DNA from: Croceibacterium segetis
Lineage (GTDB): Bacteria > Pseudomonadota > Alphaproteobacteria > Sphingomonadales > Sphingomonadaceae
Length of the DNA stretch: 64,000 nucleotides
Assembly: GCF_011320115.1 (NCBI RefSeq)
Contig: NZ_JAANOZ010000002.1
Location: 1 to 64,000, forward strand
Reading direction: 5' to 3'
Shown: in pieces, positions 1 through 64,000 of the stretch
Layout: the number at the start of each line of letters is the position of its first letter
Numbering within the stretch: position 1 is the first letter of the stretch
Position numbers and translations under genes: made by a program
The notes under the pieces: generated by a model
Told to the model about the DNA's origin: nothing
The model's input: only the letters and a program-made list of their open reading frames with translations
Databases searched by the model: none

Positions 1-445
1 CGTCGCCGGCACCGTTCCCCTCGCCGCCGAGGCCGCCGCCGCCGTTGCCGTCGCCGACGCCGCCGGCGCCCTGCCCCGGCCCGGGCAGCGCGGAGGCGCC
101 GGTGTTGGCGGCCGGGCCCATTCCCGCCTGAGAAGCGGTCACGACCGGCGGCGGGACGATGAGCGGGCGCACCGGCGGCGCCACGATCTGCGTCGCCTGG
201 TTGCGCAAGTTGCGCGGCGATGCCCGGTGCTTCGGCGCCGGCTTGTCGACATGGCGCACTTCGGGCGGCTTGGGCCGCTCGGTCGGCTGGGGTTGCGGCG
301 ACGAGAGCGCCACCGAGACCAGCGACAGGGATTGCCGCGCCGCCTGCCGGACTCCCAGGCCGAGCACGAGCAACGCGGCCATCAGCGCGACGATCGCCAC
401 CGACGATGCCGCCGACAACGCGCGAGGAGGGTGCCAAGCATACAT
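1..445 (-). CDS. TonB-like energy transducer, N-terminal part (cut by window edge)
   Basis: This reading frame starts at the ATG whose complement is at 443-445 and stays open to the window edge, giving 148 residues of a longer protein. Residues about 10-35 form one hydrophobic membrane segment, followed by a Pro/Lys/Glu-rich linker (QPQPTERPKPPEVRH, then PPPVV) and a Gly/Ala-rich stretch. This is the usual N-terminal design of TonB-family proteins: an inner-membrane anchor and an extended periplasmic spacer before a C-terminal beta domain that would lie outside the window. By family knowledge it would couple the proton-motive force to outer-membrane receptors. No ExbB/ExbD gene is visible. 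It lies 71 bp downstream of recG on the same strand. The C-terminal domain cannot be seen, so another Pro-rich membrane-anchored periplasmic protein is possible. Confidence 0.62.
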   Translation of the reverse strand, partial: MYAWHPPRALSAASSVAIVALMAALLVLGLGVRQAARQSLSLVSVALSSPQPQPTERPKPPEVRHVDKPAPKHRASPRNLRNQATQIVAPPVRPLIVPPPVVTASQAGMGPAANTGASALPGPGQGAGGVGDGNGGGGLGGEGNGAGD

Positions 446-516
446 CTGTGGCGACCTAACAGCGAGGGCATGCACCTTCACTGAATGTTCCAGTCAGGCT
501 TGCGATCCCCGTACGG

Positions 517-2577
517 TTACCCGCCGCGCAGCAACTGCACGCCCCAATCGCGCTCGAACAAATAGAGCAACAGCCGCGCCGCCTCACCCCGTTCGCCGGT
601 CAGCCCGCCGTCGCGCTCGACCAGCAATCGGGCGTCGTCATGCGCCAGGGGCAACAGGCGCTGGATCTGCTCGAGGTCGGCGATGTGGAAGGGGGTGTCG
701 CCGCTCTGCCGGGTTCCGAGCAGTTCGCCGCCGCCGCGCAGCTTGAGGTCTTCCTCGGCGAGACGGAAGCCGTCCTGCGTCTCGCGCATCAGTGCGAGGC
801 GCTGCTTGCCCGTTTCGCTAAGCTCGGCGCTGCGCAACAGGAGGCAGACCGACTTGGCGCTGCCCCGCCCGACCCGTCCGCGGAGCTGGTGGAGCTGGGC
901 AAGACCGAAGCGTTCGGCTTGCTCGATCACCATCAGCGTGGCGCTCGGCACATCGACGCCGACCTCGATCACCGTGGTCGCGACGAGGAGCTTGGCGCCT
1001 CCGGAGGAGAACCGCTCCATCGCGGCGTCCTTGATCTCGGGCCTGAGCTGGCCGTGGACCAGCACGACCTGGTCGCCGAACCTGTGCTGCAAGGCGGCAA
1101 AGCGGGCCTCGGCGGCGGCGATGTCCTCGCTCTCGTGCTCGCGGACCATCGGGCAGACCCAGTAGGCTTGGCTACCGCTTTCGAGATGTCGGGCCACTCC
1201 GTCGACCACCTCCGGCAGCCGCTCGACCGCGATCACGCGGGTATCGATCGCTTGCCGTCCCGGGGGCATTTCGTCGAGCTGGCTGACCTCCATCTCGCCG
1301 TATTGCGCCAAAACCAGCGTGCGCGGGATCGGGGTCGCGGTCATCGACAGGGTGTGCGGCGTCAGCTTGCCCTTCTGTGTCAGCAGCAGCCGCTGCGAGA
1401 CCCCGAAACGGTGCTGCTCGTCGATCACCACCAGGCCCAGATTCTTGTATCCGACCGTCTCCTGGAAGATCGCGTGGGTGCCGACGACGATCTGGATGCT
1501 GCCGTCCATCAGGCCGATCAGGATGCTCTCGCGGGCGCGGCCCTTGTCCCGGCCGGTGAGCAGCGCGATTTGCACGCCGGTCGCCGCGGCGAGCTGGCGC
1601 AGCGTGTCGTAGTGCTGGCGGGCGAGGATCTCGGTCGGCGCCAGCAGCGCCGCCTGCGCGCCGGCCTCGACCGCGATCAGCATCGCCTCGAGCGCAACCA
1701 CCGTCTTACCTGAGCCGACGTCGCCCTGCAGCAATCGTAGCATCGGGTGCGGCTGGGCCATGTCGCCCTCGATCTCGCCGATCGAACGCCGCTGCGCGCC
1801 GGTCAGCGAATAGGGTAGTCGGAGCTTTGACCGCAGCCGCCCATCGCCCTGCAGCGGCTGCCCCTTGCGGCGGCGATTGTCCGCGCGGACGAGCAACAGC
1901 GCGAGGCTGTTCGCCAGCAGCTCGTCGTAGGCCAGGCGGTCGCGCGCCTCCGGATGCTCGGCGCGGTGGGCGAGCGCCAGCGCGTCGCGCCAGGCCGGCC
2001 ACTTGTGCTTGTCGAGCAGGCCGGGCTCGATCCATTCGGGCAGCTCGGGCGTGCGATCGAGCGATTGCGCGACGAGGTCGGCGACCCTCGGCTGAGTCAG
2101 CCCCTCGGCCAGCGAATAGACCGGCTCGACGAGATGCCCCATCAGCCCGGCGCTGCTCTCGGCCACATGGTCCGGGTGGACGATCTGCAGCATGTCGCCA
2201 TAGCGATCGAGCCGTCCGGCGACCCAGCGCGTCTCGCCGACCGGCAACTGCTTTTTGGCGGTATAGCTGGCGCGGCCGAAATAGGTCAGCGCGAGGACGT
2301 TGCCCTTCACGTCCTGCGCCAGCACCCGGTACGGCCCGCGGTTGTTCCTCGGCGCGCGGTGCTCGACGGGAGTCAGCGCGACGACGATCTGCTCGCCTTC
2401 GGCGGCCTCGTCGAGATCGGTCACCGCACGGCGCTGCACGAAGCGGTCGGGCAAGTGATAGATCACATCGCGCACCCGGGTCAGCCCGAGCTTCTCCAGC
2501 GGCTTCTTCAACTTGGGGCCGACGCCTTCGAGGCTGTCGGCTTCGGCGAACAGCGGGTTGAGGCGGTCGGGGCGCAT
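517..2577 (-). CDS. recG: ATP-dependent DNA helicase RecG
   Basis: RecG remodels stalled replication forks and branch-migrates Holliday junctions. The N-terminal part (about 1-240) carries the helix-hairpin and OB-fold wedge domain (residues 13-45 include SLEGVGPKLKKPLEKLGL). The helicase core follows, with Walker A GDVGSGKT near residue 285, the DEQH box in VIDEQHRFG near 388, TATPIPRT near 415, and QLRGRVGRG in the second RecA lobe. The length, 686 aa, is normal. An in-frame GTG two codons upstream (2583) is an alternative start; I prefer the ATG because family members begin MRP. It is divergent from the hemerythrin, sdhE and mfd genes, the usual alphaproteobacterial recG/sdhE/mfd neighbourhood. 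Confidence 0.97.
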   Translation of the reverse strand: MRPDRLNPLFAEADSLEGVGPKLKKPLEKLGLTRVRDVIYHLPDRFVQRRAVTDLDEAAEGEQIVVALTPVEHRAPRNNRGPYRVLAQDVKGNVLALTYFGRASYTAKKQLPVGETRWVAGRLDRYGDMLQIVHPDHVAESSAGLMGHLVEPVYSLAEGLTQPRVADLVAQSLDRTPELPEWIEPGLLDKHKWPAWRDALALAHRAEHPEARDRLAYDELLANSLALLLVRADNRRRKGQPLQGDGRLRSKLRLPYSLTGAQRRSIGEIEGDMAQPHPMLRLLQGDVGSGKTVVALEAMLIAVEAGAQAALLAPTEILARQHYDTLRQLAAATGVQIALLTGRDKGRARESILIGLMDGSIQIVVGTHAIFQETVGYKNLGLVVIDEQHRFGVSQRLLLTQKGKLTPHTLSMTATPIPRTLVLAQYGEMEVSQLDEMPPGRQAIDTRVIAVERLPEVVDGVARHLESGSQAYWVCPMVREHESEDIAAAEARFAALQHRFGDQVVLVHGQLRPEIKDAAMERFSSGGAKLLVATTVIEVGVDVPSATLMVIEQAERFGLAQLHQLRGRVGRGSAKSVCLLLRSAELSETGKQRLALMRETQDGFRLAEEDLKLRGGGELLGTRQSGDTPFHIADLEQIQRLLPLAHDDARLLVERDGGLTGERGEAARLLLYLFERDWGVQLLRGG

Positions 2578-2642
2578 GGTCACGGTCTAATCGCCCCGCC
2601 CGGCGTCGTCACCCGCCACCGCGCTGAGATATGTTAATTGGG

Positions 2643-2667
2643 GGAACTTCGCCATGATTGAGGCTTT
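2643..2667 (+). promoter_or_regulatory. possible general-stress (EcfG-type) promoter, imperfect
   Basis: GGAAC at 2643-2647 is followed after 16 bp by CTTT (2664-2667). The alphaproteobacterial EcfG consensus is GGAAC-N16/17-CGTT, so the -35 is exact and the -10 has one mismatch. It lies 47 bp before the hemerythrin ATG, a plausible stress gene. This is inference from a short motif, and chance occurrence is possible. Confidence 0.3.
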
Positions 2668-2710
2668 AGGCGAGCAAGGGCGCTCCCTGCCCCCACCACA
2701 GGAGCAAATC

Positions 2711-3223
2711 ATGGCGCAACAGGAGTTTACCGACGCGATCGCGATGCTGAAAGCGGACCATCGCAAGGTCGAAGAGCTGTTTTCGAAATTCGAGAACGCC
2801 AGCGGCGACGGCAGGAAGCAGCAGCTCGCCGAACAGATCTGCAACGAGCTCAAGATCCACACAATGCTCGAGGAAGAGATCTTCTATCCCGCGCTCGAAG
2901 GGAAGATCGAGGAAGACACCCTCAGCGAAGCCTATGTCGAGCATGACGGGGCCAAGGTACTGGTCAACGACATCATGGCCGGCGGCCCGGACGACGACTA
3001 CTACGACGCCAAGGTCAAGGTGCTGGGCGAGGAGATCGAACACCACGTCAAGGAAGAGGAAGCGCCGAGCGAAGGCATGTTCTCGCAAGCGCGCGACACC
3101 GACGTCGACCTCGTCGAGCTGCGCGACCAGATGCTGGCACGAAGGGAAGAACTGCTGGCGCAGGTCGAAAGTGGCGGCCTGCCGCCGGCTCAGCCGACCG
3201 TTGTGACGCCCCAAGCGGCTTGA
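2711..3223 (+). CDS. hemerythrin HHE domain protein
   Basis: A 170-aa cytoplasmic four-helix-bundle protein of the hemerythrin HHE family, whose members bind a di-iron centre and are linked to O2, NO or redox/stress sensing. Candidate iron ligands are visible in the right order: H17 (KADHRKVEELF), H50 and E54 (IHTMLEEEIFYP), H78 (EHDGAK), and H111/H112 with E116 (EHHVKEEE). The C-terminus is a charged helix ending in a Pro/Val-rich tail. I chose the ATG at 2711 because AGGAG (2700-2704) precedes it at good spacing; an in-frame upstream ATG at 2654 lacks such a site. It is transcribed towards sdhE. Substrate and role are unknown; stress control is suggested only by an imperfect EcfG-type motif upstream. 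Confidence 0.88.
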   Translation: MAQQEFTDAIAMLKADHRKVEELFSKFENASGDGRKQQLAEQICNELKIHTMLEEEIFYPALEGKIEEDTLSEAYVEHDGAKVLVNDIMAGGPDDDYYDAKVKVLGEEIEHHVKEEEAPSEGMFSQARDTDVDLVELRDQMLARREELLAQVESGGLPPAQPTVVTPQAA

Positions 3224-3254
3224 CGCGCCCCGGCTGAAGGGAGAGGGGGCGGGC

Positions 3255-3527
3255 ATGATTGCCGCCCCCGATCTCGCCCCTCGCCTGGCCCGCGCCCGCT
3301 TCCGGGCCTGGCATCGCGGCACGCGCGAGGCCGATTACATGATCGGCGGGTTCTTCGACCGGCACCACGCCGCCTGGTCACAGGCCGACCTCGAATGGTT
3401 CGAAGCGCTGCTCGAGGAAGACGATGTCGAGATCATGGCCTGGGCTCTCGGCAGCGCCGAGGTGCCGGAAAGCTATGCTGGTCCTCTCATGCAGGCGCTG
3501 AAAAAGCTCGATTACGTCACCATATAG
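3255..3527 (+). CDS. sdhE: SdhE, FAD assembly factor for succinate dehydrogenase
   Basis: A 90-aa protein of the SdhE/Sdh5 family, which promotes covalent FAD attachment to the SdhA flavoprotein of respiratory complex II. The family RGxxE motif is present in HRGTREADYMIG (about residues 21-32), followed by the conserved acidic segment WFEALLEEDDVEIMAW. Size is typical (80-100 aa). A GA-rich ribosome-binding stretch (gggagaggggg) precedes the ATG. Its place between recG and mfd is the standard alphaproteobacterial arrangement and supports the assignment. Confidence 0.95.
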   Translation: MIAAPDLAPRLARARFRAWHRGTREADYMIGGFFDRHHAAWSQADLEWFEALLEEDDVEIMAWALGSAEVPESYAGPLMQALKKLDYVTI

Positions 3528-3572
3528 CTTGCGCGATGCGCGCCTGGCCGCCTAGGCGGCTCGCAACGCACA

Positions 3573-3616
3573 AATACCCGCCGGTGACGCCGTTTCAAAA
3601 CGCGCCGGCGGGTATT
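3573..3616. repeat. perfect 12-bp inverted repeat (hairpin) between sdhE and mfd
   Basis: AATACCCGCCGG (3573-3584) is repeated in perfect inverted orientation as CCGGCGGGTATT (3605-3616) with a 20-base loop. No U-run follows on either strand, so it is a weak candidate for an intrinsic terminator of the hemerythrin/sdhE transcript. It could also be an operator or RNA structure in the mfd leader. Confidence 0.55.
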
Positions 3617-3663
3617 CGCGCGTGCCCGCAACCCGTGACTACCAGGACTTTCCGACCCAGCGC

Positions 3664-6600
3664 ATGCCCGATCTGAGCCGAATTCTTTCCGCCGACAGCC
3701 CCCTGACCCTCGCCTCACTGGCGCGCGGCGCACAGCCACTGGTGATGGGCGACCTCGCGCGCGCTTCAAAAGGCCGCGCGGTGTTCGTAGCGCCCGACGA
3801 GCAGGCGATGCGCGAGGTGGTCGACGCCGCGCGCTGGTTCGCGCCCGAGTTGCAGGTGATCGAGCTGCCCGCGTGGGACTGCCTGCCTTACGACCGCGCG
3901 AGCCCGGCGTTGTCGGTCAGCGCGCGGCGGCTTTCGGCGCTGCACCAGCTTCAATCGGGAGAGCGCGGCAAGCAACTGCTGGTGACGACGGTCAACGCGC
4001 TCCTGCAACGCGTGCTGACGCCGTTCCGTATCCGCGAATCCGTCCGCGAGTTGAAGCCGGGCATAACGATCGGGCACGAGAGCCTCAGCGCGCTGCTACA
4101 GCGGCAAGGCTACTCGCGCACCGACACCGTGGTCGACAACGGCGAGTTCGCGGTGCGCGGATCGATTTTCGACCTCTTTCCGTCCGGTCTCGAGCAAGGG
4201 CTTCGCCTGGATTTCTTCGGCGACGAGCTCGAAAGCCTGCGGCTGTTCGACCCCGGCACCCAGCGCACCACCGAAGTGATCGACGGGCATTTGCTGCTGC
4301 CCGCGAGCGAAGCGCTGCTCGACGAGGAATCCATCAAGCGCTTCCGCTCCCGCTATCGCGAGCAGTTCGGTGCGCATGCGACGCAGGACCCGCTCTACCA
4401 GGCGGTCAGCGAAGGCCGCCGTCTCGCCGGGATGGAGCACTGGCTGCCGCTGTTCGAGGACAAGCTGGCTACGTTGTTCGATCACCTTGGCCACGACGAC
4501 CTGATGGTAATCGATTCCGCCGCGCTGGCGGCCGCGGACGAGCGCTTCAAGGACATCGACGACTATCACCGCCAGCGCGGCGAGATCACCGGGCAGGCAG
4601 CGGGGAGCTACCGCCCGCTGGCCACTGACGCGCTTTACCTCTCGCCCGACGAATTCGCCGGGAAGCTGGTGGGTTGGCCGGTCCACCGCGCGGACATCTT
4701 CGCCCAGCCCGAAAGCGCCTCGGTGCTCGACTTCGCCTTTCGCTCGGCGCGCGATTTCGCCCCCGAACGCTCACGCGGCGACAACGTCTACGAAGCGGCC
4801 GCCGCGCACCTCAAGGCCGTCGCCAAGGATGGCCGCAAGCCGCTGTTCGCCGCCTATTCGACCGGGTCGCGCAGCCGCATCGTCTCGATCCTCGAGGAAG
4901 CCGGCGCCAGGGCGCGACTGGCCGATAGCTGGCAGGAAGCGCTCGGTCTCGCCGCCAAGGGGCCGGTGGCGCTGGTCCTGCCGCTCGACACGGGCTTCTC
5001 GAACGACGCGATAGACTTGTTCACCGAACAGGACCTGCTCGGCGACCGGCTCGTACGCCGGCGCAAGAAGCGCAAGGATTCGGACGCCTTCCTCGCCGAA
5101 CTGGCCGCGCTCAATGCGGGCGACTTGGTGGTTCACATGGATCACGGCATCGGCAAGTACCTGGGCCTCGAGCCCATCCAGGTCGGCCAGAGCCAGCACG
5201 ACTGCGTGCGGCTCGAGTATGCCGGCGGCGACAAGCTGTTCATTCCGGTCGAGAACATCGACGTGCTCAGCCGCTACGGTTCCTCGGAGGAGCTGGTCCC
5301 GCTCGACCGGCTCGGCGGCGAAGGCTGGCAGCGCCGCAAGGCGCGGCTCAAGGAGCGCATCCGCGAGATAGCCAACGACCTGCTGCGCACCGCCGCCGCC
5401 CGCGCGCTGCGCAAGGCGCCGGTGTTCGTGGCCGAGGAGAGCGCCCTCGCCCAGTTCGTCGACCGCTTCCCGTGGGACGAAACCGACGACCAGGAACGCG
5501 CGATCGAGGACGTGCTCGGCGACCTCGCCGAAGGCAAGCCGATGGACCGGCTCGTCTGCGGCGACGTCGGTTTCGGCAAGACCGAGGTCGCGCTGCGCGC
5601 CGCGTTCGTGGCGGCGATGAACGGCGAGCAGGTCGCGGTGGTTGCGCCAACCACCCTGCTCGCGCGCCAGCATTTCCAGAACTTCTCCGATCGCTTCACC
5701 GGTTTCCCGCTCAAGGTCGGCCGCCTGAGCCGCCTGGTCGGGGCCAAGGAAACCAAGGAAACGCGCGAGGGCCTCACCGACGGCACGATCGACATCGTCA
5801 TCGGCACCCACGCGATCCTGTCGAAAACTACCAGGTTCAAGCGCTTGGGCCTTGTAATCGTTGATGAAGAACAGCGCTTCGGTGTCACCCACAAGGAAAA
5901 GCTCAAGCAGCTTCGCGCCGACGTGCATGTCCTCACGCTCACTGCCACGCCGATCCCGCGCACGTTGCAGATGGCGATGAGCGGGCTGCGCGAATTGTCG
6001 ACCATCCAGACCCCGCCGGTCGACCGCCTCGCGGTGCGCACCTACGTCATGGAATGGGACGACATGGTCATGCGCGAGGCGCTGCTGCGCGAGCATCATC
6101 GCGGCGGGCAGAGCTTCATCGTCGTCCCCCGCATTGCTGACATGGAATCAGTCAGCGACTGGCTCCACAAGCACGTCCCGGAAGTGAAGTTCGTCACCGC
6201 CCACGGTCAGATGAGCCCGACCGAGGTCGAGGAGCGGATGGGCGCGTTCTACGAGAAGAAGTACGAAGTGCTGCTCTCGACCACCATCGTCGAGAGCGGG
6301 CTCGACATCCCGAGCGCCAACACCATCATCATCCACCGTGCCGACCGCTTCGGGCTCGCCCAGCTCTACCAGCTGCGCGGGCGCGTGGGGCGGGCCAAGC
6401 TGCGCGCTTATGCCTACCTGACAACGGGGAAGGACACGCAGCTGTCGGAGGTGGCCGAGAAGCGGCTCAAGGTGCTCGGCGACCTCGACAGCCTCGGCGC
6501 CGGGTTCCAGCTCGCCAGCCACGACCTCGACATCCGCGGCGCCGGCAACCTGCTCGGCGACGAGCAGTCGGGCCACATCCGCGAGGTCGGCTTCGAACTC

Positions 6601-7149
6601 TACCAGTCGATGCTCGAGGACGCGATCCTGGCCGCCAAGGCCGGTGAAATGGGCCTCGAGCGCGAGCGCGAGAGCGTCAGCCCGCAAATCACCGTCGACG
6701 CCCCGATCATGATTCCCGACACCTACGTGCCCGATCTCGCGGTGAGGATGGCGCTTTATCGCCGGCTCAACGATGCCGAGCCGGGCGACATCGAATCACT
6801 CGCCGCCGAGATGATCGACCGCTTCGGCCCGCTGCCGCAGCCCACGGCCAACCTGATAAAGCTGATCGAGATCAAGCACCAGGCGATCGCCGCCAACGTC
6901 GCCAAGATCGACGTCGGCGCGCGCGGCACGCTGGTCACCTTCCACAACGACGATTTCCCTGATCCGGCCGGCCTGATCGCCTACGTCGAGCGGCTCCAGG
7001 GGACCGCGAAGCTGCGCCCGGACATGAAACTGGTGATCAACCGCGCCTGGGGCGACCCAGCAGCCCGGCTCAACGGTCTGGTCCAGTTGACCAAGGGACT
7101 CAGCGGCATCGTGAAACGCGCGGCGAAACGCGAGAAAGTGCCGGCTTAG
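3664..7149 (+). CDS. mfd: transcription-repair coupling factor Mfd
   Basis: Mfd releases RNA polymerase stalled at DNA lesions and recruits UvrA. The protein is about 1161 aa, the family's usual size. In order it shows the UvrB-like N-terminal domains, the CarD-like RNA polymerase interaction domain (LVVHMDHGIGKYLGLE, about residue 500), Walker A GDVGFGKT, the DEEQ box (VIVDEEQRFGV), TATPIPRTLQM, the second helicase lobe with QLRGRVGRA, and the C-terminal TRCF domain (LAVRMALYRRLNDAE). I chose the ATG encoding MPDLSRIL because related proteins start there; a GTG 14 codons upstream (3622) is possible, and neither has a strong ribosome-binding site. Its 3' end overlaps the convergent EAL gene by 4 bp. 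Confidence 0.96.
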   Translation: MPDLSRILSADSPLTLASLARGAQPLVMGDLARASKGRAVFVAPDEQAMREVVDAARWFAPELQVIELPAWDCLPYDRASPALSVSARRLSALHQLQSGERGKQLLVTTVNALLQRVLTPFRIRESVRELKPGITIGHESLSALLQRQGYSRTDTVVDNGEFAVRGSIFDLFPSGLEQGLRLDFFGDELESLRLFDPGTQRTTEVIDGHLLLPASEALLDEESIKRFRSRYREQFGAHATQDPLYQAVSEGRRLAGMEHWLPLFEDKLATLFDHLGHDDLMVIDSAALAAADERFKDIDDYHRQRGEITGQAAGSYRPLATDALYLSPDEFAGKLVGWPVHRADIFAQPESASVLDFAFRSARDFAPERSRGDNVYEAAAAHLKAVAKDGRKPLFAAYSTGSRSRIVSILEEAGARARLADSWQEALGLAAKGPVALVLPLDTGFSNDAIDLFTEQDLLGDRLVRRRKKRKDSDAFLAELAALNAGDLVVHMDHGIGKYLGLEPIQVGQSQHDCVRLEYAGGDKLFIPVENIDVLSRYGSSEELVPLDRLGGEGWQRRKARLKERIREIANDLLRTAAARALRKAPVFVAEESALAQFVDRFPWDETDDQERAIEDVLGDLAEGKPMDRLVCGDVGFGKTEVALRAAFVAAMNGEQVAVVAPTTLLARQHFQNFSDRFTGFPLKVGRLSRLVGAKETKETREGLTDGTIDIVIGTHAILSKTTRFKRLGLVIVDEEQRFGVTHKEKLKQLRADVHVLTLTATPIPRTLQMAMSGLRELSTIQTPPVDRLAVRTYVMEWDDMVMREALLREHHRGGQSFIVVPRIADMESVSDWLHKHVPEVKFVTAHGQMSPTEVEERMGAFYEKKYEVLLSTTIVESGLDIPSANTIIIHRADRFGLAQLYQLRGRVGRAKLRAYAYLTTGKDTQLSEVAEKRLKVLGDLDSLGAGFQLASHDLDIRGAGNLLGDEQSGHIREVGFELYQSMLEDAILAAKAGEMGLERERESVSPQITVDAPIMIPDTYVPDLAVRMALYRRLNDAEPGDIESLAAEMIDRFGPLPQPTANLIKLIEIKHQAIAANVAKIDVGARGTLVTFHNDDFPDPAGLIAYVERLQGTAKLRPDMKLVINRAWGDPAARLNGLVQLTKGLSGIVKRAAKREKVPA

Positions 7150-7949
7150 CCGGCGGCGAAGTCGGCGAAGGCCCTTGCCGTCATCGGCGCGCCGCCTAGG
7201 AAGCCCTGCCATTTCTCGCAGCCTTCTCGGGCGATGGCGAGGCGCTGTTCCTCGGTTTCGACCCCCTCGGCGACGACCCACAGGCCGAGCGCCCAGGCCA
7301 TCGCGACAATCCCGCGCAAAACCGCGCGGTCGCGCTCGTCGTCGACGATACCCTCGATCATCGAGCGGTCGAGCTTGAGCCCGTCGAGCGGCAAGTGCTT
7401 GAGATAGCGGAAATTGCAGAATCCGGCGCCGAAGTCGTCGAGCGCGATGCGAATACCGCGGCGCGCCAACCGGTCGAGTTGGACACCGCTACGGTCCAGT
7501 TCGGAGACGAGCGCCTGTTCGGTGAGCTCGATCGTCAGGCGCTCGGGACCGAAATCGGCGACGGTCAGGGCGGCCAGGATCGTGGTGCCAAAATTGTCGT
7601 CGAGGAGATCGGCTGCCGAGATATTGATCGACAACCGCAAATGCTCCGGCCAGGCGCTGGCGACGGCGAGCGCGCGGATCGCAATGTGGCTGGTGAGTTC
7701 GGTCGCGCGGCCGCAGCGCTCCGCAATGTCGAACAGTGCCTCGATGCCGATCCGGCCCAGCCGGGGATGATTCCAGCGTGACAGCGCTTCCGCGCCGACA
7801 AGCCGGTTTCCGGCGCTGGCGAACTGTGGCTGGAAGAGGATCTCGACCTGGCCCAGTTCGATCGCCGCGGTCAGTTCCTCCGACCGCTTGCCGCCGCCGC
7901 GCCGGTCGGCAAGCCCACGGCGGTCGGGAATGGTGTCGGCGCTGAACAT
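7146..7949 (-). CDS. EAL-domain cyclic-di-GMP phosphodiesterase
   Basis: A 267-aa cytoplasmic protein made almost wholly of one EAL domain, which hydrolyses c-di-GMP to pGpG. Signature residues are present: the EAL motif (GAEALSRW, E54), the metal-binding Asn in SINISAADL, Glu in ELTEQ, DDFGAG, LKLDRS, EGVETEEQ and the final Gln in WQGFLGG. It therefore looks catalytically competent. There is no GGDEF, PAS or membrane segment; only about 30 poorly conserved residues precede the domain. I start at the ATG at 7949, because the longer open frame runs into the start of the divergent nadK. It converges on mfd with a 4-bp overlap. Confidence 0.9.
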   Translation of the reverse strand: MFSADTIPDRRGLADRRGGGKRSEELTAAIELGQVEILFQPQFASAGNRLVGAEALSRWNHPRLGRIGIEALFDIAERCGRATELTSHIAIRALAVASAWPEHLRLSINISAADLLDDNFGTTILAALTVADFGPERLTIELTEQALVSELDRSGVQLDRLARRGIRIALDDFGAGFCNFRYLKHLPLDGLKLDRSMIEGIVDDERDRAVLRGIVAMAWALGLWVVAEGVETEEQRLAIAREGCEKWQGFLGGAPMTARAFADFAAG

Positions 7950-8059
7950 TGCCGTGCTCTGGCTGACTGCGCGTCCCGCGTCTGCCGTTTCGCGGTGCGC
8001 GTTGCAAATCGGGACGGGGGTCCATAGGTATCTGCCGCGCCGCCAAGGAGGGGCCGCCG

Positions 8060-8845
8060 ATGGGCGTGAAGACGGAATTCGAACGGCTCGCCCTGCTCGC
8101 CTCACCCGTGGAGAAGGCGCAGGAAACCGCTCGCCAGCTTGCCGGCGCGGCCGACTGGGTGCCGCTGGAGGAGGCCGACGCCGCGGTCGTGCTCGGCGGC
8201 GACGGGTTCATGCTGCAAACGCTGCACCAGATGCTCGACGAGGGGCGCGTGATCCCGGCTTACGGGATCAATTTGGGTACCGTCGGCTTTCTGATGAACC
8301 CGCATCGTTCCGGGAACGTCGCCGCCCGGCTCGCCAAGGCGCGGCACATCGCAGTCGCGCCGCTGCGCATGACCGCGATCACCCAGGACGGCGCGCATCA
8401 CGTGCACAACGCGATCAACGAGGTTTCGCTGCTGCGCGAAACGCGCCAGACGGCTAAGATCGAGGTTACCGTCAACGACAAGGTGCGCATCCCCGAGCTG
8501 GCTTGCGACGGGGTGCTGCTGGCGACGCCGGCCGGCTCGACCGCCTACAACCTGTCAGCCAATGGGCCGATCCTCCCGCTCACCTCCAACATGCTCGCGC
8601 TGACGCCGATCAGCCCGTTTCGGCCGCGCCGCTGGCGCGGCGCGATCTTGCCCGATCAGAGCACGGTCACGTTACGCGTGCTGGAACCTGCCAAGAGACC
8701 GGTCGCCGCCGTCGCCGACCAGAAGGAAGTGCGCGACATCGCCGAGGTGCGGCTGGCGATCGATCACGGCAGCGAATTGACGCTGCTGTTCGACCCCGGC
8801 CACAGCCTCGACGAAAGAATTGTCAGCGAGCAGTTCGTCGCCTGA
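8060..8845 (+). CDS. nadK: NAD kinase
   Basis: NAD kinase phosphorylates NAD to NADP. The 261-aa protein has the GGDG motif at residues 46-49 (VLGGDGFML), GINLGTVGFLMNP, and the NE/D-x-ACDGVLLATPAGSTAY substrate-binding segment. Length matches the short alphaproteobacterial form. A strong ribosome-binding site (aaggagggg) precedes the ATG. It is divergent from the EAL gene across 110 bp and convergent with the small membrane protein at 8856. Confidence 0.96.
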   Translation: MGVKTEFERLALLASPVEKAQETARQLAGAADWVPLEEADAAVVLGGDGFMLQTLHQMLDEGRVIPAYGINLGTVGFLMNPHRSGNVAARLAKARHIAVAPLRMTAITQDGAHHVHNAINEVSLLRETRQTAKIEVTVNDKVRIPELACDGVLLATPAGSTAYNLSANGPILPLTSNMLALTPISPFRPRRWRGAILPDQSTVTLRVLEPAKRPVAAVADQKEVRDIAEVRLAIDHGSELTLLFDPGHSLDERIVSEQFVA

Positions 8846-8855
8846 AGATCGTCGC

Positions 8856-9086
8856 CTACGGGCTGACCGGCTTGTTGTTGTTGTCGCTCGAGGACGCAAT
8901 CACCGCGACGATGGCGACCGCCAGAATGGCGATCAATGCTGGAAGCGCGGCACCAGGTACGCCGGCGAGTTCTTCGCTGTCCCCTGTCGGCGAGCTGGCA
9001 CGAACCGCGCTGGCGGCAGCAGCCGGCTGCGACAGCAAAAGGCCGGTTGCGGCCAGACAGGTAAGAGCGCTCTTCATCGGCTTCAT
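8856..9086 (-). CDS. small exported/membrane protein of unknown function
   Basis: A 76-aa protein. An N-terminal signal-like segment (MKSALTCLAATGLLLSQPAAAAS) probably ends at an AxA site near residue 25. A short polar stretch (SPTGDSEELAGVPG) follows, then a hydrophobic helix (ALPALIAILAVAIVAVIA) and a polar C-terminus SSSDNNNKPVSP. The mature peptide would sit in the inner membrane with a tiny tail. I chose the ATG at 9086 because GGAG lies just upstream; a second ATG three codons on is possible. It lacks the PEP motif and basic tail of PEP-CTERM proteins. I do not recognise a named family. A near-match to the EcfG stress promoter lies upstream. Confidence 0.72.
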   Translation of the reverse strand: MKPMKSALTCLAATGLLLSQPAAAASAVRASSPTGDSEELAGVPGAALPALIAILAVAIVAVIASSSDNNNKPVSP

Positions 9087-9141
9087 GGTGATCTCCGTGT
9101 TGCAACCCGTGGTGCGCCGGGTGGCACATCCACACAGGAGC

Positions 9142-9166
9142 ATCGCCCGGCGCGGACCTGAGTTCC
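9142..9166 (-). promoter_or_regulatory. possible general-stress (EcfG-type) promoter
   Basis: On the minus strand GGAAC (9166-9162) is followed after 16 bp by CGAT (9145-9142), one mismatch from the EcfG consensus GGAAC-N16/17-CGTT. It lies about 55 bp upstream of the ATG of the 76-aa membrane protein. The motif match is visible; function is inference. Confidence 0.35.
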
Positions 9167-9363
9167 GCGTCATGCGATCAAGGGTTTTTCCCAGGCGGCG
9201 AGCCGAGCGGCGGAAGATCTCGCAAGATACAGAGATATAAGGAAAAATGCGGAACGGATGCTCGCCGGCGGAGGCAGATTGGACACCGGCGAACTTGCCC
9301 GTTCGACGGGCTTGCAAAACCCCGAGGCCGCCCATATAGGCGCGGACCTGCCCATCGGGCTGC

Positions 9364-9438
9364 TCCCCGATAGCTCAGCGGTAGAGTAGGTGACTGTTAA
9401 TCACTTGGTCGTTGGTTCGAATCCAACTCGGGGAGCCA
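9364..9438 (+). tRNA. tRNA-Asn (GTT)
   Basis: A complete 75-base cloverleaf. The acceptor arm TCCCCGA (9364-9370) pairs with TCGGGGA (9428-9434), followed by discriminator G and an encoded CCA (9436-9438). The anticodon stem GGTGA/TCACT frames the loop CTGTTAA, giving anticodon GTT (9396-9398). The T-arm GGTTCGAATCC is standard. Confidence 0.97.
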
Positions 9439-9477
9439 ATTTTCCGCCGTCGCTGACGCCGCCGGCCCGCTCTGCGG

Positions 9478-10227
9478 TCAGCCCGGCTTCTTGAAGCGCA
9501 GCGCCAGCTTGTCGGTCTCACCTTGGATCGAGGGATCGCGCACCCCGAGCTCGTGTGTGTCCTTCGGGTTGGCAAGCAGGGTCGATTGCGCATCGAGCTT
9601 GAAGCCGGCTGCCTGCACCTCTGAAGTCACCGCCGCCGGGTCGATCCGGTGCAGCGTCGAGGTCGTGGTCGTGCCCGCGCCGGCGGCCGCGGCGTGATCC
9701 TCGATGAAATAGACGCCGCCCGGCTTCAGCGCGGCGAAGGCCGCGGCATTGAGCCCGGGGATGTTGGCGGTCGGGCCGTTGTGGAAATCGTGGTAATTTT
9801 CGGTCGTCCACACGACGTCGACCGGAGTGTCGAGCTTGAAATTGGCGAGGTCGGTGGGGACCACGGTGACGTTGCCGTACTGCGCGGCGAGCGCGTTGAG
9901 CGCGTCGAGCCCGCCAGGGCGATTGGCAAACCCTGTCGGCACCAGCGCATAAATGTGGCCCTTGGGCCCGACGGTCCTGGCGAGGATGCGCGTGTAATAC
10001 CCGCCGCCCGGCATCAATTCGGCCACCTTGTCGCCCGGCTTGACCCCGGCGAAGGCGACGATCTGCGCCGGTTTGCGATGGACGTCGCGCGCGGTGTCGG
10101 CGGCCGGGCGCTGGGTGTCCGCAACGGCAGCGGAAATCGCCGGCGAAACGTTCTGCGCCGCCGCGCTCACTGCGAGGCTCGAGGTGGCGAGGGCTAGCGA
10201 AGCGGTAAAGGCGAAGGCAAGTCTCAC
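9478..10227 (-). CDS. exported class I methyltransferase-like protein
   Basis: A 249-aa protein with a clear signal peptide (MRLAFAFTASLALATSSLAVSAAAQ, cleavage near residue 25) followed by a Rossmann-type SAM-methyltransferase-like fold. The motif I region reads GDKVAELMPGGGYYTRILARTVGPKGHIYAL (about 64-94), then VTVVPTDL, the post-I segment VDVVWTTENYHDFHN, and LKPGGVYFIEDHAA. Such exported predicted methyltransferases are widespread in proteobacteria, but their substrate is unknown and SAM is not expected in the periplasm, so the fold may be used for something else. It follows tRNA-Asn in convergent orientation. Confidence is good for the fold and export, low for the activity. Confidence 0.8.
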   Translation of the reverse strand: MRLAFAFTASLALATSSLAVSAAAQNVSPAISAAVADTQRPAADTARDVHRKPAQIVAFAGVKPGDKVAELMPGGGYYTRILARTVGPKGHIYALVPTGFANRPGGLDALNALAAQYGNVTVVPTDLANFKLDTPVDVVWTTENYHDFHNGPTANIPGLNAAAFAALKPGGVYFIEDHAAAAGAGTTTTSTLHRIDPAAVTSEVQAAGFKLDAQSTLLANPKDTHELGVRDPSIQGETDKLALRFKKPG

Positions 10228-10266
10228 GATGTCTCTCCCGGTCCTGGCGTTGTTGGAAGCCTGGAT

Positions 10267-10464
10267 TTAAAGCGAAGCGGCCTTGCGGAAGCGTTCGGCC
10301 GCTTGCGTCGCGATGTTCTTCTGCTCATCCTCGCAATCGGCCTCGACAAGATCCTCGATCTCTTCGGCCGCGCGCTTCAGCAGATGCTGCGCCGCTTTTA
10401 CCTTGGCTTCGGAATTGGCGAGCTCGTGCTCGAGGTCGCGCGCCGACTCGTTTCCTTGCGTCAT
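10267..10464 (-). CDS. 65-aa predicted coiled-coil protein, unknown function
   Basis: A small soluble protein rich in Glu, Ala and Lys with heptad-like spacing (ARDLEHELANSEAKVKAAQ and LLKRAAEEIEDLVEADC), probably one long helix or helical hairpin. The ATG at 10464 has an excellent ribosome-binding site (AGGAGGG seven bases upstream), which decides the start over a longer frame reaching 10518. It lies 57 bp after the MFS gene on the same strand and could be co-transcribed with it. I recognise no family. Confidence 0.65.
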   Translation of the reverse strand: MTQGNESARDLEHELANSEAKVKAAQHLLKRAAEEIEDLVEADCEDEQKNIATQAAERFRKAASL

Positions 10465-10521
10465 CTGGTGACCCTCCTGACTGCCGCGCGATGCTAAGCC
10501 AATCGGGCGGCAAGGCAAGGG

Positions 10522-11724
10522 TTAGCCGGGTGCGGCAGCAGGCTTGCGCGCCTGCACGGCGATCTGCAGCGCCAGTGGCACTGCCAGCGCGATCATTGCG
10601 GCGCCGGCGTACCATGGGGCGTCGTGTCCGAACTCGTAGATCAGGCCGAACGTCGGCGGCGCGATGATGCGGGAGAATGCGTTGGAAGCCATCAGCAGCC
10701 CCATCACACTGCCTTGCCGCTCCGGCGGGACCGTGCGGCTGGTGAGCGCGCCCGAGGTCGGAAACGCCAGGCTGTGACCCATCATCAACGTGCCCATCAG
10801 CAGCACGGCGACGTAAGGCTCGCGCAGGATCGGCTGCAGCAGCATCGATGCGGCGAGGACGACGATCCCGCCGGCGATCACCCGCCCCTCGCCGAAGCGC
10901 ACGACAAGCGGATGAAGGAAGAACAGCTGCACGATCAGCCCGCCTGCACCGATGGCGATGAAGGCGAAGCCGAGGTCCCTCGCGGTCCAGCCGAAATTGG
11001 CCTCGCTCCACAAGCCGTAGACCGCCTCCATCGAAGCGAACGCAGCGATGCCCAGGAACGAGATCACGAACAGTCGCAGCAGCAGGGTGTGCGAGGTCAC
11101 GTAGCTCACCGCCTCGCCATAACGCGGCAACGGGGCGGCCCGGCCGAGCGGCGCGCGCGCGTCGCGCAGCACCAGCAGCGACCAGACTGCGGTGATCGCC
11201 GACAGCGCAGCGGCGGCGAGGATCGGGGCATGGAAATCGGCCAGGCTTCCGCCCTCGCCGGCAAGCAGCCCGCCGATCACCGGCCCGAAAGCAAAGCCGA
11301 GCGAGAAGCTCGCTCCGAACAGGCCCATGGCCTTGGCCCGCTTCTCCGGTGGTGACGCATCCGCGAGGAATCCTTGCGCGACGCTCAGCGTGCCGCCGAA
11401 GAAGCCGTTGACCACGCGAATGGCGATGGCGATCCAAAGCCCCGGGGCATAGGCGAACGCGACATAAGTGATCGCCGCGCCGGCGGTGGTCGCCACCAGC
11501 ACCGCGCGGCGGCCCCAGCGGTCGGACTGGCGGCCCCAGAAGATCTCGCCGAACACGTTGCCCAGGCTGTAGGCGGCGAACAGCAGGGCGACCTCGAAGG
11601 CTCCGGCGCCGAACAGGGGGCCGTAAAACGGTAGCAGCGGCAGGATCAGGCTGAAGCCGGCGATGTTGACGAACACCGCGAACATCAGCGGCAGCATCCG
11701 CTTGTAGTCGATCTCACCCGGCAT
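10522..11724 (-). CDS. MFS transporter, TetA/Bcr-like drug efflux type
   Basis: A 400-aa integral membrane protein with the twelve hydrophobic segments of the major facilitator superfamily. The motif A loop between segments 2 and 3 reads GRQSDRWGRRAVL (about residues 64-76), and the segment-5 motif appears as GASFSLGFAFGPVIGG, typical of proton-driven drug antiporters. Substrate cannot be predicted. Its 5' end overlaps the 3' end of the SMP-30 gene by 11 bp, so the two are surely one transcript. This suggests uptake or efflux linked to a sugar or lactone metabolite as an alternative to drug export. Confidence 0.88.
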   Translation of the reverse strand: MPGEIDYKRMLPLMFAVFVNIAGFSLILPLLPFYGPLFGAGAFEVALLFAAYSLGNVFGEIFWGRQSDRWGRRAVLVATTAGAAITYVAFAYAPGLWIAIAIRVVNGFFGGTLSVAQGFLADASPPEKRAKAMGLFGASFSLGFAFGPVIGGLLAGEGGSLADFHAPILAAAALSAITAVWSLLVLRDARAPLGRAAPLPRYGEAVSYVTSHTLLLRLFVISFLGIAAFASMEAVYGLWSEANFGWTARDLGFAFIAIGAGGLIVQLFFLHPLVVRFGEGRVIAGGIVVLAASMLLQPILREPYVAVLLMGTLMMGHSLAFPTSGALTSRTVPPERQGSVMGLLMASNAFSRIIAPPTFGLIYEFGHDAPWYAGAAMIALAVPLALQIAVQARKPAAAPG

Positions 11725-12580
11725 AGCGCGGCTCCGGCAGGCCCTGCACGTTCAGCCCGTCGATCACGAAGCAGCAACCGTCGTCGGGTGCGGCTTGGCG
11801 GCCGGGGATGAACGAAGGGTCGATAGTGGGCACGAACAGGCGGTCTAGCTCGGCCCCGAAGAACATCACGCTGGCGGGGATTCGCGTCGGGAAGGCGATC
11901 TCGCGCAGCACTTCGCCGGCCGGGCTGACGCACAGCACCACCCCGCCCTCGCATATCGCGGTCCACAGGTTGCCGCCGGCATCGACCGTCGCACCGTCGG
12001 GGATCGGGCCCCACGGCGAACTGTCGAAGAACGGACGCCGGTTGGTCGCGGCGCCGGTCTCGAGGTCGTAGTCGTACGCGTAGATCAGGTGGCGCAGGCT
12101 GTCGGCGTGGTAGAGCGTGCGGCTGTCGGGCGACCAGCACGGGCCGTTGCCGAGGTGAATGTCCCCGTCGAGCTGGGTGAGCAACCCCCGCTCCAGCGAA
12201 TAGAGCCCGCCCTTCGGCTCCTTCATCGCCCGGTGGCTGGTGCCGAACACGAAACGGCCAGCGCGATCGACCTTGCCGTCAGCGAGCTGCACCTCAGGAT
12301 CCGGCGGATCGAGCAGCGCCAGCGGCTCGACCGCACCGGTTCGAAAATCGAGCGAATGCACCCCCGATCCGAGCGCGACGATTGCTCCACCGCCTTCGCG
12401 CAACGCCATCGAACCGATGACCTCGGGGACGCCCCAACGCTTCACATCGGGCGAAGCGGGGTCCCAGCGGAACACGGCCTTTTCGACGATGTCGATGTAG
12501 TACAGTACCTGCTCGGCGACGTCCCACACCGGCCCTTCGCCGACCTTGCATTTCGGCAGGTCGAGCTTGCTGATCTTCAT
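11714..12580 (-). CDS. SMP-30/gluconolactonase-family lactonase
   Basis: A 288-aa six-bladed beta-propeller of the SMP-30/gluconolactonase/LRE family, whose members open sugar lactones using one divalent metal. Metal-site residues are visible: Glu15 in VGEGPVWD, Asn in LGNGPCWSPD and Asp in PDGATVDAGGNLW. It has no signal peptide. The ATG at 12580 was chosen for its GAGAGGAAG ribosome-binding site; an in-frame codon at 12604 is less likely. It overlaps the MFS gene downstream by 11 bp, and a near-perfect inverted repeat sits 20 bp upstream. A role in sugar-acid catabolism is inference. Confidence 0.87.
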   Translation of the reverse strand: MKISKLDLPKCKVGEGPVWDVAEQVLYYIDIVEKAVFRWDPASPDVKRWGVPEVIGSMALREGGGAIVALGSGVHSLDFRTGAVEPLALLDPPDPEVQLADGKVDRAGRFVFGTSHRAMKEPKGGLYSLERGLLTQLDGDIHLGNGPCWSPDSRTLYHADSLRHLIYAYDYDLETGAATNRRPFFDSSPWGPIPDGATVDAGGNLWTAICEGGVVLCVSPAGEVLREIAFPTRIPASVMFFGAELDRLFVPTIDPSFIPGRQAAPDDGCCFVIDGLNVQGLPEPRYAG

Positions 12581-12599
12581 TGGCGGCGCTTCCTCTCGC

Positions 12600-12627
12600 C
12601 GCAATCCTAACAGTCGTTACGATTGCG
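12600..12627. promoter_or_regulatory. 12-bp near-perfect inverted repeat, candidate operator
   Basis: CGCAATCCTAAC (12600-12611) and GTTACGATTGCG (12616-12627) are inverted copies matching at 11 of 12 positions around a 4-bp spacer. It sits 20 bp before the ATG of the SMP-30/MFS operon and just after secA. The AT-containing arms and short spacer look more like a dimeric repressor site than a terminator, and no U-run follows. No regulator gene is adjacent. Confidence 0.5.
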
Positions 12628-12643
12628 GCAAGGGGGTTGCCGC

Positions 12644-15388
<2,745 letters not shown>

Positions 15389-15418
15389 GACGAATTCCTG
15401 GTGTTGAAACGAAACAGG

Positions 15419-15442
15419 CGGCCGCGCGGCTCGGCGCGGCCG
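15419..15442 (-). terminator. GC-rich hairpin between the 89-aa gene and secA
   Basis: CGGCCGCGC (15419-15427) pairs perfectly with GCGCGGCCG (15434-15442) around a 6-base loop. On the minus strand the hairpin is followed by CTGTTTCGTTTC, a poor U-tract. It may attenuate read-through from the upstream small gene into secA. Weak as a terminator. Confidence 0.35.
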
Positions 15443-15470
15443 TAGCTAAACGACTGGCGGAAGCGTCAGG

Positions 15471-15740
15471 CTATTCGAGCGCGCGGTCGGCGCGGAGCAT
15501 CACCGGTGGCAGCACGACCGGCGGCCGCGGCTTGGGACAAGGCGCCTTGCCGGCGTCCTTCTGCGGTGCCGGCGGTGTGAGCGCGGGGCCGCTGCTCGGC
15601 AGCGTGCACTTGCTGACGAACTCGGCACTGGCGACCAGTCGCACGCTGGCGACGTCGCTCACCTGCGCCGCCTGCGCCGGAGCGCCGGCGGCGGCCAGTC
15701 CGGTGAGGATCGCAAGGATGGTGAGCAATCGGCGCAGCAT
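15471..15740 (-). CDS. small exported protein, unknown function
   Basis: An 89-aa protein with a signal peptide (MLRRLLTILAILTGLAAAGAPAQA, cleavage near residue 24). The mature part is about 65 residues, has two Cys (SKCTLP and APCPKPRPP) that could form a disulfide, and ends Pro-rich. The start is the ATG at 15740, the first that puts the signal sequence at the N-terminus; the longer frame overlaps the argJ leader. It lies upstream of secA on the same strand. No family recognised. Confidence 0.6.
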   Translation of the reverse strand: MLRRLLTILAILTGLAAAGAPAQAAQVSDVASVRLVASAEFVSKCTLPSSGPALTPPAPQKDAGKAPCPKPRPPVVLPPVMLRADRALE

Positions 15741-15867
15741 GTCTCCGGATAGATAGCAATGCGGTCTGATTTGTCCATGAAAAGCGCCCCGGTTTTCAGC
15801 CGGAACGGCAGCCCGATGGCGCAGCCGATTGTCGCGCCGTCCGCGATTGCCTATGCGCTGACCCGCC

Positions 15868-17094
15868 ATGGACCTCGAACGCTCGCCACTTGCCCTGCCG
15901 TTTCCCGCCATCCCGCCGATCGCCGGCGTGACGCCGCGCGTCGCCCGCGCACACTACAAGGATTGGGACCGCTGCGACCTGACATACGTCGAACTCGCCG
16001 AAGGCACCGCTGTCGCCGGGGTGTTCACGCAGAACGTTTGCTGCTCGTCCGAGGTCGAAATGGGGCGCGAGCAAGTGCGGCTCGGCCGCGCGCGCGCACT
16101 GGTTGTGAACGCCGGCAATGCCAACGCGTTCACCGGTTTTCGCGGACGCGAGGCGGTCGAGCAGATCATGGCGCAAGTCGCCCAGCACCTCGGCTGCGAG
16201 CCGAGCGATGTGTTCGTCTCCTCGACGGGGGTGATCGGTGTGCCGCTGCCAAAGGACAAGGCGCGCGAAGGCGTCGCCGCGGTGTTCGCGGCACCTCAGT
16301 GTTCATGGGAAGAAGCCGCCGCAACCATCGGCACGACAGATACATTTCGCAAGGGCGCACTGGCGACCGCGGTGGTCGACGGGCGCACCGTCACGATCGC
16401 CGGGATCATCAAGGGCAGCGGGATGATCGCGCCCGACATGGCGACGATGCTCGGCTACGTGTTCACCGACGCGGCCGTCGAATCCGCATTCCTCCAGCGC
16501 CTGCTCAGCGCTGCGGCGGCCGATACCTTCAACTGCATCACCGTCGACAGCGATACTTCGACCAGCGACACCGTGCTCGCCTTCGCCACCGGCGCCCCGG
16601 GCAACGCTCCCCTAGCCTCCTTCGACGACCCGGGCGCAGACGCCTTCGCCTCCGCCCTGCACGACGTCTGCCGGCAGCTCGCCCAGCTTGTCGTCCGCGA
16701 CGGCGAAGGCGCGCAGAAGTTCATCGAGGTGCGGGTCACCGGCGCGACCAGCGACGACAGCGCGCGCCGGATCGGCCTCGCGGTGGCCAACTCGCCGCTG
16801 GTCAAGACCGCCATCGCCGGGGAGGACGCGAACTGGGGCCGCGTGGTGATGGCCGTCGGCAAGGCGGGCGAGCCGGCCGACCGCGACAAGCTCTCGATCG
16901 GTTTCGGCGGCACCTGGGCGGCGCGCGACGGGCAGCCGCTCGCCGATTACGACGAAGCCCCCGTCGCCGCGCACCTCAGGGGCCGCGAAATCCAGGTCGA
17001 GATCGATCTCGGTCTCGGTGAGGGACGCGCGACGGTGTGGACCTGCGATCTGACCCACGGCTACATCGCCATCAACGCCGACTACCGCTCGTGA
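15868..17094 (+). CDS. argJ: bifunctional ornithine acetyltransferase / N-acetylglutamate synthase ArgJ
   Basis: ArgJ transfers the acetyl group of N-acetylornithine to glutamate in the cyclic arginine pathway. The 408-aa precursor is cut autocatalytically before a Thr that becomes the nucleophile; that site is visible in KGSGMIAPDMATML, with Thr of ATML starting the beta chain. Other family segments are VNAGNANAFTG, TGVIG and the C-terminal EANWGRVVMA-type segment (here GEDANWGRVVMAVGKAG). Its stop codon overlaps the GTG start of the next gene. Confidence 0.97.
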   Translation: MDLERSPLALPFPAIPPIAGVTPRVARAHYKDWDRCDLTYVELAEGTAVAGVFTQNVCCSSEVEMGREQVRLGRARALVVNAGNANAFTGFRGREAVEQIMAQVAQHLGCEPSDVFVSSTGVIGVPLPKDKAREGVAAVFAAPQCSWEEAAATIGTTDTFRKGALATAVVDGRTVTIAGIIKGSGMIAPDMATMLGYVFTDAAVESAFLQRLLSAAAADTFNCITVDSDTSTSDTVLAFATGAPGNAPLASFDDPGADAFASALHDVCRQLAQLVVRDGEGAQKFIEVRVTGATSDDSARRIGLAVANSPLVKTAIAGEDANWGRVVMAVGKAGEPADRDKLSIGFGGTWAARDGQPLADYDEAPVAAHLRGREIQVEIDLGLGEGRATVWTCDLTHGYIAINADYRS

Positions 17095-17903
17095 CCGACA
17101 TCATGGCCTTCCACCAGGCCGTGCATGATCTCCTGCGCGAGGTCTCGCAGAAGGCGATCCTGCCGCATTTTCAATCGCTGGCGGCCCACCAGATCGAGGA
17201 AAAGGCCGCCGACGATTTCGTCACCGTGGCCGACAAGCTGTCCGAAGAGCTTTTGACCGAAGGGTTCGGCAAGATCATCCCCGGGCTGCCCGTCGTCGGC
17301 GAGGAAGCGGCCTTCGCCGATCCCACAGTTCTCGAGCGCTTGTCCGGCCCATGCTGGATCGTCGACCCGATCGACGGCACCCACAATTTCGCTCACGGGC
17401 GGCAACCCTTCGGCATCATCGTGGCGATGGCCGAGGCGGGTGTGGCGCACACCGGCTGGATTTACGATCCGCTCAGCGATCGCCTGTGCATCGCCCATCG
17501 CGGCAAGGGGGCCTTCATCAACGGCGAGAAGATCGTCGCGCGAGCCACCGGCACCGAGCCGCCGGTGGCCGCCATTTCGCTGATCTTCGTCGACCCCTCG
17601 CGCCGCGAGGCGATCCGCGAGCACATCGCGCCGCATTACACCTTGGTCGACATTCCGCGCTGCTCGGCCGAGCAGTATCCGCACCTGGTGCTCGGGCAGA
17701 ACGACCTCTCGCTGGTCGAGCGCACGCTCGCGTGGGATCATGCGGCAGGCGCGCTGTTCCTCAACGAAGCGGGCGGCAAGGCAGCGCGGCACGACGGCTC
17801 GGCCTACCGCGTCGACGAATGGGACAAACCTGGCCTGATCTGCGCCTCCTCACCCCGGCTATGGGACGAGATGGCCGAGCGGCTTGCGGCGCTGGCCGCC
17901 TAG
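17091..17903 (+). CDS. inositol-monophosphatase-family phosphatase (possibly HisN-type)
   Basis: A 270-aa Mg-dependent phosphatase of the IMPase superfamily. Metal-binding motifs are visible: [21 protein letters not shown] (about 84-98) and [15 protein letters not shown]. The GTG at 17091 overlaps the argJ stop in a GTGA arrangement and would couple translation; an ATG four codons later (17103) is the alternative. Substrate is open: in bacteria lacking other types, such genes can encode histidinol-phosphatase, and this one sits beside an amino-acid biosynthesis gene. It is clearly distinct from the second IMPase gene at 47.3 kb. Its 3' end overlaps trxA convergently by 4 bp. Confidence 0.88.
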
Positions 17904-18220
17904 ATTACGCTCTCGATCCAGCCCTTGAGCTGGCTCTTCGGCGCCGCGCCGAGCTTTTGCGCGACCGGCTTGCCGTCCTTGAACAGGACCATCAGCGGGA
18001 TCGACTGGACGCCGATCTTCCCCGGAATTTCGGGGTTCTCCATGATGTCCATCTTGGCGATGGTCACCTGCCCGGCAAGCTCCTCGGCGATTTCCTCGAG
18101 CGCCGGGGCGATCATCTTGCACGGCCCGCACCAGTCGGCCCAGAAATCGACCAGCACGGGCGTCGACGACTCGAGCACGTCGGTCTGGAAGCTGGCATCG
18201 GTGACGGCTTTGGTGGGCAT
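17900..18220 (-). CDS. trxA: thioredoxin
   Basis: A 106-aa thioredoxin, the general cytoplasmic disulfide reductant. The active site is WCGPC (C31 and C34) in [16 protein letters not shown], and the cis-Pro segment is [15 protein letters not shown]. The ATG at 18220 follows GGAGCCTCTCCG. It is the last gene after addA (60-bp gap) of the minus-strand block that begins with divL. Confidence 0.97.
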
Positions 18221-18280
18221 CGGAGAGGCTCCTTCGGGTGTTCTCGCCAATCTAGGGCTCTCGCGTGGGGTTGCAACGGC

Positions 18281-21200
18281 TCACCCGGGAAAGCTTTCCT
18301 CAATCCCCACCAATCGGGCCTTGTGCTCGGCGAGCAAGGCGGCAGGGATCGGCACGATCAGCGGCGTCTGGGTGTAGAGCACCGCCGACTCCACCTTGCG
18401 GCCGGGATAGATCGCCTCGAGCGCCGCCGTGTAGGCGGCCATCTGCCTGAGTGTCGCCGGCGGGATCTCGGACAGGCTGGCCGGTGGCCGGCGCGCGGTC
18501 TTGAAATCGACCACCAGTACGCGGCCGGGCTCGACCAGCAGGCGATCGGCGGTACCGGCGATCACTTGCCCGGCGACGGTGGCAGCCAGCGGGACTTCGG
18601 CAAGCGCGGAAGGTGAAAATATCTCCGCCCAGCCCGGCGCTTCGAGGACCACCAGCACCGATTGCAGAATCGCCTCGCGCTCGGCTTCGGCGACGTCGGC
18701 GGCCTGGCGCGCGAGCCATTCGCGTGCCCTGCCCAGCCGCTCCTCGGGCGCGAGCTCGGGCAGGCGCTCGAGCAGCTTGTGGATCAGCACCCCGCGGCGC
18801 GCGGCGAAGCTGTCGGCGCCGGGCGGCAGCGGCGGATCGGCGCCTTCGTCCTGTCCCGCCGAGGATGGCGCCAAAGGCCTCGGAGGTCGCGGCTCGGGGC
18901 CGATCGGTGTCGTGGCCCAGGAAGGAAGCACGGCGCGCGCGGTGGTCGTGCTGCCCGCCTTGGCGACGATCGCCGCTGCCCGCTCGCCGCGCACCTGCCG
19001 CGCGCCCCAGATCGGGTCGACGACCGGCTCATCGCCGAACAACGGCGCCAGCCGGGCATACCAGCTGTCGGGCGCCGGCTCTTTCTCGCCGCTCAGCAGC
19101 GCGCCGCCGATGAACAGCGCTTCCTCGGCGCGGGTCATGGCGACGTAGAGCAGGCGCCAGTGCTCCTGCCGGTCGGCCGCCGCGGCTTCGCCTTCGGCGG
19201 CGGCAATGCGGCCGACCTTCTCCTCCTTCGACAAGTCGGGCAGCGGAATCGTGCGCCCGCCGCCGCCCGGCAGGTCTTCCTTGAGCGTAAGCCCGCGCGT
19301 CGGCGAGCGGTCGGGATTGCCGGTGGCGTCGGCGAGAATCACGATCGGCGCCTGCAGGCCTTTCGAGCCGTGGACTGTCATCACCCGCACCAGCCCTTCG
19401 CTGGCGCCGGTCTCGCGCTTCAGCTCGCCCTCGCCCGCATCGAACCACTGGATAAACCCGGCCAGGCTCGGCGTGTGCGAAGCCGAGTGAGCCAGTGCGG
19501 CGTTGAGCAGCTCGTCGATGGGGTCATTGGCCTCACGCCCGAGCCGCGAGACCAGCTTGCGCCGCCCCTGCCACGGGCCAACCAGCATCCAGTGGAGCAG
19601 CGCTTGCGGCGGTTCGAAGTCGGCGCGGGCGAGCAATTGCCGCAGCTCGTCGGCGACGCGCATCGCCTCGGGCGAACGGCTGCGTCGCAGGTGGTCCCAT
19701 AGCGCCACACCTTTGTCGCGGTAGCCGTGCTCGAGCAGTTCGTCCTGACTCCAGCCGATCAGCGGCGAGACCAGCAGGCAGGCAAGGCTGAGATCGTCGA
19801 GCGGCTGGGCGGCGAAGCGCAGCGCAGCCATCAGGTCCTTCACCGCGAGCGGCGCGCCGAGGCGCAGGCGGTCGACGCCCGCCACCGGCACCCCCGCGGC
19901 GTGCAATCGCGCGACGATCAGCCCGGCCAGCTCGCGGCGCTTGCGCACCAGCACCATGATGTCGCCCGGTCCGGCGTTGCGCGCCCGGCCTTTGACGAGC
20001 GGGAAGCCCCCACCTTCGCTTTCCGGGCGCAGCCACGCCTTGACTTGCGCGGCGATATTGTCGGCCATCGCGCGCTCGGGGCCCGGCAGCCAGCTGTCGG
20101 CCGCCTCGGGCTCCTCGGCCTCTTCCTCGCTCTCGCCGCCGACGGGGTGCCACAGCCCGACGAGACCGGGGCGCTTGTCACCGACATGCGGATCCGGCGG
20201 ACGGTCCAGCCCGAACGCCTCGTGGCCGATGGCGCCGATCGCCTCGTCGACGAAATCGAGCACCGGTTGCGCGGTGCGGTACGAGCGGCCGAGGCCGAGA
20301 TTTTGCAGCCCGCGCGCGTCGAGATTGTCGAGCGCGGCATCGGCCATCGCCTTCTCGAAGCGCCTGCGGGCATTCTCGAAGTTCTCCGGGCTGGTGCCCT
20401 GGAAGCGGAAGATCGCCTGTTTGTAGTCGCCGACCGCGAAGACGGTGCGCAGCTTGTTGTCGCGCTGGCCCTCGCCGGCAAAGAACTCCTCGGTCAGGGC
20501 GTAGATTATCGACCACTGCGCGGCGTTGGTGTCCTGCGCCTCGTCGATCAGGATGTGGTCGAACTGGCGATCGAGCTTGTAGCGAATCCAGTCACCGAGG
20601 TCGCGGTTCTGGAGCAACGCCGCGGCCTGGCGGATCTGGTCGTCGAAATCGATCAGCCCCTCGCGCGTCTTGGCCTCGTCCCACGCGAGGGCGAAGCGGC
20701 GGCCGACGGTGAGCGCCGGGGTGAGCAGGTCGGCCAGCGCCAGCAGCGCGGCCTGCTCGCGGACGGCATCGAGGCATTGGCGCACCCGTTCGGCCATGCC
20801 GGCATAATTGGCATCGAGTCTTTCGAGGTAGCGCAGCGAGCGCACGCTGCCCTCGTTGGTGAACAGCGCCTTTGCCAGCAGTTCGCAGTCCGTTGCACGC
20901 GCCGCGGGATCGGCGGCAAGCCATTCGCCGATCGCCTCGATGCACTTCTGCGCCGTCGCCGTGCCCCACGCGGCGTTGATTTCGACGCAGCGAACGAGCG
21001 CCGCGCGGTCGAACACATCGTCGCAGCACAGCGCAGCGAGGCTGTCCGGCCCGGCATCGAGCGGCAGTCCGATCAATTGACGCACGCGATCGCCCAGCGG
21101 CTCCTGCCACCCGCCGGGGCCGAGCCAGGCATCGCGTGCCTCGGCGCAACGCATCAGCCACTTGCGCGCGCCGTCGGGGCCCATGCGCACGCTGAGCATT

Positions 21201-21745
21201 TCGAGACCGTCGAGCAGCGCGCGCTCGCCGCGCTCCTCCCACTCGACCAGCAAGTCGGCGAGCACGCGCATGGCGAGGATCTCGCGGTCGCGATCCTCCA
21301 TCGGCTTGGTGCCCGGGATCAGCCCCGCTTCCTCCGGGAAAGCCGCGAGCAGCCATTGCGAGAAGGCGTGGATCGTGTCGATCCGCAGGCCCCCGCCGGG
21401 GCAATCGAGCACTTGCGCGAACAGGGAGCGCGCGCGAGCGATGGTTTCGGGCGTTGCCTTCTCGCCGATGTTGGTCAGCGCCTTGGCCAGCTCGGTCGAT
21501 TCGAGCCGCACCCAGCTTGCCAGCACTTCGTTGACCCGGGTCGCCATCTCAGCGGCGCCGGCCTTGGTGAAGGTCAGGCAGAGGATCTGCCCGGGCTCGA
21601 CGCCCTCGCGCAGCAGCAGCCGCAACACCCGCGCCGAGAGCACTTGCGTCTTGCCCGTGCCGGCCGAAGCCGAGAGCCAGACGCTGTCGCGCGGATCGAC
21701 GGCCTGGGCCTGCTCGTCCTTGAGCGGATGGACCTCCCCGCTCAT
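18281..21745 (-). CDS. addA: double-strand-break repair helicase-nuclease subunit AddA
   Basis: A 1154-aa UvrD-like helicase with a C-terminal RecB-type nuclease, the A subunit of AddAB, which resects double-strand breaks for RecA loading. Motifs in order: Walker A SASAGTGKTQVLSARVLRLL (about 20-39), the DEAQDTNAAQW box (IDEAQDT), VMTVHGSKGLQAPIVILAD, RLLYVAMTRAEEALFIG, and the nuclease motif LVVDFKTARRPP near the end. I start at the ATG at 21745 that overlaps the addB stop (ATGA); the open frame further upstream lies inside addB and is not coding. Confidence 0.96.
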   Translation of the reverse strand: MSGEVHPLKDEQAQAVDPRDSVWLSASAGTGKTQVLSARVLRLLLREGVEPGQILCLTFTKAGAAEMATRVNEVLASWVRLESTELAKALTNIGEKATPETIARARSLFAQVLDCPGGGLRIDTIHAFSQWLLAAFPEEAGLIPGTKPMEDRDREILAMRVLADLLVEWEERGERALLDGLEMLSVRMGPDGARKWLMRCAEARDAWLGPGGWQEPLGDRVRQLIGLPLDAGPDSLAALCCDDVFDRAALVRCVEINAAWGTATAQKCIEAIGEWLAADPAARATDCELLAKALFTNEGSVRSLRYLERLDANYAGMAERVRQCLDAVREQAALLALADLLTPALTVGRRFALAWDEAKTREGLIDFDDQIRQAAALLQNRDLGDWIRYKLDRQFDHILIDEAQDTNAAQWSIIYALTEEFFAGEGQRDNKLRTVFAVGDYKQAIFRFQGTSPENFENARRRFEKAMADAALDNLDARGLQNLGLGRSYRTAQPVLDFVDEAIGAIGHEAFGLDRPPDPHVGDKRPGLVGLWHPVGGESEEEAEEPEAADSWLPGPERAMADNIAAQVKAWLRPESEGGGFPLVKGRARNAGPGDIMVLVRKRRELAGLIVARLHAAGVPVAGVDRLRLGAPLAVKDLMAALRFAAQPLDDLSLACLLVSPLIGWSQDELLEHGYRDKGVALWDHLRRSRSPEAMRVADELRQLLARADFEPPQALLHWMLVGPWQGRRKLVSRLGREANDPIDELLNAALAHSASHTPSLAGFIQWFDAGEGELKRETGASEGLVRVMTVHGSKGLQAPIVILADATGNPDRSPTRGLTLKEDLPGGGGRTIPLPDLSKEEKVGRIAAAEGEAAAADRQEHWRLLYVAMTRAEEALFIGGALLSGEKEPAPDSWYARLAPLFGDEPVVDPIWGARQVRGERAAAIVAKAGSTTTARAVLPSWATTPIGPEPRPPRPLAPSSAGQDEGADPPLPPGADSFAARRGVLIHKLLERLPELAPEERLGRAREWLARQAADVAEAEREAILQSVLVVLEAPGWAEIFSPSALAEVPLAATVAGQVIAGTADRLLVEPGRVLVVDFKTARRPPASLSEIPPATLRQMAAYTAALEAIYPGRKVESAVLYTQTPLIVPIPAALLAEHKARLVGIEESFPG

Positions 21746-24690
21746 GCGCCGCGCCCCAGCCATTCGTCGAGCCGCATCAGCTGGTCGAAGCTCGAGTAGC
21801 CCGGCGCATCGGGGTTGAGCCGCGCGGTGAAAGGCTGGTCGCCGAGAATCCAGCGGTCGAGGGCGTCGTCGAGGTAACGCTGCGCTTCGGGCAGGAAATC
21901 GCCCGGCGCGATCCCCGTGCGCTTGCCGTCGACCAGCAGCGGCGTGGCGACGAAGCCGAACTTGTCCTTTTCCTTGCGCGACTTGGCGAGCGACCAGTAC
22001 TCGAAGACCGTCGTTTCGCCTTGAAGGTCGGCAAACGCGCCGTGGCGCACCATCAATCCCGTGGTGCCGAGCTGCAGCGCGTAACCGTTCTCGACCTGCT
22101 TCCCGCTGGGCGGCTGGCCGGTCTTGTAGTCGGCCACCGCCAGCGTGCCGTCGGGCAACCGGTCGATCCGGTCGGCCTTGCCGCGGATCAGCACCCCGCG
22201 GTACGTCCACTCACCCTTCTTCTCGATCAACGTCGGCACGCGCCCGGGGTTGGCGGCGATCTCGCCTTCAACCCATTCGAGCGCCTTCATCAACCGCGGC
22301 CGCCACAGGGCGCGCATCAGCGGGTGGTGGTTCATCTCGGCGAGCACTTCGTCGGCGATCTCGTGCATCGGCCGGCCGGTGTTGTGCCAGGTCTCCAGCA
22401 CCTTGTGCGCCGCGGTGCCGCGCCATTGCGGCGTCGGCTCGACGTCGAGCGGATCGAGCTCACCAAGCTGGAGGATCTCGGAGGCGTAGAACTGGTACGG
22501 ATCGGAGCGCAGCCGGTCGAGACCGGTCACGCTGACCCGCACCCGCCGCTGCTCGGCGCTCGGCCTCGGCTCCGGGCGCGGGTACAGGTTCGCCGGCTCG
22601 CCATCGTCGAGCGCGCGAGCAAGCGCGGCGATCTCGCGTTCCTCATGGCGCTCGCCGAGGTCGCGGCCAAGCAGCGCCTTGACGCGCAGGAGGAAGCGCG
22701 AGGGGATCGCCGGCCCCTGAACGTCGCGTTGGGATCGGCTCAGCACCACCTCGGGTGTGCCAAGCAGGCCGGCGAGGTCGTGCGCCGAGAGCCCGATGCG
22801 GAAGTCGGCCGCCGGCACCCCGAGCGCGCGCAGCACCCCTGGCGGCAGCAGCGGGTCGAGCGAGGGAGTGGCCGGCCAGGTGCCCTCGTTGAGCCCGGCG
22901 CAGATCACCAGCTCGGCGCGGGTCATGCGCGCTTCGAGCAAGCCGTAGATCGCCACCCGCGGATGGCCGCCATAGGGCGGGCGCACGGCGACCCGCTCCA
23001 TCGCGTCGCGCAGCGCGGCGGGCAGTTCGCTGGGGTCGATGGCGAAGCCGGTCTCGGCGGCGTGGAGGCGCAAGTCCTCGATTAGGGCGGACAGCGCGCG
23101 GCCGTCCTCGCGCGCCCAGGCGCCGTCGCCGCACAACTTCTCAGCAGCGACCACGAGCTTGTCGAGAATCTCCGCCAGCGGCCGACGCTCCTGACTCATC
23201 AGCGGTTCGAGAATGGCGGCGACGCCGGCCCACCAGTGCTCGACACCCGCCCTCGCGGCGATTGCCTTCAGCGGGGCCAGCCCCGGCGCGGGGCGCGGGC
23301 CGCGCAGCTTGAGCTCAAGGGCCCGGACATTGTCGAGCCATCCGCCCCGCCCGTCGCCGGAGCGCACCAACGGGTGCTCGAGCAACGCCATGAGCGGCAC
23401 CGGCGCGGCTTCCTCGGCGGCCGTTTCGGCGAGCAGCAGCAGGAGCCGACCGGCGGCGGTCTGCGACAGCGGGCGTCCGGCGGAATCGTCCGCCTCGATG
23501 TTCCATCTGCGCAAGTGGTGGACCACGCGCCGCGCGAGGCCGCGATCGGGAGTGACCACGGCGGCCCGCTTCTCAGGGTCCTCGAGCGCCTCGCGCACCA
23601 GCAGGGCGATCGCCTGGGCCTCCTCCTCGGGATTGGCGGTTTCGAGCAGCCGCACGCCCGAAAGCCGCCGCCTGTCCGCCGGCAGCGAGACCCACGCCTT
23701 GCTCGCCTCGGGCGGCAGGAACAGGTTGGAGATCGCGTGGCTGCGCTCGGGCGGTCCAACGCCGAGGCCGGCGCGATGCCACTGGTCGACCTCGCCGCGA
23801 GCCACGCCCATGCGGTTGAGCAGCAGCTTGAGATGGTACTGCGGATGCGTCACCGCGTCGCCCCGCGCGAACGGCGGATCGCTATCCGACGCTCCGGCTT
23901 CTCCGAGTTCCTCCCACACGTCGGAAGGCATCGACAAGTCGAGGTCCGGCAGGATCACCGCGCCGTTCGGCAGCTCGGAAACGACCCGCAGCAGCTCGGC
24001 CAGCGCGGGCGCGGCGCTGGTCACGCCGGCGGCGACGATCGGCGTCGCCGGCGGCTCGGCGCGCCACTTCTCGGCCGCGCGAGCAAACAACCGGTTGCGC
24101 CGCGCCGCCGCGTCGATCTCGCCGCGCGCGCGAAGTTCGTCGCGCCACATCGCGTGGACGGCGGCGAACAGCTTGGTGTTGGCCAGCCAGTGTTCGGACA
24201 TCTCGGCGAGCACTTGCCGCACGCGTTCGCCGAACAGGGCTTCGGGGTCGATATCCTCGACCAGCAGCCGGTCGATCGCCCGGGCGATTTCCTGCGCCAT
24301 CCGCAGCAGCGCCGCGCCGCGCGGCGGCTCGCGCTTCAGCGCCGTCATCGCGGCAGGGAGGAACTCCGCCAGCTTGAACAGCCGCCGGGTCGGATCGGCC
24401 GCGGGCGGGATCGCCGAGCCGGCGCCAAGCGGGTCGAGCAGCGGGCCCAGAGTCTCGTCCAGGTCGAGATCGCCGACCACCGCCATCCGCGGCATCAGCA
24501 GGCCCGCCCCCGACAGGCGGATGAAGGCCTCGCTGACCGTCCGCACCGTGCGCGTGCTCGGCAGCAGCAGGGTCAGCCGGGCAAGGCCGACCTCGGGTTC
24601 GGAGTATCGCGGCAGCAACCCGGCCACGAGCGCATCGGCGAAGCCCCGGTGCGCGGCAATCGAATAGACCTGCGGTTTGCGACCCCCCAT
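21742..24690 (-). CDS. addB: double-strand-break repair protein AddB (alphaproteobacterial type)
   Basis: A 982-aa partner of AddA. The N-terminal half is a degenerate helicase-like domain with an imperfect phosphate-binding region; the C-terminal part holds a PDDEXK nuclease domain, seen as EWTYRGVLIRGKADRID followed by LAVADYKTGQPPSGKQ. The Cys residues that hold an iron-sulfur cluster in Bacillus AddB are not evident, as is usual in the alphaproteobacterial form. It overlaps addA by 4 bp and starts 10 bp after murU. Confidence 0.94.
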   Translation of the reverse strand: MGGRKPQVYSIAAHRGFADALVAGLLPRYSEPEVGLARLTLLLPSTRTVRTVSEAFIRLSGAGLLMPRMAVVGDLDLDETLGPLLDPLGAGSAIPPAADPTRRLFKLAEFLPAAMTALKREPPRGAALLRMAQEIARAIDRLLVEDIDPEALFGERVRQVLAEMSEHWLANTKLFAAVHAMWRDELRARGEIDAAARRNRLFARAAEKWRAEPPATPIVAAGVTSAAPALAELLRVVSELPNGAVILPDLDLSMPSDVWEELGEAGASDSDPPFARGDAVTHPQYHLKLLLNRMGVARGEVDQWHRAGLGVGPPERSHAISNLFLPPEASKAWVSLPADRRRLSGVRLLETANPEEEAQAIALLVREALEDPEKRAAVVTPDRGLARRVVHHLRRWNIEADDSAGRPLSQTAAGRLLLLLAETAAEEAAPVPLMALLEHPLVRSGDGRGGWLDNVRALELKLRGPRPAPGLAPLKAIAARAGVEHWWAGVAAILEPLMSQERRPLAEILDKLVVAAEKLCGDGAWAREDGRALSALIEDLRLHAAETGFAIDPSELPAALRDAMERVAVRPPYGGHPRVAIYGLLEARMTRAELVICAGLNEGTWPATPSLDPLLPPGVLRALGVPAADFRIGLSAHDLAGLLGTPEVVLSRSQRDVQGPAIPSRFLLRVKALLGRDLGERHEEREIAALARALDDGEPANLYPRPEPRPSAEQRRVRVSVTGLDRLRSDPYQFYASEILQLGELDPLDVEPTPQWRGTAAHKVLETWHNTGRPMHEIADEVLAEMNHHPLMRALWRPRLMKALEWVEGEIAANPGRVPTLIEKKGEWTYRGVLIRGKADRIDRLPDGTLAVADYKTGQPPSGKQVENGYALQLGTTGLMVRHGAFADLQGETTVFEYWSLAKSRKEKDKFGFVATPLLVDGKRTGIAPGDFLPEAQRYLDDALDRWILGDQPFTARLNPDAPGYSSFDQLMRLDEWLGRGA

Positions 24691-24700
24691 CAGTGCGTCT

Positions 24701-25417
24701 TCAGCCCTCCCTCAGCGCCGCTTCGGTAGCAGGTATCGCCGCCGGCGTCCCGACCTCGAACCACTGTCCGGTGAAGGCAATGCCGTAGAGCCGGCCTTCC
24801 TCGATGGCGCGATCCCACAGCACGTTGGTCGAGAACGGACCTTCGGGCGCATCGCGCAGCAGGCGGTGGCTGACGAGCTGGATGCCGGTGTAGATGAACG
24901 GCGCGATGCGCCCGGAGCGGCGGCGGGTGACATGGCCGGTGGCATCGAGTTTGAAATCGCCCTTGCCGCGGAAATTGTGCGCCCCGCGGTGCGGCACCAG
25001 CGCCAGCAGTGCGTCCATTCGCGCCGCATCCCAGGCGTCGGACAAGTCGTGGAACACGTCTTTCGGACCGTCGAGCCAGATGTTGTCGCTGTTGATGCAG
25101 AAGAACGGGTCGGGGAGCAGCGGCAATGCCCGAACCATCCCGCCGCCGGTTTCGAGCAATTGCTCGCGTTCGTCCGACACGGCGACCATCGGCGCGGCTC
25201 GGGCCGTCACATGGGCTTCGAGCGCGTCGGCGAGGTAATGGACGTTGACCACCGCCTTGGCGATCCCCGCCTCGGCTACCCGGTCGAGCGCGTGGTCGAT
25301 CAGCGGCTTGCCGGCGACCCGCACGAGCGGCTTGGGCTGGCTGGCGGTGAGCGGCCGCATCCGCTTGCCCAGCCCCGCGGCGAGCACCATCGCGGTGTCG
25401 GAGGCGAGCTCGCTCAC
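24701..25417 (-). CDS. murU: nucleotidyltransferase, N-acetylmuramate-1-phosphate uridylyltransferase MurU
   Basis: A 238-aa NTP_transferase protein with the N-terminal signature MVLAAGLGKRMRPLT and PKPLV (about 10-31), EQLLETGGGMVRAL, and the metal-binding FCINSDNIWLDG. MurU makes UDP-MurNAc from MurNAc-1-phosphate and UTP in the anabolic peptidoglycan recycling route that bypasses MurA and is insensitive to fosfomycin. The assignment rests on direct coupling with the amgK-type kinase upstream; by sequence alone it could be called a mannose-1-phosphate guanylyltransferase. The start is the GTG at 25417, which overlaps the amgK stop (GTGA). Confidence 0.88.
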   Translation of the reverse strand: MSELASDTAMVLAAGLGKRMRPLTASQPKPLVRVAGKPLIDHALDRVAEAGIAKAVVNVHYLADALEAHVTARAAPMVAVSDEREQLLETGGGMVRALPLLPDPFFCINSDNIWLDGPKDVFHDLSDAWDAARMDALLALVPHRGAHNFRGKGDFKLDATGHVTRRRSGRIAPFIYTGIQLVSHRLLRDAPEGPFSTNVLWDRAIEEGRLYGIAFTGQWFEVGTPAAIPATEAALREG

Positions 25418-26391
25418 TGAAGCTCGCCGCCGCCGGTGTCGCGCACTTCCTGCGGGATGTTGCGGGCGAACCAATCGGCGACCGGCGCCAGCGCGGGATG
25501 CTTGAGGTCGCGTTCCAGCGCTTCCCACACGCGCGGTATGAAGGCGAGGTAGCGCGGCTTGTCGTCGCGCTTCCACAGGCGGCTGAAGATGCCGACGATC
25601 TTGGCGTTCCGCTGCGCGCCGAGGCGGGCATAGTCGGCTTCGAAATGCTCGCCCGCGTCGACCCGCGCCAGGTAGCGGTCGAGCATTCGCCGCTCGAGCG
25701 CGGGCGATACGTCGCGCCGCGCGTCCTGCAGCAGCGAGACGAGGTCATAGGCCGGATGGCCGACCAGGGCGTCCTGGAAGTCGATCAGGCCCTGGTGACC
25801 GCCACCCAGCAGCATGATGTTCTCGGCGTGGTAATCGCGCAGGACCGTCACGCCGGGATCCTGGCGCGGCAGCATCGGCAGCAGGACTTCCTCGAACGCC
25901 CGGCGATAACCCTCTTCGTCGACAGCGAGCCGCATTGCCGGGCAATACCATTCGGTGAACAGCCCCGCCTCGCGCTGGTAGGTGTCGAGATCGTACGGCG
26001 CGAACGGCCCCGGCGGCGATTGGTGCAGGCGAACCAGCGCGTCGATCGCGCGCTCGTAGACCTCCTCCTCGGCGTGCGCGTTGTCGTCGAGCCAGTCGCG
26101 CATGCGGTCCTCGCCGAAGTCCTCGATCAGCACCAGACCGCGCGAACGGTCCTCGGCGTGGATCTCCGGAGCGCGGTGGCCGTGCGCGGTGAGCCATTTG
26201 CCGACATCGAGGAACGGCCCCGGGTCCTCGTGAGGCGGCGGCGCGTCCATCAGCATCGCGCTGCGTCCACCGTCACGCACGCGGAAATAGCGGCGAAAGC
26301 TGGCGTCGCCGACGAGCGGCTCCACCCGGGCCCCGCCCCATCCCGCGCTGTCGAGAAATTCGTCGAGCCCTTCAGGGAGCTTGTCATTCAT
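25414..26391 (-). CDS. amgK: N-acetylmuramate/N-acetylglucosamine anomeric kinase AmgK
   Basis: A 325-aa APH-fold sugar kinase. The catalytic loop is LRDYHAENIM (D186, N191) and the metal-binding DFQ motif is LIDFQDALVGHPAYDL (D204). AmgK phosphorylates MurNAc and GlcNAc at the anomeric position, feeding MurU next door. Such genes are often labelled aminoglycoside phosphotransferase, but position between tsaE and murU with 4-bp overlaps on both sides supports AmgK. ATG at 26391 overlaps the tsaE stop (ATGA). Confidence 0.9.
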   Translation of the reverse strand: MNDKLPEGLDEFLDSAGWGGARVEPLVGDASFRRYFRVRDGGRSAMLMDAPPPHEDPGPFLDVGKWLTAHGHRAPEIHAEDRSRGLVLIEDFGEDRMRDWLDDNAHAEEEVYERAIDALVRLHQSPPGPFAPYDLDTYQREAGLFTEWYCPAMRLAVDEEGYRRAFEEVLLPMLPRQDPGVTVLRDYHAENIMLLGGGHQGLIDFQDALVGHPAYDLVSLLQDARRDVSPALERRMLDRYLARVDAGEHFEADYARLGAQRNAKIVGIFSRLWKRDDKPRYLAFIPRVWEALERDLKHPALAPVADWFARNIPQEVRDTGGGELQ

Positions 26392-26822
26392 GGCCAGCGC
26401 CCATGCCAATCCGCACCGGGTTCGACAATCGCCTTGCGCCCGCTTCCCGCAATTTCCAGCGCGATCGAAAGGCAGCCCGGCTCATGCGCGAAGCCGCCGG
26501 CCTTCTCCGGCCACTCGGCAATCAGCGCCGCGCCCTCTCGATAATCGTCCAGCCCGAGTTCCTCGGCCTCGCGCGGCCGCTCGAGCCGGTAGAAGTCGGC
26601 GTGCACCAGCGGCGGCTCGAGATCGTAGGTTTCGACGATGGTGAACGTCGGCGACGGCACCTCGCCTCGATGCCCCAGCGCGGCAATGATCGCCCGCGCC
26701 AGCGTAGTCTTGCCGCTGCCGAGCGGGCCGGAGAGCGCGACGACGTCGCCGGCGCGCAAGTGAACGGCGATCCGCGCGCCCAGCGCCTGCACGGCCGCCA
26801 AGTCCGGCAAATCGAGAATCAC
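26388..26822 (-). CDS. tsaE: tRNA threonylcarbamoyladenosine biosynthesis ATPase TsaE
   Basis: A 144-aa P-loop protein, TsaE, that acts with TsaD and TsaB in forming t6A37 on ANN-decoding tRNAs. It has Walker A GPLGSGKTT (32-40), the family segments VPSPTFTIVETY and LVHADFYRL, and DDYREGAALIAEWPEKA. The start overlaps the divL stop by 4 bp and its stop overlaps amgK by 4 bp, so it is translationally coupled on both sides. Confidence 0.95.
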   Translation of the reverse strand: MILDLPDLAAVQALGARIAVHLRAGDVVALSGPLGSGKTTLARAIIAALGHRGEVPSPTFTIVETYDLEPPLVHADFYRLERPREAEELGLDDYREGAALIAEWPEKAGGFAHEPGCLSIALEIAGSGRKAIVEPGADWHGRWP

Positions 26823-29161
26823 GGCAGCCAGATCGTCGCAGTGGTACCCACGCCGGGTTCGCTCTGCAGCTCGAGGCGCCCGCCATGCGCCTCGATCAAC
26901 TGGCGCGCGAGCGGCAGGCCGAGTCCGCTTCGGCGGGTATCGGGCAAGCCGTCCTTGCTGATCCGGGTGCCGTCGAGCGCGCGGGCGAGCTCACTCGGCT
27001 TCATGCCGGGACCGTTGTCCGAAATGACGATCCTCGCGCCCTTCTTCTGACGCGACAGGGCGACGAGGATCTTCCCGCCCTTGGGCGTGGCGGTGATCGC
27101 GTTGTCGAGCAGGTTGCCGATCGCCCGCCCGAGCTGGCGCTTGTCGGCCTGGATGACGCCCGCCCCCTTGTCGCCGCGCAAGTCGAGCGCGAGGTCGCTT
27201 GCCTCGATCGCTTCTTCGCGCTCGCGCACCACGTTGGTGACGAACGACAGCAGGTCCACCTCCTCGGTGGCGATCGGCAGCAGGCCGGCTTCGCTCTGCG
27301 TCAGGTCGAGCACGCTTTCGATCTGCGCCCGCAACCTGTCGACAGCGGAGAGGATCGCCGCGACATAGTCCTGCGCCTGCGGGCTCAACTCGCCGGCGAT
27401 CCCGCCCTGCAGCAGTTCGGCGAAGCCGCCGATCGAGGTCAGCGGGGTGCGGAACTCGTAGCTCATGTTGGCGAGGAAGCGGGTCTTGACCGCGTCGGCT
27501 TCCTCGAGCGCCGAGGCCCGCTCGCGCAGCACGTCCTCCGCCTTTTTCGAGTCGGTAACGTCGAGCACCGTGAGCAGGCCGTTGCCGTCGGGCAGCGGCA
27601 CCCCGGCGAACTCGAGCGTGCGCCCGTCGGACAACTGGACTTGCCCGCCTCGCTGCTGGCGGTCGAGCGTGGCGGCGCGAACGATCTCGCCGATCGCGGC
27701 GCGCTGGCCCGGACGGGCGAGACGCGGGCCGATCCGCTCGAGCACCGCGTCGATCCGCGGATGGGCGTCGAGGAATTCCTCGGGTAGTCCCCAGATGTTG
27801 CCGAACCGGCGGTTCCACAGCTGCAGCCGCCCGTCGGGAGCGAACACAGCGAGCGATTCGAACAGGCTGTCGAAGGTCGCCGCGCGGGTGCGCAGCAGCG
27901 TGTCGCGAGTGGCCGAGAGGGCGAGCGATTCGGTGCGGTCCTCGGCGATCAGTACCAGGCCGCCGTCGGGCATCGGCTGGGCGACGATGCGCAAGTGAGT
28001 GCCGTCGCTGAGCGTCCAGGCTTCTTCCTGCGCGGCATCGGCGCTGAACCATTCGGCGAGTTCCCGGCGCCACGCCGGGAAGTCGCGCACTTCCGGCAGC
28101 CGGCCCGCGTCGCGCGCCATGTCGAGGAAGCGGTCGAAGCTCGGCGGGTCGATGTGGCACGCGGCGCCGAGCGCGAAGATGCGCTGGAACGGCTGGTTGG
28201 AGAACGCCAGGGTGTGATCGCCGTCGAACTGGGCGACGCCGATCGAGAGCTGGTCGAGCATCGAGCGCTGGGCTTCGCGGAAGGCGCGGAATTCGCGCCC
28301 CTGCTCCTCCATCTCCTCGATATCGATCGCATAGCCGGCGACACCCTCGCCACCGAGCGGCAGGTCGCTGACCCGCAGGGTGCGGCGCTGGGTGCCGACG
28401 GTCGCCTGGACGATGCGTTCGACCGGCAAGTCCTTGTCGCGCGCCTGCTTGGCGATCTGCGCCGGGGTCAGGCCGTCGACCCGTTCGATCAGCTCGACCT
28501 GCTTCTTGACCACCGTCTCCGCATCGGCCGCTTCGACGGCGCTGACGTAGGCACTGTTGACCAGGCGCAGCTTCATGTCCGGCCCGCGGAACCACATGGG
28601 GATCGGTGCCGCTTCGATCAGGCCGACGAGCGCGGCGAAATCGCCCTGCGCGCGCATCGTCTCGGCCCGCAGCCGGGTCAGCTCGCCCTGGCTTTCGGAG
28701 AAGTCGAACCACCACAGCAGCGCCGCGCCGGTCGGCGAGATCGCCGGATCGGCGAGCTGCCCGCGCACCGCCAGGCTGCGGCCCGAGCCGATCGGGGTGA
28801 CGACCATGCGGAAGGGCGAAGCGGTCTTCTGGGTCCGGCGCACCGCTTCGGTGAGCTCGGCCAGCTCGCCGGCGAACAGCCCCTCATCCTCGCCGGCGAG
28901 CTCGCTGAGGTAACCGGGCATGCGCTCGAGCCCTAGCCAGGCGGCGATCCGCTCGGGCGCCTCGATCTTGCCGTCGGACTTTACGAGCATCGGCACCGCC
29001 GGCGAATCGTCGATCATCCGCGTCAGGCGGCGCGCGGTGACCCGCGAGGCCTTCGCCTGCCGCGCCTGCCGGCGCGCGACGAGCGCGAGCCATGCGGCGG
29101 CGAACGTCCAGCCGGCAAGCAGCAGCCCGAGCAGCGGCAGCGCGGTGGGGGAAAGATCCAT
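26819..29161 (-). CDS. divL: DivL-type tyrosine-substituted PAS sensor kinase homologue
   Basis: A 780-aa membrane protein. It has one N-terminal membrane helix (about 8-28), several PAS-like domains (roughly 35-530), a dimerisation helix and a C-terminal HATPase domain with the N-box NLLDNAITATP, DNGPGMKPSE and GLGLPLARQLIEAHGG. The H-box reads ANMSYEFRTPLTSIGG: residue 568, where histidine kinases carry the phospho-accepting His, is Tyr (TAC, complement of 27458-27460). This substitution, the length and the layout match DivL of Caulobacter, which regulates the CckA-ChpT-CtrA phosphorelay by binding DivK rather than acting as an ordinary kinase. Gene order with tsaE, amgK, murU, addBA and trxA supports it. 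The role in this organism is inferred. Confidence 0.88.
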   Translation of the reverse strand: MDLSPTALPLLGLLLAGWTFAAAWLALVARRQARQAKASRVTARRLTRMIDDSPAVPMLVKSDGKIEAPERIAAWLGLERMPGYLSELAGEDEGLFAGELAELTEAVRRTQKTASPFRMVVTPIGSGRSLAVRGQLADPAISPTGAALLWWFDFSESQGELTRLRAETMRAQGDFAALVGLIEAAPIPMWFRGPDMKLRLVNSAYVSAVEAADAETVVKKQVELIERVDGLTPAQIAKQARDKDLPVERIVQATVGTQRRTLRVSDLPLGGEGVAGYAIDIEEMEEQGREFRAFREAQRSMLDQLSIGVAQFDGDHTLAFSNQPFQRIFALGAACHIDPPSFDRFLDMARDAGRLPEVRDFPAWRRELAEWFSADAAQEEAWTLSDGTHLRIVAQPMPDGGLVLIAEDRTESLALSATRDTLLRTRAATFDSLFESLAVFAPDGRLQLWNRRFGNIWGLPEEFLDAHPRIDAVLERIGPRLARPGQRAAIGEIVRAATLDRQQRGGQVQLSDGRTLEFAGVPLPDGNGLLTVLDVTDSKKAEDVLRERASALEEADAVKTRFLANMSYEFRTPLTSIGGFAELLQGGIAGELSPQAQDYVAAILSAVDRLRAQIESVLDLTQSEAGLLPIATEEVDLLSFVTNVVREREEAIEASDLALDLRGDKGAGVIQADKRQLGRAIGNLLDNAITATPKGGKILVALSRQKKGARIVISDNGPGMKPSELARALDGTRISKDGLPDTRRSGLGLPLARQLIEAHGGRLELQSEPGVGTTATIWLP

Positions 29162-29198
29162 CCGCCTCAGCTATTCGGGCGAAGGGTGCGATGCAATG

Positions 29199-29323
29199 TC
29201 CTTCGAGACGCTCGGCCTGCGGCCTCGCTCCTCAGGATGAGCGGTGGATTTTCCCGACCCGCTCATCCGGAGGAGCGGCCGAGGAGCTCGCGCAGCGAGC
29301 GTCTCGAAGCCGCGTCTCGAAGG
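29199..29323. repeat. long imperfect palindrome (REP-like element) between divL and ahcY
   Basis: The left arm (29199-29244, TCCTTCGAGACGCTCG ... CTCAGGATGAGCGG) recurs inverted in the right arm (from 29259, CCGCTCATCCGGAGGAGCG ... CGAGCGTCTCGAAG, ending 29309), and a further CGCGTCTCGAAGGA copy abuts the ahcY stop. The arms of about 45-50 bp differ at several positions. The sequence type, TCTCGAAGGA with CTCATCCTGAGGAGC, resembles an interspersed palindrome familiar to me from alphaproteobacterial intergenic regions. It can form a large hairpin and may end ahcY transcription. Confidence 0.75.
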
Positions 29324-29324
29324 A

Positions 29325-30731
<1,407 letters not shown>

Positions 30732-30900
30732 TGGCTTGTCTCCTGCAAGATGCGGATGAGGGCGCGCCGGGGCTCCATGCGTCGCCAGTTCGGGCGCTCA
30801 TATACGCTGCTCGTGCGCGGCGGCAACCCCAAGCCGCCAGTTGCATGGCGCTAGCGAAGCTCTATCTACGCGCTGGACGGAGCAGGAAGGAACATTTCAG

Positions 30901-31380
30901 ATGACGATAGCCAAGGGCGACAAGCTGCCCGACGTAACGCTGGTCAAGGCGACCGCCGAGGGGCCGCAGAAGGTCCAGTCGGGCGAATACTTCAAGGGCA
31001 AGAAGGTCGCGCTGTTCTCGGTGCCGGGCGCCTTCACCCCGACTTGCTCGGCCAAGCACCTGCCGGGCTTCGTCGAGAAAGCGCAGGACCTCAAGGCCAA
31101 GGGCGTCGACGAGATCGTCGGCACCGCGGTCAACGACGCGTTCGTGCTGCAGGCGTGGAACAAGGCCAACGGCTCGGACGACATCACCATGCTGGCCGAC
31201 GGCAACGGCGATTTCGCCGAGGCGCTCGGGTTGACGATGGACGGCAGCGGTTTCGGCCTCGGCAAGCGCGGCCAGCGCTTCTCGATGATCGTCAACGACG
31301 GCGTGGTCGAGGAATTGAACGTCGAGGCGCCGGGCGACTTCAACGTCTCGAGCGCGGAGCACATGCTCGGCCAGCTCTGA
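30901..31380 (+). CDS. peroxiredoxin, Prx5 type
   Basis: A 159-aa thiol peroxidase of the Prx5/AhpC-TSA group that reduces H2O2 and organic peroxides. The peroxidatic Cys49 lies in VPGAFTPTCSAKHLPG, followed by the conserved NDAFVLQAW and the C-terminal dimer region. No fused glutaredoxin domain is present, so an external thiol reductant is expected. The ATG at 30901 follows AGGAAGGAAC; the earlier in-frame codon at 30841 lacks a ribosome-binding site. It is divergent from ahcY and followed by a strong terminator. Confidence 0.95.
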   Translation: MTIAKGDKLPDVTLVKATAEGPQKVQSGEYFKGKKVALFSVPGAFTPTCSAKHLPGFVEKAQDLKAKGVDEIVGTAVNDAFVLQAWNKANGSDDITMLADGNGDFAEALGLTMDGSGFGLGKRGQRFSMIVNDGVVEELNVEAPGDFNVSSAEHMLGQL

Positions 31381-31397
31381 GGCTCGGCCAGGCAACG

Positions 31398-31434
31398 AAA
31401 AGGGGCGCCGGTCGCGAGACCGGCGCCCCTTTTT
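31398..31434. terminator. bidirectional intrinsic terminator
   Basis: A perfect 16-bp stem AAAAGGGGCGCCGGTC (31398-31413) / GACCGGCGCCCCTTTT (31418-31433) with a GCGA tetraloop. A-run and U-run flank it symmetrically, so it can stop both the peroxiredoxin transcript (+) and the convergent amino-acid permease transcript (-). Confidence 0.93.
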
Positions 31435-31446
31435 CTTGGCCCAGGC

Positions 31447-33021
31447 TCAATCCTTCGGCGGGTGGATCGGAACCATCGTGTCCTCGCCACCGATCTCGTC
31501 CACAACCTCGACGATCCCGCGGCCGAGATGGCTCTTGCCGCGGCTGTAGAAGAAGTAAACGAACAGCCCGAGCACGCTCCAGCCGGGCAGGAACAGCATC
31601 GCCGCGCTCGGCAGGTTGAGGAACAGGAACACGCAGCCGAGGATCGTCAGCCCACCGATCAGCCACACGGCCGGGACGCGGAAGCTGCGCGCGCGCGCCG
31701 GGTCGGTCTTGCGCAGCACGATCACCGCCACCGCCACCATCAGGAAGGCATAAAGCGTCCCCGCATTGGAGATGTCGGCCAGACTGCCGACCGGGAAGAA
31801 CGCGGCGGCGATCGCCACGCCGACGCCGGTGATCATCGTCACCACGTGCGGGGTGCGGTACTTCGGATGGACCTTGCTGAGCCCGGCCGGCAGCAGGCCG
31901 TCGCGGCTCATCACGAAGAAGATGCGGGTCTGGCCGAAGATCAGCACGAGGATGACCGAGGGCAAGGCAAGGAACGCGGCGACCCCGATCAGGTTGCCGG
32001 CCCAGGAGAAGCCGAGCACCCGCAGGACGTGCGCCAGCGGCTCTTTCGAGCAGACCAAAGCATCCGCATACTGAGCCATCGCGCATTGCTGGGCGAGCTC
32101 GGACGATCCGGTCACCAGCGGGCCGTCCGCACCCATGATCGGGTTACCGCCGACCGTGCCGATCGCCCCCGCGGCGACGAGGATGTAGAACACGGTGCAG
32201 AACAGCAGCGAGCCGACCAAGCCGATCGGCACGTTGCGCTGCGGGTTCTTGGTCTCCTCGGCGGCGGTCGAGACCGCGTCGAAGCCGACATAGGCGAAGA
32301 ACATCGTCGCCGCCGCGCCGACCGCGCCGACGCCGGTGCCGAAACCGCCGAACACGCCGGCCGGGAGGAACGGATTGAACCGGCCGGGCTCGAACTGCGA
32401 ACTCGTGAGGGTTATCGCGACGAAACCGGTCAGCGCCACCACCTTGATCATCACCAGGACGGCGTTGACCTTGGCGCTCTCGCTGGTGCCGATGACCAGC
32501 AGCCAGGTAACCAGCAGGGCGATGACCAGCGCCGGCAGGTTGATGAACCCGCCTTCGACGCCGCCGAGCGACAGCGGCCCGGCGCTCAGCCAGGTCGGTA
32601 AGTGGACGCCGAAGAATTCGTTCAGGAACGTGCCCGTGAAATACCCCGACCAGCCGACCGACACCGCCGAGGCGGCGATCGCATATTCCATGATCAGGGC
32701 CCAACCGACCGTCCACGCGAAGAACTCGCCCACCGTGGCATAGGTATACGTATAGGCGCTGCCCGCGACCGGAATCATCGAGGCGATCTCGGCATAGCAG
32801 AGCGCGGCGACGATGCAGACCGCGCCGGCGATGGCGAAGGCGAGCATCAGCCCCGGTCCGGCCTTCTGCGCGCCGACCGCGGTCAGCACGAAGATGCCGG
32901 TGCCGATCACGCAGCCGATGCCGAACAAGGTCAGCTGGAACCAGCCGAGCGTTCGTTTGAGCGATTTCTTCTCGGCCGTCGCAAGGATGGCGTCGAGCGG
33001 TTTGACGCGACTGAAAATCAT
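31447..33021 (-). CDS. APC-superfamily amino acid permease
   Basis: A 524-aa integral membrane protein with about twelve to fourteen hydrophobic segments. The first two carry the APC signature LTLFGIGCVIGTGIFVLTAVGAQ and PGLMLAFAIAGAVCIVAALCYAEIASMIP, and FFAYVGFDAVSTAAEETKNPQRN is the conserved loop of the cationic-amino-acid-transporter-like branch. Substrate is not predictable; neutral or cationic amino acids are likely. The ATG at 33021 follows AGAGGGAAGCACC. It converges on the peroxiredoxin gene with a shared terminator. Confidence 0.93.
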   Translation of the reverse strand: MIFSRVKPLDAILATAEKKSLKRTLGWFQLTLFGIGCVIGTGIFVLTAVGAQKAGPGLMLAFAIAGAVCIVAALCYAEIASMIPVAGSAYTYTYATVGEFFAWTVGWALIMEYAIAASAVSVGWSGYFTGTFLNEFFGVHLPTWLSAGPLSLGGVEGGFINLPALVIALLVTWLLVIGTSESAKVNAVLVMIKVVALTGFVAITLTSSQFEPGRFNPFLPAGVFGGFGTGVGAVGAAATMFFAYVGFDAVSTAAEETKNPQRNVPIGLVGSLLFCTVFYILVAAGAIGTVGGNPIMGADGPLVTGSSELAQQCAMAQYADALVCSKEPLAHVLRVLGFSWAGNLIGVAAFLALPSVILVLIFGQTRIFFVMSRDGLLPAGLSKVHPKYRTPHVVTMITGVGVAIAAAFFPVGSLADISNAGTLYAFLMVAVAVIVLRKTDPARARSFRVPAVWLIGGLTILGCVFLFLNLPSAAMLFLPGWSVLGLFVYFFYSRGKSHLGRGIVEVVDEIGGEDTMVPIHPPKD

Positions 33022-33168
33022 GAGGTGCTTCCCTCTAGTCCCTGTGCGGGTGGCGGCAGAAGGCCCCCACCTCGTGCATGGCGGCGGAAGCTAGCGGCCT
33101 GACGGGGCATGACAAGCCTGAAACGCTTGGGCTTCCCCCGGTTTGTCGGCAGGCCTAAAGCCCCGTTC

Positions 33169-34038
33169 ATGTCCACGACCTTCCAGCTCGACACCTCGAC
33201 CAGCCGCGCCCACCCCACGCCGCAGCCGATGCGGCGGCTGACGGTGCCCGAAATCCAGCGCCGCAAGGCCGCCGGCAAGACCGCGCAGCCGCTGGTCATG
33301 CTGACCGCCTACACCGCCCGTCAGGCGCAATTGCTCGACGCGCATTGCGACATGCTGCTGGTCGGGGATTCGCTCGGCCAGGTGATCTACGGCCTGCCCA
33401 CCACGTTGCAGGTCACGCTCGACATGATGATCGCCCACGGCGCCGCGGTGGTGCGCGGCAGCTATCACAGCGTGGTGATCGTCGACATGCCGTTCGGAAG
33501 CTACGAGCAGAGCCCGCAGCAGGCCTATGCCTCGGCGGCGCGGGTCATGGCCGAAACCGGCTGCGCCGCGGTCAAGCTCGAAGGCGGCGCGGCGATGGCC
33601 GAGACCATCGCGTTCCTCGTCCAGCGCGGCATCCCGGTGATGGGCCACGTCGGGCTGACCCCGCAGGCGGTCAACGCCCTCGGCGGCTACGGCGCGCGCG
33701 GGCGCACGCAACTCGAGCACGAGAAGATCGTCGCCGACGGCCAGGCGGTGCAGAACGCCGGCGCGTTCGCGGTGGTCATCGAAGGGGTGGTCGAGCCGAT
33801 CGCCGTGGCCCTCACCCAGAGCCTCGAGATCCCCACCATCGGCATCGGCGCTTCGGCGCAATGCGACGGGCAGGTGCTGGTCACCGAAGACATGCTCGGC
33901 ATGTTCGAGCGCGTGCCGCGCTTCGTGAAGCGCTACGGCACCATCGCCGAGACCATCTCCGCCGCCGCAGAACTCTACGCCAAGGAAGTGCGCGAGCGGA
34001 GTTTTCCGGGGGCGGAGCAGGTTTATTCGGCTGAGTAG
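33169..34038 (+). CDS. panB: 3-methyl-2-oxobutanoate hydroxymethyltransferase (ketopantoate synthesis)
   Basis: PanB adds a hydroxymethyl group from methylene-THF to alpha-ketoisovalerate, the first committed step to pantothenate and CoA. Motifs include [33 protein letters not shown] (metal-binding Asp), [37 protein letters not shown] and the catalytic Glu in VIEGVVEP. I start at MSTTFQLD (33169), the form seen in relatives, giving 289 aa; an ATG 20 codons upstream (33109) is open but adds an unconserved extension. No panC is adjacent. Confidence 0.95.
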
Positions 34039-34072
34039 CCGCGGCTCAGCTTTGCCGGAGCAACGATCCCTG

Positions 34073-35404
34073 ATGCCGCAACCCGGTAAGTCGCCACTTC
34101 GACGGAGCCGGCTTCTCCTTGCCGCCCTCGTGGCAGCTGCGCTGGCTGCCGCGTGGGGTTACTCAAGGTGGCAAGCAGCAACGGAGCCGCCACACTCCCG
34201 GCTTGCGCTAAACGCGCACTACCCCGAGATGCCTGCGGACGGTCACCATCGGTACCTGAATCTTCCGATGGATTATGGCGACAAAAGCGGCGGGCTTTAT
34301 CGTGGGTTCTACATACTCAGCCCGAACTTCGATCCGAAGGGGCCAGTTGTCTTCATCTTGACCGATGGACAAATGGAATTGGTCGGCCCTCGGCCGGACT
34401 TCGCCTTCTTCGACGAGCAGCTTCCCGGTATGTCTTACGTACTGATCGGGCATCGCGGCCATAGCCCGACGCTGTTCCCCGAGGTCTATTCCAACGGCAA
34501 GCTGGACCTTGGCCGCGCAACGACTCTTTATGGCTCATGGCAGCGTGTCGAGGATATCGAACGGGTGCGACAAGACATGGTCGCGGCGAAGCTCTTGCCT
34601 TCAGACGGCCGCATCCTGATCTTCGGCGCCTCCGGCGCCGGGGTGCTCGCCCAGCAATATCTCGACCGGTATGGCGAACATGTAAGCCGCGCGCTGCTGG
34701 TGTCGACGGGCGCGCCGGACCTGGCTCGCCAACATGGCTGGACCTACGCCCGCAACCTCGCCGAGATGGATCCGGAGACAGGCAGACTGTTGTCGAAGAT
34801 GACAGCCCTTGAAAAGGGCCATCACGCCGATCTGGCCTACATGCTTTTCCAACTCGGCAGGGAGGGTGCGGCCGGCATGAAGAAGGTCCGCGAGGTTGTC
34901 CGTGCGGAGCTCAACCACAACCCACTCCCCTATGCCTGGTACGAACTCCATCCGAGCCTCAACTGGCCCCTCAGTCGTGCCCTGCTGGACCAGCCCGCCG
35001 CCACCGCGGCGAAGGTGCGGATGTACGAACTCCTTGGGCCCGATCTGCAGGCATCGAAATCATATGGCTACGATCTGCCGCTCTATCTCTGGTCGCGAGA
35101 AATCCTCGCGAATTTCCTCGATCGGCGCGCCCCGTTGCCAGACTTGCGGTTGGATCGAAGCCGCTACCAGGGAGAGGTCCTGGTGATCGCGGGCAAGGAC
35201 GACATTGTGTTCTCTCCCGCAATAGGACGAGCCATCGCGTCGGCTTACCCCAAAGGGCGATATCTTTTGGTGCGCGGCGGCCATCGACTGGAATTGGATC
35301 GGGGATACCAGCATGCGCTTAGACGCGCTTTCCTCCGCCACGGCCTGAGGTCAGCCGACACTTCCTCGCTTCTGCGCTCGGCGCCCGCCTTGCCTGTTCG
35401 CTGA
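34073..35404 (+). CDS. membrane-anchored alpha/beta hydrolase, proline-iminopeptidase-like
   Basis: A 443-aa protein with a basic N-terminus and one hydrophobic segment (RRSRLLLAALVAAALAAAWGY, about 10-30), so probably exported and anchored. The rest follows an alpha/beta hydrolase plan: strand VVFILTDGQMELVGPRPDF, YVLIGHRGH, a nucleophile elbow ILIFGASGAGVLAQQYL (Ser in GASGAG), a candidate acid in IAGKDDIVFS and a candidate His in RGGHRLELD. The elbow reads G-x-S-x-A rather than the usual G-x-S-x-G. Sample stretches are about 52-62% GC, lower than neighbours, which hints at later acquisition. Substrate unknown. ATG 34073 is 12 bases after GGAG. Confidence 0.75.
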   Translation: MPQPGKSPLRRSRLLLAALVAAALAAAWGYSRWQAATEPPHSRLALNAHYPEMPADGHHRYLNLPMDYGDKSGGLYRGFYILSPNFDPKGPVVFILTDGQMELVGPRPDFAFFDEQLPGMSYVLIGHRGHSPTLFPEVYSNGKLDLGRATTLYGSWQRVEDIERVRQDMVAAKLLPSDGRILIFGASGAGVLAQQYLDRYGEHVSRALLVSTGAPDLARQHGWTYARNLAEMDPETGRLLSKMTALEKGHHADLAYMLFQLGREGAAGMKKVREVVRAELNHNPLPYAWYELHPSLNWPLSRALLDQPAATAAKVRMYELLGPDLQASKSYGYDLPLYLWSREILANFLDRRAPLPDLRLDRSRYQGEVLVIAGKDDIVFSPAIGRAIASAYPKGRYLLVRGGHRLELDRGYQHALRRAFLRHGLRSADTSSLLRSAPALPVR

Positions 35405-35506
35405 AATTACCAATTGGATGAATATCGCACAGGAGTGTCGAGCATGGACGTATCGCGCCCGCGTCGTGCATCCGCCGAGCCGACGTTCGCGCCATGCAGT
35501 AGCCCA

Positions 35507-36430
35507 TCAAGGCTGCACAATCCCCTCCCTGATCGGCCACCCGCCCAAATCCAGTGCCGGCGGAAACAGCCGCATCCAGGCCTGCACCATGTGGATCTGC
35601 CCGTCGTAGACCTTGAACATCTCCCACGCGGTCAGCCGGTCGGAGCCGGGGCCGCGCTGGTTCCATGACAGGCGCATGATCACGATGCCCATGCGCTCGT
35701 CGACGACGATGTCGCGCACCGTCACCCGGCCGAGCTGCTTGAATATCGCCAGCGACTGGTTGCCGATGTCCTCGCAGCCGGGGGCGAACTTGCAGCCCGG
35801 GCCGGCCATCAGCGCGCCGTTCTCCAGCCGGAACGCCTCGGGGGCGAAGGGCGTGCCGATCGCGTTGAAGGTCTTCGCTTCGCTGAGCCCGCGCGGGTAG
35901 AACATGGCGATGCGGATCATTTCGTCGCGGCTGGCAAGCTGGTCCGGGCGCGGCGGCAGGTCCATGCCCTCGGCCGGAGCGCCGCTGTAGGCATCGATGT
36001 TGTAGATCATCCCGTCGGTGCGGCTGCGCGTGGTCACCAGCTCGAGCTCGCTGAGCTTCTGATCGCCGTCGATCTTGACCCGCACCACGAGCAGGATCGG
36101 CGCGCCGGATTCCTCGACCATCACGCCGGCGACCGCCTGGCCCGCGCGAGTATCGATGATGTCCTGGCGATAGCCGCGCAGCTTGGTCACCGAGCGCGCC
36201 AGGCCGACCTTGTCGAGCGGCTTCTCGACGCCGTCCTCGGTCACGCGCAGGCTCGCGGCGACGGGCAGCTTCTTCACGTCGTGATCGACGAGGGCGTAGA
36301 GTACCTCGGAAACCTTGCCGCGCAGGCACTCGCGGTCGCAGGTCGGCGCCGGGTGGGCGGCCGCGCGGGGCGGCTGCGCGGCGACGGCGGCCGACGAAAG
36401 GATCAGGCACAACGCAGCGATGATTTTCAT
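35507..36430 (-). CDS. exported protein of unknown function
   Basis: A 307-aa protein with a signal peptide (MKIIAALCLILSSAAVAAQ). The mature part begins with two close Cys (CDRECLRGKVSEVLYALV) and later shows AGPGCKFAPGCEDIG, so two disulfides are plausible. The C-terminal third (RDIVVDERMGIVIMRLSWN ... WEMFKVYDGQIHMVQAWM) resembles the end of an NTF2-like fold. I do not know a named function. The ATG at 36430 follows GGGGAGAG. It is convergent with the hydrolase gene; between them (35405-35506) I see no gene. Confidence 0.72.
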   Translation of the reverse strand: MKIIAALCLILSSAAVAAQPPRAAAHPAPTCDRECLRGKVSEVLYALVDHDVKKLPVAASLRVTEDGVEKPLDKVGLARSVTKLRGYRQDIIDTRAGQAVAGVMVEESGAPILLVVRVKIDGDQKLSELELVTTRSRTDGMIYNIDAYSGAPAEGMDLPPRPDQLASRDEMIRIAMFYPRGLSEAKTFNAIGTPFAPEAFRLENGALMAGPGCKFAPGCEDIGNQSLAIFKQLGRVTVRDIVVDERMGIVIMRLSWNQRGPGSDRLTAWEMFKVYDGQIHMVQAWMRLFPPALDLGGWPIREGIVQP

Positions 36431-36475
36431 GGATTCTCTCCCCTTGGCCCCCAATTCTAGCGATCGGTGGGGCCG

Positions 36476-36527
36476 TGTATAGTCGCGCCGGATTGTAGGA
36501 AATCGAAGGTGAAAACGCTTTCCTACA
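36476..36527 (-). promoter_or_regulatory. candidate promoter with 9-bp inverted repeat, upstream of the 307-aa exported protein
   Basis: On the minus strand TATACA (36481-36476) could serve as -10 for the gene starting at 36430. Overlapping the -35 area is a perfect 9-bp inverted repeat TGTAGGAAA (36494-36502) / TTTCCTACA (36519-36527). Its loop contains GAAAACGCTTTC (36511-36522), an imperfect palindrome of the LacI-family operator type. No LacI-type gene is nearby. Function is inference. Confidence 0.4.
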
Positions 36528-36646
36528 CGATGCGATTCATGCCACGTCGGCTGGATGATCCGCGCGCTCACATTCCCCCATAAGCTGTCTCCTGCGGGGA
36601 GCGGAATCCTCGGAAATAATCGAGAGACTTTGCCGCACCCAGAACT

Positions 36647-36833
36647 GTGTCAACGCTGTCAACTTCGTCAGCAAACCGGCCGGCGAGCTGAACGGAAGAC
36701 ATTGGATTCGTCACCCTGGACCGTGTCAGCCTTGTCCAGCGAGTGTAAACTTCGCCCGGCGGGGGGCCACAAATCGGGGGGGGACATCCGCCAATTGCAC
36801 CCCGTCAACGGTGTCAGGGGCGTGTCAACTTCG
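36647..36833 (+). repeat. three spaced copies of a GTGTCA ... TGTCAACTTCG motif in a 426-bp intergenic region
   Basis: The gene-free stretch 36431-36856 holds three units. TGTCAACTTCG occurs at 36657-36667 and 36823-36833, with TGTAAACTTCG at 36744-36754; each is preceded by GTGTCA (about 36647, 36723 and 36811). Unit spacing is about 80-87 bp. I see no reading frame with coding character here. The units could be repeat-element remnants or protein-binding sites upstream of the DUF475 gene. Confidence 0.55.
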
Positions 36834-36856
36834 CGGCGTTTGGGAAGGGCCGCCTG

Positions 36857-37900
36857 ATGCTGCGCCAGTTCCGCGGGTCGATCCTCTTCGCTCTCGTCGC
36901 CTTCGCGCTGGCCGGGTGGTACGGCTGGTCGCACACCCAATCGGCGGCGGGCACGATCGAGACCCTGTGGATCGTGCTCGTGCTGTCGGTGCTCGAAGTC
37001 TCGCTCAGCTTCGACAACGCGGTGGTCAACGCCACCGTGCTCAAGCAAATGGACCCCGTCTGGCAGAAGCGCTTCCTGACCTGGGGCATGGTGATCGCGG
37101 TGTGGGGGATGTACATCCTCTTCCCACTGGTGATCGTCGCCGTCGCGGCCCAGATCGGCCCGGTCGAGGCGGCGCATCTCTCGCTCGAGGAACCGGCGCG
37201 CTACGAGGCGATCGTCTCGTCGGCGCACGGCAGCATCGCCGGGTTCGGCGGCGCCTTCCTCGGCATGGTCGGCCTCAAGTTCTTCTTCGACGAGGAGAAG
37301 GACGTGCACTGGGTGCGCACCGTCGAGCGCTTCCTGTCCGGCGTCTCGACGGTCCGCGCTGCGGAGATCGCTGTGCTGCTGCTGGCGCTGTGGGCGGTTT
37401 CGGCGCAGCTGCCCTCGCCCGCGGACCATAGTTTCCTGATCGCGGGCATCCTCGGTGTGGTGGTGTTCATCGCCATCGACGGGCTCGGCACGCTGATGAA
37501 GAAGCGCGAGGAACGCCAGCGCAAGGCCGGCGCGCTGGTCAACGCCGGGCTCGGCGGGTTCCTCTACCTCAACGTGCTCGACGCTTCGTTCAGCTTCGAC
37601 GCGGTGATCGGGGCCTTCGCGCTGTCGAACAACATGGTGGTGATCGCCCTCGGGCTGTCGATCGGGGCGATGTTCGTCCGCTCGATGACGGTGATGCTGG
37701 TGCGCAAGGGCACGCTCGGCGAATATCGCTACCTCGAGCACGGGGCGTTTTGGGCGATCCTCGCGCTGGCGGCGATCATGCTGCTGTCGGCGAAGATCGA
37801 GGTGCCCGAGACGGTCACCGGGCTGATCGGCGCGGTATTGATCGGCTTTTCGCTGCTGTGGTCGGTGCGCCACAACCGCCGCGACGCTAGGTCCGGCTGA
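36857..37900 (+). CDS. DUF475/TerC-like integral membrane protein
   Basis: A 347-aa polytopic membrane protein of the DUF475 branch of the TerC/LysE-like superfamily. Two repeated acidic motifs lie in membrane helices: VLEVSLSFDNAVVNATVLKQM (about 45-65) and LDASFSFDAVIGAFALSNN (about 238-256). These are the paired family signature and are thought to bind or move metal ions, in TerC-related proteins often Mn or Ca. About nine hydrophobic segments are seen. An AAGGG site precedes the ATG. The exact ion and role are not predictable. The 3' end overlaps the next gene convergently by 14 bp. Confidence 0.88.
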   Translation: MLRQFRGSILFALVAFALAGWYGWSHTQSAAGTIETLWIVLVLSVLEVSLSFDNAVVNATVLKQMDPVWQKRFLTWGMVIAVWGMYILFPLVIVAVAAQIGPVEAAHLSLEEPARYEAIVSSAHGSIAGFGGAFLGMVGLKFFFDEEKDVHWVRTVERFLSGVSTVRAAEIAVLLLALWAVSAQLPSPADHSFLIAGILGVVVFIAIDGLGTLMKKREERQRKAGALVNAGLGGFLYLNVLDASFSFDAVIGAFALSNNMVVIALGLSIGAMFVRSMTVMLVRKGTLGEYRYLEHGAFWAILALAAIMLLSAKIEVPETVTGLIGAVLIGFSLLWSVRHNRRDARSG

Positions 37901-38837
37901 GCCGCGTCGCCAGCGGAGCCGAGAGCACCAGCTGGAAGAGGTGGTAGACCAGCACCGGCAACAGCACGAGGCCTGCGGTGGCGGGACCGAACAGCACGCT
38001 GGCGAGCGGGGCGCCCATCGCGATGCTCTTCTGCGCGCCGGAATAGAGCAGCGCGATGCGGTCGCCGCGCTCGAGCCGGACAAGCCCGCCGACGAGCCAG
38101 GCGCCGCTGAAGGCAAAGGCGAGAAAAAGAAGAACCGCGCCGATTAGCACCGCCCACTCGCCCGGCCCGATCAGCGTCCACAGCCCTTCCCGCACCGCGC
38201 CGGAGAAGGCGACGTAGACGGCGATGGCGATCGAGCCGCGATCCATCCAGGTGGCAAGGTCGCGATGCTCGCGGACGAGATGGCCGAAGCGGTTCTGCGC
38301 CGCCTGGCCGAGGAGGAACGGCAGCAGCAGGATCAGCGCGACCTTCTCGAGCCCGCCGAGGTCGAACGCCGCCGCCTGGCTCCCGGCCATCAGCGAAAAC
38401 AGCGGCGCGGTGACCACGACGCCGAGGATGTTGAGCAAGGCCGCGGCGACCACCGAGTGCGCGACGTTGCCGCCGGCGAGCGAGCAGTAGGCGGTCGCCG
38501 ACTGCACCGTGGAAGGCAAGGTGCCGAGGTAGAGGAAGCCGAGCGCGACCAGCGGCGGCAGCCACGGCGCGACGAGCAGCGACAGCCCCCATCCGGCGAG
38601 CGCCATCGCCCCGAAGCACCAGGCGATCAGCGGCAGCAGGAACCGCACGTTGCCGATCCCGCGGATCACCTCCGCGCGCGGCAGCCTGAGGCCGTTGAGG
38701 AGGAAGAGGAGGAACACCGCCGCGTTCGAAACCGCCTGCGCCACCCCGCGCCAGCGCTCGGAGACCGGCAGCACCGAGGCGAGCACGATCGCCACCAGCA
38801 GCAGCCGCACGAGCGGGTCGATTCGTCTGAGCGGCAT
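37887..38837 (-). CDS. bile acid:sodium symporter family (SBF-like) transporter
   Basis: A 316-aa membrane protein with about ten hydrophobic segments of the SBF-like family. Characteristic parts are FLLNGLRLPRAEV, the crossover segment GTLPSTVQSATAYCSLAGGNVAHSVVAAALLNILG and the second crossover LLYSGAQKSIAMGAPLASVLFG. Bacterial members of this type carry organic anions; bile acid as substrate is unlikely here. It lies head-to-tail before the TPR gene on the same strand, and its end overlaps the DUF475 gene. Confidence 0.9.
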   Translation of the reverse strand: MPLRRIDPLVRLLLVAIVLASVLPVSERWRGVAQAVSNAAVFLLFLLNGLRLPRAEVIRGIGNVRFLLPLIAWCFGAMALAGWGLSLLVAPWLPPLVALGFLYLGTLPSTVQSATAYCSLAGGNVAHSVVAAALLNILGVVVTAPLFSLMAGSQAAAFDLGGLEKVALILLLPFLLGQAAQNRFGHLVREHRDLATWMDRGSIAIAVYVAFSGAVREGLWTLIGPGEWAVLIGAVLLFLAFAFSGAWLVGGLVRLERGDRIALLYSGAQKSIAMGAPLASVLFGPATAGLVLLPVLVYHLFQLVLSAPLATRLSRT

Positions 38838-38876
38838 GGCCCGGCGAGTGCCTGCGCGGCGAACCTCTGTCCAGCC

Positions 38877-40676
38877 TCAGCGCACGGCCAGCGCCGGCTC
38901 CCCGCCGAGCGCGCGGGCCTTGGCGAGCAGGACATCGGCCCCGCTCGTCTCCGTGCCGTTTGCCTCCAGCGCCGCCGCCAGCACGCTCGTCGCGCGGGGG
39001 CTCGCCCGCTCGAGCGCATAGGCGCGGCGTGCGTTGGCCAGTGCCCGCCGGCGGTCGCCGAGGTGGAGCTGCGCGTCCGCCAGGTCGGCGATCAGTCGCG
39101 GGTCGCCCGCCCCGCCGGGCAGCCGGGCGGCATGGCCGAGCAGCATGGCGGCGCGCCGCCAGTCACCGTCCCGAGCCGCCGCCCGTCCGACAAGCGCAGC
39201 CATTGCGCGGTCCTGTGGATGCTGGGCCAGGTACCCGGCGAGCTCGGCCTCGGCGAGGCCGTCTTGCCCGAGCGCCCTCTCGGCCGCGGCGATGCGCTGC
39301 GCGAGCGAAGCAGTCCAGCGCACCCGCTTGGCCGAGCGATAAAGCGCCAACGCGCCCGCAAAGTCGCCGCCGAGCAACGCCGCGTCGCCCGTGAGAACCT
39401 CGATGTCCGACGAGTTCGGATAACGCTGGCGCAGTTTGAGGCTGTACTCCGCCGCCTCCACCGTGCGCCCTTGCGAAAGCAGCTTGCGCAGCGTCGGCAC
39501 GGCGACATCGGCGGCGGTCGGGTCGGCGCCCCAGCGATAGATCGCCAGGTCGCCCGCCTCGGACGGAGCCAGCGGGCCGACCTGCGCGTCCGGAGCGCGG
39601 GCGGCACGGTCGAGAAAGGGCGCGGCGAGATCGCGCCGGTCGATCTGCTCGTAAGCCCGTCCGACCAGCGTCAGCAGGTACGGCGAGGCATCGGACCTCG
39701 CAGCGCGCCCGGCAAAGCGGGCGATGACCTCGCTCGCATCGCCATCGGCCAGCAACGCGCTGGCGAGCAGTCGCGCGGCCGTCTCATTGTCGGGCTGCAA
39801 GTCCGCCAGCTTGTCGAACCGCTCGACCGCCAGCTCGGTGCTCCCCGCACGGTATTCGAGCAGGCCGGCAACCACCATTCCAGCGGGGCTTTCGTCGTAA
39901 GCCCCCTTTGCGCTCCACAGCAGCCTTCGGGCAAGCTCGTCCTGCCCGGCCCGCGCCGCCAGCACCGCCTGGAGGAAGTAGGCGCGCGGATCGGTGCGGT
40001 CGATCTTGACCATGGTCCGGGCGACGGCGAGCATCTCGCGGTAGCGTCCGAGGTCGCCGAGCGTCGCGGCGTACTCGCCGAGCACTTCGAGGTCCTTCGG
40101 CGCCCGCTGCGCCGCGCGCTCGAACCACGGCTGCGCCGCGGCGAGGCCTTGCGCGTCGCGCACCAGCTCGGCCTGGAACTTGAGCGCCCGCGGCTCGCCG
40201 GGATCGATCGCCAGCGCGCGGTTGACGGCGTCGGCGGCGAGATGCTGCTCACCCGCCTGATAGCGCAACCGGCCGATATCGACCCACAGCCGCGCGTCCG
40301 GCTTGCCGGCCTGCAGCGCGCGGTCGAAAGCCACCGCCGCCGGCGCGAAATGCCCCGCCGCCAGCTCGAGCTTGCCGAGCGCATGGTAGCCGCGCTGCGC
40401 GCTCGCCGGGTCGAACCCGCCGGCCGCGAGCCGCTTCCGCGCCTCGTCGAAGTCCCCCCGCAACAGTGCCGCTTCGCCGAGGTAGGCATCGACCGCCGCA
40501 TGGGGTTCGCCAGCGTCGAGCGCGCGGCGCGCCGCGACTTCGGCGGCTACCCCGTCTCCCCGGTCGATGGCCGTCGCCGCATCGGCCAGCGGATCGTCGC
40601 GCCCGCCGGCCAGCGCGGGGAGCGCCAGCAGGACAAGCAGGACCGCCAGGAAGGCCTTGTCAGGCCTGCAAGTCAT
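38877..40676 (-). CDS. exported TPR-repeat protein of the PrsK/PrsR cluster
   Basis: A 599-aa protein with an N-terminal signal ([25 protein letters not shown]) followed by many tetratricopeptide repeats, for example AYLGEAALLRGDFDEARKRL, ALGKLELAAGHFAPAAVAFD and LWVDIGRLRYQAGEQHLAAD. Its start overlaps prsR by 17 bp, so it belongs to that operon. In XrtA/PEP-CTERM gene sets a TPR protein called PrsT accompanies prsK and prsR; this one is shorter than the roughly 900-aa PrsT as I remember it, so I withhold the symbol. A role as periplasmic scaffold for exopolysaccharide or protein sorting is likely but inferred. Confidence 0.82.
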   Translation of the reverse strand: MTCRPDKAFLAVLLVLLALPALAGGRDDPLADAATAIDRGDGVAAEVAARRALDAGEPHAAVDAYLGEAALLRGDFDEARKRLAAGGFDPASAQRGYHALGKLELAAGHFAPAAVAFDRALQAGKPDARLWVDIGRLRYQAGEQHLAADAVNRALAIDPGEPRALKFQAELVRDAQGLAAAQPWFERAAQRAPKDLEVLGEYAATLGDLGRYREMLAVARTMVKIDRTDPRAYFLQAVLAARAGQDELARRLLWSAKGAYDESPAGMVVAGLLEYRAGSTELAVERFDKLADLQPDNETAARLLASALLADGDASEVIARFAGRAARSDASPYLLTLVGRAYEQIDRRDLAAPFLDRAARAPDAQVGPLAPSEAGDLAIYRWGADPTAADVAVPTLRKLLSQGRTVEAAEYSLKLRQRYPNSSDIEVLTGDAALLGGDFAGALALYRSAKRVRWTASLAQRIAAAERALGQDGLAEAELAGYLAQHPQDRAMAALVGRAAARDGDWRRAAMLLGHAARLPGGAGDPRLIADLADAQLHLGDRRRALANARRAYALERASPRATSVLAAALEANGTETSGADVLLAKARALGGEPALAVR

Positions 40677-42024
40677 ATTGCTTGAGCAGGTCGTACAGCG
40701 TCGGCCGGCTGATCCCGAGCAACTTGGCGGTGTTCGAGATGTTCCCCTCGCTGCGCGCCAGCGCGTGGCGGATCATCTTGCGGTCGGCCTGCTCGCGCGC
40801 GCTCTTGAGGTTGAGCGCCTCGGCCTCGCTGCCTTCGGCATCGTCGAGATCGAGATCCTCGGCGCCGACCATCTTGCCGTCTGCCATGATTACCGCGCGC
40901 TTCACCCGGTTCTCCAGCTCGCGCACGTTGCCCGGCCACGGCCAGCCGTCGATCGCCGCCAGCGCGTCGGGCGCGAAGCCCTTGACCTGCGGGTTCATCT
41001 CGGCGGCAAAGCGGTTGAGAAAGGCCTTGGCCAGCAGCGTCGCGTCGCCGGGCCGTTCGGCCAGGCTGGGAATCTTCACGACTATCTCGGCGAGGCGGTA
41101 GAACAGGTCCTCGCGGAAACTTCCCTGGGCGATCATCGCCTCGAGGTCCTGGTGCGTCGCGCAGACGATCCGCGTATCGACCGCGATGTGCTGGCGCCCG
41201 CCGATCCGCTCGATCGTCCGCTCCTGCAGGAAGCGCAGCAGCTTGACCTGCAGCGGCAGTGGAATGTCGCCGACTTCGTCGAGGAACAGCGTGCCGCCGT
41301 CGGCCAGCTCGATCTTGCCTTCGGTGGTCTTGACCGCGCCGGTGAAGGCACCCTTCTCGTGCCCGAACAGCTCGCTCTCGAGCAGGTTCTCGGGGATCGC
41401 CGCGCAGTTGATGGCCACGAAGTTGCCGCCCCGTCGGCCGCTCGCCTCGTGCAACCCACGCGCCAGCAGTTCCTTGCCGGTGCCGCTCGCGCCGAGGAGC
41501 ATCACCGAGACGTTGGTGTTGGCGACGCGCTCGATCGTGCGGGCGACGCGGATCATTTCGGGAGCCGCGGTGATCAGGGAGCCGAGCACCCGGTTGCCCT
41601 CGCCCGCCTTGCTGGCGAGCTGCCGGTTCTCGGCTTCGATCCGGTGGAGGTTGAACGCGCGGCGGACGATCAGGCCGAGCTGCTCGATGTCGACCGGCTT
41701 CTGATAGAAGTCGTAGGCACCGCGCTCGATGGCGGTCAGTGCGCTCTCGCGCGCGCCATGGCCGCTGGCGACGATGACCTTGGTGTCGGGTTTCAGCCGC
41801 ATGATCTCGTCAAGCACGGCGAACCCTTCGCTGGTCCCGTCGGGATCGGGCGGCAGGCCGAGGTCGAGCGTCACCACCGGCGGTTCTTCCGCCCGCAGCG
41901 CGGCGATCGCACTCGCCCGGTCGCCGACGATGACCACGTCAAAATCGTCATAGGCCCATTTGAGCTGCGCCTGCAGGCCTTCGTCGTCCTCGACGATGAG
42001 CAGCTTGGGTTTCATCTCGGCCAT
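40660..42024 (-). CDS. prsR: PEP-CTERM-box response regulator PrsR (sigma-54 activator)
   Basis: A 454-aa NtrC-type regulator. The receiver domain has the phospho-acceptor D54 ([10 protein letters not shown]) and the K of YDFYQKPVD. The AAA+ domain has Walker A GASGTGKE, the sigma-54-contacting loop GAFTGA and Walker [15 protein letters not shown]. The C-terminal Fis-type helix-turn-helix is [22 protein letters not shown]. This plan, with prsK directly upstream and the TIGR03013-like transferase beyond, matches the PEP-CTERM-box regulator family that acts with RpoN. ATG at 42024 overlaps the prsK stop in a TGATG; a GTG one codon earlier (42027) is possible. Confidence 0.92.
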
Positions 42025-44117
42025 CACGCCACCTTTTCCGTTGTTTTCTGCATCGTCCGAATCAACTCGGCCGCCTCGGCCAGCGGCAGGTGAATCGCGA
42101 AGCGGCTTCCCAGTCCTTCGTGACTCTCGACCTCGAGCCGGCCGCCCATCGCCCGGACGATCTCGCGCGCCTCGAATGCGCCAATGCCGAATCCGCCCAC
42201 CTTCGACGAATGAAACGGCTTGAAGAGCCGCGAGCGGACGAACTCGGGCGTCATGCCGGGTCCGGAATCGGTCACTCCGATCACGACCTCGTTTCCATCG
42301 CGGGTCGCCTGCAGCATGACCGGCTGGTTCTCGCCGCTCGCCTCGACCGCGTTTTGCACCAGGTGCACCAGCGCCTGCTCGAGCGCCTCCGGCTGGGCCT
42401 GCACCGAACAGTGAACCGCCTCGAGAACGGTCACCTCGTGCTGCGCCCGGTAGCGCTCGGCAATTCGGCGAAGCAGCGGCGCAATCTCGACGGGATGAAC
42501 CGGCTCGTGCCCTTGTGCCCCATATCGCCCAAGCCGGGTAAGAAGGGCGTTGAGCTTTTCGCTGCTGTTCTTCAGCGTGACCAGCATATCGGCGCGGAAC
42601 TCCGGGTTCTCGGCATGCTTCTCGGCGTTGCGAGCGAGCAGGGCGAGTTGGCTGGCAAGGTTCTTGATATCGTGCATCACAAAGGCGATGCGGCGATTGA
42701 ACTCATCGAACCTCTGCGCCTCGCCGAGTGCGTCCTGGCTCGCTTGCTCGGCCAGGTAGCTGGCAAGCTGCCGGCCGACCACGCGGAGCAGGTCGAAGTC
42801 CTCCCAGTCGAGCTTGCGCGCATGGGGCGGGCGCGCCAGCGCGACGACTCCGAGGAGTCGCTCGTAGTGCAGCAAGGGCACCATCGCCCATGCGTCCGGC
42901 TCATCCGCAATCCAGCCGGGGATCGCTCCTTCGGGCACGCCCTCCGCCTTCCCGGCGCGCCACTGGTCGAGGTCGAGAATGAATTCGGCCTCGGCAAAGA
43001 ACCGCGCCGCCGCCTCGCCAAGTGCTGGCGCCGGGACGTGCGGCGCTGGCCATTGCCAGCGTGCTTCGAGCGTCAGGCCGGCATCCTCCGCGGGCGTGAG
43101 CAGCAGGCCGCCCGGACTGTCCGTGATGTCGGCGACTGCCTGCACCACGCGTTCCGGCAGCGGCGAGGCGCCCGGTCCGGCGCGACCCATCGTACGGGTA
43201 AAGCGCAGCCATTCCTCGCGGTAATCGTAACGATGCTGGAACAGATGCTTGATCGTCGTTACGCGCAGCCACCTGCGCAGCCGGCGCGACGGCAAGACTA
43301 TCAGCGCGACCGCGCTGGCGGCCGCCACGAACGCGATCTGCACCAGCCGCACGAAGTCGCCGCCGATCGCCGCCAGTCCCTCGTACGCGACGACCATCAC
43401 CAGGAAGTAAGCGCCGATGAGCAGCAACGAGAACGACTGAAACGCGAACGAGCGCGATGGCCGGAACACCTGCTGCCCGTCTTTGGCCATGGCGCCCAGC
43501 ACGAGCAGGCCGAGCATCGCAAGTGGCACGAAGCCCCGCAATCCGTCGAGCGCCTCCGGGATTTCGCCACCGAGATAGGCCACTGTGTAGTAATTGAGAT
43601 CGTAGGCCCACAGAAGGGCGAGCGCAGCGGCCGGCCAGCGCATGCTCGTCCGGTTCGGCGAGGATGCGCCGACATAAAGATTGTGCACCAGGACGAGCGC
43701 CCCGGAGCAGAACAGCAGACGAAGTGCGTTGGCGACGTGCTGCAGCGGATCGGCCGCAGCCGCGTCGTTCAGGCCGGGCACGGCGAGCGCGACAGCGATC
43801 TGCAGCAACTCGACAAAGGCGAGCGCGGCGACCACCGGGCGGATCGGCGCGACGCTCGCATGACGGCCGTCCTGGACGAACAACCGGTAAAGCATCCACA
43901 GCCAGGCAAGACTGGCGAGGCTGTAAAGGAGTCGCCCGGTGACGGCGGAATCGCCGTACGCGATGACCGAGACCGACCACAGGGCAGTCAGCCCCAACGC
44001 CACCGCCGCGGTGCCGGAAGCCATGCCAAGCCGTGCCCGATGCGTCGCCAGCCAGCCGCCGAGCACAAGCGCTCCGATTGCCGACAGGAGGTAGCCCGAG
44101 AATGCCAAACCGCTCAT
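42024..44117 (-). CDS. prsK: PEP-CTERM system histidine kinase PrsK
   Basis: A 697-aa sensor kinase. The first 300 or so residues form about eight to ten membrane helices (starting MSGLAFSGYLLSAIGALVLGGW). A GAF-like cytoplasmic domain follows, then the H-box FVMHDIKNLASQLALLARNA with phospho-acceptor His482, and the HATPase with HLVQNAVEASGENQ, DSGPGMTPEFV and GGFGIGAFEAREIVRAMGG. The MHDIKN type of H-box and the membrane domain are those of the PrsK family. It would phosphorylate PrsR. Its ATG overlaps the sugar transferase stop by 4 bp (ATGA), which fixes the start. Confidence 0.92.
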   Translation of the reverse strand: MSGLAFSGYLLSAIGALVLGGWLATHRARLGMASGTAAVALGLTALWSVSVIAYGDSAVTGRLLYSLASLAWLWMLYRLFVQDGRHASVAPIRPVVAALAFVELLQIAVALAVPGLNDAAAADPLQHVANALRLLFCSGALVLVHNLYVGASSPNRTSMRWPAAALALLWAYDLNYYTVAYLGGEIPEALDGLRGFVPLAMLGLLVLGAMAKDGQQVFRPSRSFAFQSFSLLLIGAYFLVMVVAYEGLAAIGGDFVRLVQIAFVAAASAVALIVLPSRRLRRWLRVTTIKHLFQHRYDYREEWLRFTRTMGRAGPGASPLPERVVQAVADITDSPGGLLLTPAEDAGLTLEARWQWPAPHVPAPALGEAAARFFAEAEFILDLDQWRAGKAEGVPEGAIPGWIADEPDAWAMVPLLHYERLLGVVALARPPHARKLDWEDFDLLRVVGRQLASYLAEQASQDALGEAQRFDEFNRRIAFVMHDIKNLASQLALLARNAEKHAENPEFRADMLVTLKNSSEKLNALLTRLGRYGAQGHEPVHPVEIAPLLRRIAERYRAQHEVTVLEAVHCSVQAQPEALEQALVHLVQNAVEASGENQPVMLQATRDGNEVVIGVTDSGPGMTPEFVRSRLFKPFHSSKVGGFGIGAFEAREIVRAMGGRLEVESHEGLGSRFAIHLPLAEAAELIRTMQKTTEKVA

Positions 44118-45499
44118 CGCGCGCCCTCCGGCCAGAGGATCACCCGCAAGGTCTGCAGCATGATCAGCAAGTCGAGGAAGGGCGTGTAGTTCTTGGCGTA
44201 GTAGAGATCGTATTCGAGCTTGGCCCGCGCGTCCTCGATCGAGGCACCATAGGGATAGTTGATCTGCGCCCAGCCGGTGATCCCCGGTTTGACCATGTGC
44301 CGCTCGGCATAGAACGGCAGCTTGTCCTCGAGGTCCTCGACGAACGTGGGCACTTCGGGGCGCGGGCCGACAAAGCTCATCCGCCCGGTGAGCACACTCC
44401 ATGTCTGCGGCAATTCGTCGATGCGCAGCTTGCGGATCAGCCTGCCGAGCCGCGTCACGCGCGGATCGTCCTTCTGCGCCCACTTTGCCCCGTCCTTTTC
44501 GGCGTCGGTGCGCATCGAGCGTAGCTTGATGAGCTCGAACGGCTCGCCGTAGAGGCCGACGCGGCGCTGGCGGAAGAAGGCCGGGCCCCGGCTGTCGAGC
44601 TTCACCAGCACCGCGAAAAGCGCGATTACCGGAAAGGTGAACAGCAGCAATGCCGAGCTCGCTGCGATGTCGAAAGCGCGCTTGGCGAGGCTCGAGAGCA
44701 TCCTTCCCGAGGAGAATCCGTCCGAGAATATCAGCCAGCTGGGATTGAGCGTGTCGAGGTCCACGCACCCGGTCTCGCGCTCCATGAAGCTCGAGAAATC
44801 GTTGACGTAGACGCCGGCGGTCTTGACCCGCAGCAAGTCCTTCAGAGGCAGCGAATTGCGCCGTTCTTCGAGCGCCAGCACCACTTCGCTGGCGCCGAGG
44901 TTCTGCACGTGCCGCGACAAGTCGGCGATTGCCTCGCGCGGCACGGCCTCCGCGATCACTTGCTGACCGGGATTCATCGCGACGTAACCGGCGATGACGA
45001 AGCCGCTTGCCGGCCGTTCGGCGAGGCGACCGATCCGTCGGGCGCGGCTTCCGGCACCAAGCACCAGCACCCGCCGGCGGAACGCCGCGGCGCCGAGGAC
45101 CCCGCCAACCACCAGCCGGTTGGCCATCAGCAACGCGATCGCCAACACCATCGCGTAGAGCAGCGTCGAGCGCCAGAACGTGTGTCCCTGCAGAACGAAG
45201 GCGATGAAAGCGAACAGGAGCACCGCAAGGCTGACGCCGACGAGCAGCCGGGCGCCTGCAAAGCGCATCGAGCGCAGGGCGTCGGCCCCGAACACGCCGA
45301 CGGCGATCATCGCGCTATGGGTAACGACCGCAAACGCCAGCAATATCGGCAACCGCGCCGCCAGCGATCCGGATGCCATGCCGATCTGGTCCGCGCGCAG
45401 TACCCACGCAAGATCGCCTGCCACCAGTAGCAGCGTGAAATCGAACAGCCCGAGCAGCAGCACCGCATGCGGGACGTAGTGCTTGAACAGTCGGATCAT
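44114..45499 (-). CDS. exosortase/PEP-CTERM-associated polyprenyl sugar-phosphate transferase
   Basis: A 461-aa initiating glycosyltransferase (polyisoprenylphosphate hexose-1-phosphate transferase type) that would load the first sugar of an exopolysaccharide repeat onto undecaprenyl phosphate. Four N-terminal membrane helices precede a nucleotide-binding-like region (VLVLGAGSRARRIG), a further hydrophobic segment, and the catalytic bacterial_transf domain: AKRAFDIAASSALLL, KLRSMRTDAEKDGA, LRIDELPQTWSVLTG, MSFVGPRPEVP and KPGITGWAQINYPYG. The start MIRLFKHYVPHA and layout match the TIGR03013 group that travels with XrtA loci. ATG 45499 follows GGTGGGAGCG; a GTG at 45508 is the alternative. 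Confidence 0.92.
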   Translation of the reverse strand: MIRLFKHYVPHAVLLLGLFDFTLLLVAGDLAWVLRADQIGMASGSLAARLPILLAFAVVTHSAMIAVGVFGADALRSMRFAGARLLVGVSLAVLLFAFIAFVLQGHTFWRSTLLYAMVLAIALLMANRLVVGGVLGAAAFRRRVLVLGAGSRARRIGRLAERPASGFVIAGYVAMNPGQQVIAEAVPREAIADLSRHVQNLGASEVVLALEERRNSLPLKDLLRVKTAGVYVNDFSSFMERETGCVDLDTLNPSWLIFSDGFSSGRMLSSLAKRAFDIAASSALLLFTFPVIALFAVLVKLDSRGPAFFRQRRVGLYGEPFELIKLRSMRTDAEKDGAKWAQKDDPRVTRLGRLIRKLRIDELPQTWSVLTGRMSFVGPRPEVPTFVEDLEDKLPFYAERHMVKPGITGWAQINYPYGASIEDARAKLEYDLYYAKNYTPFLDLLIMLQTLRVILWPEGAR

Positions 45500-45563
45500 C
45501 GCTCCCACCGGCGGCGTCCGCTCCCCTTTGCGGACGCGCCCGGATTAGGCGGGATAGATGAAA

Positions 45564-45580
45564 TGTCGGTAAATTTTACA
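45564..45580 (-). promoter_or_regulatory. palindromic AT-rich site upstream of the sugar transferase/prsK/prsR operon
   Basis: TGTCGGTAAATTTTACA (plus strand, 45564-45580) contains the palindrome GTAAATTTTAC (45569-45579, one central base) and outer TGT/ACA. It lies 65 bp before the sugar transferase ATG. A repressor or activator site is plausible, and a PrsR-bound PEP-CTERM box is one idea. I cannot verify the match to that consensus and found no clear sigma-54 -24/-12 element. Confidence 0.4.
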
Positions 45581-45619
45581 ACTGCTCACAAAGTTCGGAA
45601 ATTGTTGGCGTTCCGCGTT

Positions 45620-45901
45620 TTAGTGAGTGGTGTTGTTCGCCGCGTCCTTGGCCGCGTCGCCGACATTCTGCGCGGCATCGCCCACCTGGTTGGCGGCGTT
45701 GGCGATCGCGTTGTCCTTGTTCGCCTCGGCCCCTCCCCACTTGTTGAAGGCCCAGACGCCGATGACCAGCGCGACGATGATCAGCAGTGCGATAAGGAAT
45801 AGCCCGCCGCCACCCGAACGTCCGCCGTCGGAAATCACGGTTGTGTGGGTATGGGTATCGCCGTCCGGCGACTGGACTTCGGTGACGCGTTCTTCGACCA
45901 T
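45620..45901 (-). CDS. 93-aa membrane protein with LEA-like repeats, candidate general-stress protein
   Basis: The polar, Thr/His-rich N-terminus (DTHTHTTVISDGG) leads to one membrane helix (LFLIALLIIVALVIGVWAF, about 34-52) and a polar tail with the repeated pattern NQVGDAAQNVGDAAKDAANN. The repeats resemble the amphipathic 11-mer-like units of LEA and CsbD-type stress proteins. The ATG at 45901 follows AAGGGGAATGGAACA. An exact EcfG-type promoter lies 34 bp upstream, which supports both the start and a stress role. It lies upstream of the sugar transferase on the same strand with a 120-bp gap. No named family recognised. Confidence 0.78.
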   Translation of the reverse strand: MVEERVTEVQSPDGDTHTHTTVISDGGRSGGGGLFLIALLIIVALVIGVWAFNKWGGAEANKDNAIANAANQVGDAAQNVGDAAKDAANNTTH

Positions 45902-45934
45902 TGTTCCATTCCCCTTGGTTGAGGTTGGCGGCGA

Positions 45935-45960
45935 AACGCCCCACGCGCCCGGCGAGTTCC
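45935..45960 (-). promoter_or_regulatory. exact EcfG-type general-stress promoter
   Basis: On the minus strand GGAAC (45960-45956) is followed after 17 bp by CGTT (45938-45935). Both elements and the spacing match the alphaproteobacterial general stress sigma factor consensus GGAAC-N16/17-CGTT with no mismatch. It is 34 bp upstream of the 93-aa protein ATG, a normal leader length. Confidence 0.65.
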
Positions 45961-46048
45961 CCCGAGGCCGGCCCCGGGCACGGCGACAGGCGCCCTTTAA
46001 CCACATTCCGCGCCCGGCGCTTAACCGGCAGGATCTAAGCCTTTGGCA

Positions 46049-46477
46049 ATGCGCCGCAATCCGACTCCACCGATCACACCGCAACTGTACCGCAGGTTCG
46101 CCGCGGCGACGGTGGCGATCGCGGCGCTGCTGGCCTTTTTCGCCAATGGCGAGAACCAAGAGGCCGTCGCGGCCGCCAGCGCCGCCGGACGGCCGGCCAC
46201 GCGTCAGCCGGCGGTTGAGAAGCCGCGGCTCGAAATCCCCCCTGACGCGCACGCGGGCAGTTGGGATGATGATGAGGGCGATGACATGGGTCAGCAGCAA
46301 TCCAACCTCGTCGGGGCGGGCAGAGGCGGCGGCGCTGTGATCAGCTCGTCGCTACTGGACGGTGAGGGCGGCGACGAAGAGCAAGGCGAGGCGGTAACTG
46401 ACGCACCTACCCCGTCGCAAATCGCCGCGGCCACTGCTGCCTCACGCCTGCGCAGCGGCGCTCGCGGAATCGACTAG
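46049..46477 (+). CDS. small membrane-anchored or exported protein, unknown function
   Basis: A 142-aa protein with a basic N-terminus and a hydrophobic segment (FAAATVAIAALLAFFANG, about 18-35), then an Ala/Pro-rich and very acidic low-complexity region (AGSWDDDEGDDMG, GEGGDEEQGEAV) ending SRLRSGARGID. It looks like a periplasmic disordered protein with a membrane anchor or signal. The ATG at 46049 is preceded by AGGA at a long distance, so the start is uncertain. It is divergent from the 93-aa gene. I recognise no family. Confidence 0.6.
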   Translation: MRRNPTPPITPQLYRRFAAATVAIAALLAFFANGENQEAVAAASAAGRPATRQPAVEKPRLEIPPDAHAGSWDDDEGDDMGQQQSNLVGAGRGGGAVISSSLLDGEGGDEEQGEAVTDAPTPSQIAAATAASRLRSGARGID

Positions 46478-46531
46478 CCCAAGCCCAATTCCGTCTTGTC
46501 CCTGAGCCACGGCATCTGTCATGGCGTTGGC

Positions 46532-47164
46532 ATGTCTGACTCATCGCCCGATCTCGCCGCAGAGCTGGCCGCATTGCGCCAACGGCTCGATTCGCTCGAA
46601 GCCCGCACCCAAGCGGCCGAGGATCACCTGGCAATCGCCAATCTGCAGCGCGCTTACGGATATTACGTCGACAAGAGCCAGTGGGAGCACGTCGCCGACC
46701 TTTTCGCGCGCGACGCGGTCCTCGAAATCAACGGCCGCGGCCGCTTCATCGGGCACGAGCGGATTCGCGAGTACATGCGTCACTTCGGCCCGCCGAAGCG
46801 CGGGCTGCTGATGAACCATATGCAGCTGCAGCCGGTCATTCATGTCGAGCCGGATGGAGTTCACGCCCACGCCAGGGTTCGCGCCCTGATGATGGTCGGC
46901 CAGATGGGCGACCACGCCATGTGGGGCGAGGCGATCTACGAGAACGACTATCTCAAGGAAGACGGCGTGTGGAAGATCGCCCGGCTAAAGGCCTGGCAGG
47001 TGCTCTACACCCCGTACGACAAGGGTTGGGCGGTGGAAGCGAGCCCACTGCTGAGCGAATTCGGCGACTTTCCGCCCGACGAGCCGATCGAAGCCTATCC
47101 GGTGTTCCCGGACTACTTCTGCCCGCCATACCACTACCGCAATCCGGTGAGCGGGCGCGAATAG
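46532..47164 (+). CDS. SnoaL-like/NTF2-fold protein
   Basis: A 210-aa soluble protein. A coiled-coil-like N-terminus (LAALRQRLDSLEARTQAAEDHLAI) precedes an NTF2-like SnoaL domain: LQRAYGYYVDKSQWEHVADLFARDAVLEI, RFIGHERIREYMRHFGP and WKIARLKAWQVLYTPYDKGW. Such proteins include small isomerases, dehydratases and steroid or polyketide cyclases, but many are uncharacterised. No partner enzyme is adjacent. The start MSDSSPDL (46532) is chosen because the 12 upstream in-frame residues look unrelated. Confidence 0.8.
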   Translation: MSDSSPDLAAELAALRQRLDSLEARTQAAEDHLAIANLQRAYGYYVDKSQWEHVADLFARDAVLEINGRGRFIGHERIREYMRHFGPPKRGLLMNHMQLQPVIHVEPDGVHAHARVRALMMVGQMGDHAMWGEAIYENDYLKEDGVWKIARLKAWQVLYTPYDKGWAVEASPLLSEFGDFPPDEPIEAYPVFPDYFCPPYHYRNPVSGRE

Positions 47165-47185
47165 GCGCTCGATTTCTCTGGTGGT

Positions 47186-47270
47186 TGGTGCCCCTGGCCC
47201 GACTCGAACGGGCACTTCCGAAGAAACTCGATTTTGAGTCGAGCGCGTCTACCAATTCCGCCACAGGGGC
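47186..47270 (-). tRNA. tRNA-Leu (CAA)
   Basis: An 85-base class II tRNA on the minus strand. The acceptor GCCCCTG (47270-47264) pairs with CAGGGGC (47196-47190), followed by A73 and an encoded CCA (47188-47186). The anticodon stem CTCGA/TCGAG encloses the loop CTCAAAA, anticodon CAA, which reads UUG. A long variable arm (TTTCTTCGGAAG) is typical of leucine tRNA. Confidence 0.96.
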
Positions 47271-47325
47271 TTCCCGTGCGCTGGGCCGCTTAGCGAAGGC
47301 GCGGCTGGTGCACAACGGGGCGTGA

Positions 47326-48162
47326 CTAGCCTTTGAGCGCGCCCACCACGATCTTGTGCAGCCGCGAGTGCAGCGGATCGTTGCCGGCGATGACCTGCTT
47401 GTCGCAGATCGGCAATGAGCGGCCGCGGTAATCGCTGACGAAACCGCCCGCCTCGCGCACAAGCAGGCACCCCGCGGCGGTGTCCCATGGGGCGAGGTCG
47501 CTTTCCCAGAACCCGTCGTAGCGGCCCGCGGCGATCCATGCGAGGTCGAGCGCGGCCGAGCCGAAGCGGCGAATTCCCGCCACTTGCGGGCCGACGGCGT
47601 TGAGGATCTTGCCCCACTCCTCGAAATCACCGTGGCCGTGATAGGGAATTCCCGTGGCGATCAGCGCCTCCGACAACTGCCGGCGGCCGGAAACGCGCAG
47701 CCGTGCGTCCTGCAACCAGGCGCCGCGGTTCTTCTCGGCCCAGAAGGTCTGGTCGGTGATCGGCTGGTAGACCACTCCGGCAACCACGTCGCCCCAGCCC
47801 GACCCGTCCGGGCCCTTGCCGTCGAGCGCCGGCTCCTGCGCGGCGATCGAGATGGCGAAATGGGGGATGCCGTGGAGGAAGTTGCTGGTCCCGTCGAGCG
47901 GATCGATGATGAATCGCGGCTTGCCGGCCTCGCCAGGAATCTCCCCGCCCTCTTCCATCAGGAAGCCCCAATCGGGTCGCGCGGCGCGCAATTCGTCCCA
48001 CAGCGTGCGCTCGGCGGCCTGGTCGGCCTTGGAGACGAAATCCGCCGGTCCCTTGCGGCTGACCTGCAAGTGTTCGACCTCGCCGAAGTCGCGCCGCAAG
48101 CGGCTGCCCGCCTTGCGGGCGGCGCGCTCCATCACGCGAATGAGGCCGGTGATCATCGCCAT
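47326..48162 (-). CDS. suhB: inositol monophosphatase, SuhB type
   Basis: A 278-aa IMPase-superfamily enzyme. Motifs: MEEGGEIPG (metal Glu), FIIDPLDGTSNFLHGIPHFAISIA and the C-terminal WESDLAPWDTAAGCLLVREAGG. The N-terminal helix ITGLIRVMERAARKAGSRLRRDF is that of bacterial SuhB-type proteins, which hydrolyse inositol-1-phosphate and in some bacteria also act in rRNA antitermination. It is a clear paralogue of the gene at 17.1 kb but with different spacing of motifs. The start at 48162 is chosen; the ATG two codons later (48156) is nearly as likely. Confidence 0.92.
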   Translation of the reverse strand: MAMITGLIRVMERAARKAGSRLRRDFGEVEHLQVSRKGPADFVSKADQAAERTLWDELRAARPDWGFLMEEGGEIPGEAGKPRFIIDPLDGTSNFLHGIPHFAISIAAQEPALDGKGPDGSGWGDVVAGVVYQPITDQTFWAEKNRGAWLQDARLRVSGRRQLSEALIATGIPYHGHGDFEEWGKILNAVGPQVAGIRRFGSAALDLAWIAAGRYDGFWESDLAPWDTAAGCLLVREAGGFVSDYRGRSLPICDKQVIAGNDPLHSRLHKIVVGALKG

Positions 48163-48168
48163 CGACTA

Positions 48169-48540
48169 TTATCGCCCTTGCGGCGCCCCGGCCGGCGGCT
48201 TGGCCGCCGCTGCGCTAGCAGACGGCTTGTAACCGCACACGGCCACCATTGCGCTGAGCAAATCGTCCGGCTTGGCGCGGTCGACCTTGCCCGGATTCGC
48301 CTCGATAAGCTTGTCGATTGCGGTGCTGATCGTCTCGAGCTTGTTCGAATAGATACACCCCATCAACGACGCCTTCACATCCTCGGGCACCTTGTCCGAT
48401 TGCATGGCGCTCGCCAGGACGGCGAAATTCTGCACCGCATGCTCCTGCTGCGCGGCGTTGATCGGGGCGCTCGCGGTTGCCTGCGCGAAAGCAGGAGCAG
48501 AAAGCAGCAGCACGGTCGCGGCGATTGCGATCTTCTTCAT
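48169..48540 (-). CDS. exported small protein, unknown function
   Basis: A 123-aa protein with a signal peptide (MKKIAIAATVLLLSAPAFAQA, cleavage near residue 20). The mature helical part carries two Cys (SLMGCIYSNKLE and AVCGYKP) that could pair, and an Ala/Pro-rich end. It starts 2 bp after the efp stop and ends 7 bp before suhB, so the three genes form one transcript. No family recognised. Confidence 0.72.
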   Translation of the reverse strand: MKKIAIAATVLLLSAPAFAQATASAPINAAQQEHAVQNFAVLASAMQSDKVPEDVKASLMGCIYSNKLETISTAIDKLIEANPGKVDRAKPDDLLSAMVAVCGYKPSASAAAAKPPAGAPQGR

Positions 48541-48542
48541 AA

Positions 48543-49106
48543 TCAATTGGCCTTTCCGACGTATGTCCGCTCGTACACGTCGACGACGATCCGGGTGCCG
48601 CTTTCGATGTGCGGCGGCACCATGACCCGAACGCCGTTGTCGAGCAGCGCCGGCTTGTAGCTGGACGAAGCTGTCTGTCCCTTGACCACCGCGTCTGCCT
48701 CGACGATCGTCGCTTCGACCTGGTCGGGCAGCGCCACGCTGATCGGCTTTTCGTCCCACATCTCGAGCGTCACATCCATGCCGTCCTGGAGGAACGCGGC
48801 GGCCTCGCCCACGAGATCCGCCGGCAGGTTGATCTGCTCGTAATCGTCCTTGTCCATGAACACGAGCATTTCGCCGTCATGGTAGAGGAACTGGAAGTCC
48901 TTGGTGTCGAGCCGAACGCGCTCGACCGTGTCGGCGCTGCGGAAGCGGACGTTGGTCTTGCGCCCGTCCTGCAGGTTCTTCATCTCGACCTGCATGTAGG
49001 CCCCGCCCTTACCAGGCTGGGTGTGCTGGATCTTGGCGACCTTCCAGATGCCGCGTTCGTATTCGAGAATGTTGCCGGGACGAATGTCCACGCCGCTGAT
49101 CTTCAT
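48543..49106 (-). CDS. efp: translation elongation factor P
   Basis: EF-P (187 aa) relieves ribosome stalling at polyproline stretches. The three-domain family pattern is clear: domain I with the loop [16 protein letters not shown], where Lys33 is the tip residue that is modified in many bacteria; domain II with [20 protein letters not shown]; and the C-terminal signature [22 protein letters not shown]. No EpmA or EarP modification gene is in the window. Confidence 0.98.
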
Positions 49107-49206
49107 CGCTGCCTGCCTTGATGGAGCTGTTCGGGAGATTGCGCCGCGCCCTAGGCGCTACCCTCAATTCATGCAAGCGCAACGCGGGCGTGCTATGGCG
49201 GCAGGC

Positions 49207-49554
49207 ATGACCCGCTCGCTCTCATTCGCGGCGCTGCTTGGCGCGATCTCCTCCACCGCCTTCGCGCAAGGACCGATCGATACGGTCCTGCGCGGACCCT
49301 ACGTCTGCGAATTGCCGGGCGACGCCGCCGGTCGGGCGGGAATTCCGCAGCCCGACCGCAGTTTCACGATCGAGAGCTCGTCGCGCTATACCGCACCGCA
49401 AGGCGCGGGCACTTACTTGCGGCGCGGCGTGCGGCTGGACATGACCAGCGGTCCGCGGAAAGGGGAAGCCTACCTCGTCGTCCGCCCGGGGTTCCTGCGC
49501 GAACGTCAGGCCGACGGTACGCCTGGCCGCTTGCGCTGCGTCTTGCAGAGCTGA
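49207..49554 (+). CDS. exported small protein, unknown function
   Basis: A 115-aa protein with a signal peptide (MTRSLSFAALLGAISSTAFAQ) and two Cys in the mature part (GPYVCELPGD and RLRCVLQS), probably one disulfide. The mature region is short beta-type with TIESSSRYTAPQGAGTYLRRG. The start at 49207 places the signal at the N-terminus; ATG 49195 would add four residues. It is divergent from efp. Family not recognised. Confidence 0.68.
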   Translation: MTRSLSFAALLGAISSTAFAQGPIDTVLRGPYVCELPGDAAGRAGIPQPDRSFTIESSSRYTAPQGAGTYLRRGVRLDMTSGPRKGEAYLVVRPGFLRERQADGTPGRLRCVLQS

Positions 49555-49605
49555 TCCGCCACGCCGGAACGCTTCGCCGGGCCGCGCGCTTGTTCCAGCA
49601 ACCGC

Positions 49606-50958
49606 ATGGCCCGTGATACCTTCAAAGCTCTCGAACCGCTGGTCGCGCGGGCGATCTCCGCCGGTGAAGCGGAATTCGACGGCGAACGCGACCGGGTCAC
49701 CTGGAACAAGCGTCTGGCACTGTCGCGGGCACCCGATGCAGTGGTCGCGGTGCATTCCGCGGAAGAAGTCGCTGCAACCATTCGTTTCGCCGCCGCCAAC
49801 GGTTTCAAGGTTTCACCCCGCGGCGGCGGGCACAACTACCAGGCTTCCGCACTGCGGGACGGCGGGATTCTCCTCAATCTGGGGGCGCTCAATACCGTCG
49901 AAATAGATCGCGGCGCGCTGACCGCGAGGGTCGGGGTCGGCATCCAGGGCCATCCGCTCAGCGAACAGCTGGCGGCAGCGGGCTTGGCCTTTCCCGTGGG
50001 TCACTGCGTCGACGTCGCGCTGAGCGGGTATTTGATCAACGGCGGTTTCGGCTGGAACTCCGGCGAATGGGGCGCCGCCTGCGCCAATGTCGAGGCCATC
50101 GAAATGGTCACCGCGGCCGGCGAGATCGTGCTGGCGAGCGCCGACCGTCATGCCGAGCTCTTCTGGGCCGCCCGCGGTGCCGGGCCGGGCTTCTTCGCCG
50201 CCGCGACGGCCTTCCATCTCAAGCTCCATCCTCTGCCGGCTACCGCTTACGCCTGGCGAGCCGCGTTCGCGGCGTCGAGCGCGCCGGCGTTGGCCGACTG
50301 GCTCACAGCCGCCACCGCCGCCGCTCCCGCCGGAACCGAGGTCGGCTGCTTCCTGTTCGCGCATTGGGACACCGGCGAGCACGCGATCGTGCTGCGCGTG
50401 TCGGCTTGTGGTGACAGTGAAGCCGAGGCGCGCGACAAAGTTGCACCGTTCGTCTCACCGCCGCCGGTAGCGCGGAAAATCGGCGACGCTAAGGGCGAAG
50501 CGCTGCCGTTCACCGAACTGTTCAAACTGTCCCCCATGCCGTCTGGCAAACGGGTCGCCGCCGACCACGCGTGGAGCGACGCGGCGGTCGGCGATTTGCT
50601 GATGGCGGTGCATGACCTGCCCGCGCCGAGCGCGGATTCGACGGTCGACATCGTCGCGTTCGGCGGCCACACGCCCGTCGCGGTGCCGCGCGACGCCGCG
50701 CTCACGGTCAGCGGCGGGACGGGTGTCGGCATCTACGGCTTGTGGGACGATCCCGCCGACGACGAGGTCAACCGCGCATGGGTTCGCCGGGTGGACGAAG
50801 CGCTCGCCCCCTACCGCACCGGGCGCTATGTGGGCGAGGCGGACTTGACGCTCGAACCGGGGCGCCGGGCCGAGTGCTTCACGCCCGACGCGCTCGCGCG
50901 GCTCGACGCGCTTCGCCGCCGCTACGATCCGGACGGCCTGTTCGCCGTCTGGCCTTAG
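49606..50958 (+). CDS. FAD-binding oxidoreductase, berberine-bridge-enzyme (BBE) type
   Basis: A 450-aa flavoprotein with an FAD_binding_4 (PCMH) domain and a C-terminal BBE segment. Residues for bicovalent FAD attachment are visible: His76 in SPRGGGHNYQ and Cys134 in VGHCVDVALSGYLINGGFGW. The C-terminus has RRRYDPDGLFAVWP, close to the usual YDPxxxF BBE ending. Such enzymes oxidise sugars or secondary metabolites using O2; the substrate here is unknown. No signal peptide is seen. The 3' end overlaps the acyl-CoA dehydrogenase gene convergently by 4 bp. Confidence 0.9.
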   Translation: MARDTFKALEPLVARAISAGEAEFDGERDRVTWNKRLALSRAPDAVVAVHSAEEVAATIRFAAANGFKVSPRGGGHNYQASALRDGGILLNLGALNTVEIDRGALTARVGVGIQGHPLSEQLAAAGLAFPVGHCVDVALSGYLINGGFGWNSGEWGAACANVEAIEMVTAAGEIVLASADRHAELFWAARGAGPGFFAAATAFHLKLHPLPATAYAWRAAFAASSAPALADWLTAATAAAPAGTEVGCFLFAHWDTGEHAIVLRVSACGDSEAEARDKVAPFVSPPPVARKIGDAKGEALPFTELFKLSPMPSGKRVAADHAWSDAAVGDLLMAVHDLPAPSADSTVDIVAFGGHTPVAVPRDAALTVSGGTGVGIYGLWDDPADDEVNRAWVRRVDEALAPYRTGRYVGEADLTLEPGRRAECFTPDALARLDALRRRYDPDGLFAVWP

Positions 50959-52697
50959 CTCCGCGGGAACGCTTCGGGGTCGAGCGCCATCATCGCTTGC
51001 GCCCCGGCCTCGATCTGGCGCGTCAGCGCGGCGCAGTCCGGCAACCAGCGCTCGGCGTAGTAGCGCGCGGTGACCAACTTGGCGGCATGGAACGGGTCGC
51101 TCTCGTGTCCCGCTGCAACCTGCGCCATGCGCAACCACATCCACCCGATTGCCAGCGTGCCCATGAGTTCCATGAATGCGTATGAGCCGGCGCCGAGCGC
51201 GTCGGAATCGAGCCTGGCCTGGTCGATAAGAAACCGCGCCGCTTCGCGCGCTTCGTGCACCGCCTCGCGCAATGGCAGGGCGATGAAACGTGTCGAAGGG
51301 CTCGCCTCCTCGCAAGCGCCCTCGACCAGCGCCAGGAAGCGCTCGGCCACCTGGCCGTTGTCGCGCGCCAGCTTGCGTCTGGCGAGGTCGAGCGCCTGCA
51401 CTCCGTTGGCACCCTCGTAGAGCATTGCGACGCGGGCATCGCGGACGATCTGCTCCATGCCCCATTCGGCGATGTAGCCGTGCCCGCCAAAGCATTGCTG
51501 CATCGCCACCGCGGTCTCGAAGCCCTTGTCGGTGCCGAAACCCTTGATCACCGGTGTGAGCAGCCCGACCAGCGCGTCGGCCGCCTCCCGCTCCTCGACG
51601 CTGTCGGCACGGTGCGCCAAGTCGATTTGCAAGGCGGTCCACAGCACCAGCGCGCGCATGCCCTCGGTGAACGCACGGGCGTCCATCAGCAGGCGGCGAA
51701 TGTCCGGCTGGACGATCAGCGGATCGGCGGCGGCAGAGCTTCCCGGCGCTCTGCCCTGCTTGCGCTCAGAAACGTAAGCGACGGCGTTCTGGTAGGCGAG
51801 CTCGGCCTGGGCGAGACCCTGGTTGCCGCAGCTGAGCCGCGCGGCGTTCATCATGATGAACATCGCCGCCAGGCCGGCGTTCGGCTCGCCGACCATCCAG
51901 CCGGTCGCGCCGTCGAAGTTCATCACGCAAGTCGCACTGCCGTGCACACCCATCTTGTGCTCGATCGCCCCGCAAGTGGCCGCGTTGCGGGTCCCGTCGG
52001 GCAGGATTTTCGGAACGAGGAACAGCGATATTCCCCGCGATCCCTCCGGCGCGTCCGGGAGCTTCGCCAGCACGAGATGGACGATGTTGTCGGTCAGGTC
52101 CTGTTCGCCGCCCGAGCAGAAGATCTTCTCCCCGGCGATGCGGTAAGTGCCGTCCGCCTGCGGTTCGGCGCGGGTGCGGATAAGGCCGAGATCGGTACCG
52201 GCCTGGGCCTCCGTCAACGCCATCGTTCCCAGCCATTCCCCGGAGACGAGCTTGGGGAGGTAGCGTGTCTTGAGGTCGTCGCTTCCCTTGGCGAGCAGCA
52301 CGGCGACCGCGCCGTGGGTCAGGCCGGGATACATGTTGAAGGCATGACAAGCCGAGTCGAGATACTCCTCGATCACCGTAGCCAGCACATGCGGCAAGCC
52401 CTGTCCGCCATGCTCCTCGGGCAACCCCAGCGTGCCCCACGCAGAATCGACGTAGGCCCGGTAGGCTTCCGGAAAGCCGCCCGGGGTACTGACCGAGCCG
52501 TCAGCGTGACGCGTGCAGCCTTGCGTGTCGGCCACACGGTTAAGCGGGGCGATCACCTCGGCGGCGAAGCGTCCGGCCTCGCGGACGATCGTGTCGACCA
52601 GGTCGGCATCGATGGCCAGCTGCGGATAATCGGTGATCCCGAGCAGGTCGGTGAGCACGAAGCGCGTGTCGCGCGCTGGCGGAGTGTAGCTTGGCAT
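50955..52697 (-). CDS. acyl-CoA dehydrogenase, DmdC-like
   Basis: A 580-aa acyl-CoA dehydrogenase with the long C-terminal extension of the DmdC/3-methylmercaptopropionyl-CoA dehydrogenase-like group. The start MPSYTPPARDTRFVLTDLLGI is typical. Core motifs: GLPEEHGGQGLP, TMALTEAQAGTDLGLIRTRA, KIFCSGGEQDLTDNIVHLVLAK and QQCFGGHGYIAEWGMEQI. The catalytic Glu is in MLYEGANGVQALDLARRKL. Substrate may be a short- or medium-chain acyl-CoA; DMSP metabolism cannot be claimed without partners. It lies 8 bp after hisI on the same strand. Confidence 0.93.
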   Translation of the reverse strand: MPSYTPPARDTRFVLTDLLGITDYPQLAIDADLVDTIVREAGRFAAEVIAPLNRVADTQGCTRHADGSVSTPGGFPEAYRAYVDSAWGTLGLPEEHGGQGLPHVLATVIEEYLDSACHAFNMYPGLTHGAVAVLLAKGSDDLKTRYLPKLVSGEWLGTMALTEAQAGTDLGLIRTRAEPQADGTYRIAGEKIFCSGGEQDLTDNIVHLVLAKLPDAPEGSRGISLFLVPKILPDGTRNAATCGAIEHKMGVHGSATCVMNFDGATGWMVGEPNAGLAAMFIMMNAARLSCGNQGLAQAELAYQNAVAYVSERKQGRAPGSSAAADPLIVQPDIRRLLMDARAFTEGMRALVLWTALQIDLAHRADSVEEREAADALVGLLTPVIKGFGTDKGFETAVAMQQCFGGHGYIAEWGMEQIVRDARVAMLYEGANGVQALDLARRKLARDNGQVAERFLALVEGACEEASPSTRFIALPLREAVHEAREAARFLIDQARLDSDALGAGSYAFMELMGTLAIGWMWLRMAQVAAGHESDPFHAAKLVTARYYAERWLPDCAALTRQIEAGAQAMMALDPEAFPRS

Positions 52698-52705
52698 GGT
52701 CTCGA

Positions 52706-53086
52706 TCAGCCGATGCGCTGGAGTTCGTCGCCTTCCAGGGCGCGGTAGAAGCAGCTGCGCGCTCCGGTGTGACATGCTGGGCCTTCGGGCAAGGCTTTGA
52801 CCAGCAGCGCGTCCTGGTCGCAATCGACGAGGATCTGCCGGACCCGCAGTACGTGGCCGGAACTCTCCCCCTTTATCCATAACCGCCCACGGCTGCGCGA
52901 GTGGAAGTGGGCGAGCCCTGTCTCGCGCGTCTTGTCGACCGCTTCACGGTCCATGAAGGCAACCATCAGCACCTCGCCGGTGTCGGCGTGCTGGACGACC
53001 GCCGTCAGCAGACCCGCCGAGTCGAATTTGGGATCGAAGTTGCCGCCCCTTTCCCGGTCCCCGCGTTCAGTTTCATTGCCGGAGAT
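52706..53086 (-). CDS. hisI: phosphoribosyl-AMP cyclohydrolase, with non-standard start
   Basis: HisI opens the purine ring of PR-AMP in histidine synthesis. Family features are complete: FDPKFDSAGLLTAVVQ, VLMVAFMDREAV, HFHSRSRGRLWIKGESSG, the Mg/Zn motif VDCDQDALL and PACHTGARSCFYRAL. The frame is open up to a stop at 53099-53101 but contains no ATG or TTG, and its first GTG (52972) would delete the conserved N-terminus. An ATC at 53086 has AAGGA seven bases before it and gives 126 aa, the normal size. A nearby ATG (53076-53074) is in another frame, so a one-base indel is the alternative. The coordinates assume ATC. Confidence 0.85.
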   Translation of the reverse strand: MSGNETERGDRERGGNFDPKFDSAGLLTAVVQHADTGEVLMVAFMDREAVDKTRETGLAHFHSRSRGRLWIKGESSGHVLRVRQILVDCDQDALLVKALPEGPACHTGARSCFYRALEGDELQRIG

Positions 53087-53415
53087 GGCCGTTTCCTTTC
53101 AGACTCTTGCCAAGAAGGCCCGCGCGGGTGCCAGCTTGTTGCACGATAACCACAGATGCAGGCCAAAATCCATCGGCCCACGCGAAGGTGCTTTTTTCGG
53201 CAACCTTTCGGTGAAATGAATAGGTGCGCGGCTTTGACGTAGCCGCCAGTCCAGACCGGACGCGCCACGCGCCAAGGGATGGGGGGTCTCGGTACCGGAC
53301 TTGCAAGGACGGGCCGAAACATGAGGGTTTGGATCGGCGGCATCCACTGGGGGCGATGCCTCGGTCCAGCGATTTTCGTCACGCGAACGCCCGGGGTAAC
53401 CCCCGGGCGTTTTGC
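53087..53415 (+). other. 329-bp gene-free stretch with several hairpins; possible small RNA or leader
   Basis: Between hisI and comF I see no convincing protein gene, but local structure is dense. GCGGCT/AGCCGC (53228-53246) and GTCC/GGAC form small hairpins. Two overlapping, mutually exclusive hairpins follow: TGGAT (53330-53334)/ATCCA (53342-53346) and GGCATC (53339-53344)/GATGCC (53355-53360). A strong terminator lies at 53386-53413, followed on the plus strand by TTTTGC. A 32-codon frame, ATG 53321 to TAG 53419, overlaps these structures. Together they suggest a short terminated plus-strand transcript, but no promoter or Rfam family is recognised. Confidence 0.35.
53386..53413. terminator. 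intrinsic terminator hairpin
   Basis: A perfect 11-bp stem AACGCCCGGGG (53386-53396) / CCCCGGGCGTT (53401-53411) with a TAAC loop, followed by T residues on the plus strand. It lies just past the comF stop and may end comF transcription on the minus strand, although the U-tract is better on the plus strand. Confidence 0.75.
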
Positions 53416-54159
53416 TTAGGTGGCATGCGCGAGCGCTTCTTCGAGTACCCGCGAGAAGCAAGCGACGACCACCTTCCCTGCCCCCGCACGCTTGAGCGCG
53501 GAAACACAGGCGTCGCTGGTCGCGCCGCTGGTCATCACATCGTCGACCAACAACACCTGCGCGCCCTTGAGTCCGCCGGCGCGGCGCGGGTTGACAGCGA
53601 TCGCCCCGGACAGCGCGCGGGCTCGCGCCTTGCGGCCAAGCCCGCCGAGCACCGGGGTCGCCTTGCGCCGGACAAGCCCGTCGACAACCACTTCCGCCCC
53701 CGCCAGGCGCGCAATCTCCCGGGCCAGCAGCGCCGACTGGTTGAACCCGCGCCGCCACAGCCGCAGCCGGTGCAGCGGAACCGGCACCGCCAGCCACTCG
53801 CCGTCGAGTTGTGGCAGCCGCGCCGCGATCAACCGAGCGAGGAGCGGGGCGAGCGCAATGCGGCGGCCGTGTTTGAAGGCGAGCACCAGCCTGCGCGAGG
53901 CATCGTTGTAAAGGGTCCCCGCGGCGATCCCGTCGTGTCGCGGTGCATCGGCGAGACATGGAGCGCAGACCGTGCCTTCGCGCTGGGTATCGCCGAATGG
54001 CCGCTGACACAGCGCGCACGCCGGGTCGCCCGGAATCGCCAGCTCCTGCCAGCACGCCGAGCACAGCCCGCCCTGCGCGGCGAGGCCCTCGCCGCACAGC
54101 GGGCAACGGGGCGGGTAGATCAGATCGATCAGCGGGGCGACCGGCTCGAGCAACTTCAC
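53416..54159 (-). CDS. comF: ComF family phosphoribosyltransferase-like protein
   Basis: A 247-aa protein with an N-terminal double zinc ribbon (PPRCPLCGEG, CSACW, PACALCQRPFG, CAPCLAD) and a C-terminal PRTase fold with the PRPP-binding loop VLLVDDVMTSGATSDACV. ComF proteins take part in uptake of transforming DNA in competent bacteria and are present in many non-competent ones. RRGFNQSALLAREIA is the usual family segment. Start MKLLEPVAPLIDLIYPPRC is standard. It is divergent from the methyltransferase gene. Confidence 0.93.
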   Translation of the reverse strand: MKLLEPVAPLIDLIYPPRCPLCGEGLAAQGGLCSACWQELAIPGDPACALCQRPFGDTQREGTVCAPCLADAPRHDGIAAGTLYNDASRRLVLAFKHGRRIALAPLLARLIAARLPQLDGEWLAVPVPLHRLRLWRRGFNQSALLAREIARLAGAEVVVDGLVRRKATPVLGGLGRKARARALSGAIAVNPRRAGGLKGAQVLLVDDVMTSGATSDACVSALKRAGAGKVVVACFSRVLEEALAHAT

Positions 54160-54233
54160 CGAACCATGCTGCCTCGGTCAGGCGCGTCGGGCAAGCGCTT
54201 GCGCATCCTGGGCAGGCGCGGCAGGGACCGGGC

Positions 54234-54998
54234 GTGACCGCCCCGCCTCGCATCTTCGCACCCGAGCGCCGCCGAGCGGCTCGCCAGCGCATCGCGGCGC
54301 GACAAGCGCGGCCGGGCGCGGCGCGGTTCGTGCTCGAAGACTTGGTCGAGGATGTCCTCGAGCGGCTCACGTTCCTGCGGCATGAGCCCGGCAAGGCGCT
54401 TGTAATCGGCGACTGGACCGGAGTGCTGGCCGCGGAGCTCGAACGGCGGGGCGGCACGGTGACGAGCGCTGATGCGTTTACGCTCGACGAAGAGCAGCCC
54501 TTCCCCGTCTCCGGGCTCGATCTGATCGTCAGCCTCGGTACGCTCGACACGGTCAACGACCTGCCGGGGGCAATGATCCATATCCGCGAGGCGCTGGCGC
54601 CCGGCGGACGCGCGATCGCCTCGTTCGTCGGCGCCGGAAGCCTCGCCAACCTGCGCCGCGCGATGCTGACCGCGGACGGCGAGCGGCCCGCTGCGCGGCT
54701 GCATCCGATGGTCGACATCCGCGCCGCCGCCGCGCTCCTGCAGCGTGCCGGATGGGCCGAACCGGTGGCCGACAGCCGGACCATTCGCGTTTCATACCGC
54801 TCGCTCGACCGGCTCGTCGCGGACTTGCGCGACCAGGGTCTCGGCAATGTCCTCGCCTCGGCGGCGGCCCCGCTCGGCAAGGCGGCGCTGGAACGAGCCC
54901 GAGCAGCGTTCCTCGAAGGCGCCGACGCCGGCGGACGCGTGGTCGAGAGCCTCGAGATCATGACCCTTAGCGGCCGTCGCTCCTTACGCGGATCGTAG
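54234..54998 (+). CDS. SAM-dependent methyltransferase, BioC/NDUFAF5-like
   Basis: A 254-aa protein. N-terminal IFAPERRRAARQRIAARQ resembles the start of NDUFAF5/BioC-type proteins. The Rossmann motif I is weak (KALVIGDWTGVLAAELERRG), followed by LDLIVSLGTLDTVNDLPGAM and LAPGGRAIASFVG. The C-terminal part binds substrate in relatives. In alphaproteobacteria such a gene commonly sits beside comF; complex I assembly (hydroxylation or methylation) is suggested for the mitochondrial relative but not shown for this protein. The start is a GTG at 54234 after AGGGA. The 3' end overlaps ppdK convergently by 15 bp. Confidence 0.82.
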   Translation: MTAPPRIFAPERRRAARQRIAARQARPGAARFVLEDLVEDVLERLTFLRHEPGKALVIGDWTGVLAAELERRGGTVTSADAFTLDEEQPFPVSGLDLIVSLGTLDTVNDLPGAMIHIREALAPGGRAIASFVGAGSLANLRRAMLTADGERPAARLHPMVDIRAAAALLQRAGWAEPVADSRTIRVSYRSLDRLVADLRDQGLGNVLASAAAPLGKAALERARAAFLEGADAGGRVVESLEIMTLSGRRSLRGS

Positions 54999-57650
54999 GG
55001 CCGCCTGCGCCGCCGCCAGCCGCGCGATCGGCACGCGGAAAGGCGAAGCGCTGACGTAGTCGAGGCCGACCTGTTCGCAGAAGGCGATGCTCGCCGGGTC
55101 GCCGCCATGCTCGCCGCAGATGCCGAGCTTGAGGTCGGGCTTCGTCGCCCGGCCCCGCTCGGCAGCCAGCGAGACCAGCTGTCCCACGCCCTCGATATCG
55201 AGGCTGACGAAGGGATCGCGGGCGAAGATCCCCTTCTCGACGTAAGTGGGCAGGAAGCTGCCCGCGTCGTCGCGGCTGAGGCCGAGCGTCGTCTGGGTGA
55301 GGTCGTTGGTGCCGAAGGAAAAGAACTGCGCCGCCTCGGCGATGTCGCCCGCGGTCAGCGCGGCGCGCGGCAGCTCGATCATCGTGCCGACGAGGTATCC
55401 GACCCGCTGGCCGCGCTCGGCGAAAACCTGCGCCGCCGTCTCGCCCACCAGCTTGCGGAGGATTTCCAGCTCGCGCCGGGTAGCGACGAGCGGGATCATG
55501 ATCTCGGGCACCACCGGATCGCCGCCCTTGGCGCTGACCTCGCAGGCCGCCTCGAAGATCGCCCGCGCCTGCATTTCGTAGATTTCGGGGAAAGTGATGC
55601 CAAGGCGGCAGCCGCGGTGGCCCAGCATCGGGTTGGCCTCGTGCAGCTCGGCGGCGCGGCGCTTGAGGTGCGCGGCGGACACCCCGCTCGCCTCGGCCAG
55701 CGCCTCGAAGTCGGCATCGCCGTGCGGCAGGAACTCGTGCAACGGCGGATCGAGCAGGCGGATCGTGCACGGCAGGCCGGCCATCGCCTCGAAGATCTGC
55801 GCGAAGTCGCCGCGCTGCTCGGGCAGCAGCTTGGCGAGCGCCTTGCGGCGCCCCTTCTCGTCGTCCGCCAGGATCATCTCGCGCACCGCGGCGATACGCC
55901 TGTCGTCGAAGAACATGTGCTCGGTCCGGCACAGGCCGATGCCTTCGGCGCCGAACTTGCGCGCCGTGCGGCAGTCGGCCGGAGTCTCGGCGTTGGTGCG
56001 CACCTTCATCCGCCGGTGCCGGTCGGCCCATTCCATCAGCGTGGCGAAGGCGCCGGCGAGCACGGGCTCGATCGTCGGCACTTCGCCGTCCATGACTTCG
56101 CCCGTCGCGCCGTCGATGGTGATCGTGTCGCCTTCGTCAAGGAGCGCGGTGCCGATCACGGCAGTGCGCGCGGCAAGGTCGATGCGGACTTGCGACGCGC
56201 CCGAGACGCACGGCCGGCCCATTCCCCGGGCGACCACCGCCGCGTGGCTGGTCATCCCGCCCCGCGCGGTGAGGATGCCCTGCGCGGCGTGCATCCCGTG
56301 GATGTCCTCGGGGCTGGTCTCGACCCGCACGAGGATCACCTTTTCGCCTCGCGCCACCCACTTCTCGGCGGTATCGGCGTCGAGCACGATCTTGCCCGAG
56401 GCGGCGCCGGGGCTGGCGGGAAGCCCCTTGGTCAGGACGTTACGCTTCGCATCCGGGTCGAGCGTCGGGTGGAGCAACTGGTCGAGCGCCATCGGGTCGA
56501 TGCGCAGGATCGCGGTGCGCTCGTCGATCAGGCCTTCGCCGACCATCTCGACCGCCATCTTGAGCGCCGCCTTGGCGGTGCGCTTGCCGCTGCGGGTCTG
56601 GAGCATCCACAGCTTGCCGCGCTCGACGGTGAACTCGATGTCCTGCATGTCCTTGTAGTGCCGCTCGAGCAGGTCGAACACCTGGGCGAGCTCGGCGTAA
56701 GCGGCGGGCATCTCCTCTTCCATCGACGGGGCCCTGGCCCCGGCCCGTTCTCGCGCGGCCCTGGTCAGGTACTGCGGCGTCCTGATCCCGGCGACGACAT
56801 CCTCGCCCTGCGCGTTGACCAGCCATTCGCCGTAATAGGCCTTCTCGCCGGTCGAGGGGTCGCGGGTGAAGGCGACGCCGGTGGCGCTGGTCTCGCCCAT
56901 GTTGCCGAAGACCATCGCCTGGACGTTGACCGCGGTGCCCCAGTCGCCGGGGATGTCGTTGAGGCGGCGGTAGACCTTGGCGCGGTCCGAATCCCAGCTG
57001 TCGAACACCGCGGCGATCGCGCCCCACAATTGCTCGCCGACGTCCTGCGGGAACGGCGCGTCGTGCTCGCGGGCGACGATCGCCTGGTACTGGCCAACCA
57101 GGTCCTTCCAGTCGGCGGCGGTCATCTCGGTGTCGGCCTGGTAGCCGCGATCTTCCTTGGCGATCTCGAGCGCTTCTTCGAACAGCCCGTGATCGAGCCC
57201 GAGCACCACGTCGGAGTACATCTGGATGAACCGGCGGTAGCTGTCCCACGCGAAGCGCTCGTCGCCCGATACGGCAGCGAGGCCCTTCACGGTCTCGTCG
57301 TTGAGGCCGAGGTTGAGGACGGTGTCCATCATTCCGGGCATCGACACCCGGGCGCCCGAGCGGACGGAGACGAGCAGTGGGTCGGCCGCATCGCCGAAGC
57401 GCTTGCCGACGGCCTTTTCGATATGGTTCAGCGCCTTGCCGACCTCGCTTCGCAAGTCGTCCGAAAAGTCGGCGCCTTCCTTGAGGTAGCGCACGCATTC
57501 CTCGGTGGTGATGGTAAAGCCCGGCGGGACCGGCAGGCCGATGCTCGCCATCTCCGCCAGGTTCGCGCCTTTGCCGCCGGTGACGGTCTTGTCCTTCGCG
57601 CGCGGATCGTCATGCGCCGCATGGCCGCCGAAGGTGTAGACAGTCTGCAT
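54984..57650 (-). CDS. ppdK: pyruvate, phosphate dikinase
   Basis: An 888-aa enzyme converting pyruvate, ATP and phosphate to PEP, AMP and PPi. The N-terminal ATP-grasp part begins MQTVYTFGG and has KTVTGGKGANLAEMA. The phosphohistidine swivelling domain carries the catalytic His in GGMTSHAAVVARGMGRPCVSG. The C-terminal TIM barrel includes GIGLCRTEHMFF and ICGEHGGDPASIAFC with its Cys acid/base. Start at 57650 after AAAGGTTGTCC; 15 residues upstream in frame are not conserved. It lies downstream of glyS on the same strand, across a repeat-bearing intergenic region. Confidence 0.97.
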   Translation of the reverse strand: MQTVYTFGGHAAHDDPRAKDKTVTGGKGANLAEMASIGLPVPPGFTITTEECVRYLKEGADFSDDLRSEVGKALNHIEKAVGKRFGDAADPLLVSVRSGARVSMPGMMDTVLNLGLNDETVKGLAAVSGDERFAWDSYRRFIQMYSDVVLGLDHGLFEEALEIAKEDRGYQADTEMTAADWKDLVGQYQAIVAREHDAPFPQDVGEQLWGAIAAVFDSWDSDRAKVYRRLNDIPGDWGTAVNVQAMVFGNMGETSATGVAFTRDPSTGEKAYYGEWLVNAQGEDVVAGIRTPQYLTRAARERAGARAPSMEEEMPAAYAELAQVFDLLERHYKDMQDIEFTVERGKLWMLQTRSGKRTAKAALKMAVEMVGEGLIDERTAILRIDPMALDQLLHPTLDPDAKRNVLTKGLPASPGAASGKIVLDADTAEKWVARGEKVILVRVETSPEDIHGMHAAQGILTARGGMTSHAAVVARGMGRPCVSGASQVRIDLAARTAVIGTALLDEGDTITIDGATGEVMDGEVPTIEPVLAGAFATLMEWADRHRRMKVRTNAETPADCRTARKFGAEGIGLCRTEHMFFDDRRIAAVREMILADDEKGRRKALAKLLPEQRGDFAQIFEAMAGLPCTIRLLDPPLHEFLPHGDADFEALAEASGVSAAHLKRRAAELHEANPMLGHRGCRLGITFPEIYEMQARAIFEAACEVSAKGGDPVVPEIMIPLVATRRELEILRKLVGETAAQVFAERGQRVGYLVGTMIELPRAALTAGDIAEAAQFFSFGTNDLTQTTLGLSRDDAGSFLPTYVEKGIFARDPFVSLDIEGVGQLVSLAAERGRATKPDLKLGICGEHGGDPASIAFCEQVGLDYVSASPFRVPIARLAAAQAALRSA

Positions 57651-57667
57651 GGACAACCTTTCGAAAA

Positions 57668-57756
57668 CAGGGTGACACTTTACGGACCCTGTCACCCTGC
57701 AGGATTTTCTAAACTGCTGTTTTAACTTAGATAATTCAGAAACCGGCGGGTGACAC
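57668..57756. promoter_or_regulatory. repeated GGGTGACA sites upstream of ppdK
   Basis: CAGGGTGACA (57668-57677) and its exact inverse TGTCACCCTG (57690-57699) form a 10-bp inverted repeat with a 12-bp spacer, 18 bp before the ppdK start. A third copy GGGTGACAC lies at 57748-57756 near the glyS end. The stretch between is AT-rich (taaactgctgttttaacttag) and probably holds the ppdK promoter. A dimeric regulator site is plausible. Confidence 0.5.
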
Positions 57757-57779
57757 TCTTCCTACAGGAAACCGCGCGG

Positions 57780-60116
57780 TCAGCCCTCTATCCTCGAGAA
57801 ATCGGCCACTTTGTGCACTGCAGCACGGAAGCGTGCAAGCAGGCTCAACCGGGCCTCGCGCCTCGCGGGATCGTCGTCATTCACCGTCACCGTGTCAAAG
57901 AACCGGTCTATCGGGCCGCGCAAGGACGCCAGCGCGGCCATCGCCGCCTCGAAATCCTCCGCCTGGACCGCGGCGGCGGCTTTCGGCTCGGCCGAATCCA
58001 ACGCCTCGATCAGGTCCTTTTCCGCAGGTTCGGGCGTGTAGGAAAGTGTTTTCTTCCTGTTCTCGGCCATTTTGGCCGCAATCACCGGCTTGAGGTCGGG
58101 ATCGTCGACCAGCGCCAACGGGTCCTCCTCGCCGGTGCGTGCGATCTCCCCTTCGGCGCCCTTCCAGTCCTCCTTCTTGAGGATATTGGCCGCGCGCTTG
58201 TAGGCGGCGAGCAGGTTGGCGCCGTCCTCGGTCTTGATGAAGGCCTGCAGCGTGTTCACACGAGAAAGAAGGCGAACGAGGTCGTCTTCGTTCCCGAGCG
58301 CGAACACCGCGTCGATCAGGTCGTGGCGAACGCCGGCTTCGCGCTGCTGGACTTTTAGGCGGTCGGCGAAGAAGTCGAGGAGTTCATCGGCCGCTGCATC
58401 TCGGCGTGCGAACACGGCCTTGGACCCTTCGAGATGTTGAGCTTCGGCGTTCGCAAGGATGTCAGTGATGAATTTGTCATCCATTTCGAATGGGCGACCA
58501 TATTCTTGAGAAATCAGCGCTAACCTTTCCGCAGCATCTCGCAGCCGATCGTCCTTTGGATCGTACGGAAGGTGCGCACCAGTCGCCTTGCGAGCAAGCT
58601 GATGCAGAGAGACGCGAAGTGAGTTGGTCAGAATGAGTTGAATCGCTCCGATGCTGGCTCTCCGAAGAGCGAAAGGGTCCTTTGAGCCAGTCGGACGCTC
58701 ACCGATCACGAAGAATCCGGCTAAGCTATCGAGCTTGTCGGCCAAACTGACAGCTACGGTTATAGGAGCGGTTGGAACTTGATCGCCTTGGCCGGTCGGT
58801 TTGTAATGATCGCGGATTGCGTCGGCGACTTCAACCGGCAAACCTTCAGCGCGAGCGTAGTAGCCACCCATAAGACCTTGAAGCTCGGGGAACTCACCGA
58901 CCATCTCGGTGACGAGATCTGCCTTGCAGAGCCGGGCAGCGTCCTGCGTCCAATTAAACAGCATAGTCTCAGGCTGCTGGTGATTGAGTGCAGGCTTTAC
59001 AACTTGCTGTTCCACCAGCCACCGCGCCAGCCTGGCCACGCGCTCCACCTTGTCGGCGACGGTGCCGAGCTTCTCGTGGAAGGTGATCCGTTCGAGCTTC
59101 CTGGCCTGCTCGGCCAGCGGCACCTTGCGGTCCTGCTCCCAGAAGAAGCGCGCGTCGGAAAGGCGCGCGGCGAGGACCTTGCGGTTGCCGTCGACGATCG
59201 CCGCGCCCTCGTCGGTCGCGACGATGTTCGCCGTGCAGACGAAGGCGTTGGCGAGCTTGCCCTTCTTGGTGCGGCAGATGAAATATTTCTGGTTGGTACG
59301 CGCGGTCAGCTGGATGACTTCCGGCGGCACGTCGAGAAACGCCTCATCGAAATGTCCCAGCAAGGGGACCGGCCATTCGGTGAGCCCGGCGTTCTCGACC
59401 ACCAGCCCCTCGTCCTCGACGAGCACCAGCCCGGCCTGGTGGGCGGCGTGGATGGCGCCCCGCCGGATCAGGTCCTCGCGCTCGGCCTGGTCGACAATGA
59501 CGTGGCAGGCGCGCAGCTTCTGGGCATAGTCCGCGGCCGAGCCGATGGTGATCGGGCCGGGACAATGGAAGCGGTGGCCGAGCGTCATGTAGCCGCTGGC
59601 GACATCCCCCACGGTGCATTCGACCAGTTTCTCGCCGAAAATCGCAACGATCCCCGACAAAGGCCGCACCCATCGCAGGCTCTCGGTGCTCAGCGAAGCC
59701 GCGCCCCAGCGCATCGACTTGGGCCAGGGGAATGCGCGGACAATCGCCGGGATCGCCTTGGCGAGCACTTCCCGGACCGCGCGGCCGGGCCTCTCGATCA
59801 CCGCGAAGTAGACCCCGTCGCGATCCTCGAGCTGCTCCTGCGTGAGCCCCGACTTGCGCAGGAACCCTTCGAGCGCCTGCGGCGGCGCGCTGGTGCGCGG
59901 GCCCTTCGTCTCCTCACGCACCGCCTCGGTGGCTTCGGGCAGCCCGCGCGCGATCAGCGCCAGCCGCCGCGGGGTCGACCACACGGTGATTTCACCGACC
60001 GCCACGCCCGCCGCCTGCATCTCGCCGCGGAACAGCTTCTCGAGGTCCGCCCGCGCGCCGGCCTGCATCCGCGCGGGGATTTCCTCGGAACGCAGCTCAA
60101 GGAGGAAGTCGGTCAC
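57780..60116 (-). CDS. glyS: glycine-tRNA ligase beta subunit
   Basis: The 778-aa beta chain of the tetrameric glycyl-tRNA synthetase. It begins [18 protein letters not shown], the family N-terminus, and includes [19 protein letters not shown], the HD-type [56 protein letters not shown] and the C-terminal anticodon-binding/DALR-like part. The start is a GTG at 60116 overlapping the glyQ stop (GTGA). A segment of about 550 bp (58430-58990) has GC of 50-60% in sampled lines, against about 70% on either side, and different codon choice, although the protein stays well conserved. Confidence 0.97.
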
Positions 60117-61012
60117 GCGGACCACCCGGGGAACTTCGCTTCCCATTCGGGCGAATTCTTCTCGATCCACGCCTCGCAGCTGCCCTTGGCAAGATCGCGG
60201 ACGCGGCCAATATAGCTGGCGCGTTCCTGGACGCTGATCACGCCGCGCGCCTGGAGCAGGTTGAACAAATGGCTCGCCTCGATCGCCTGGTCGTAGGCGG
60301 CGAGCGGGATCTGTGCCTCGATGCAGCGTTGGCATTCGGCTTCGGCGTTGCGGAAGCCGGCGAACAGTTGTTCGGTGTCGGCGACTTCGAAGTTGTATTT
60401 CGAGTGCTCGCGCTCGTTTTCGAGGAACACCTGGCCGTAGGTCACGCCGTCGGAATTGAACGCGAGATCGTAGACCCGGTCGACGCCCTGGAGGTACATC
60501 GCCAGCCGTTCGAGCCCGTAAGTCAGCTCGCCGGCGACCGGCTTGCAGTCGTAGCCGCCGATCTGCTGGAAATACGTGAATTGGGTCACTTCCATTCCGT
60601 CGCACCAGACTTCCCAGCCGAGGCCCCAGGCGCCGAGCGTCGGGCTTTCCCAGTCGTCCTCGACGAAGCGGATGTCGTGCTTCAAGGGATCGATGCCGAT
60701 GGCCTCGAGGCTCTTGAGGTAGAGCTCCTGCAAGTCCGGCGGGTTGGGCTTGAGGATCACCTGGTACTGATAATAGTGCTGCAGGCGGTTGGGGTTTTCG
60801 CCGTAGCGACCGTCCGTGGGCCGGCGGCTCGGCTGGACGTAGGCGGCCTTCCACGGCTCCGGCCCGAGCGCGCGCAAGGTCGTCGCGGGGTGGAACGTGC
60901 CCGCGCCCATGCGCATGTCGTACGGCTGCAGGATCAGGCAGCCCTGCGCGCTCCAGTAATCGTGGAGCGCGAGGATCATGTCCTGGAAGCTCTTGGCGCC
61001 GGTCCCGCTCAT
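60113..61012 (-). CDS. glyQ: glycine-tRNA ligase alpha subunit
   Basis: The 299-aa alpha chain, which holds the class II catalytic core for glycine activation. Family segments are unmistakable: [61 protein letters not shown] and the motif [16 protein letters not shown]. It overlaps glyS by 4 bp. The ATG at 61012 gives the standard N-terminus. Confidence 0.98.
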
Positions 61013-61131
61013 GGCGCGGCGCTTTGCAGGATGGCCGAAACAGCGTCAATGCCGCGCTGCAAAACGCCCCTGTAAGTCGGCGTGGAAAGCGCCTAAATAG
61101 GCACCGGGCTTAAACAGGGTCACTTTCACCG

Positions 61132-62022
61132 ATGCCGCCGTTTCGCCGATTCATTGCCGCGCTGGTCGCGCTCGCCATGCCGGCGTGCGCGCCGGTCGAC
61201 GCACGCCCGGCGCACGCGGCCGCGGCCTACCAGGGCCCGGCGATCTGGAAGGTCGCCGACAAGGACACCACGATCTACCTGTTCGGCACCGTCCACGCGT
61301 TGCCCAAGGACACCAAGTGGTTCTCCGGGCCGGTCGAACGCGCCTACAAGGCGTCGGACGAACTGGTCACCGAAATTCCCATGGATGCGAGCGGCGACGC
61401 CCAGGCGATTGCCGCGCGCGCCTTGCTGGCCAAGGGCCAGTCGCTGCGCGCCATGATGGCCCCGGACGATCGCATGAAGTTCGAGGAGGCGCTCGTCGGC
61501 CTCGGCCTGCCGATCGAGGCGATGGACCGCTTCGAACCGTGGTACGCGGCGATGACCCTGTCACTGCTGCCGGTGATCAAATCGGGCTACGATCCGCAGA
61601 CCGGCGCCGAAACCAAGCTGACCGCCGAAGCCGAGGGCAAGCGCAAGGCGGCCCTGGAGACGGTCCAGCAGCAGATCGACCTGTTCGACGGATTGCCGGT
61701 CGAGGCCCAGCTTTCGTTCCTCAAGGAGACGGTGGATTCGATTTCCAAGGCAACGACGACGCTCGATGCGATGGTCGCCGAGTGGATGAAGGGCGATGCC
61801 GACGCGCTCGCCATGCTGCTCAACGACGAGCTCGACGACCCGGTGCTCTACAAGCGACTGCTGACCGACCGCAACACGCACTGGGCGCAATGGATCGACC
61901 AGCGGATGAAGCAACCGGGCACGGTCTTCGTCGCCGTCGGCGCCGGGCACCTCGCGGGGCGGGACAGCGTGCAGGCGCAACTCAGGAAGCGCGGCATCAA
62001 GGCCCGCCGCGTCTGGGAGTAA
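61132..62022 (+). CDS. TraB/GumN family protein, exported (first copy)
   Basis: A 296-aa protein with a signal peptide (RRFIAALVALAMPACAPVDARPAHA). The motif MPACA hints at a lipobox, but the following Pro is unusual. The TraB/GumN domain shows IWKVADKDTTIYLFGTVHALP near residue 40, a long helical middle and the C-terminal VFVAVGAGHLAGRDSVQAQLRKRG, where the two conserved His and Glu residues of this metalloprotease-like fold sit. Function in bacteria is unproven. Its stop overlaps the start of the second copy by one base (TAATG). Confidence 0.86.
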   Translation: MPPFRRFIAALVALAMPACAPVDARPAHAAAAYQGPAIWKVADKDTTIYLFGTVHALPKDTKWFSGPVERAYKASDELVTEIPMDASGDAQAIAARALLAKGQSLRAMMAPDDRMKFEEALVGLGLPIEAMDRFEPWYAAMTLSLLPVIKSGYDPQTGAETKLTAEAEGKRKAALETVQQQIDLFDGLPVEAQLSFLKETVDSISKATTTLDAMVAEWMKGDADALAMLLNDELDDPVLYKRLLTDRNTHWAQWIDQRMKQPGTVFVAVGAGHLAGRDSVQAQLRKRGIKARRVWE

Positions 62023-62876
62023 TGCGCGCGCTCGCGGCGCTGGCGCTCGCGCTGGCGCTCGCCGGATGCGGCGAGCCGGCGCGCGACTGGCCCGCCCCTT
62101 CGCCGGCGCTGTGGGAGGTGACTGGCCCGGGCGGCGCGCACGGCTGGCTGTTCGGCACGATCCATTCGCTGCCCGAGGGCGCCCACTGGCGCACCAAAGC
62201 GGTCGACCAGGCGCTGGCCGATTCAGGCGTGCTGGTGGTGGAGATCGCCAACCTTGGCGATGCGGCGGCGGCAAAAGAGGCTTTCGACCGGCTGGCCACG
62301 ACACCCGGGCTACCGCCGCTGTCGCAGCGCGTTCCGGCGAAGGAGCGCCCCGCCCTCGCCGCGTTTCTCGGGCGCGCCGGTCTCGCCGACGACGCCTTCC
62401 CGCATACCGAGACCTGGGCCGCCGCGATCGTCCTCGCCAACCGGGCGCGCGGGCGCGATCCCGGGACCGGGGTCGACCGCGCGCTGATCGCCGGAGCGAA
62501 ACGCGTCGAGGGGCTGGAGACGTTCGAGCAGCAGTACCGCGCCTTCGATGCGCTCCCGCCGGCCGAACAAGCCGACCTGTTGCTGGCGCTGGCCCGCGAG
62601 GCCGACGACACGTCCGACGCGCGGCAGGTCGAGGCGTGGCTGACCGGGGACCTTGCCGGCCTCGAGAGCGATTCCTCCGCCGGCGTCCTCGCCGACCCCC
62701 AGTTGCGCGAGGCACTGCAAGTCGCCCGCAACCGGCGCTGGGCGGAACGGATCGCCCGGTTGCTCGCTGGCCGGGAGCAGCCTTTCGTTGCCGTGGGCGA
62801 AGCGCACATGTTCGGCGAGCAGAACTTACCCGAACTGCTCGAGGCGCGCGGTTACACCGTCCGCCGCGTGCAGTAA
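62022..62876 (+). CDS. TraB/GumN family lipoprotein (second copy)
   Basis: A 284-aa paralogue of the preceding gene. It begins MRALAALALALALAGCGEP, a clear lipoprotein signal with lipobox LAGC and Cys16. The domain repeats the same anchors: ALWEVTGPGGAHGWLFGTIHSLPEG and FVAVGEAHMFGEQNLPELLEARG. The ATG overlaps the stop of copy one in TAATG, so expression is coupled. Sequence between the anchors is quite diverged, indicating an old tandem duplication. The two may act together in the envelope. Confidence 0.87.
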   Translation: MRALAALALALALAGCGEPARDWPAPSPALWEVTGPGGAHGWLFGTIHSLPEGAHWRTKAVDQALADSGVLVVEIANLGDAAAAKEAFDRLATTPGLPPLSQRVPAKERPALAAFLGRAGLADDAFPHTETWAAAIVLANRARGRDPGTGVDRALIAGAKRVEGLETFEQQYRAFDALPPAEQADLLLALAREADDTSDARQVEAWLTGDLAGLESDSSAGVLADPQLREALQVARNRRWAERIARLLAGREQPFVAVGEAHMFGEQNLPELLEARGYTVRRVQ

Positions 62877-62949
62877 GGCCTTCCTTGCTTGCCCGCGGCT
62901 GCGCTGCTTGAGGCAAGACTTGCACCGCGCGTCGCTTTCCCCTAGGGGC

Positions 62950-62979
62950 GCGCCTCCGTCATGGTCATCCCTGGAGGCG
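62950..62979 (+). promoter_or_regulatory. hairpin in the rplY leader
   Basis: CGCCTCC (62950-62956; allow one base either way) pairs with GGAGGCG (62973-62979) around a loop of about 16 bases, 36 bp before the rplY start. It could be a leader structure for ribosomal protein feedback or a terminator of the TraB pair; there is no U-run. Confidence 0.25.
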
Positions 62980-63015
62980 TGGCGGTAACCCAATGCAATT
63001 CGAAAGGCACGTGAC

Positions 63016-63702
63016 ATGAGCGACGCTCTCACCCTGCCGGCCGAGGCGCGCGAACGGGCTGGCAAGGGAGCCTCCCGCGAGTTGCGCCGTCAAGGCCGTG
63101 TTCCCGCCGTGATTTACGGCGGCAAGGAAGAACCCACCCCGATCCACCTCGAGGCGAAGGAGCTGGTCCGCCAGCTCGGCTCGGGCCACTTCATGAACTC
63201 GATCGTGATGATCGACGTCGGCGGCAAGATGGTTCGCACCCTGCCCAAAGACGTCGCCCTGCACCCGGTCACCGACCGGCCGCTGCACGTCGATTTCCTG
63301 CGGCTGTCGAAGGATGCGAAGATCCAGGTCGCCGTGCCGGTGGTGTTCGTCAACGAAGAGGAATCGCCCGGCCTCAAGAAGGGCGGCGTGCTCAACGTCG
63401 TGCGCCACGAGCTCGAGCTGGTTTGCGAATCCGACAAGATCCCCGACGAGATCAAGCTCGACGTCACCGGCCTCGACATCGGCGATTCGATCCACATCAG
63501 CCATGTCACGCTGCCCGAAGGCTCGGTCAGCGCGATCACCGACCGCGACTTCACCATCGCCACGGTCGTCGCCCCGTCGGCGATGAAGCGGACCGATGAG
63601 GAAGAAGCCGAGGAAGCCGCCGCCGGCGCCGCCGCACCGGCCGAAGCTGCCGGCGAGGAAACCGAAGCCAGCGAAGGCGAAGCGGAAGCGACCGAGCAGT
63701 AA
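63016..63702 (+). CDS. rplY: 50S ribosomal protein L25/general stress protein Ctc
   Basis: The long (Ctc-type) L25, 228 aa, binds 5S rRNA. The N-terminal domain has [21 protein letters not shown] and the TL5 C-terminal domain has [42 protein letters not shown]. It ends with an Ala/Glu-rich acidic tail common in alphaproteobacteria. The ATG follows CGAAAGGCACGTGAC. It lies directly upstream of pth, a very common order. Confidence 0.97.
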
Positions 63703-63731
63703 TCCTCGCTCTTCCCGGACCGGACAAGCAG

Positions 63732-63764
63732 GCGCCGGCTCCGCAAGGGGCCGGCGCTTTGCTT
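63732..63764 (+). terminator. intrinsic terminator after rplY
   Basis: GCGCCGGCTCC (63732-63742) pairs with GGGGCCGGCGC (63747-63757), with one T-G wobble and a GCAA tetraloop, followed by TTTGCTTTT. It lies 30 bp past the rplY stop and before pth. Confidence 0.85.
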
Positions 63765-63793
63765 TTCGCGCCCGCGCAGAATAGGACGCCGCG

Positions 63794-64000
63794 ATGCAAC
63801 TGTGGGTGGGCCTCGGCAATCCCGGACCTAAGCACGCGATGGAGCGGCACAACGTCGGCTTCATGGCGGCCGACGTGATCGCCGAGATGCACCGTTTCGG
63901 CCCGGTGCAGAAGAAGTTCCAGGGGTGGCTGCAGGAAGGCCGCATCGGCGGCGAGAAGATCCTCCTCCTCAAGCCGGCGACCTTCATGAACGAAAGCGGT
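63794..64000 (+). CDS. pth: peptidyl-tRNA hydrolase, N-terminal part (cut by window edge)
   Basis: The first 69 codons of Pth, which recycles peptidyl-tRNAs. The N-terminus [24 protein letters not shown] has the substrate-binding Asn9 and catalytic His19, and the conserved [13 protein letters not shown] is the last segment before the edge. Its place after rplY is the usual one. Confidence 0.97.

Follow-up and report, generated by a model that had tools for sequence, protein, structure and literature searches.

The promoters recognised by the general stress sigma factor EcfG have been described in two sphingomonads. Those measured in Sphingopyxis granuli TFA have the form GGAAC-N16-CGTT with a variable -10 box (PMC7083833), and those of Sphingomonas melonis Fr1 follow the pattern GGAAC-N17-20-GTT and mostly lie less than 100 nt from the coding sequence (PMC6599016). 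Many of the sphingomonad EcfG targets are small or envelope-related proteins whose function is not known, and roughly half of the targets as a whole have no known function (PMC7083833, PMC6599016).

Here we describe a small gene of Croceibacterium segetis, located within a window of 64,000 nt, that would constitute a widely conserved and uncharacterised member of the EcfG regulon. The gene resembles the direct EcfG targets of S. granuli TFA and S. melonis Fr1 in promoter sequence, in spacing and in the distance to the start codon. Its family is not named among the EcfG targets in the available portions of the two reports (PMC7083833, PMC6599016), and its dependence on EcfG is here read from the sequence. 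The features of the locus are collected in Table 1.

Table 1. Features of the small gene, the adjoining exopolysaccharide (EPS) operon and the general stress locus of the same genome; positions refer to the window unless protein residues or another locus are named
Feature	Position	Strand	Remarks
General stress locus	L161 2624-6276 (G000:C42)		in order: phyR, CHASE-HWE histidine kinase (opposite strand), nepR-ecfG
-35 element GGAAC	45956..45960	minus	EcfG-type promoter
-10 element CGTT	45935..45938	minus	17 nt from -35; NGTT conserved in homologues
Small gene, 93-aa ORF	45620..45901, stop included	minus	single-pass membrane protein
N-terminal segment	residues 1-32 of 93-aa protein		disordered, Thr-rich
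Transmembrane helix	residues about 33-52 of 93-aa protein
Ala/Gly-rich amphipathic tail helix	residues about 61-92 of 93-aa protein		7-residue repeat
Conserved 23-nt box TGTAAAATTTACCGACATTTCAT (= TGTAAARTTTACCGACATTTCAY)	45558..45580	minus	EPS operon element, not the small gene's
TAATCC, -10-like hexamer	45542..45547	minus	16 nt (fixed) from CCGACA of the box; putative EPS start region
epsB2, XrtA/PEP-CTERM polyprenyl glycosylphosphotransferase	44114..45499	minus	TIGR03013, NCBIfam 484 bits vs cut-off 393
prsK, XrtA/PEP-CTERM histidine kinase	42024..44117, start approximate	minus	TIGR02916, 500 bits vs cut-off 300
prsR, XrtA/PEP-CTERM response regulator	40660..42027	minus	TIGR02915, 678 bits vs cut-off 503
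prsT-like TPR protein	38877..40676	minus	TIGR02917, 125 bits, below cut-off 312

The 93-residue protein and its family

The reading frame of 93 codons that the earlier note had placed on the minus strand is present, and the conserved M-x-E-E-R with which its homologues begin supports its ATG. The architecture described in that note also stands: there is a single strongly hydrophobic segment, beginning at residue 33, and the repeated tail contains NQVGDAAQNVGDAAKDAAN at residues 71-89. All members of the family have the same layout, in which a Thr-rich N-terminal segment is followed by a single transmembrane helix and then by a tail rich in Ala and Gly, and the motifs EER-T and HTTVV are conserved in the N-terminal part. 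The AF2 model places helices at residues 31-56 and 61-92 with low confidence (mean pLDDT 65), and a Foldseek search of the PDB with this model gave no match. The tail has a period of seven residues, with an identity of 0.33 at lag 7 compared with 0.13 for shuffled sequence at the same lag and 0.185 at lag 11, and its helical moment is strong near 100 degrees. It is rich in Ala, Gly, Asn and Asp, with a GRAVY of -0.77, while the whole protein has a GRAVY of -0.05 and contains 12.9% glycine. Basic residues flanking the transmembrane helix amount to 2.06 on the N-terminal side versus 1.29 on the other, with an excess on the N-terminal side in 52 of 78 homologues, a bias that weakly favours a topology that keeps the N-terminus inside and exposes the tail on the outer side.

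A sample of 298 genomes of the order yielded homologues in 100 (profile of 37 members, E <= 1e-5), the nearest named ones belonging to Croceibacterium species (Sphingomonadales) with best-segment identities of up to 76%. For the profile used to scan contigs, the first 14 homologues proved too diverse and 8 closer ones were taken instead. In the genus labelled g113 (e.g. L112, L114, L118) a few profile matches span one internal stop codon; the stop probably marks the end of a shorter tail, beyond which the similarity is due to chance. Comparison of the protein with Pfam and NCBIfam gave matches below threshold only (Oleosin, Rv0361_Cterm, YtxH). When the profile was run against PDB sequences, ATP synthase subunit b emerged as a weak match (E 0.005), and it was rejected as a relative because the two share a composition of transmembrane helix plus Ala-rich helix that does not amount to homology.

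Two functional readings of this architecture compete with the one preferred below. In the first, the protein would be a small regulator or adaptor and not a bulk protectant, docking onto a larger membrane protein through its transmembrane helix and heptad tail. The small bitopic form and the regular seven-residue repeat would suit helix pairing, and the conserved N-terminal EER-T and HTTVV motifs are also consistent with such a role; however, no neighbour or partner of the small gene was found to be constant across clades, and the protein has no family assignment, so that we give this reading a substantial but minority chance. Somewhat less probable is that the protein is a membrane-anchored desiccation protectant of the LEA or hydrophilin type, with a tail helix that stabilises membranes. 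The earlier note had called the protein LEA-like, and this is justified as far as the Ala/Gly-rich amphipathic tail is concerned, but not by family membership, by the repeat length or by the membrane anchor. An EcfG-type promoter, a polar tail and the glycine content would all fit a protectant of this kind. Against it, the LEA family models of Pfam matched none of the 37 members, which also gave no other confident Pfam match; the repeat comprises seven rather than eleven residues; and the protein as a whole is not strongly hydrophilic. We therefore use the LEA label for a compositional likeness and not for membership, as no member matches a LEA model.

The adjoining exopolysaccharide operon

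The earlier note correctly placed the small gene next to an EPS operon: epsB2-prsK-prsR-prsT follows directly downstream on the same strand, the start of epsB2 being set by a conserved ATGATCCG. The gene order is not general. For the larger part of the Erythrobacter clade, the small gene is flanked by a gene for an XRE-type regulator on one side and by the EPS operon on the other, and in ten Sphingomonas-like loci (L170-L176, L180, L182, L183) it follows dnaX-ybaB and faces a convergent mtgA, these three genes having been named by reading the sequences. The EcfG motif is kept in the Sphingomonas-like loci despite the different neighbourhood, and several loci that have no adjoining EPS box (e.g. 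L013, L025, L044) still carry an exact motif. This persistence shows that the motif is inherited with the small gene and that adjacency to the EPS operon is confined to a single clade.

A conserved 23-nt box, present as one exact copy in the genome, precedes epsB2. Of the 30 loci examined that contain the box, 27 have it just ahead of an EPS glycosyltransferase gene; from box start to the beginning of the tblastn match the distance is 58-89 nt. A sample of 150 genomes of the family yielded the core of the box in 54, as a rule once per genome, and the box occurs in loci that lack the small gene as well. The -10-like hexamer downstream of it, TA(A)NC, is conserved at its first two positions in 26-27 of 27 loci and less so at the later ones. 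Given this conserved box, and given that only 17 of the 30 box loci have the small gene upstream, the EPS operon has a promoter-like region of its own.

The nature of this element can be compared with the PrsR-controlled PEP-CTERM promoters and the 17-nt PrsR box described by Haft et al. in 2006 (PMC1569441). The EPS box is similar in that it holds, on the opposite strand, a motif of 17 nt that ends with TTTACA (TGTCGGTAAATTTTACA) and stands beside prsK-prsR. It differs from the PEP-CTERM promoters in that no sigma-54 -24/-12 element (TGGY-N8-YGC) was found downstream of the box in any of 27 loci, and in that the PEP-CTERM genes of the genome do not carry it: upstream of the eight such genes (L162-L169) neither the EPS box nor a clear -24/-12 promoter was found, so that these regions depart from the proteobacterial pattern of 2006 (Haft, PMC1569441). 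On these two grounds the box was rejected as a sigma-54/PrsR promoter.

It had been proposed that transcripts begun at the EcfG promoter run on into epsB2-prsK-prsR-prsT and so tie the stress response to exopolysaccharide synthesis. The geometry permits this, as the genes share a strand with only 120 nt between the stop of the small gene and the EPS ATG, no terminator between them was found in the window or in other Croceibacterium loci, and the small gene stands upstream of the EPS gene in somewhat more than half of the box loci. In S. melonis, EPS and glycosyltransferase genes also belong to the EcfG regulon (PMC6599016). Three observations nevertheless speak against the proposal. The box with its hexamer at fixed spacing stands before the EPS gene even where there is no small gene; 9 of 29 syntenic loci carry a strict intrinsic terminator after the small gene and ahead of the EPS box, a count that is a lower bound because the search for near-perfect stems misses bulged hairpins, and stable hairpins occur in more; and the EcfG promoter accompanies the small gene to other places, such as its position beside ybaB and mtgA. 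A stress-to-capsule link by read-through is thus not supported and we consider it improbable, while some leak-through may occur in Croceibacterium, as no terminator was seen there. Probably epsB2 forms a transcription unit separate from that of the small gene.

The EcfG-type promoter

The exact GGAAC-N17-CGTT reported in the earlier note was recovered upstream of the small gene, 33 nt from the ATG rather than the 34 nt given there. Bare counts of this pattern are of little use: dinucleotide shuffles of the window contain on average 2.26 matches to GGAAC-N15-19-CGTT, and the genome contains 38 sites of the form GGAAC-N16/17-CGTT versus 57 for a reversed control. Since there is no enrichment in either the window or the genome, such counts were not used as evidence.

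Position-specific conservation is a different matter. In 23 of 40 orthologous loci an exact GGAAC-N16/17-CGTT lies no more than 75 nt ahead of the start codon, and in 36 this stretch holds a match at 8 or more of the 9 bases. Mononucleotide shuffles of these stretches gave no exact match and a mean of 0.39 loci at >=8/9, and 5,700 other windows of 75 nt from the same 40 loci gave no exact match and 0.8% at >=8/9. Another 38 homologues were more distantly related, one Sphingomonas-like genus supplying half, and they include 19 with an exact motif and 37 at >=8/9. Pooling all 78 homologues gives 42 exact and 73 at >=8/9, leaving five with no good motif, and these figures become 34 and 62 of 67 when near-identical proteins are removed; close relatives among the motif-bearing loci are not independent of one another. 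The distance from motif to start codon ranges from 20 to 43 nt, and the conserved promoter motif spans dozens of species. Among non-redundant loci the -35 positions hold 1.7-2.0 bits of information and the -10 positions 0.9-1.9, with nearly all flanking positions below 0.5 and those around the -35 element below 0.4; as these loci had been selected for a match at >=8/9, the values are to be judged by how far they exceed those of the flanks. The spacer sequences differ between genera, which argues that the motif is a footprint and not simply a product of recent common ancestry. The unenriched bare pattern might suggest that the motif arose by chance in GC-rich DNA, but this conservation test already refutes such an origin: exact matches recur before the start codon and are absent from the control windows, and the probability of a chance match is close to nil. 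The earlier note had staked its promoter on conservation of the motif upstream of orthologues, and that conservation holds; taken together, the sequence evidence strongly supports an EcfG promoter at the small gene.

The circuit needed for its use is present. The genome carries nepR and ecfG as overlapping genes, with GGAAC-N16-CGTT ahead of nepR, and phyR and the gene for a CHASE/HWE histidine kinase lie close by. The marks of membership in an EcfG regulon are accordingly found together at the small gene: a promoter near the start, its conservation in homologues, and PhyR, NepR and EcfG in the genome. Searches of S. melonis-like genomes for a homologue returned marginal matches only and none that was clear, so the published S. 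melonis transcriptome cannot decide the matter. Fiebig et al. reportedly presented a study of the general stress response of Erythrobacter litoralis in 2019. In the portion of the literature examined, no published transcript data were found for the small gene or a homologue.

Proposed role and comparison with known systems

Taken as a whole, the explanation that we hold with high confidence is that EcfG directly controls the small gene, as a conserved target, that its product is a bitopic protein that probably protects the envelope, and that the EPS operon is a separate unit. Under stress, phosphorylation of PhyR would remove NepR from EcfG, and RNA polymerase carrying EcfG would initiate at GGAAC-N17-CGTT to give a short mRNA for the 93-aa bitopic inner-membrane protein, which is very probably made under these circumstances. 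The N-terminus would be cytoplasmic, and the amphipathic Ala/Gly-rich helix with its seven-residue repeat would project outside, where it would most likely form oligomers or align with the membrane or with a partner. In this way the protein may help the envelope to withstand osmotic or desiccation stress. An envelope role is probable, and we infer it from the combination of stress control, membrane anchoring and an amphipathic tail. The adjoining EPS operon would be a transcription unit apart, with its own promoter-like element.

The EcfG promoter outlasts the gene neighbourhood, and this recommends the small protein as a candidate core effector of the general stress response and as an easy target for knockout. 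Setting the EPS operon apart from the small gene also means that its own conserved box poses a distinct regulatory question. A more far-reaching interpretation, which we offer as speculation, is that an unnamed family found throughout the sphingomonads, and controlled by EcfG in nearly all of its members, builds a layer or oligomer of heptad helices on the outer side of the inner membrane, by which the envelope is kept intact through drying or osmotic shock.

Among described proteins, YtxH, the DUF883 proteins (ElaB/YqjD) and other small stress-induced membrane proteins resemble the small protein in size and in the possession of one transmembrane helix and an Ala-rich helical part. The transmembrane helix of DUF883 proteins is C-terminal, unlike that of the small protein, and the YtxH model is touched by only one of the 37 family members (E 0.006). 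Group 3 LEA proteins (LEA_4) and hydrophilins offer the other comparison. The small protein is like them in its Ala/Gly-rich, polar amphipathic helix and its stress-type promoter, and differs from group 3 LEA proteins in having a repeat of 7 and not 11 residues, a transmembrane anchor and no match in Pfam. If the heptad helices do form a layer outside the membrane, the family would represent an anchored analogue of the LEA proteins built on a different repeat.
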